IMG/VR virus record: IMGVR_UViG_3300028025_004546
Location: 1-27,622 of that record
DNA length: 27,622 bases
Origin: a virus
Strand: one strand, 5' to 3'
The stretch's first letter is position 1, and each line of letters opens with the position of its first letter. A program made the translations under genes and the position numbers. The notes under the pieces were generated by a model. The model ran no database searches and was not told the DNA's origin. It worked only from the letters and a program-made list of their open reading frames with translations. Below are positions 1 to 27,622 of the stretch, piece after piece.

Positions 1-1568
1 TCATCTTCAATCATTTTAATACGGGATCTATAAATTAGTTCCCTCATGTTTATATCATTTAAGTCTTTAAAATATGGCTGGGTTGTTAGCCAACCAAAAA
101 GAACTAGAGTCATAACTAAATCGTCAGTGTATCCATCATCTGCAGCGTAAGAACCTCTAGATTCAATAAAAGTTGTAATCTCTGAAATAGTGTCTGCATC
201 TGGAATTAACAATTTCTGTTCTTCCAACAGAGTTTTAAAGTTCATACAACCAATTCGTTTTACTTTTCTATCTGTCACAACACCTAATTGGGCTTTGCCA
301 CCACCGAATCCACCTGAAACAGCTTGCCCAGTGGTATTTCTGTTTACAAATAAGATGTTTTCATATTCTAATTCATGGTGCAGAATAGAAGCAACCTGCT
401 CGCTACTATTTATCTCCACTAAAATATAAGCCATGTTGTATTCTTTTGCTACCTTAAAGATTACATTTGGATACAACAAAGGTGATATATCATTTTTACG
501 ATATTTGGCAACCTGTTTGTAGGGAGCCTCGGTAATATCGATAACCGAAAATGCTGAATAATCACCACCAACACCCTTTGCCGTATCAACAATAATACAA
601 TAAGAATGGGGTGGTTTAACTACTGGTTTACCAAATTTGTCAATATGTCCAGTGTCGATTTCATAAATTGGTTCCTCAAATACATCTAATCCATCTTTCT
701 GATACACAGGATAAGTTGGAGACATTCTACCAATTGTATCGGCATTTACTAATGTTAAAGCAGAACCTAAAAACTTACAAAGAACCTCTTGGTTATATTT
801 TAAATCACCAAGAATTGCTTTCTGTTCTTCAGCCCATCGCTCATCGCGACCTGGAATTTCCCAGTAGGGAATAAAACAATTTACAAATCCATTTCGTTTA
901 TTCTCGGCATCATTCCAGAACTTCCAGAAATGATTATATCCAAGAGGAGTAGAACTTAGTAGAATCTTTGTTGTTTCGCCAGCAGAAATAGTTGGATAAA
1001 CAGAAGTAAAAAATTGTTCAGCAACAGTATTTGGAATAATTGCAGCTTCGTCAACATAAAGTAAGTTTACAGATTTACCACGAATACCTGATGTAGAAGT
1101 AGCCGAGGTAAATACTTTAGATCCATTTTCTAATTCAATATCGCCTTTGTTCCAAGATTTAACACCTTGTTGAAGCCAGATTGGCAATCCTTCATACATA
1201 GTTTGGTAACGAGCAAGAACTTCTCTAGCAGCAGTTGCTTTGTTTGCCAGAATCGCCACATTTTTAGCATCTTGAAATATCGTATACCAAAGAATGTATG
1301 CAGCAGAGGTAGTTGTTTTACCTTGCTGACGACCTTCCATAAGAATAACTTTACGATTCTCATGGATGATATTCAGTTTTCTTTTCTGACAATCGTATAA
1401 TTTAAAAGGTTGTAGTCCATTATCCAATGTAACAATCTGACAATAGGTTTCAATAAAGTAAATATAGTCAGTTTTACACTTGATGTATTCTTGAACCTGT
1501 TCGGGAGTAAACTCAACAGGAACACCAATTGCTTTTAAATTTGGATTTGCATTATATATTTGAGCCAT
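1..1568 (-). CDS. 17: Terminase large subunit gp17 (3' end cut by window edge)
   Basis: This is the motor ATPase and headful nuclease that packages DNA through the portal. The reading frame is open from the ATG at 1568 to base 1 and gives 522 residues with no stop. T4 gp17 has 610 residues, so a short C-terminal piece is missing. Visible in order: Walker A GRQQGKTT at residues 79-86, Walker B LLYVDEAA at 169-176 with D173 and E174, and the coupling motif STPLG at 206-210. The RNase H-like nuclease follows, with IIVDTAKG around D328, ILVEIN with E385, and TDDLVMTL with D482/D483, matching the T4 acidic triad. The ATG directly abuts the gp15 stop codon, and I see no clear Shine-Dalgarno, so translation is probably coupled to gp15. 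Identity is firm. Confidence 0.97.
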   Translation of the reverse strand, partial: MAQIYNANPNLKAIGVPVEFTPEQVQEYIKCKTDYIYFIETYCQIVTLDNGLQPFKLYDCQKRKLNIIHENRKVILMEGRQQGKTTTSAAYILWYTIFQDAKNVAILANKATAAREVLARYQTMYEGLPIWLQQGVKSWNKGDIELENGSKVFTSATSTSGIRGKSVNLLYVDEAAIIPNTVAEQFFTSVYPTISAGETTKILLSSTPLGYNHFWKFWNDAENKRNGFVNCFIPYWEIPGRDERWAEEQKAILGDLKYNQEVLCKFLGSALTLVNADTIGRMSPTYPVYQKDGLDVFEEPIYEIDTGHIDKFGKPVVKPPHSYCIIVDTAKGVGGDYSAFSVIDITEAPYKQVAKYRKNDISPLLYPNVIFKVAKEYNMAYILVEINSSEQVASILHHELEYENILFVNRNTTGQAVSGGFGGGKAQLGVVTDRKVKRIGCMNFKTLLEEQKLLIPDADTISEITTFIESRGSYAADDGYTDDLVMTLVLFGWLTTQPYFKDLNDINMRELIYRSRIKMIED

Positions 1569-2300
1569 TTAGAATGCGTCTTGCCAAGTTTCCGTAATAG
1601 CACCAGTTTCAAAATTACCAGCTGCTGTATATTTTCTTCCAGGTTGTGAAAGTTTGTCAATAAACACAGTTTTAATTGGACCTTGTTCACCAACTGGACC
1701 AAAAAAGTTTGTTTTCAATGTAAAGTTTAATGTATAAGTTACAAATCTACGAGTTTGAAAATCTCCATCGTAGTCATCTTGAACTGCTACACTGTTTAAA
1801 ATTATAGGAATATCAAGAGCAACACTCATATCAGGAATAGCATTAATACTTAATGTAAATTCTGGAGTAAAATATGGCAAAATTTGTTCAACAATTTGTA
1901 AAGCGTCTTCTTGAGTTTTAGTTAGAACATAAAGTGAGATATCAATATTATAAGGAACAGGCGAATACATCTGTTTTAATGTAGCTGGATTTGCTCCATT
2001 CGCTCTATAACAAGATACTTGAGACATACGATTAACTTTACGAAGAGGGTCATAGTTCATTCCTGTAATTTCAAACGACATTCTAGGTAAAATAGTATAA
2101 GTGTTTCTTTCTAATGTCGGATCTTGTTCAACACGAACCAACCATTTTTCTTTTGGAGCATATGCTAGTGGGACAACAACTGTTTGTTGAACTACACCAT
2201 CGTTATCTGCTCTTTCAATTTTAATATTGCTAAACATACTACCAAAAGCAACAATAATTTTTCGAGTAAGTCCGTGATAGAATGGAGGAATATTTAACAT
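1569..2300 (-). CDS. 15: Tail sheath stabiliser / tail terminator gp15
   Basis: This 243-residue protein matches T4 gp15 (272 aa). Gp15 forms the hexameric ring capping the tail tube and sheath, and it is the surface that joins the tail to the head. The diagnostic N-terminus is FYHGLTRKIIVAFGSMFSN at about residues 7-25. Further family-like segments are the PRMSFEITGMNYD stretch near residue 92 and the SLYVLTKTQEDALQIVEQIL helix near 121-140. The start overlaps the gp14 stop as TAATG; a GGAG about ten bases upstream, inside gp14, can serve as ribosome binding site. Its stop abuts the gp17 start. In T4 gene 16 would come next; here it does not. Confidence 0.95.
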   Translation of the reverse strand: MLNIPPFYHGLTRKIIVAFGSMFSNIKIERADNDGVVQQTVVVPLAYAPKEKWLVRVEQDPTLERNTYTILPRMSFEITGMNYDPLRKVNRMSQVSCYRANGANPATLKQMYSPVPYNIDISLYVLTKTQEDALQIVEQILPYFTPEFTLSINAIPDMSVALDIPIILNSVAVQDDYDGDFQTRRFVTYTLNFTLKTNFFGPVGEQGPIKTVFIDKLSQPGRKYTAAGNFETGAITETWQDAF

Positions 2301-3355
2301 TACTGGATTTCTCCAAATGGATTGTTAGTATCAAATACTAAATCGCTTGCTTCATTTTTAAATTTAATATTATCACCATAAGATTGTGGTAAATCTGGAT
2401 TTGGTTCAATACTAACTGTTGCAGCAGCCGACACACCAGCGTATGACAAAGTAGTAGATCCATTAACTTGAGATCCTGTTGTATGCGTTGGTGCAGTAGA
2501 ACCAAATGTTCCACCGATTACAGCTGTATATAATCTATTTAAATAAAATATTTGAGCATTTGTGCTTACTGTTCCATTAGCAACCCACTGAGTTCCAATT
2601 GTTACTGTCGGAGCAGTATCATATCCAGTACCAACATTTGTAATGAGTAAAGAAATTGCACCATTAGTAACTGTTGGTGTTAGAACAGCTGGAGAAAACG
2701 CTTGCGTTCCACCGCCACCAGTTAATGTAACAGTCGGGGTAGTTGTGTATCCTGTTCCTGCTCGAGTCATCGTTATGGAAGTAACAGAACCAGTAGCATT
2801 TCTTGGATAACTGGTATCATAAGATTTGAGTGTTTCGAACACATCAATATCTTTTAGACCAGTATCAATATGCTCAGAAGCATACTGGAAGAGTTCAACT
2901 TGTAATTTATAAACATATAATTTACCAAGCTGATAGAAAGGATTTTGATGTTGCACAAACTTAATCTCAAATAACCCTTTGGTTAAAGGGAAGTATAGTA
3001 GATCTCCCTCACAAGGTCTATTTGGTAATTGAGCCTGATCAAATCTTCCAACAAGTTGATCCCAACGACGACGAGCAACTGTTAATGTTGCTGATTGCTC
3101 CATCATCAAACCAAACTTTTGAATAAATGCTCCCTGTCCTTCAAACCCATCAACATTTTCTAGGTACATTTCTATACCGTAAGCATGTTTAAATTCTGAC
3201 AAACGATCTTCGCCGAGGATATTATCTTTGGCTACAAGAGTTCTTGGAATATAATAAAAATCTTGCCCATATACCTGCAATGATTCTACGATAATATCTT
3301 CAATTAGATATTGTTCGTTGGCAGTTCCTTGGGAGAAGTATACATTTCTAGCCAC
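2300..3355 (-). CDS. 14: Neck protein gp14 with two inserted modules
   Basis: This is a T4 gp14-type head completion (neck) protein, which with gp13 completes the DNA-filled head before tail joining. The N-terminal two thirds fits the family: NVYFSQGTANEQ near residue 4, EDIIVESLQVYGQDFYYIPR at 19-38, and the LYVYKLQVELFQYASE helix around 146-161. The C-terminus, about 317-351, including NPDLPQSYGDNIKFKN, also looks native. Between them lies about 125 residues absent from T4 gp14 (256 aa). Two copies of a G-x-GY-xx-xPTVT repeat occur at about 190-256. A module with YLNRLYTAVIGGTFGSTAPT at about 270-290 follows. The reading frame begins with GTG at 3355, preceded by AGGA with a six-base spacer; the overlapping ATG is out of frame. 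Confidence 0.93.
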   Translation of the reverse strand: MARNVYFSQGTANEQYLIEDIIVESLQVYGQDFYYIPRTLVAKDNILGEDRLSEFKHAYGIEMYLENVDGFEGQGAFIQKFGLMMEQSATLTVARRRWDQLVGRFDQAQLPNRPCEGDLLYFPLTKGLFEIKFVQHQNPFYQLGKLYVYKLQVELFQYASEHIDTGLKDIDVFETLKSYDTSYPRNATGSVTSITMTRAGTGYTTTPTVTLTGGGGTQAFSPAVLTPTVTNGAISLLITNVGTGYDTAPTVTIGTQWVANGTVSTNAQIFYLNRLYTAVIGGTFGSTAPTHTTGSQVNGSTTLSYAGVSAAATVSIEPNPDLPQSYGDNIKFKNEASDLVFDTNNPFGEIQ

Positions 3356-3358
3356 ATT

Positions 3359-4321
3359 CTATCCTAGGAAAAAGTCTAACGGAGCAGACTTGTTTTGAAT
3401 TTCGTCTTCTAGTGCAATAATTTCCTGCATTGCTTCATTATATAAAGAATTACCATCTAAAGTTACACCACCTGGAAGTTGTAAACCAGAAAACTTTTTA
3501 AGATTTGTTGCCCATTGTTTTTTAAACAGAGCTGTTGTATATTTTTTAAGCCATGGCTCGTTCCAGACTTTTACAAACTCAGTTGGATCCAAAGCACGAT
3601 ATGCTTCTACAACAAAGTAGTCGCCAATGTTTATTTTATTAATTGATTTCCAGTCAACATCTATGTACAGTTTATCCATCAAACGATTGAAACGATAGAT
3701 TGGTTTTCCATTTAATATTAAATCTAGTGTAGCCAAATGACTCATTACTGTGGTGTAGTAAATTAATGAAGTGCTTGACAAATCATACAAATCGTTTAAT
3801 CTAAGTTGATATTGTAAATCAAAAATAGAACGAGAAGAAGATGTTCCTTGATAGAGTGGCAATACTCTTGACACACCATACACTAAATCTGGAATTGGAA
3901 TCCAACCATTATCGATATCGCCAGGAATATAAAAACTAGAAGCTGTTAATGTGGCAGTAGTTCCATCTGGATTGGATATGGTTTCGTTTGCAACAAAAGT
4001 TCCAACAGTTCTAGAAATGTATAAAGTGTTACTGTCTTTGGCCGATTCAACTGTTGCCGTAGCACCAGAAGTTGCCCCAGTAATTTTGGAAGAACCAGCA
4101 AAAGAAGCAGCATTAGATCCAGTAATATTTAATTCTGAAGCAGTAATTTTATGTTTTAAGTAAATTTTTTCAATACCATCATAGTGGTATAATCTAAAAA
4201 CTTCTAATGCTTCATCAATACGATCTTCTAACTGGTCATCATCCACATTTATCTCAAGCACTGGAGCTCCTAATGCTCTTAGGCAATATTCTGACAATGT
4301 TGCTCTTGAATTAACTGCCAT
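3359..4321 (-). CDS. 13: Neck protein gp13 with an inserted beta module
   Basis: This 320-residue protein matches T4 gp13 (about 309 aa), a head completion protein that docks on the portal vertex and works with gp14. Family-like parts are the acidic N-terminal helix EINVDDDQLEDRIDEALEVF (23-42) followed by HYDGIEKIYLKH, the central VYGVSRVLPLYQG (148-159), FDLQYQLRLNDLYDL (167-181), and the C-terminal LPGGVTLDGNSLYNEAMQEI. Residues of about 67-128 look inserted: ITGATSGATATVES then TVGTFVANETISN, a Ser/Thr/Ala-rich beta module I associate with phage fibre proteins. An AGGA ribosome site lies before the ATG, and one base separates the gene from the preceding fibre stop (TAATATG). Confidence 0.92.
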   Translation of the reverse strand: MAVNSRATLSEYCLRALGAPVLEINVDDDQLEDRIDEALEVFRLYHYDGIEKIYLKHKITASELNITGSNAASFAGSSKITGATSGATATVESAKDSNTLYISRTVGTFVANETISNPDGTTATLTASSFYIPGDIDNGWIPIPDLVYGVSRVLPLYQGTSSSRSIFDLQYQLRLNDLYDLSSTSLIYYTTVMSHLATLDLILNGKPIYRFNRLMDKLYIDVDWKSINKINIGDYFVVEAYRALDPTEFVKVWNEPWLKKYTTALFKKQWATNLKKFSGLQLPGGVTLDGNSLYNEAMQEIIALEDEIQNKSAPLDFFLG

Positions 4322-4322
4322 A

Positions 4323-5933
4323 TTAATTTCCTAACTTTTGTTTAAGTTCATCAATTTGTTTTTGTTGTTCTTTAATGGCTTCAACTAATAGCGGAATAAG
4401 ACGCTCATATTGAATAGTCAAATACTGTTCATCGATTGGAGCTGGAACAACAACTTGAGGTAGGACTGCTTGAACTTGTTGGGCTGATAATCCAACTTCT
4501 TCTTTGGAAGCATTATATCCTAAAGCAACTGCAGTTTCGTTAGCATGATAATGAAATCCATTAAGGGATATAATTTTTTCTAATGCATTTTCAATATTAC
4601 CAGTCTTAGTTTTTAATCTGTCATCAGAATAGTATGCAGTAATTGTATCTGTTGCACGGATTTGTCCAGCAGTTCCTGACGCAGCAGTTCCAATACCAAG
4701 AGAGTTAAATCTGACATTTGAATTTGTTGCTGTTATTGTCGGATTATTTAAAGTTAAAGTTCCAGTGGCAGCACCCAGCGATATTGCAGTAGCAGCACCG
4801 AAAGCATTTACTGTTGTGGCAGTTGTATTGAATACATTCTGCGTAGTCAGTGAAGTAGTTAAATGTTTATTTAATTGCCATGAATCTGATGCTGAAATAT
4901 ACAGTAATGTAGCAGATGCGCCATCAACAGTAAGACCAGCACCATTGGCAGCTGCAGCATTAGCAGCACCACTAGCGACTGTAATATTTAAATCATCAAT
5001 ATCAAGTGTAGTTGAATTGATTGTTGTTGTAGTACCATTGACAGTTAAATTACCAGAAACAACTAAGTCTTTATTAACTGTAACTGTACCACCATCTGCA
5101 TCGCCAAGATTAATATTTGTAGTCGATCCAGCAGCACTACCAGTACCAATGTTAATTGTTTTAGTATTGCCAGAACCTACGGCACCAGTAGAAATATTGG
5201 TTGTAGAAGATGCCGTGCTATCATAACCAATTGTTAAAGTAGTCGCTCCAGCAAATGCTACAGGAGAAGTCGATGTAGCAAAGAAAGAAGTTGCGCCAGC
5301 AGTAGCATCAATTGCTGTTAAACCAGTAAGAGTTGTTGAAGTTGCTCCGAACGAAACAGTGGTATTACCAATAGTAATATTACCAGCAGCGAAAGTTGGT
5401 GGAGTAGAAGCACCAGTTGACTGCAAAAATGTGCCAGCAGCACCAGCAGTAATAAATGTAGTTTGGTTTGCATCAAGTTGAATTACGAGCTGACCAGCAG
5501 AACCACCTGCAATATTAGTAGCTGTTGTTGCTGTAGCAGCAGTTCCAACAGTTAAAGATCCTGGGGAGAGCCAAGTAGGAGCAGAAGAACCAGCAGAAAT
5601 TAATACTTGACCAGAAGTTCCAGCAGAAGTTAATGCTAGTGCAGCTGCAGTCGAATAAACAACAGCTCCAGCCGAGGCAGTAAGACTGGCATTAGTACCA
5701 CCATATAATAATCCAATTGAGTTGCCCTGCCACGATGAATTGGTTGATAGCGTTTTATTTGTAAGGGTTTGGGTTCCAGCATTTACGGTTACGATCGCGC
5801 CACCACCAGGTGTGCTACCATCATGGAGTCTTAGTGTTTTAACTTCTGTGTCGTAAGTTATCTCACCAACTGCTCCAGTGAACGCATTGTTCTGGGTAGT
5901 AGTTCCTCGTCTAAACTGTACTTGGGTTGCCAT
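4323..5933 (-). CDS. Tail fibre-like protein with S74 intramolecular chaperone
   Basis: This is a modular 536-residue adhesin. Residues 1-45 (QFRRGTTTQNNAFTG, GEITYDTE, LRLHDG) form a small hairpin domain typical of phage fibre N-termini and the Mtd N-terminus. A TQTLTNKTL unit is at 54-62. Residues 63-430 are a Gly/Ala/Thr/Ser-rich repetitive shaft with TTNI and INIGTGSAAGS units. From about 434 comes the S74 endosialidase-type chaperone: YYSDDRLK with S436 and K441 in the Ser-x4-Lys spacing of the cleavage dyad, then GLSAQQVQAVLPQVV and a C-terminal amphipathic helix rich in E, K and Q. By family knowledge this domain drives trimerisation and then cuts itself off. It ends one base before gp13. 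The ribosome site is GAGGAA, and a candidate late promoter lies just upstream. Confidence 0.88.
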   Translation of the reverse strand: MATQVQFRRGTTTQNNAFTGAVGEITYDTEVKTLRLHDGSTPGGGAIVTVNAGTQTLTNKTLSTNSSWQGNSIGLLYGGTNASLTASAGAVVYSTAAALALTSAGTSGQVLISAGSSAPTWLSPGSLTVGTAATATTATNIAGGSAGQLVIQLDANQTTFITAGAAGTFLQSTGASTPPTFAAGNITIGNTTVSFGATSTTLTGLTAIDATAGATSFFATSTSPVAFAGATTLTIGYDSTASSTTNISTGAVGSGNTKTINIGTGSAAGSTTNINLGDADGGTVTVNKDLVVSGNLTVNGTTTTINSTTLDIDDLNITVASGAANAAAANGAGLTVDGASATLLYISASDSWQLNKHLTTSLTTQNVFNTTATTVNAFGAATAISLGAATGTLTLNNPTITATNSNVRFNSLGIGTAASGTAGQIRATDTITAYYSDDRLKTKTGNIENALEKIISLNGFHYHANETAVALGYNASKEEVGLSAQQVQAVLPQVVVPAPIDEQYLTIQYERLIPLLVEAIKEQQKQIDELKQKLGN

Positions 5934-5953
5934 TTAAAATTCCTCTTTCGATA

Positions 5954-5961
5954 TATTTATG
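5954..5961 (-). promoter_or_regulatory. Candidate T4-type late promoter CATAAATA
   Basis: Read on the minus strand this octamer is CATAAATA, one base off the T4 late consensus TATAAATA. It lies across the stop codon of the 953-aa gene. Transcription would start roughly ten bases before the ATG at 5933, with GAGGAA just ahead of that ATG. The placement at the head of the fibre-gp13-gp14-gp15-gp17 group is sensible, but a single AT-rich octamer in this genome could arise by chance. Confidence 0.45.
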
Positions 5962-8818
5962 CTTGCGCTTCTGACCAGAATAGGTTAATGTTACATGTGG
6001 CAGAAGAAGCTGAAAGGTTTCTAACAACTACTGCCAGCACATCTGGACCATCTGGATAGTTAGAATAACCACCAATTGCAGAATTAGTTAATTCTTTCAA
6101 CTCGGTCAAATTAATTTCAGCGAAACCATTAATCTGCGCAAGGGTTGAGAAGTTTTGTTCGCCTGGAGTCGCTGCAGTAGTATTACTTGTAGATATCTGC
6201 GCAAACGATGGTTGCGAACCAAGTGCAAAAGTATTAACTGATGTCCAAGTTAAAGAGGATGCATCAATATTTCCAGGATTTAAAATACCATATACTTGTA
6301 CATTTTGTGTTGATGTTATCTGAAGTCTTTGTAACAATAACTGAGATCTGTTAATTAAATCTCTATCGCCCAAATTACCAGAAATTGAATTTGACACGGA
6401 TGGAGCCAATCTTAAAAAGAATACTGTTTTGGATTGATTGGCAGTGAATGATTGATTAACCGCTGCATAGTTAAAAAAGTAACCACGATCAGTGTCGAAT
6501 CCACCATCCATAATATAAGACGAACCCCAGTGATTTAACTGTGGTGCTGCAGTACAACTTATTAATGTTACTGATGTGTATCCATTACCTCTGGAATGTG
6601 TTGCAGCTGCACCGCCACTAAATGTTTTAGTTGATCCACCAATAAACATAGAGAAACTTCCACCACGAGTACAACCAGTTAATGTATTTCCTGTTTTACC
6701 AGTATATGGAATAACTTCATTTCCGATTAAAATAACACCACCAGTAGATGGGAAACGACTTGCGTCTACCAAATCGATAGAAGTTTCACTTGTATCTAAG
6801 TCCTCGTCTAATCTTCCAATAGCAGATTCATTAATTGTTTGATATCGAACTACAGTATTACCTGTACGCATATATGCTTCATCGTTTACGTTATTTTGTT
6901 TTAACCGATGAACAAGAATCATATTACCATCTGGACCACGACACATAAAGTCAATAAAACCAGCACCGTACCAAGAGAATGAAATACCTAACATTTGCAT
7001 TTTGTTAAGATTCATATTATATCCTGAAATACCTGTTCCATCTATTTTATCTGTATTAAACTGAGATTGTGGAATTCTTTGGTCGATAACAGCTGCAATT
7101 TTAATTCCCGATGCGTTACTAACACCACGATACTCTGGATTAACTGTCAATGATGTATCGCTGGCAATACTACCAATCTTGTATGTCATACCACGAATAA
7201 TAATATTATCGCCAACTTTTAATTGTTGTGTGAATCTAGTATTTGTTCCTGTTACTGCCTGAGATCCAGCTGTTACTGAAACGAATCCAGACAACTGGAA
7301 AGTACCAGATCGTTTTACAACTGCCAATTCTTGACCATCATATTCCCAGAACAATCCGTTTTGATCATCGAATGGTCCAACCCGAACCGATGCACCATGC
7401 CAATTTTTAACTGTAACACGAGGAATATTTGTAATAACTGCAGTGGCAGATCCTAATGCGCCAGAAGCAATAACTGTAAAGGTATTTTCTCCAGTAACTG
7501 TACTAACACCATATGTTCCATTGTAACCAGAAGTAACAACTCCTGAAATAACAACAGTGGCTCCAACTTGTAAAGAGTGATCTAATTCTGTAGTAACAGT
7601 AATTATTGAACCAACAGTTGTTCCAGATGCAGAAATTTGATCAAGGTTAATAATAGGATTTAAAGAAACACCTGATGTCCAAAGAACACCCTTACCTGAT
7701 TGGTAACGCATGTATTTTTTAGTTTGACGAGAAACAGATGCGCCATGAGAAGGAACAAAATTTGATATGGTAACACCACCATCGAATGGTCGATGTAAAA
7801 CATATGCATCTGAGCGAGTAAACATTGTCATAGCAATACCAGCAGATGCTACTGCTCCACCAACACGAGCAGTAAATGTAAATGTAGTAGAAGAAGGAAC
7901 TGATTCAGCAAAGAAATTTCCAGTTAATAGTGAGTGGTTTGTTCCGACAGAACTTGCAATACCCACTAGTGGAGCACCAGCAACCAGACCATGATTTGCA
8001 GAACATGTTACTGTAATTATTGATGGATTTGCTCCATTAGATGTAACTGTTGCTAGTGGCAGCGAAGATCCAGTATAGAAACCACCACGACGAGCATAGG
8101 TAATTCCAGTAAACAGAGACAATCCATTCGTACCAACAATACCTTTGGCAAAATAAGTAAATGAAGTTGAGGATGGAACAGAAGCAATAACGAAAGCACC
8201 TTCAGCTCGAGCTGAAGTGCTGGTGTTTCCTAAACCATAAACAATAACAGCATCATTTACAGCCAATCCATGAGCAACAGAAGTTGTTACGGTAATAGTT
8301 GATGGCGACGCACCATCTGTTGTAACTCCAGATAAGAAAATATCAAGTCCAGGTTTTTCATAAATTCCTGGAACACCACGAATGTCAGAATAGTTCTGCC
8401 ACTTGGTTGTTTGTAAACCATATTCAAAGTCAGCGTCAATTAATGATTGCGGATTTGAAACACGGATTCTTTCAATAGCATCAACACCGAAAGCGTATGG
8501 ACGAATAATGTTACCAACATGTTTTGGCGCATCAGTATAAACTGCTATCTTGTGAGTAGATAGCATCGCAGAAGTATCTCTTGATAATGTTACTGTTGTA
8601 ACACCATCCTGTTCTGAGAAAAAAGATGTATTATCTAAAGAATTGTATGAAACTGTCCCAGAACGAGTAGGATCGCCAAGAGCATAGATGTTCTCTTGTG
8701 TAGTTTTATTTGTAATAATTAATAGTTGAGTTTCATCAACCTTACCTGGAAATTTAACTGTGCCAGCGTTTGCTAAACCAGGTGTAAAAATATACTTTTC
8801 AATGAGTTGGCGAGCCAT
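5957..8818 (-). CDS. Large virion structural protein with repeated 'HGL' modules
   Basis: This 953-residue protein resembles virion structural proteins of marine T4-like phages; I cannot assign a T4 gene number. The core has IERIRVSNPQSLIDADFEYG at 115-134, WTSGVSLNP near 380, and GISFSWYGAGFIDFMCRGPD at 611-630 followed by VHRLKQNNVNDEAYM. These segments recur in phage structural proteins. Inserted in it are three related beta modules at about 165-228, 255-320 and 398-455, each with an ITVTT...HGL(or HSL)...VG pattern and a closing V(P/T)..TTFTF-like strand. A further module at about 668-718 has ILIGNEVIPYTGKTGNTLTG. The ATG at 8818 has an AAAGGATC ribosome site. Its position two genes before gp13, where T4 has gp12 and wac, suggests a baseplate, whisker or fibre part, which is an inference. 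Confidence 0.8.
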   Translation of the reverse strand: MARQLIEKYIFTPGLANAGTVKFPGKVDETQLLIITNKTTQENIYALGDPTRSGTVSYNSLDNTSFFSEQDGVTTVTLSRDTSAMLSTHKIAVYTDAPKHVGNIIRPYAFGVDAIERIRVSNPQSLIDADFEYGLQTTKWQNYSDIRGVPGIYEKPGLDIFLSGVTTDGASPSTITVTTSVAHGLAVNDAVIVYGLGNTSTSARAEGAFVIASVPSSTSFTYFAKGIVGTNGLSLFTGITYARRGGFYTGSSLPLATVTSNGANPSIITVTCSANHGLVAGAPLVGIASSVGTNHSLLTGNFFAESVPSSTTFTFTARVGGAVASAGIAMTMFTRSDAYVLHRPFDGGVTISNFVPSHGASVSRQTKKYMRYQSGKGVLWTSGVSLNPIINLDQISASGTTVGSIITVTTELDHSLQVGATVVISGVVTSGYNGTYGVSTVTGENTFTVIASGALGSATAVITNIPRVTVKNWHGASVRVGPFDDQNGLFWEYDGQELAVVKRSGTFQLSGFVSVTAGSQAVTGTNTRFTQQLKVGDNIIIRGMTYKIGSIASDTSLTVNPEYRGVSNASGIKIAAVIDQRIPQSQFNTDKIDGTGISGYNMNLNKMQMLGISFSWYGAGFIDFMCRGPDGNMILVHRLKQNNVNDEAYMRTGNTVVRYQTINESAIGRLDEDLDTSETSIDLVDASRFPSTGGVILIGNEVIPYTGKTGNTLTGCTRGGSFSMFIGGSTKTFSGGAAATHSRGNGYTSVTLISCTAAPQLNHWGSSYIMDGGFDTDRGYFFNYAAVNQSFTANQSKTVFFLRLAPSVSNSISGNLGDRDLINRSQLLLQRLQITSTQNVQVYGILNPGNIDASSLTWTSVNTFALGSQPSFAQISTSNTTAATPGEQNFSTLAQINGFAEINLTELKELTNSAIGGYSNYPDGPDVLAVVVRNLSASSATCNINLFWSEAQA

Positions 8819-8828
8819 TTATGATCCT

Positions 8829-10991
8829 TTAGAATCCAAAAATAATTGCATAAGAAATGTAGTCTGCTTTAACAGACTGATCCAAATTATTTAGCGAAAC
8901 AATACCATCCACAACCAGAGATCCTAAGTTGTAGAATGATAGAGCTGGAACATCAGTAACTAAACCAAGATCTTCTGATAAAGTTACAACCAGATCAGTC
9001 ACTAATCCCAAATCTGATTGAGCATTTGCTCCAAATATTGCAGAATCTACAGCACCGCCAGAACTTGTTGCCCATTGAACACCAGTTCCAGTTGACTGAA
9101 GAACTTGTCCATTAGTTCCAACACCACCACCAGCAGTAAGCGTGCCAGTTAATATTGCTGAAGAAAGAGTTTTATTGGTAAGAGTCTGAGTGCCTGTTAG
9201 TGTAGCAACAGTAGAATCAATGGCAACAGTGACTGCACTAGATCCATTAAACGATGTACCAGTTAATCCAGTACCAATTGTTAGAGCATTAGTAGTATTA
9301 GCAGTAACAGTAATATTAGCAGAACCATTAAATGATACACCATTAATAGTTCTAGCAGTTGTTAGCGTATCGGCAGTACCAGCTGTAGCCACATTTAAAT
9401 TTGCTACACGAGTTGTAGAGGTAACAGCTAATGGTGCTGTACCTGTTGCTACAGTAGATGTTAATTGCCCTGCTACTGATAACGATCCTGTTAAAGTACG
9501 AACTGCGTTAGAAGTTGTAAGAATTTCAGTTAGCGATGTAGTATCTATTGCAGTAAGAGCACTAACTTGCTGTAAATAATTATAATTGCCACGCTCTTGA
9601 ACTTTTAAAGACCATCCAATATTTTGAATTTGGTTTGTGGAAGAGTAACCTATTACAACGAGACCAGTTGCAGTATTTTCATAAACACGAACACGAATTA
9701 TTTGCCCAAGATTTGTTATTTCTTCTTCGAATAACTGAAATGATTTAGAAGGAAGTGTATTTGATCGTACATGTAAAACAAATCTAGTAACACCACTCGT
9801 TGCTCCAGTAGCACCTCGAATTTCGCCTATAATTGAAATGTTATGAGAGTCGCCATTAAGAGTAAATCTACCTATTTCTTGAGGTAATGTTGGGGTATGT
9901 GTAGTGCTAAATCCAGAAGCATAATCTCGAACAAATGTATTGGGACCTCCAGTAAGAATTTGTCCTGGAGCTGCGAGTATATTATTAACAGTAGTTGTGC
10001 TAGAAGCACCAGAAACTGCAGAGCCAATAGCAATATTGGTAGTAGAACCTGATAAACCAGATGTACCAATGTTTAGTGTCTTGGTAGACCCTGATGCAGT
10101 TGCACCAGCTTGGATATTAGTTGTTTGGCTTACTGTGGATTGACCTACAGTTAGTGTTCCAGTTTGGCTTGTTCCACCTAAACCTAATGTGGTAGCACCT
10201 GTTTGAGCAGTACCAATACTGATGTTACTAGCAGTAGTAGAAAAATTAGCAGAACCAGTAACAGTTAATCCTGAAGATGCAGTTAATCCCGTTATTGTTG
10301 GTGATGCAGATAAAACTACAGAACCTGATCCAGTAACCGCAGCAAATTCAGTATATTCTGCATCCCAATCTGCTGCTGTATTTAATGTAGTGCCAATACA
10401 CATACATGTAACAGTAGTTCCTGAAATTACAGTCGTAACTAGAGATGCGCCAAAAGAGGTTATAGTTAATTGACCACTAGAAGCATTTTCAATACTATAA
10501 GTAACACCTGTTGATAGTGTGCTTGTAGAAGGTAAAACAATTGTGTGGTTAAGCGAACCTGTAAATCTTTGATAGTGATTGCTTGCAGCAGTTAATGCAG
10601 TTACTCCACCTGAAGTTACAGTAGTAGTATATCCGTCTTTAACATTAGTTGCACTTAGTATACCATTAACAGTAAGATTATTTGATGTAACAGTAGAATT
10701 AAATGTAGTTGGAGAAGCGACAGTAATATTACTATCAGACTGACCCAGAGTTAATGTTTTACCAGTTAATGCTCGAATATCACCATTTTGTTCAAAAACA
10801 ATATCAACATTATTAACACCATCGCCGATATAAACATCAGTCGCAGTGTTACCTAATGATAAGTTACCCCCAGTATTGGAAATATTAAGATTGCCAGAAG
10901 TATCGAGTTGAATGAATGCATCAATGTTCCCTGCATCGTCTTTGAAATCTATTAATCCAGTAGCTGGTGTTATAATTACATTTCTTGGCAT
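8829..10991 (-). CDS. Fibre-like structural protein with central globular insert
   Basis: This 720-residue protein begins MPRNVIITPATGLIDFKD. Near residues 43-90 it has a GNTATDVYIGDGVNNVDIVF stretch and LTGKTLTLGQSDSNI. A Thr/Ser/Gly-rich shaft follows with repeated GSTTNIAIGSA and TTNIQAGA units. At about 345-485 there is a more complex, probably globular region (PQEIGRFTLNGDSHNISIIG, VTRFVLHVRSN, GNYNYLQQ). The repetitive shaft then resumes with STVATLTGTQTLTNKTL, and the C-terminus has two SDLGLVTD/EDLGLVTD units before a hydrophobic YISYAIIFGF end. No S74 chaperone is present. The gene follows the 819-aa gene with one base between stop and start. A role as fibre or decoration protein is likely from composition and context; the substrate is unknown. 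Confidence 0.75.
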   Translation of the reverse strand: MPRNVIITPATGLIDFKDDAGNIDAFIQLDTSGNLNISNTGGNLSLGNTATDVYIGDGVNNVDIVFEQNGDIRALTGKTLTLGQSDSNITVASPTTFNSTVTSNNLTVNGILSATNVKDGYTTTVTSGGVTALTAASNHYQRFTGSLNHTIVLPSTSTLSTGVTYSIENASSGQLTITSFGASLVTTVISGTTVTCMCIGTTLNTAADWDAEYTEFAAVTGSGSVVLSASPTITGLTASSGLTVTGSANFSTTASNISIGTAQTGATTLGLGGTSQTGTLTVGQSTVSQTTNIQAGATASGSTKTLNIGTSGLSGSTTNIAIGSAVSGASSTTTVNNILAAPGQILTGGPNTFVRDYASGFSTTHTPTLPQEIGRFTLNGDSHNISIIGEIRGATGATSGVTRFVLHVRSNTLPSKSFQLFEEEITNLGQIIRVRVYENTATGLVVIGYSSTNQIQNIGWSLKVQERGNYNYLQQVSALTAIDTTSLTEILTTSNAVRTLTGSLSVAGQLTSTVATGTAPLAVTSTTRVANLNVATAGTADTLTTARTINGVSFNGSANITVTANTTNALTIGTGLTGTSFNGSSAVTVAIDSTVATLTGTQTLTNKTLSSAILTGTLTAGGGVGTNGQVLQSTGTGVQWATSSGGAVDSAIFGANAQSDLGLVTDLVVTLSEDLGLVTDVPALSFYNLGSLVVDGIVSLNNLDQSVKADYISYAIIFGF

Positions 10992-10992
10992 T

Positions 10993-13452
10993 TTATTTTA
11001 TTCTTCCACCAATTCTAATTTTGGATTCTGTTAGAGAACTACCAATACCAACCATTGCTTGGTTAGATTGACTACCATTAATTGAAGAAAATGCTGATAC
11101 CGCATATGGTTTATCCAATAACACAGTAATATTTTTCATCCAGCATCCTTCAGAAGAAGTTGCAGAGTCTACATGAACACCTATGTTTATATAACGAGAA
11201 AATGCCACTGAAGCAATTGTTAATTCTTTTGTTTCATAAGCACTTGTTGCTGCAGCACTAAACTGAACTGCTTGAGCTCCACCAGCCATCCAAGTGCTGT
11301 ATTGTCCTCCAGCATTGGCAAGTTGATTTACTCCAACTCCAGAAACAACATCTCTTGCTTCGAATCTTGGATAAGTACCAGAGAAACTTGGTGCCAATTT
11401 AATTTGCGCTTTGGCTCTTACAGTAACTCCTGCTGGAACAAAAACTGATTCAAACCAACCACTTCCATAGTCGCTGCCGTCTGCTATCCAATAAACTCTC
11501 CAAGCATCTTCGGCAGCGTCCCAAAATCTTGCAGAAAGATAATTTTGTTGGTAGATAGCATCGTATTCCATATTATGCTCGATAACATTTCCAGACACGC
11601 CATTATGTCCTCTGTCAATATGACCACCATGATAATTTCCTCTAACTTGAAGGTTATTAACTAAATGAGAATAACCACTAACATAATTAAATATAGAATA
11701 TATTAGAGTGTTGGGACCGTATGCATCTGAATCCATACCCCTTCTGTTTCCTGTATGTTTGTGTTTATAAGAAGCTCTATAAAAACCACTAACAAAATTA
11801 AGGTACTCGGTTCCATCAGAAATATAGTGATGAACTCCTAGATTACTATCATAGAAGTTTAATCTACCACCTCTTTCTGAACGAGAAACATAAACATAAC
11901 CAACTTCAGCCCATTCACTAGCACCTTCTATTCTTGGTCCAAATGCGTTGCTACCAACTGCTATACTGTTGTAAAGACATAAACCTTCACGATAGTATAA
12001 ACCATATGAAGAATTAAATCTACCTTGAACATGACAACATCTTATCTGGTCATATCTACCGTAAATCCAAAATCCACCCCAATCACGAGTAGAGTTTGAA
12101 CCTGTCATTGTAATGCCCTCTAACCAACTATTTTGACTGTGTGCTGGAACAGTATTTGTTAAAGTAACAGATAAACTCACATTGGCTTTCCAAGTACCAG
12201 CACCAAGATATAATCCTCCTTCTGCTTGCCCCTGACTACTACCTGCATACTTTAAATATACATCTTTAAAAATTATTGCTCTGGAATAATTGGTGCCACC
12301 TGGTTCAATATACACTCCATAATAATCTATATTTGGAGTAACTGGTTCAATAACTACATCTCGTGTCAAACGATTTACTAATGCGCCAGAAACCACATTG
12401 TAACCAATAGCAGCTGTAAGGGTAATAACATTTCCCGCAACTGATGAAATGGTATGTTTATATCTTGGACCTGGAGTTTCATTTCCATAAGCATCATCGG
12501 CATAATCAGTTGTTCCACCTGCCTCGCTTCTGGCTTCAATCCAAATATCATTACCAGCAACAAACATATTCGCATTGGCAACTGTAATTGTTGTTGCTGC
12601 AGCCAATGAAGATGTTGTAGTAACAGTAGCACACTTTCTTATTTTATCACCAGTTGCGTGAATTTTATCTGAGCCTGTTTCATAAACAGTTAATCCTGTT
12701 ACTGAACCTGTTACCGAAGCAGATAGTGTTAATGTATGAGAAGAATATTGAATTGCATTGATTGTGTGTATATTTCTATTTACACCCGTACCAAAAATAA
12801 TTATTTGACCAACACGGAATACTTTTGAATTGTTAACAACTAATGATGTCCCAGAAGCAGAAACGATTGTAGCTTCTGGACCAACAAATTGTCTAAAGTA
12901 AACTGTATTACCATCTATATCGTGAATCCAAAAACCTTCATCTCTAATAGTTGTTGCACCAGCATTTCCTGCTTGCGCAGTTGTATTATTATAAACTGCA
13001 AACCATTCACCCACTGCAAAATTTGTAGCGGAAGTAAAAACAAAACTTGTTGCTCGTTCATTAACACCTGATGCTAAAGTAGTGGTTGGCATACCGTCAC
13101 TACCTTCCATAATCACATTTGCGCCAGTTGATGCTGTTCCATAAAGGATATGTGAAGACGCAGCAGTTCCTCTAAACTGTAAGGTATGTCCTGCTCTAGC
13201 GTGATATGTGCCTGCAGTTCTTACACGGAGTCTACCATTCATTCTAAGTACGGTAGATGTAGCTAACTGTGTTTGTAAAATTCCATAGATATCACTATCA
13301 TCAAATCCATTGGTTACAGGTGTCGCTACATTGTATGTTACAGTATGTCCAGTATTAATAATAAAGGAATCATTATCAACAGGTACAACTCCACCTACCC
13401 ATGTAGAAGTGGCATTAAAATTTCCAGATTGTGCTGATGTTATTATTGCCAT
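10993..13452 (-). CDS. G8-like / beta-helix virion protein, possible glycan-acting tailspike
   Basis: The N-terminus of this 819-residue protein, SGNFNATSTWVGGVVPVDND followed by IINTGHTVTYN (residues 9-41), resembles the G8-type start of secreted beta-helix proteins. Residues of about 45-250 continue as a beta-strand-rich region. About 400-640 reads like a right-handed parallel beta-helix: short strands with regular Gly, Asn, His and aromatic residues (WLEGITMTGSNSTRDWGGFW, GHIDRGHNGVSGNVIEHNME). The C-terminal 150 residues look like a separate beta domain. Such architecture is common in phage tailspikes that bind or cut polysaccharide, but I cannot identify catalytic residues, so enzyme activity is not claimed. 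The ATG overlaps the end of the 49-aa ORF and has only a weak ribosome site, which suggests coupled translation. Confidence 0.75.
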   Translation of the reverse strand: MAIITSAQSGNFNATSTWVGGVVPVDNDSFIINTGHTVTYNVATPVTNGFDDSDIYGILQTQLATSTVLRMNGRLRVRTAGTYHARAGHTLQFRGTAASSHILYGTASTGANVIMEGSDGMPTTTLASGVNERATSFVFTSATNFAVGEWFAVYNNTTAQAGNAGATTIRDEGFWIHDIDGNTVYFRQFVGPEATIVSASGTSLVVNNSKVFRVGQIIIFGTGVNRNIHTINAIQYSSHTLTLSASVTGSVTGLTVYETGSDKIHATGDKIRKCATVTTTSSLAAATTITVANANMFVAGNDIWIEARSEAGGTTDYADDAYGNETPGPRYKHTISSVAGNVITLTAAIGYNVVSGALVNRLTRDVVIEPVTPNIDYYGVYIEPGGTNYSRAIIFKDVYLKYAGSSQGQAEGGLYLGAGTWKANVSLSVTLTNTVPAHSQNSWLEGITMTGSNSTRDWGGFWIYGRYDQIRCCHVQGRFNSSYGLYYREGLCLYNSIAVGSNAFGPRIEGASEWAEVGYVYVSRSERGGRLNFYDSNLGVHHYISDGTEYLNFVSGFYRASYKHKHTGNRRGMDSDAYGPNTLIYSIFNYVSGYSHLVNNLQVRGNYHGGHIDRGHNGVSGNVIEHNMEYDAIYQQNYLSARFWDAAEDAWRVYWIADGSDYGSGWFESVFVPAGVTVRAKAQIKLAPSFSGTYPRFEARDVVSGVGVNQLANAGGQYSTWMAGGAQAVQFSAAATSAYETKELTIASVAFSRYINIGVHVDSATSSEGCWMKNITVLLDKPYAVSAFSSINGSQSNQAMVGIGSSLTESKIRIGGRIK

Positions 13453-13592
13453 GGATACTCAGTTTCTGGGTCGGGTTTAGACAGTTCTAATTCAATAATG
13501 TTATTGTTTTCTTCTAGTTTATTAATAATAAATTTAGAATCATCAATGTTAATTTCTAGTGTTTCTTTATTAATTTTGATATTAAGCAGCAT
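13443..13592 (-). CDS. Small overlapping ORF, 49 aa, function unknown
   Basis: A 49-residue frame fits exactly between two large genes. Its ATG lies inside the last codons of the 571-aa fibre gene (ATGCTGCTTAA), with AAAGG about seven bases upstream. Its stop lies inside the first codons of the 819-aa gene (ATGGCAATAA). The protein begins MLLNIKINKETLEINIDDSK, then FIINKLEENNNIIELELSK, and ends PDPETEYPWQ. It is acidic, with alternating polar and Ile/Leu residues followed by a Pro-rich tail. Without it the 106 bases between the two flanking starts and stops would be the only non-coding gap in this part of the operon. I recognise no family. The tight overlaps and ribosome site support a real gene; length alone would not. 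Confidence 0.7.
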   Translation of the reverse strand: MLLNIKINKETLEINIDDSKFIINKLEENNNIIELELSKPDPETEYPWQ

Positions 13593-15297
13593 ATTCAACC
13601 TTTAGTTTTTCAACATCGCTTCTCTCTCCATAAACCACAAAGAAACAATCAATAGTTCTATTTAAGACATTACTGTTTTTGATATAAATTTTATTGTCTT
13701 CAATTTTTTCAACAAATAAATTCTGATGGCTTCCAACTGGTGTAAGATTTACAGAAATACTTTCTGCATCCACCAATTTTGTCCAGTATTCTGGTAGTTG
13801 TATAATAGATTCTTTACATCTACCTCTAATATAGATTCCGTTTTCTGGACCTTCTAAAGATCCATAACGAAGTTTCATTCCCTCTTTTGTTGGGTGTGGT
13901 ATTACAAACGATTTAGTTGTTGCAGCAAATGCGCCATTAACTTCAAGTTTATATCCAGGATTAGTTGTACCAATACCAACATCTCCATTATTAGTAATTC
14001 TAACCTTTTCAGTTGGAGTAGAGTCCAATGTTCTTGTTGAAAATGTTAGATGATCTCCAGTAGATGAGTCAAAATTAATTGGTATAGCTGTGATGTAAGC
14101 AGCATCTTTTCTTGTTCCAACAGAGTCAGTAAGTCTAAAGTTTATGCTTGATGACTTTGTTGTGTTATTACCAGTATTACTGTTGGTAATAGTAAGGGAT
14201 GTTGTAGATGTTGTATTTTGTTCTGTTTCAAGTATTGAAGATGGTGCTGAGACAGTACCGATTCCAACATTACCAGTATTTGTTATCTGAAAATATTTTG
14301 TACCAAGTGTAGTTACAGAAGCAGTATCTCCCCGACCAAACAACAAGCCACTATTTTCAGAAATTACTAATACTGATTGACCACTAACAGCTTGATTACC
14401 ACCAGATGCAAGATACAAATGATCATCATAAGTTGCATTGTAGTTCCACTTAATAATTGGATGATCTGTACTGGTTGTCCAAGAAGCATTATTTTGTTGG
14501 ACAGTAAAAAATCCATCTAAGCAATTTATTTTTAAACTACTATTCGCATTAACATTTCCAGTAAATGTTTTATTTGTTAATGTCTGAGTGCCAGTTAATG
14601 TAGCAACAGTAGAATCAATTGCGATTGTACCTGATGATGTGATTGTTCCACCAGTTAAACCAGTTCCTGCAGTAATAGAAGTTACTGTACCACTGCCACC
14701 ACCCCCACCAGTTAATAAATTAGATCCAACTCCTGCACTAGCTGCAGTAAGATCAATATAAGCACCACGAGCAGTTCCACCCTGCTCAAAGAAACGAATT
14801 TTGTTTTGAAATATGTCAATTGTTACGCCAGTACCAGCTATTGTGGTATTGGTTTGTGGTTTTGCGAGAAGGATTTCACCACCCTCATCGCCTTGTGAAT
14901 TTAAACTCTTAAGGTATCCTGTAAAAGAACCATCACCAGAAATATCACCAGTGATTGTGGGAGATGTAAGGGTTTTGTTGGTTAATGTATCGGTAGTGGC
15001 GCGACCAACTAATGTGTCAGTGCTTGTTGGTAATGTTAAAGTTCCAGTATTAACAATGCTGGAAAAAACAGGAGCTGTTAGTATTGGACTAGTGAGAGTT
15101 TTGTTGGTTAGAGTTTGTGTGCCAGTAAGAGTTACAACAGAGTCATCAATTGTAAAACTTTTAATTACATTTGATGCATTTTTAAAGTACAGTTTTCCAT
15201 CGGTGTAGTTGAGTGCTACTTCACCGTAATCCAAATCAGTTGTAAGTGGAACTTTCGCTGCTACTGAAGACTTCTTCAGTAAAACTTTATTTGCCAT
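13582..15297 (-). CDS. Tail fibre protein with hairpin N-terminus and 'IPHPTKEG' head domain
   Basis: This 571-residue modular fibre starts with VLLKKSSVAAKVPLTTDLDYGE and ALNYTDGKLYFKN (5-39), a hairpin domain used at the N-terminus of many phage fibres. Three TLTNKT units follow at about 60, 105 and 240. A middle region around 250-420 (WTTSTDHPIIKWNYNA, VSGQSVLVISENSGLLFGRG) looks less repetitive. GDVGIGTTNPGYKLEVNG introduces the C-terminal domain: SFVIPHPTKEGMKLRYGSLE, GPENGIYIRGRCKES, and IYIKNSNVLNRTIDCFFVVYGER. I know similar ends from marine phage fibres; this domain takes the place of an S74 chaperone. A terminator-like hairpin sits just upstream, and AAGGTTAGAG precedes the ATG. It probably acts in the tail fibre or baseplate periphery. 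Confidence 0.85.
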   Translation of the reverse strand: MANKVLLKKSSVAAKVPLTTDLDYGEVALNYTDGKLYFKNASNVIKSFTIDDSVVTLTGTQTLTNKTLTSPILTAPVFSSIVNTGTLTLPTSTDTLVGRATTDTLTNKTLTSPTITGDISGDGSFTGYLKSLNSQGDEGGEILLAKPQTNTTIAGTGVTIDIFQNKIRFFEQGGTARGAYIDLTAASAGVGSNLLTGGGGGSGTVTSITAGTGLTGGTITSSGTIAIDSTVATLTGTQTLTNKTFTGNVNANSSLKINCLDGFFTVQQNNASWTTSTDHPIIKWNYNATYDDHLYLASGGNQAVSGQSVLVISENSGLLFGRGDTASVTTLGTKYFQITNTGNVGIGTVSAPSSILETEQNTTSTTSLTITNSNTGNNTTKSSSINFRLTDSVGTRKDAAYITAIPINFDSSTGDHLTFSTRTLDSTPTEKVRITNNGDVGIGTTNPGYKLEVNGAFAATTKSFVIPHPTKEGMKLRYGSLEGPENGIYIRGRCKESIIQLPEYWTKLVDAESISVNLTPVGSHQNLFVEKIEDNKIYIKNSNVLNRTIDCFFVVYGERSDVEKLKVEYAA

Positions 15298-15324
15298 TCT
15301 CTAACCTTAAAAAAGGAAAATATC

Positions 15325-15354
15325 AAAAAGATAGAGAGAGTAAAAACTCTCTCT
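15325..15354 (-). terminator. Intrinsic terminator after the 847-aa gene
   Basis: Read on the minus strand, an eight-pair stem AGAGAGAG/CTCTCTCT (15354-15347 with 15340-15333) closes a six-base TTTTTA loop and is followed by ATCTTTTTGAT. The U-run is two bases past the stem, so efficiency may be moderate. It lies in the 65-base gap after the stop at 15363 and before the ATG at 15297. I see no late promoter octamer in the gap, so some read-through into the 571-aa gene is likely. Confidence 0.7.
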
Positions 15355-15362
15355 TTTAGTAT

Positions 15363-17906
15363 TTAGTATGTACCACCATCGATGTTAAATCCATCGAGAG
15401 TAGAAGTACCAGCACCAGCACCAGTAATGTTAGTACCGATATACATCGCTTTAGCAACAGATAAACCACCAGTTAATACAACAGCAGCAGTTCCAACAGC
15501 AGATGCGTCAGTAGAACTAGTGAATGTTACTGCACCAGAAGCTGTAAGAGTTGTAAATGCGCCAGTGTTTGCAGTAGAAGCACCAATCGGAGTATTATTA
15601 ATGGAACCACCAGTGATAGTTGGTGATGTTAATGTTTTATTGGTGAAAGTTTCTGTACCAGCTAATGTTGCTAGAGTACCAGTAGTTGGTAATGTAACGC
15701 TAGTTGTAGCAGTAGAAGTAAAAGTGGTGGCAAATGCGCCAGAAGTAGTAAGGTTACCACCAAGAGTTATAGTCTTACCAGAGTTATTTACTCCAGTACC
15801 ACCATATTGTCCAGCAACAACACCACCCTGCCAGGTGCCAGTACCGATAGTACCAAGAGTAGTGATAGAAGTTTGACCAACATATGTTGATGCAATATCA
15901 ATACTATCCACATTGGCTGTGATTCTGTTTGCAGTACCAACAACATTAAACTCTGTACCAGTAATTGTTAAACCATTACCAGCAGTAAATGTACCAGTAC
16001 CAGAGAACTGTTGCCAGATAACAGTATCTGTACCAACAGTTAGTACTTCAAATGTCTGAACCCAACCAGTATTAGCATAGATAGTACCAGATTCAACGAA
16101 AGTAAAATCACCACCGCCGATTTCAGCAGCAGTATCAAAGTCAGTGGCACGAGTAAGAACTGTGGCACTGGTACGAACATACATACCATTGTGTGCTTGG
16201 GTAGCTTCATTCTTAACAAGAATACGATCTCCATTGGCTAATGTTACACCATCAAGTGCAGTTAAACCAGCAGAAAGAGTAAGTGTTGCGCCAACACCAG
16301 CAGTACCATTGTTATATGTTACAGTTCCACCAGAAAGAGCAGCAAGAGTATTAGTAGTTGCAACTCTTGCTGCTTCGTGGACATGCAATCCCTCAGCAAC
16401 AGTATCAACATAGTTCTTTGTCGCTGCATCAGTTGCAGCTACTGGCTCAGAAAGACCAGTAATAATGGAACCAGAAACATCAACTTTACCAGTACCATTT
16501 GGAGAAATAATAATATTTCCATTGGTATCTGTTGAAGTAATTGTATTACCATTAAAGTTTAAATTATCAACAGTAAGTTCAGTAATACCAGCAATAGAAG
16601 TTGTAGTAGAACCAACTGTTAATGTAGAAGAACCAAGAGTGATATTTTTAGTAGCAACAGCACCAGAAGTAACTGTAAAATTATTCGTATCAAAAGATGC
16701 TACACCTTTATTGCTAGTAGAAGCATCTTCTCCAGCAACAGTAATTGTAGTTCCAGCGTGAGTTACATCAATACCTTCTCCACCAAGAATAGAGAATCCA
16801 TGAGTAGCTGGTGTTAATGCACCAGTGTCAGTAGTAACAGTTTTAACAACTGTATCTTTTAACTCTACAGCACCAGAAGTTACATTAAAGTCGGTAGTTT
16901 CAAAAGAAGCGACACCTTTATTGCTAGTAGAAGCATCTTCTGCTGCAATAGTAACAGTATTTGTGGCAGAATTAATAGAAGTATCAATACCTTCACCACC
17001 AGCAAATGTTAGCGTATCGGTAGCAAGAGCAATAGAATCTGTTCCAGTATCGCCAGCAATACCAAGAGTAGTAGTAATTGATGCCGTTGTTACAGCAGTT
17101 AATTGACCTTGCGCATTGAAAGTAATAACTGGGATGGCTGTTGACGAACCAACAGTCGCAGCAGTAACACCAGTGTTAGTAATAGAAACTGTAGAAGTAT
17201 TACCAACATCAGAGTTAGTAATAGTAATACCAGTGCCACCAGTAACTGCGCCACCGACTGTATCGTAAATATATTCAGCGAGAGTATCTCCGCCAATGTT
17301 TACGCCACCATTAAATGTAGCTGCGCCAGTAAAAGTAGAAGTGCTGCTGGCAGATAAAGTTGTAAACGCACCAGTGCTCGGTGTACTATTGCCAATCGGA
17401 GTGCTGTTAATACTAGAGAATGAGGCAGAAGCAGCTTGAATTAAACCAGCAACATACAACGCTCCACCAATACCAACACCACCAGTAACTACCAATGCGC
17501 CAGTACTTGTGCTACTTGCTGCATTACTAGAAGTTAAACTAACTCTACCAGTTCCATTCGGAGCGAGAATTAAGTTACCATTAGTGTCGGTAGTACTAAT
17601 TGTATTACCATTTAAATCGAGGTTATCGACTTTAAGATTATCTAATTTGCTGCTAGAATCTACAATTAAAGCAGAAGAAGCAGTTAGAGTTCCATGGACA
17701 TGATCAAGTAAATCAGTAAAGTATTTACCACCAATAACATAGTGTTGCGCTGCATCGCCAGCAGTTTCTGTTCCGAAACCAATGTATAATCGATCACCAC
17801 CATTTGCTTGAGTTCCTGATAAAGCAGAGTATGCTAACTCACCAGCACCAAGTGTTGTTGGATTTCCAGAAGTCGGGCTGCGTTTTATGCGAATTATTGA
17901 TGCCAT
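15363..17906 (-). CDS. Repetitive fibre-like virion protein
   Basis: This 847-residue protein opens with MASIIRIKRSPTSGNPTTLG then AGELAYSALSGTQ and GDRLYIGFGTET, a start I know from T4-like cyanophage structural proteins. DNLDLNGNTIS...APNGTGRVSL (about 92-125) recurs as DNLNFNGNTIT...SPNGTGKVDV farther on. The centre holds two 70-residue repeats beginning EDASTSNKGVASF, encoded by a 210-base duplication. A fibre module follows with HVHEAARVATTNTLAALSGG, DRILVKNEATQAHNGMYVRT and TRATDFDTAAEIGGGDFTFV, ending in GLTITGTEFNVVG. A TFTNKTLTSPTITGG unit and a TLDGFNIDGGTY end close the protein. No S74 domain is present. The ATG has a CGGAG ribosome site. Probably a long fibre shaft or a connector. 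Confidence 0.82.
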   Translation of the reverse strand: MASIIRIKRSPTSGNPTTLGAGELAYSALSGTQANGGDRLYIGFGTETAGDAAQHYVIGGKYFTDLLDHVHGTLTASSALIVDSSSKLDNLKVDNLDLNGNTISTTDTNGNLILAPNGTGRVSLTSSNAASSTSTGALVVTGGVGIGGALYVAGLIQAASASFSSINSTPIGNSTPSTGAFTTLSASSTSTFTGAATFNGGVNIGGDTLAEYIYDTVGGAVTGGTGITITNSDVGNTSTVSITNTGVTAATVGSSTAIPVITFNAQGQLTAVTTASITTTLGIAGDTGTDSIALATDTLTFAGGEGIDTSINSATNTVTIAAEDASTSNKGVASFETTDFNVTSGAVELKDTVVKTVTTDTGALTPATHGFSILGGEGIDVTHAGTTITVAGEDASTSNKGVASFDTNNFTVTSGAVATKNITLGSSTLTVGSTTTSIAGITELTVDNLNFNGNTITSTDTNGNIIISPNGTGKVDVSGSIITGLSEPVAATDAATKNYVDTVAEGLHVHEAARVATTNTLAALSGGTVTYNNGTAGVGATLTLSAGLTALDGVTLANGDRILVKNEATQAHNGMYVRTSATVLTRATDFDTAAEIGGGDFTFVESGTIYANTGWVQTFEVLTVGTDTVIWQQFSGTGTFTAGNGLTITGTEFNVVGTANRITANVDSIDIASTYVGQTSITTLGTIGTGTWQGGVVAGQYGGTGVNNSGKTITLGGNLTTSGAFATTFTSTATTSVTLPTTGTLATLAGTETFTNKTLTSPTITGGSINNTPIGASTANTGAFTTLTASGAVTFTSSTDASAVGTAAVVLTGGLSVAKAMYIGTNITGAGAGTSTLDGFNIDGGTY
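16658..16731 (-). repeat. 210-bp repeat, copy 2 (conserved core)
   Basis: This is the later-translated copy of an internal duplication in the 847-aa gene. Bases 16702-16731 are identical to 16912-16941, and the segment starting caccagaagt at 16661 matches the one at 16871, all displaced by exactly 210 bases. It encodes EDASTSNKGVASFDTNNFTV followed by TSGAV. Confidence 0.9.
16868..16941 (-). repeat. 210-bp repeat, copy 1 (conserved core)
   Basis: This is the first-translated copy, encoding EDASTSNKGVASFETTDFNV followed by TSGAV. The period is 70 residues. A diverged third half-unit (TLTFAGGEGIDTSI, then EDA) just upstream in the protein resembles the ILGGEGIDVT segment between the copies, so this is an array rather than a single duplication. 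Confidence 0.88.
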
Positions 17907-17920
17907 CTTTTATTTCTCCG

Positions 17921-18172
17921 TTAATATTGTCCACCAGTTACATCTTGCGCATCAAGAATTGTAGTGGAAGTCCATTTATTAGTTGTTGTTTTATAGACTA
18001 ATACTGAGCCATCTATTAATATATTAGTATCAACATCATTTAATTCGCCAACTCCAACTTGCGAAGCAGAAGCACCTTGTATTCCAACTGCCGTTACCGT
18101 AGTTGATGTATCGGATTCTACTGTTGCTGTAATTAGTTCACTTGATATGACTGTTGCTGATATATCGCTCAT
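17921..18172 (-). CDS. Small virion structural protein, 83 aa
   Basis: The N-terminal half is a Thr/Val/Ser-rich beta-type stretch (SELITATVESDTSTTVTAVG). The C-terminal half is ELNDVDTNILIDGSVLVYKT then NKWTSTTILDAQDVTGGQY. The pattern L-x-DVD-x-x-x-x-x-DGS-x-LVY-x-x-x-x-x-KW followed by LD...GG-Y is one I know from the ends of marine T4-like phage structural proteins. The end resembles that of the neighbouring 847-aa fibre. The frame starts one base after the 111-aa stop, with AAAGG as ribosome site. Likely a small adaptor or partner of the fibre encoded next; function is not established. Confidence 0.72.
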   Translation of the reverse strand: MSDISATVISSELITATVESDTSTTVTAVGIQGASASQVGVGELNDVDTNILIDGSVLVYKTTTNKWTSTTILDAQDVTGGQY

Positions 18173-18173
18173 T

Positions 18174-18509
18174 TTATACCTTTGTTATTTCAGGGGTAAT
18201 TATAACAAGTCCTTCCAGTGCTCGAGACTTTTCTCCAGTATTAGAAGTTAATTCTATGTCATACAGGTATCTGCCTGCTTTAATAGCACTTGATGCTGTA
18301 GGAGAAAGTTGTAAACGAATTTTCCCTGTAGCAGCATCATATATCGAAGCTGTAAAACTTGTAGCAGTGGAGGACTGAAAGGATTTACGAAATTGCGACG
18401 CAACTGTATATCCAGTTAAATTCATGGCAGTTCCATCTTGATTTGTAAGTGTGATGATGCTACTGAATGTAGTCCCTTGATCAATAACAAGATTGCTTAT
18501 AGTTGCCAT
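18174..18509 (-). CDS. Small virion protein with BppU-like N-terminal fold, 111 aa
   Basis: This 111-residue beta-rich protein has NLVIDQGTTFSSIITLTNQD (6-25), LTGYTVASQFRKSF, then IYDAATGKIRLQLSPTASSA, IKAGRYLYDIELTSNTGEKS and GLVIITPEIT. The order of strands and the G-RYLYDIEL segment resemble the small immunoglobulin-like domain at the N-terminus of phage upper baseplate proteins; that assignment is by recall and moderate. It is the first gene after the clear late promoter at 18535-18542, with GGAG before the ATG. It leads a three-gene unit with the 83-aa and 847-aa proteins, so an attachment or baseplate-side adaptor role for the 847-aa fibre is a reasonable inference. Confidence 0.78.
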   Translation of the reverse strand: MATISNLVIDQGTTFSSIITLTNQDGTAMNLTGYTVASQFRKSFQSSTATSFTASIYDAATGKIRLQLSPTASSAIKAGRYLYDIELTSNTGEKSRALEGLVIITPEITKV

Positions 18510-18534
18510 TCAAATTCTCCAACCTTAACTCTTA

Positions 18535-18542
18535 TATTTATA
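18535..18542 (-). promoter_or_regulatory. T4-type late promoter TATAAATA
   Basis: The minus strand reads TATAAATA, an exact match to the T4 late promoter -10 element, which in T4 is recognised by host RNA polymerase carrying gp55. It lies in a 99-base intergenic gap, downstream of a terminator hairpin, and would start transcription about 18 bases before the ATG at 18509. A GGAG ribosome site follows. The combination of exact motif, position and terminator makes this the best-supported promoter in the window. Confidence 0.85.
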
Positions 18543-18565
18543 GTTTACAATAGTGTAACTTGTAA

Positions 18566-18589
18566 TAAAAAACCCACCGAAGTGGGTTT
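18566..18589 (-). terminator. Intrinsic terminator after the propeller-fibre operon
   Basis: On the minus strand AAACCCAC (18589-18582) pairs with GTGGGTTT (18577-18570) around a UUCG tetraloop, followed by TTTATTA. The stem is perfect, the tetraloop is an exceptionally stable type, and the U-rich tail is directly adjacent. It lies about 20 bases past the stop of the 707-aa gene and ends the upstream transcription unit. Confidence 0.9.
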
Positions 18590-18608
18590 AATTGATCTTA
18601 TATTTTTA

Positions 18609-20732
18609 CTATAGATCTGTTCTGGTATAGTTGAAAGAACCATAACCAACCTGAGAAGGATTACTTGCTGGATCCCAACCATAGTACCAAGAAAATCCAT
18701 TATGAGCATTTACATATCTGTTATTGCTAGTGATAAACGCAAATCCAGATTCGGATGCTCCTCCAAGTGGACTAATCATAGAAACTGGTTCGTGGAATCT
18801 TGGTTGCATTGGGTTATATGATGATCTCTGGAAATGCTCCCATGGTAATCTATTTCCGCCACGAATATGTTGTGCTGTTGGATCTGTTCCACCATTATTA
18901 CCAACACCTCTATGCATGTTACCACCACTACCACCACCTGTCCAAACTCTATTGTCAGAGTTGTGATACATTATTGCAACATAACCATCATGACCAAATT
19001 TAGAAATATATTTGACATCGGTCATATTGCCCATATGGATTGGAACTGGTGTTTGCGTATTCGGATTGTTGTATGGGTTATCACTAACACACTCATCATA
19101 GTTCAAATGTTTTCTATATGTGGCGAATTGTCCATAACCATTGTCGCCAACCAGATACATAACTCCAGTACCTTTTTCTTTCATAACTATGGCTGATGCC
19201 ATGGCTCCTCGGTTAATTACCCAAAACTCTTCACAATTTCTTGAAACATCAATCAAATTTGTAAGTTGAGAGATTTTAGAACCGATACCTAAAGCATTTC
19301 TTCTAATCTCAAATAATCTTGCCATTGGAGAAAATACACCAACATAAGTTGTGTTTGGATTACCCATACCATACATAGATCCGCCACTCTGGCCAAAGTA
19401 ACCAACCATATGAACAGTACCATCATTAGTTAATGCTACGGCATTACCATATGATCCTTGTCCCTGTGCTATAAATTTTTTAAGTCCACCAAATTTTGCC
19501 CAAGGATATTTAACTCGTTCTGGACGATACTGATTTATGTAGTGTCCCGTACCTAATTGTCCGTAACCATTATAACCCCAAGAGTAAATTTCACCATCTT
19601 CAGTTTGAGCATAAGAAGACTGGTAGTTATAACCAGACATCCAGCAGTCAACAATTTTCTTATCGTGGAAATATTCCTGAGGAATTACTGTTGGGTCGGC
19701 ATAATTAGATGTGTTACCATGTCCCAAGCTACCATAACCATTATAACCCCAAGTCCAGACTCTTCCTGTGTTATCTAAAGCGAAACAAGAGTGGGTATCT
19801 GTCTCGTCAGAATTTGGTCCCTTAGCACTATGACCTGCTTTAATAATATGAACATCTCTTAATATGCCAGTTCCTCTAGCACCTGATCTACCGACTCTTC
19901 GGAAATATTTGTAATCATTAGTAGTTCCATCACCATTTTGTCCATGTCCACCATAACCTGTGTGATATAGTTCACCATTGTCAAACAGAGCAAATGTAAA
20001 ATTAGATGTTCCAGTAAGTTGAATTAATTTTGGAGCACCACCAGTAATTGATGTTCTATATCCATCAATATAATCCCAGAAATCAAAACCACCATGTTTA
20101 GTATATTGATAAGTTGATGATGCGTTAGAATTATCAGAAGCATACCAATTGTCTCTTTCGCCAAGACCTTTTCCTAAACTACTCCAATCACGACCAATAA
20201 AAGATAACTCATAGTTACCATTAATTGTTTGCATCTCTTTGTATCCTGGTGCTCCAGCTTCATTAGATTCGCACATATTGCGAGTCCACCCCATTGGAGG
20301 ATACAATGCAAATTGTAAATGTTTTTTCGATCTATCGCGAGCAGAATCTTGTGCAATTTTTATCCACTTAGTAGTGAGTGCGCCATTTTCATAAATTGGA
20401 TGACCACCAAAGTTATTAGTGGTACACTGATAAAAGTCGCCATTAAATCTAACTACGTCGCCAACATAGTGACGATCTTTATATGCCCAATCACCTTTAT
20501 AAATAATTCCACCAGCAATCATTGTCCAGTTAGTTGTATCAACTCCTGGTTTTACTTCTTGACCAAATAAATTATTTTCCGAGTGGTATGTACTGTTCAT
20601 TACAAAAGCTGTATTGTTAATACGAACAGTATCGTTTATTTTATAGATGGTTCCTTCATTCCACTCACCCATCCAATTTTGTTTTAATTGGGAGTAATCG
20701 AAATCACCATTTAAAGATCTTGACAGTGGCAT
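18609..20732 (-). CDS. RCC1-type beta-propeller fibre protein, paralogue 3 (707 aa)
   Basis: Two small aromatic modules open the protein: GEWNEGTIYKINDTVRINNT (22-41) to W69, and GDWAYKDRHYVGDVVRFNGD (80-99) to W123. Both have the W...Y..GD-V-...Y.C layout of carbohydrate-binding modules such as CBM5/12. From about 240 come seven RCC1-like strand-loop units near residues 252, 321, 378, 436, 521, 592 and 669. The clearest are GRVWTWGYNGYGSLGHGN and GEIYSWGYNGYGQLGTGH; the sixth and seventh are degenerate. Seven units are what RCC1 propellers have. There is no S74 domain. Last gene before the terminator at 18566. I infer an external receptor-binding fibre; enzymatic function is neither seen nor expected. 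Confidence 0.82.
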   Translation of the reverse strand: MPLSRSLNGDFDYSQLKQNWMGEWNEGTIYKINDTVRINNTAFVMNSTYHSENNLFGQEVKPGVDTTNWTMIAGGIIYKGDWAYKDRHYVGDVVRFNGDFYQCTTNNFGGHPIYENGALTTKWIKIAQDSARDRSKKHLQFALYPPMGWTRNMCESNEAGAPGYKEMQTINGNYELSFIGRDWSSLGKGLGERDNWYASDNSNASSTYQYTKHGGFDFWDYIDGYRTSITGGAPKLIQLTGTSNFTFALFDNGELYHTGYGGHGQNGDGTTNDYKYFRRVGRSGARGTGILRDVHIIKAGHSAKGPNSDETDTHSCFALDNTGRVWTWGYNGYGSLGHGNTSNYADPTVIPQEYFHDKKIVDCWMSGYNYQSSYAQTEDGEIYSWGYNGYGQLGTGHYINQYRPERVKYPWAKFGGLKKFIAQGQGSYGNAVALTNDGTVHMVGYFGQSGGSMYGMGNPNTTYVGVFSPMARLFEIRRNALGIGSKISQLTNLIDVSRNCEEFWVINRGAMASAIVMKEKGTGVMYLVGDNGYGQFATYRKHLNYDECVSDNPYNNPNTQTPVPIHMGNMTDVKYISKFGHDGYVAIMYHNSDNRVWTGGGSGGNMHRGVGNNGGTDPTAQHIRGGNRLPWEHFQRSSYNPMQPRFHEPVSMISPLGGASESGFAFITSNNRYVNAHNGFSWYYGWDPASNPSQVGYGSFNYTRTDL

Positions 20733-20751
20733 TTAATTTACCTTTTTCCTA

Positions 20752-21390
20752 TTATACTTGTTCTTCTGTTGTAATTGCGGTTCCAGATGATTCAGCAGCC
20801 AATCGTTTGGCTTCATCTTCAAATACTTTAGCGAGAGCTTCCAAATCTACCGTATCTGGCTCAACAGTACCAGCTTTTACTTTTTCTGCAGCAGCTTCCG
20901 CTCTAGCATATTCCTCATCAGCAAGTTGTTGCGATTTTAATAATGCAGACTCTGGAATTGTATGCAAAGAAATCAAATCTTTCGTATGAATTTCTTTGTC
21001 GTAAGCTGGTAATCCAAGTTTATTTAGATACTCTGGATCTTCTTTATATTTATTTGCAATAGTTCCATTATACAATAGAACTGTATTTGTAAAATTACCA
21101 TCTAATTCAGTTTCAATAACAAAATCATTATCATCAGTTGGTTCTAACATCTCTTCTGTCATATCCTCATGTACTGAATCATATCTTTTTTTATCGATAT
21201 TAATTAGATGAATATTTTCTTTATCAAATTCTGTTGGATAACGATTATCTAAATCACCTTTAAAATGCATTACTCCATTTATTTCTTCATCTTTTTCCAA
21301 TATTTTTTGTAAAGGAAAATTTAAAGAAGGAAAGAATGTAGTAGCATCATTAGTTTGAGATACGATTTTTCTAGTTTTAGTGATTGCCAT
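20752..21390 (-). CDS. Acidic coiled-coil protein of unknown function (212 aa)
   Basis: I do not recognise a family. The N-terminus is MAITKTRKIVSQTND; residues 25-110 are highly charged with hydrophobic strands (GVMHFKGDLDNRYPTEFDKE). About 145-200 is Ala/Glu/Lys-rich and probably helical or coiled-coil (LADEEYARAEAAAEKVKAG, LEALAKVFEDEAKRLAAES). The tail is GTAITTEEQV. Composition differs sharply from the Thr/Ser/Gly-rich fibres on either side: many Glu, Asp and Lys, no signal peptide and no membrane segment. It lies nine bases after the 885-aa propeller gene and 19 bases before the 707-aa one, with an AAAGGT ribosome site. An assembly factor, adaptor or small virion protein are all possible. 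Confidence 0.75.
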   Translation of the reverse strand: MAITKTRKIVSQTNDATTFFPSLNFPLQKILEKDEEINGVMHFKGDLDNRYPTEFDKENIHLINIDKKRYDSVHEDMTEEMLEPTDDNDFVIETELDGNFTNTVLLYNGTIANKYKEDPEYLNKLGLPAYDKEIHTKDLISLHTIPESALLKSQQLADEEYARAEAAAEKVKAGTVEPDTVDLEALAKVFEDEAKRLAAESSGTAITTEEQV

Positions 21391-21399
21391 AGTAAACCT

Positions 21400-24057
21400 T
21401 TACATGAAATTAGTTACTGACATAGGCGCATACTGAGGCTCGCCTTGGCCATTTAGATTATAATTGTAATCTCTACCAGCGGTCAGCACCTCACCTCGCT
21501 CAGTCAACCAGTAAGCAGTAACTACGTGACCAGAAGTTCCATCATAATCTCCATTACCCCAAAGATCTACAATACGATTTCCACAACTACCAGCTTGACC
21601 AATTTCAGAAAGTGCGCCAAGATCTTTGGCAAACATTATTCCATACATAGGACTTGGCATTAGAACACGAGAAAAACCAGCTTGAGTGCTACTAGTTCCA
21701 TTTTGCTGATTGTATGTATTGTTATTTCCTACATAACTTCCATGTCCAACACCACCCTCACCATACTGATTCCAACCATGAGCGTAAGATATACCATCTT
21801 TATCTAACGCATACATTGTATTTCCGCCTGAACGACCCTGACCTGAAATCTGAACAATATCAGTCATAGCACCTTTTGGACCATAGTACTGCACTGGAGT
21901 TGTTGCGTTTGATGTGGAAGTACCATATTCATAGTGACCACCATGACCGCATCCCCATAACTGTAAAGATGTGTCGAGGAAATATGAGTGACCAGTTCCA
22001 CCATCAAATCCCCAAATATTTTTAATACCACCACCAATTCCCCAACCTGCAGTGGAAGAAGTTCTTCTTAGTGGACCAGAAGCGTTACCATCACTAGTCG
22101 TATTATTAGTGCCTAATTGCCCCTGATCGTTATAGCCCATTGTCCATACATGTCCCTGACCATCAAGAACCATAATCCATTCTCGGTTTTCTTGGGATGG
22201 TGTAACAATTTTCTGAATACCACCATATGTATTCCAATTAATAGGCACTTTATATGGAGCAGCGCATTGCGAAGCTGAAGCCATAACACCAGAGGTAGTA
22301 AATCCAAGTTGTCCGTAGTTATTTCTACCCCAACCCCACAAATTACCTGCTTCGTCTAGAGCATGAATAGAATCCTGTTGAGTAAACATATCAATAATTC
22401 TGTTACCCTCAAAGAAAATATCTTTCTGTAGACACATTGGCGAGCGAACATTGTTTGTTCGGTCGGCTACTCTCATACCAGTTGATAAGTGATTTTCTGG
22501 ACCAATACCGCACTGACCATATCCGTTATACCCCCACATCCACAATTCGCCAAACTCATCTAATGCAGCATACCAATTAGCTGAGTTTCTAGAATTTGAA
22601 GCACCACCAGCAAGTTTAACAATGGCACGATTTCCGAATCTTTGTCTGCCAAGTTCAATCATCGAAGAAGAATAGTCTGAGTCTTCACCAGTACCCAGAG
22701 ATGACGAACCACTAGTACCACCAACAAGAACAGTGCCATATGATGTTAGTGAAGCATGATTAGTCCATTGAGCAAGATTTTGAGTCAATCTTGGTGCTGA
22801 ACCTTTACGGAAATTGTCAGTAAACGACTCATTTCCATAGTGGCGAGTTTCATCAGAATAATATTCATTAAAATGTTGCGCCATTTCTTCGCCAGCAAAC
22901 AAACGATAACCATCGTATTGGCCAGGACTACCCATCCCATAGTAATTATATCCTTTACCGATTCTGTGGCCACGACCATCTGATCCAAGGGAAATAGATC
23001 CACGATATTTACATTGCGCTGGTGCGATCCATGAATTCCAAGACCAGGTCCAAGCAGCTAATGGATTAGCATCTGGATCTTTGTGAGTTGCTGGAATAAA
23101 CCAAGGAATTGAAGAGTATGCGCAAGCAACTGTTCCAGTTCCAGTCCCAACTGAAGTACAAATAAATTGTTCGCCAACTACATAATTGAGGCTGGCTCCA
23201 GTTAAATTAAAATTAGTATTTCCAGTAGTAACAATAGTATATGTTGTTCCTGGAATCATTGCTGTAGCGTTTACAACTGTAGAATTACCAAAAGTTGGTT
23301 TGGTAATATAAGGATGTCCTCTCCAGTTGAATGGGTTTTTATTAACACCAATAATGATTCTCTCGTGTGGTAGTGCTTCATTACCAACTAAGAAAGTTTC
23401 CCAGCATCCCAAGTAATCAAATAAAGGATCTACTGCTCTTGTGAAACGAGCAGCAGGGTCAGGAGAGCCATGCGCTTGTGTACAAATATAACTTTGATTA
23501 TTTCTTATTACGATTTCGCCAGGAGTATACGATCTACATCTATTCCACTGTCCAAAACTTGTATAATTGTTGTCATCACTTAGTGTATCACTAAAAACAT
23601 CCCAGTCAACATTGTTTAAACATGTTTCATACATACCAGCCATTCTTCGTGTGCCGATAGTAGCTGTATGAGCTCCCAAATTTACATTTGAGTTAATCGC
23701 CTTACTAACAGTAATGCTTACTGTAGTTGGTGATAGTTGAGTCATTGAAACAATTTTACTATCTGGCTCTAACCATTTAGAGTATACATATAAATTTCCC
23801 AGAGGAGCAAAGGTATTTAAATTACTAAACGAGTATGGTAATGTAACTGTAAAGGTGCTGCTAAATGCTGGTATTGAAGTAATACTTACTTCCAAAGGTT
23901 CCATACTATAAATTGGTGTATTTACTTTTGCAGTTTCATTTTTGTAAATAAAACTCCTATTCCTGAACATAACAATATCACCTTGTGTATATGTTGTTCC
24001 TGAACTGTAATCACCTTTGAATACAAGTTTAATTTTATCTAATGTTAATGTGGTCAT
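21400..24057 (-). CDS. RCC1-type beta-propeller fibre protein, paralogue 2 (885 aa)
   Basis: This is the largest of the three related proteins. Aromatic modules are at about 13-48 (GDYSSGTTYTQGDIVMFRNR) and 169-202 (WNRCRSYTPGEIVIRNNQ then SYICTQAHG). About 120 residues between them form an extra beta region. Residues 263-314 are an inserted module, IPGTTYTIVTTGNTNFNLTG to GTGTGTVACAYSS, of a kind widespread in marine phage structural proteins. Seven RCC1-like units follow near 439, 501, 569, 633, 696, 753 and 853, with GELWMWGYNGYGQCGIG and GNLWGWGRNNYGQLGF the clearest. No S74 chaperone. The ribosome site AAGG is rather far (about 11 bases) from the ATG. Probably a receptor-binding fibre or tip. 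Confidence 0.82.
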   Translation of the reverse strand: MTTLTLDKIKLVFKGDYSSGTTYTQGDIVMFRNRSFIYKNETAKVNTPIYSMEPLEVSITSIPAFSSTFTVTLPYSFSNLNTFAPLGNLYVYSKWLEPDSKIVSMTQLSPTTVSITVSKAINSNVNLGAHTATIGTRRMAGMYETCLNNVDWDVFSDTLSDDNNYTSFGQWNRCRSYTPGEIVIRNNQSYICTQAHGSPDPAARFTRAVDPLFDYLGCWETFLVGNEALPHERIIIGVNKNPFNWRGHPYITKPTFGNSTVVNATAMIPGTTYTIVTTGNTNFNLTGASLNYVVGEQFICTSVGTGTGTVACAYSSIPWFIPATHKDPDANPLAAWTWSWNSWIAPAQCKYRGSISLGSDGRGHRIGKGYNYYGMGSPGQYDGYRLFAGEEMAQHFNEYYSDETRHYGNESFTDNFRKGSAPRLTQNLAQWTNHASLTSYGTVLVGGTSGSSSLGTGEDSDYSSSMIELGRQRFGNRAIVKLAGGASNSRNSANWYAALDEFGELWMWGYNGYGQCGIGPENHLSTGMRVADRTNNVRSPMCLQKDIFFEGNRIIDMFTQQDSIHALDEAGNLWGWGRNNYGQLGFTTSGVMASASQCAAPYKVPINWNTYGGIQKIVTPSQENREWIMVLDGQGHVWTMGYNDQGQLGTNNTTSDGNASGPLRRTSSTAGWGIGGGIKNIWGFDGGTGHSYFLDTSLQLWGCGHGGHYEYGTSTSNATTPVQYYGPKGAMTDIVQISGQGRSGGNTMYALDKDGISYAHGWNQYGEGGVGHGSYVGNNNTYNQQNGTSSTQAGFSRVLMPSPMYGIMFAKDLGALSEIGQAGSCGNRIVDLWGNGDYDGTSGHVVTAYWLTERGEVLTAGRDYNYNLNGQGEPQYAPMSVTNFM

Positions 24058-24075
24058 TTATTTTTTTCCTTAACC

Positions 24076-26235
24076 TTATTGGTTCTTTAATTTAGTCATG
24101 ACATTCCAATAAGAACCTCTATAGTTAGCTCCGCTAATGTTATAGTCATTTGAATAACCAGTATTATATACTCTACCTGTAGATAAATCTACATAGAGAG
24201 CAAATTTGTTACTTGAGTAACCAGTTGGGTAATACTTCCAATAAGAACGATATGCGCTTTCCTGGATATGTGGAAATAACAGATTATTTTTCAATCGATA
24301 GTTTTCAGAAATATTATCTGGATCTCTCTTTTGCCTTTGGTTATAAGAATCATTAAATCCAGAACCCCATCCTCCACCATTATTTGAATATCCGCAGTAG
24401 TACCATTCACCATCACTTCTCTTCACTGCTGCATTAGTATAAGAAGAAGATCCAGTGTTTGAAGCAAAATCTACCACATTGGTTAGAGCTGCTCCTGCTC
24501 TAAATTGAGTTTGTTGTAAAGTATTATACTGAGTCGTATTTGCTTGTCCTACCGATAACTGATAATATCCATTATATCCGCAAGAGTAGCAAGTATTGCT
24601 ACTATCAGAAGTTCCTCTGGTAACATACATCGAACTATATTGACCACCAAACATCCAAGCATTATGACAGTTTGTTATTAAATCTCCACTTGGACTAGTA
24701 TTTTGTGGCGATGATGTAGTTACAGTAGCAGAAACACCAGAGTATCCTCCAGTATATACTTTTAGTGGGAAACATACACTATATGTATGATTATGTCCCA
24801 ATGCTCCGTAGCCATTGTATCCCCAAGTATATAGCGTACCATCTCTTCTAATCATCAACATAGATACTACACTGCCACCATTGGCTGCTCCACCAGTATT
24901 GAATTTTTTAATACCAGTTGTTGAAGTAGTACCCCAAGTATTATCTCCATTATCAATTTTAATTGCTGTTAGCGAAGTTCTTTGCGAAGTATCACCAACA
25001 CCAAGTTGACCATATCCATTATATCCAGCAGCATACATTTTTCCCTGATCTGTTAGTAACCAGAAACAACCATAACCACCACCAGTTGCCCAAATTTCAA
25101 TAATTTTACCATTCGTTGTTTGATCAAAAGAAACTAGAGTTGGGGAATAGTAGTCGCTTGTATTACCTTGACAAAGTTGTCCATATCCATTGTATCCCCA
25201 AGAATATAATTCACGGGAATCATCTGCATTACGAACTAATGCATAGTTAGATTTTGTACTGTTCGTACCACTGGCTGATGATGCAATTCGAATAACTTTT
25301 TTATTGCGAAGAATTGTAGTAGCATTAGATCTATTAATATTAGCATAACCAGATTGAGTAAAATTAGTATACCCATTGGTATTTCCGTGTCCACTTCCAC
25401 CTTGGGCTTGATATCCACCAGCGTGAACTTCTCCATTGTCAAATAGAACTAACATTCCAGAATCTAAACCACCATCGCTTTCAACTTGAATTACTTTTGG
25501 TACTGGTTGCACACCATTAATGGCAGTAGTAGGTAAAGAACCATCGAACCAACTTAAATGTGCAAATTGACATTCAGTAGGAGTCTGATGAGTAGTTCCA
25601 GTTCCACCATTACTTAAACTTGAACTTGTATTTCTTCCATAAGTCATTATTGTATGTCTTCTGGTAATATACTGTATAGCACCATTACCAGCTAAGTCAA
25701 TTCCAGGAGTTTTAAACTCACCAAAACTGTCGCCCATACCAACATAACTAACCCCAGGAACTGCCAATGCATATGCATCCCAGACACTCTTATGAGTTGG
25801 AGCATAACCTTCGTTTGGTCCAAAAAGATAAGCAAACTTATCTCTCATTGTTCCTTGAGAAATCATTCTCCACTTATCTGTGGTTACCTCAGGAGTTTGA
25901 GAATTTGTTCCAGCAGTATGAGCTACAGTGCAAACATATGTGTTTTGTTCTAAGTAGTTGTGATGATCGTTATATGGTAGAACTTTTTTATAAGTTACGA
26001 TATCGCCAATTTTATATGCAGTAGTCCAAAGCCACTCTCCCGCAAAATAAGTTCCTCTACCATAATGATACCAGTTGGTGAGATCTTCTTGTGGGTTTGT
26101 TGAAGAAGTATGACTTGTAGTACAAAAATAGAAAGTATTTTTATAAGTTACAACATCATCTTTTAAATATGCAGTCGAAACAACCCACTCACCTCTTGGA
26201 TTGAATCTTAACTTACCTAGAGTTACTTGTGCCAT
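24076..26235 (-). CDS. RCC1-type beta-propeller fibre protein, paralogue 1 (719 aa)
   Basis: The two N-terminal modules are the clearest of the family: GEWVVSTAYLKDDVVTYKNT then FYFCTTSHTSS (15-45) and GEWLWTTAYKIGDIVTYKKV then TYVCTVAHTAGT (66-110). Each ends at a Trp (W55, W122). The C-terminal 460 residues carry seven RCC1-like units near 264, 342, 395, 463, 546, 607 and 685, including ELYSWGYNGYGQLCQGN, KMYAAGYNGYGQLGVGD and TLYTWGYNGYGALGH. The propeller appears complete and ends within about 20 residues of the C-terminus. The frame starts ten bases after the 110-aa stop, with TAAGGT as ribosome site. RCC1 is best known from eukaryotic nucleotide exchange factors; here the propeller is most likely only a binding scaffold on a virion fibre (inference). 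Confidence 0.85.
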   Translation of the reverse strand: MAQVTLGKLRFNPRGEWVVSTAYLKDDVVTYKNTFYFCTTSHTSSTNPQEDLTNWYHYGRGTYFAGEWLWTTAYKIGDIVTYKKVLPYNDHHNYLEQNTYVCTVAHTAGTNSQTPEVTTDKWRMISQGTMRDKFAYLFGPNEGYAPTHKSVWDAYALAVPGVSYVGMGDSFGEFKTPGIDLAGNGAIQYITRRHTIMTYGRNTSSSLSNGGTGTTHQTPTECQFAHLSWFDGSLPTTAINGVQPVPKVIQVESDGGLDSGMLVLFDNGEVHAGGYQAQGGSGHGNTNGYTNFTQSGYANINRSNATTILRNKKVIRIASSASGTNSTKSNYALVRNADDSRELYSWGYNGYGQLCQGNTSDYYSPTLVSFDQTTNGKIIEIWATGGGYGCFWLLTDQGKMYAAGYNGYGQLGVGDTSQRTSLTAIKIDNGDNTWGTTSTTGIKKFNTGGAANGGSVVSMLMIRRDGTLYTWGYNGYGALGHNHTYSVCFPLKVYTGGYSGVSATVTTSSPQNTSPSGDLITNCHNAWMFGGQYSSMYVTRGTSDSSNTCYSCGYNGYYQLSVGQANTTQYNTLQQTQFRAGAALTNVVDFASNTGSSSYTNAAVKRSDGEWYYCGYSNNGGGWGSGFNDSYNQRQKRDPDNISENYRLKNNLLFPHIQESAYRSYWKYYPTGYSSNKFALYVDLSTGRVYNTGYSNDYNISGANYRGSYWNVMTKLKNQ

Positions 26236-26245
26236 TTATTATACC

Positions 26246-26578
26246 TTAGTATGTTGCAGTTAATTTGCCTGTTGTTTGATCGATGGCAAGTATTAATTTA
26301 TTAGAGAAAAACGCAGAAAGAGCATTTTCAATATTAGTAGTCGAAGTGCTTGCTTCACTACCAAGAATTTGGTTATGGATTAAATTACCATTTGCGTCAA
26401 CGGATAAGATGTTATATGCTGATACTGAGATTGGAGACCAAAGAGTACCATCATATATCTCGGTAATAGATAAAGTAGTATTATAGCGAACCATTCCCTG
26501 CACAGGGACATTCGGACGCTCGGCAGTAGTACCAACACCTATGGTAACATATTGATCGCCTAGGACTGTAGCTGGCAT
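26246..26578 (-). CDS. Small virion structural protein, 110 aa
   Basis: The N-terminal half has VTIGVGTTAERPNVPVQGMV then RYNTTLSITEIYDGTLWSPI. The G-T-x-x-x-RP-x-x-P-x-x-G-M-x-RYNT...EIY-x-G-x-W pattern is a small beta module common in phage fibre and structural proteins. The C-terminal half (ILGSEASTSTTNIENALSAF then LAIDQTTGKLTATY) is low complexity. The ATG overlaps the stop of the upstream S74 fibre by one base (TAATG) and has a strong AAAAGGAG ribosome site inside that gene's end, so its translation is likely coupled to the fibre. Perhaps an accessory or tip protein of that fibre; this is inferred only from position. Confidence 0.75.
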   Translation of the reverse strand: MPATVLGDQYVTIGVGTTAERPNVPVQGMVRYNTTLSITEIYDGTLWSPISVSAYNILSVDANGNLIHNQILGSEASTSTTNIENALSAFFSNKLILAIDQTTGKLTATY

Positions 26579-27622
26579 TATTTAACTCCTTTTAAGTCTT
26601 GTATTTCTCTATTTAGGTCTTTTATTGCTTCTATTAAAAGGGGAATTATCTTATCGTATTGCACTGTCAGATAGTTTTCACCAGACCGAGAAATTTCTGT
26701 ATTTTCAAACATAACAAGATCAAATGGGGCTGGTTTAACTGCTTCTGGCAAAACCCTTTTTACATCTTGGGCTATGACACCAACTTCATTTTGTTTCTTG
26801 TAACCTAATTCTTCTGCAATGGTATTTGGTTGATATGTAACACCACGAAGCGACATTACCTTTTCTAGAGCATTTGTAATTACTTGAATGTTTTCTTTCA
26901 ACCTCTCATCCGAGTAGTATGATGTAATTTGATTAGTTGCTCGTATTTCCCCAGTAGTTCCAGAAGCAGCAGTTCCAACACCTAATGAACCAAATTGTAA
27001 ATTAGAAGAAGTGGAAATATCTTGAGGACTTGATAAGGTAATACTGCCAGAAGCATTGGTAACTGTTATTCTATTTGCTGTTCCTGTTAGCGTAGTACAA
27101 GCGTATAGTCCAGCAGAAGTTCCAATTAAAATTGATCCATTACCAGGAACAGTATTTGTTCCCGAACCACCTTGCGCAGGATGTAATGGTGTAGTTAAAG
27201 TTAGAAGTTGAGCTTGTATTGAACCAGCAGAAAATCCACCATCTAAATCGCGACGAACTACTTTGTTTGCAGTATTTGTGCTAGTAGCATCTGATAGTTC
27301 TAATTTGTAGTCGTTTAATTTGATAAAATTGGTGTCAATTTCAACGCTAGAAAGTGGAGAACCTTTTACAGTAATTCCATTACTATTGATAGTATAAGAA
27401 GACGATGTTACTGTAACAGCTGCATTACTGACTAAAGTGATTGTAGTATTACTATTGACACTATTAACAGTACCAATGGTAACACCAGCTCCAGTCTTTA
27501 ATACCTGTCCAGGAACAACTTCAGTTAAGAATTGCGTGCCAGAACCTGTAATAGTTAGACTGGAAGTATTGGAAGATATCGACCCAGTTCCGTTGGTGAT
27601 ACCTGTGGTTAATCTAGTTACG
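26578..27622 (-). CDS. Large fibre protein with S74 chaperone end (5' end cut by window edge)
   Basis: The frame is open from the window edge to the TAA at 26578 and gives 347 residues; a shorter frame starting at a TTG at 26901 would split the conserved YYSDERLKENI motif and is not a real start. The visible part is a Thr/Ser/Asn-rich shaft (VVPGQVLKTGAGVTIG, TANKVVRRDLDG), then GVGTAASGTTGEIRATNQIT leading into the S74 domain. The Ser of YYSD and the Lys of RLK keep the Ser-x4-Lys spacing. NEVGVIAQDVKRVLPEAV and an amphipathic LNREIQDLKGVK end close it. The segment is clearly related to the end of the 536-aa fibre beside gp13. It likely trimerises and self-cleaves as other S74 fibres do. Confidence 0.9.
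   Translation of the reverse strand, partial: VTRLTTGITNGTGSISSNTSSLTITGSGTQFLTEVVPGQVLKTGAGVTIGTVNSVNSNTTITLVSNAAVTVTSSSYTINSNGITVKGSPLSSVEIDTNFIKLNDYKLELSDATSTNTANKVVRRDLDGGFSAGSIQAQLLTLTTPLHPAQGGSGTNTVPGNGSILIGTSAGLYACTTLTGTANRITVTNASGSITLSSPQDISTSSNLQFGSLGVGTAASGTTGEIRATNQITSYYSDERLKENIQVITNALEKVMSLRGVTYQPNTIAEELGYKKQNEVGVIAQDVKRVLPEAVKPAPFDLVMFENTEISRSGENYLTVQYDKIIPLLIEAIKDLNREIQDLKGVK

Follow-up and report, generated by a model that had tools for sequence, protein, structure and literature searches.

Beta-propellers of RCC1, UVR8, HERC and RPGR proteins, and that of BLIP-II, are seven-bladed. T4-like viruses of cyanobacteria and of SAR11-type bacteria are very abundant and, to our knowledge, their receptor-binding proteins are mostly unknown. 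Several RCC1-family proteins are encoded per genome in the phages W70, 121Q, PBEC04 and phAPEC6, and mass spectrometry has detected an RCC1 protein in virions of GAP32 and three consecutively numbered ones (W70_237-239) in virions of the Septuagintavirus coliphage W70. RCC1 proteins in phage virions are hence already known, and they have been read as DNA-condensing, a role proposed for those of W70 and phAPEC6 that was itself deduced from the family name. A preliminary description of the locus analyzed here called RCC1 propellers an unusual receptor-binding scaffold for a phage, which is overstated because such proteins are known in many phages, including the three of W70 virions.

The window under analysis comprises 27,622 nucleotides of the IMG/VR virus record IMGVR_UViG_3300028025_004546. 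Three tandem genes (A, B and C) had been reported in it, encoding RCC1-repeat proteins of 719, 885 and 707 aa, and both observations hold: the open reading frames (ORF) are exact and all on the minus strand (Table 1), and the Pfam model PF00415 scores far above chance in A, B and C (50, 45 and 60 bits, respectively, for a curated cut-off of 21.7 bits). The RCC1-like-domain model PF25390 also yields low E-values (2e-27, 1e-33 and 6e-26), although the scores fall short of the 150 bits that this model sets as its strict cut-off, and phrog_4219 matches the three proteins with E-values of 2.6e-17, 4e-14 and 1.1e-14. The overall identity between A and C is only 26%, and the phage collection contains no DNA near-identical to the window.

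Table 1. Coordinates of the features of the RCC1 cassette in the window
Feature	Position	Strand	Basis or remark
Gene A, 719 aa fibre-type protein	24076..26235	-	Two N-terminal modules, degenerate RCC1 unit and seven RCC1 units
A, N-terminal aromatic modules, CBM_5_12-like	25855..26211	-	PF02839 above cut-off; phrog_9851; tblastn
A, degenerate N-terminal RCC1 unit, probable eighth blade (residues about 165-222)	25570..25743	-	Repeat HMM; hhalign
A, seven recognizable RCC1 units (residues 248-719)	24079..25494	-	
Gene B, 885 aa	21400..24057	-	Architecture of gene A plus inserted module
B, N-terminal aromatic modules and linker	23398..24033	-	PF02839, two stretches
B, 56-aa insert (residues 263-318)	23104..23271	-	Seen only in the closest relatives of the window
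B, degenerate N-terminal RCC1 unit	22870..23040	-	hhalign
B, seven RCC1 units	21403..22779	-	
Small ORF between B and C, 212 aa	20752..21390	-	ORF of 129-242 aa here in all complete trios
Gene C, 707 aa fibre-type protein	18609..20732	-	ORF; PF00415; AlphaFold2 model
C, N-terminal modules	20352..20678	-	phrog_9851; AlphaFold2 pLDDT about 75-91
C, degenerate N-terminal RCC1 unit, probable eighth blade	20094..20321	-	AlphaFold2 strands; hhalign
C, seven RCC1 units	18612..20027	-	
Intrinsic-terminator-like hairpin (TTCG loop, T run)	18570..18589	-	Directly behind C; ends the A-B-small-C operon

The propellers had been described as seven-unit structures. A family-specific repeat HMM does recognize seven units in each protein, the last of them weakly, but hhalign detects an additional full-length, degenerate unit N-terminal to these seven, with single-comparison E-values of 4e-4 (A), 3e-3 (B) and 1.4e-2 (C) against 0.4-0.66 for control modules. 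The degenerate unit of A also obtains 7.7 bits with the repeat HMM, a score reached in none of 296 shuffles, and that of C, which is not significant by the unit HMM, corresponds to AlphaFold2 strands 138-141, 164-169, 174-179 and 209-213. Structure prediction for A and C, with a mean pLDDT of only 70, bears out the RCC1-type propeller, which dominates the structural matches: the best matches of both models by Foldseek and VIA are RCC1-family chains (VIA Z 25.4 with 310 aligned residues and rmsd 4.1 for A; Z 23.9, 328 residues and rmsd 4.2 for C), and the solved structures nearest to the trio are UVR8 (Foldseek E 8e-19), HERC2, RPGR and RCC1. Rather than seven blades, however, the predicted models appear to have eight, and they align with WD40 propellers published as eight-bladed over about 310-325 residues, that is, the whole propeller region. 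Each propeller probably comprises eight units, the degenerate one preceding the seven visible ones, which would close into an eight-bladed ring.

The region upstream of the propellers links the trio to tail fibres. The two aromatic N-terminal modules attributed to each protein are recovered in A and B, where CBM_5_12 (PF02839) exceeds its cut-off, but in C the corresponding match falls below it (E = 0.0035). The tail fiber family phrog_9851 matches A (E 2.7e-14) and C (E 2.9e-7), the modules of B being assigned by PF02839 only. In tblastn searches the N-terminus of A matches proteins annotated as tail fibres in S-CAM1, P-SSM2, S-SSM7 and Mosig, and CBM_5_12 modules are likewise found in the tail fibre proteins of S-CAM1 and Mosig. 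Sequence comparison of the module inserted in B with the other proteins of the window did not confirm module sharing.

Tail and neck genes neighbour the trio, and the window also encodes terminase, gp13, gp14, gp15 and S74-type fibres; the gp23 capsid gene is present in 11 of 18 relatives. One related contig (3300027791_000009) has a gp23 80.7% identical to that of Pelagibacter phage Mosig, and its gene order matches that of Mosig on both flanks of the cassette site. At this site, Mosig encodes a Gly_rich_2 protein of 516 aa as well as an ORF of 136 aa, in place of which the contig has A-B-small-C; a fibre of ~1240 aa is retained in both phages. No Gly_rich_2 (PF21722) match is found in A, B or C, nor is there one in 12 trio-bearing contigs. 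The placement of RCC1 propellers on fibre-type proteins within a T4-like structural region is thus sustained by the fibre-like N-termini, the tail and neck neighbours and the adhesin-like site in Mosig. We consider it likely that A-B-small-C is an operon-like cassette from which an aquatic, T4-like and Kyanoviridae-related phage makes the portion of its tail fibre apparatus that binds the receptor; the trio proteins most likely form part of host-gripping fibres, and their fibre or adhesin role is well supported, if not proven.

Sequence variation bears on whether the trio contacts a receptor. Of the codons of gene C that differ between the near-identical L010 and L011, 16 are nonsynonymous and 2 synonymous, with 6 multi-base changes for an expectation of 0.25, and the adjoining small ORF shows no changes. 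Over two close pairs, the changes in C concentrate on the AB/CD face of the propeller (28/480 versus 1/250 sites, p = 9e-5), in a test that was not planned beforehand and depends on AlphaFold2 strand borders of moderate confidence. This one-face bias is confined to C and to close pairs. A shows no face bias (p = 0.47), nor does it show any when the window is compared with L009, and deeper, five-way comparisons reveal no enriched change on either face (p = 0.90 and 0.32), so that the idea of one propeller face being hypervariable in general was rejected. Selection on the trio is mostly purifying: compared with L009, A, B and C of the window give an overall dN/dS of about 0.1. These low values, the strongly conserved number and order of the trio and the S74-type fibres of the window would all fit a structural role in fibre, baseplate or whiskers that involves no receptor contact, with the S74-type or the ~1240-aa protein acting as the adhesin. 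We regard this reading as unlikely, given that it is the Gly_rich_2 protein that the trio replaces, both phages having the ~1240-aa fibre, and given the multi-base nonsynonymous clusters in C.

Of 76 related IMG/VR contigs, 60 retain the complete A-B-small-C order, with an ORF of 129-242 aa separating B and C in all 60. Across 27 contigs, clades follow gene position and not genome (4 label changes versus 44.4 when shuffled); since gene position predicts clade, A-B-small-C is an old, co-inherited set, and A, B and C are deep paralogues. The adjacency of three paralogues might be taken to indicate local duplicates that serve independently as adhesins, each with a receptor of its own, as initially put forward. 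This is quite improbable: the 26% identity of A and C, the clustering by position and an order fixed down to the small ORF, unlike that of shuffled receptor arrays, all argue against it, and the loop differences among A, B and C that had been read as a sign of different receptors are uninformative because, at such divergence, everything varies. Fixed order and co-inheritance instead suggest that A, B and C are three non-interchangeable parts of one structure, at odds with interchangeable adhesins. A tblastn search with A, B, C and three divergent members returned no isolate with the whole trio in the phage collection. In UniProt, I3ULP0 matches C over its full length (TM 0.78, 28% identity) and I3ULP3 aligns with A over 420 columns at 33% identity; judged by accession order, I3ULP0, I3ULP2 and I3ULP3 probably stem from one viral record, and they are probably the same trio, already deposited without a name. 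Assignment of I3ULP0 to Synechococcus phage metaG-MbCM1 was dropped, as the first 50 kb of this phage carry no annotated RCC1 gene.

Least probable of all is an internal or DNA-condensing function such as that proposed for phAPEC6 and W70, which the RCC1 family name, the published suggestions and the PHROG category of phrog_4219/7220/16766 ('DNA, RNA and nucleotide metabolism') favour, but against which stand the tail fibre-type N-terminal modules of A, B and C, the location of the trio in a fibre cluster at the site of an adhesin-like gene, the one-face diversification of C between close phages, unexpected for an internal DNA-binding protein, and the derivation of the published role from the family name.

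Under the favoured fibre reading, the N-terminal aromatic modules would anchor each protein as in cyanophage and pelagiphage fibres, and the C-terminal propeller would be presented for binding as a disc, most likely of eight blades. The three old paralogues would hold fixed, non-interchangeable roles on the virion, probably within one shared structure that binds the host receptor. The small protein, which has no PHROG match in the window and whose family yields only two weak single-member PHROG matches, may be an assembly factor or chaperone that helps assemble A, B and C. More tentatively, A, B and C might, with the small protein, build a single heteromeric receptor-binding structure. T4-like aquatic phages would then share a widespread adhesin with three obligate parts, made of eight-bladed RCC1 propellers, whose whole cassette can replace a glycine-rich adhesin. 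Were this true, phage RCC1 proteins for which a DNA-condensing role is annotated would mostly be surface adhesins. The trio offers a testable alternative to that usual annotation, and a cassette fixed in number and order, which as a whole takes the place of another adhesin-like gene, constitutes a concrete target for host-range studies.

Comparison with known systems delineates what is specific to the locus. The trio shares its RCC1 fold and repeat motif with RCC1, UVR8, HERC and RPGR proteins and BLIP-II, from which it differs in its probably eight units and in bearing them on phage fibre-type proteins. Mosig_00062 (Gly_rich_2) occupies the site of the trio, with the ~1240-aa fibre on one side and ho1/pcyA on the other, but belongs to a sequence family unrelated to A, B and C. 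N-terminal aromatic modules are common to the trio and the tail fibres of S-CAM1, P-SSM2 and Mosig, the last also having the fibre cluster in common, but the S-CAM1 and Mosig proteins have no RCC1 match. The RCC1 gene of S-SRM01 has sulfotransferase and glycosyltransferase genes beside it, an arrangement other than that of the trio. Pseudomonas phage proteins PollyC gp12 and Littlefix gp88 are, like the trio, fibre-type proteins with an RCC1 propeller, the N-terminus of the former resembling that of the T7 tail fibre (PF03906 at E 6.7e-5, narrowly missing the cut-off); unlike the trio, each is a single gene with another anchor, in phages that are not T4-like. The RCC1 proteins of W70 (phrog_4219) and of the RaK2-like jumbo phages GAP32, 121Q, PBEC04 and phAPEC6 belong to the same RCC1 family, but those of W70 are of about 40-43 kDa, whereas A, B and C, at 707-885 aa with N-terminal modules, are not stand-alone propellers, and the trio is set apart from both groups by its fibre N-terminal modules, probable eighth unit, fixed A-B-small-C order and adhesin site.

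The window is a 27.6-kb fragment of a viral genome, in which the gene order on the minus strand runs from tail and fibre genes through neck genes to the large terminase. The terminase shares 49% identity with its counterparts in Synechococcus phages and in the Methylophilales phage Melnitz-3, which points to a T4-like phage akin to this group and without a close isolate. The three tandem fibre-type genes (A, B and C) occupy exactly the positions assigned to them in the preliminary description, and the ORF coordinates leave gaps of 18 bases from A to B, 9 from B to a 212-aa ORF, and 19 from this small ORF to C. With a terminator-like hairpin behind C, the four genes have the appearance of a single operon. 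No PHROG match at E 1e-5 was obtained for two large ORFs (720 and 819 aa) within 8829-13452.

Features of the trio region and other fibre-type genes in the window
Feature	Position	Strand	Remark
A	24076-26235	-	719 aa
B	21400-24057	-	885 aa
C	18609-20732	-	707 aa
Intrinsic-terminator-like hairpin	18570-18589	-	TTCG loop and T run, directly behind C
Fibre-type gene	4323-5933		matches long-tail-fibre PHROGs
Fibre-type gene	26578-27621		carries a Peptidase_S74 (chaperone of endosialidase) domain

The first 80-130 residues of the proteins form CBM_5_12-type modules. Those of A are matched by the N-terminal regions of proteins annotated as tail fibres in S-CAM1, P-SSM2, S-SSM7 and Pelagibacter phage Mosig; this Pfam module is also present in the S-CAM1 and Mosig proteins. 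Profile-level homology between A and B, and between C and B, extends from these modules through the propeller. Pfam RCC1 scores above its curated cut-off in all three proteins, and the solved proteins nearest to A by sequence are UVR8, HERC2 and RPGR. AlphaFold2 models of moderate confidence (mean pLDDT 70 for A and 71 for C; pTM 0.68 and 0.76) have RCC1-family propellers as their best structural matches (Foldseek E 8e-19 and VIA Z 25.4 for A; VIA Z 23.9 for C).

Seven units per protein had originally been described, and a repeat HMM built from the family does find seven in each of A, B and C, with the C-terminal units weakly detected; however, an eighth, degenerate unit probably precedes them, bringing the count to eight. 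The same HMM picks up part of an additional upstream unit in A, at a score reached by 0 of 296 shuffles, and gives no upstream-unit signal in B and C at the single-sequence level. In profile comparison, the sequence that precedes the first clear unit gives an alignment of almost unit length in all three proteins (E of 4e-4 for A, 3e-3 for B and 1.4e-2 for C, each from a single comparison), with control N-terminal modules at E 0.4 or worse. In the models of A and C this region has strands in blade-like order, at low to moderate confidence. Among their best non-RCC1 matches are FBXW8 and ODA16, both published as eight-bladed (PMC9507964; PMC12633730), with alignments that cover the whole propeller region (310-325 residues, rmsd 4.1-4.5), and seven-bladed RCC1 chains match in two registers about one unit apart. 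Taken together, the sequence and model evidence favours eight units, and an eight-bladed ring is fairly probable. In other respects the preliminary description is sound.

A scan of IMG/VR returned 289 stretches coding for relatives of A, from which 76 loci were retained, one per contig. The complete trio is present in 60 of the 76, in the order A, B, small ORF (129-242 aa), C, and many of the remaining loci are truncated where the contig stops. A tree built from 27 contigs has a single A group, two B groups and two C groups (4 label changes in all versus a shuffled mean of 44); the trio has therefore been inherited as a set. The trio contigs form two visible lineages. Lineage one has psbA/psbD-type genes (Photo_RC family) in three contigs and partly in a fourth, and therefore includes cyanophages; the contigs of L015, L019 and L022 have two such genes alongside the trio. 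Lineage two includes a contig near Mosig (gp23 80.7% identical). Across both lineages, 11 of 18 contigs tested have the gp23 gene. UniProt entries I3ULP0, I3ULP2 and I3ULP3 probably represent this trio in a genome already deposited. The related loci L133 and L137 encode single proteins of 1217-2505 aa with 20-38 RCC1 units, possibly serial propellers.

Contig 3300027791_000009 and Mosig share both flanks of the trio site: on one side, in the same order, homologues of 113, 82, 569, 126 and 115 aa and a fibre of ~1240 aa; on the other, ho1, pcyA, gp13, gp14, gp15, terminase, sheath and tube. The interval is filled in Mosig by a 516-aa Gly_rich_2 protein, a 136-aa ORF and then oxygenase-type genes, and in the contig by A, B, the small ORF and C. 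Of the evidence here, this placement points most strongly to an adhesin role; the Mosig Gly_rich_2 gene is itself taken to be an adhesin from its type and position. A fibre or adhesin role is the likely reading; its main rival takes the trio as structural parts with no receptor role.

A comparison of the window with the related locus L009 shows purifying selection on A, B and C (dN/dS ~0.1). In the near-identical loci L010 and L011, C differs at 24 bases, which alter 16 codons nonsynonymously and 2 synonymously, with multi-base changes in 6 codons versus 0.25 expected; no difference is seen in the adjacent small ORF, and a 111-aa ORF has synonymous changes only. In both close pairs the changes in C lie on the AB/CD loop face (28/480 versus 1/250 sites, p = 9e-5), a bias that is suggestive only, because the test was picked after the data were seen. 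No face bias was found for A in the close-pair comparison, nor at deeper divergence. The homologue of the Peptidase_S74 fibre gene is the most diverged of the genes compared between L010 and L011 (88.5% DNA identity, 33 nonsynonymous codons), and B of L010 (9662-12234) differs from that of L011 by two bases in length and reads only 708 aa, through a frameshift or assembly error.

In the open papers searched, we found no description of the cassette in cyanophages or pelagiphages. What is new is that the cassette has three parts in a fixed arrangement, that it is swapped with another adhesin-like gene, and that its propellers probably have eight units; the presence of RCC1 propellers on phages is already known. 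GAP32 gp1 is an RCC1 protein detected by mass spectrometry, and 121Q has many RCC1 copies (PMC5259590); phAPEC6 has eleven RCC1 proteins (PMC7247149), and W70 virions contain three, numbered consecutively (PMC11370258). Several stand-alone RCC1 proteins of W70-like size (~375-402 aa, mostly seven units) are also encoded on each of the contigs L095, L123, L131 and L135. The phAPEC6 and W70 proteins have been read as acting on capsid DNA (PMC7247149; PMC11370258), a role assigned because of their RCC1 family membership. In PollyC, the RCC1 propeller sits behind a T7-fibre-like N-terminus.
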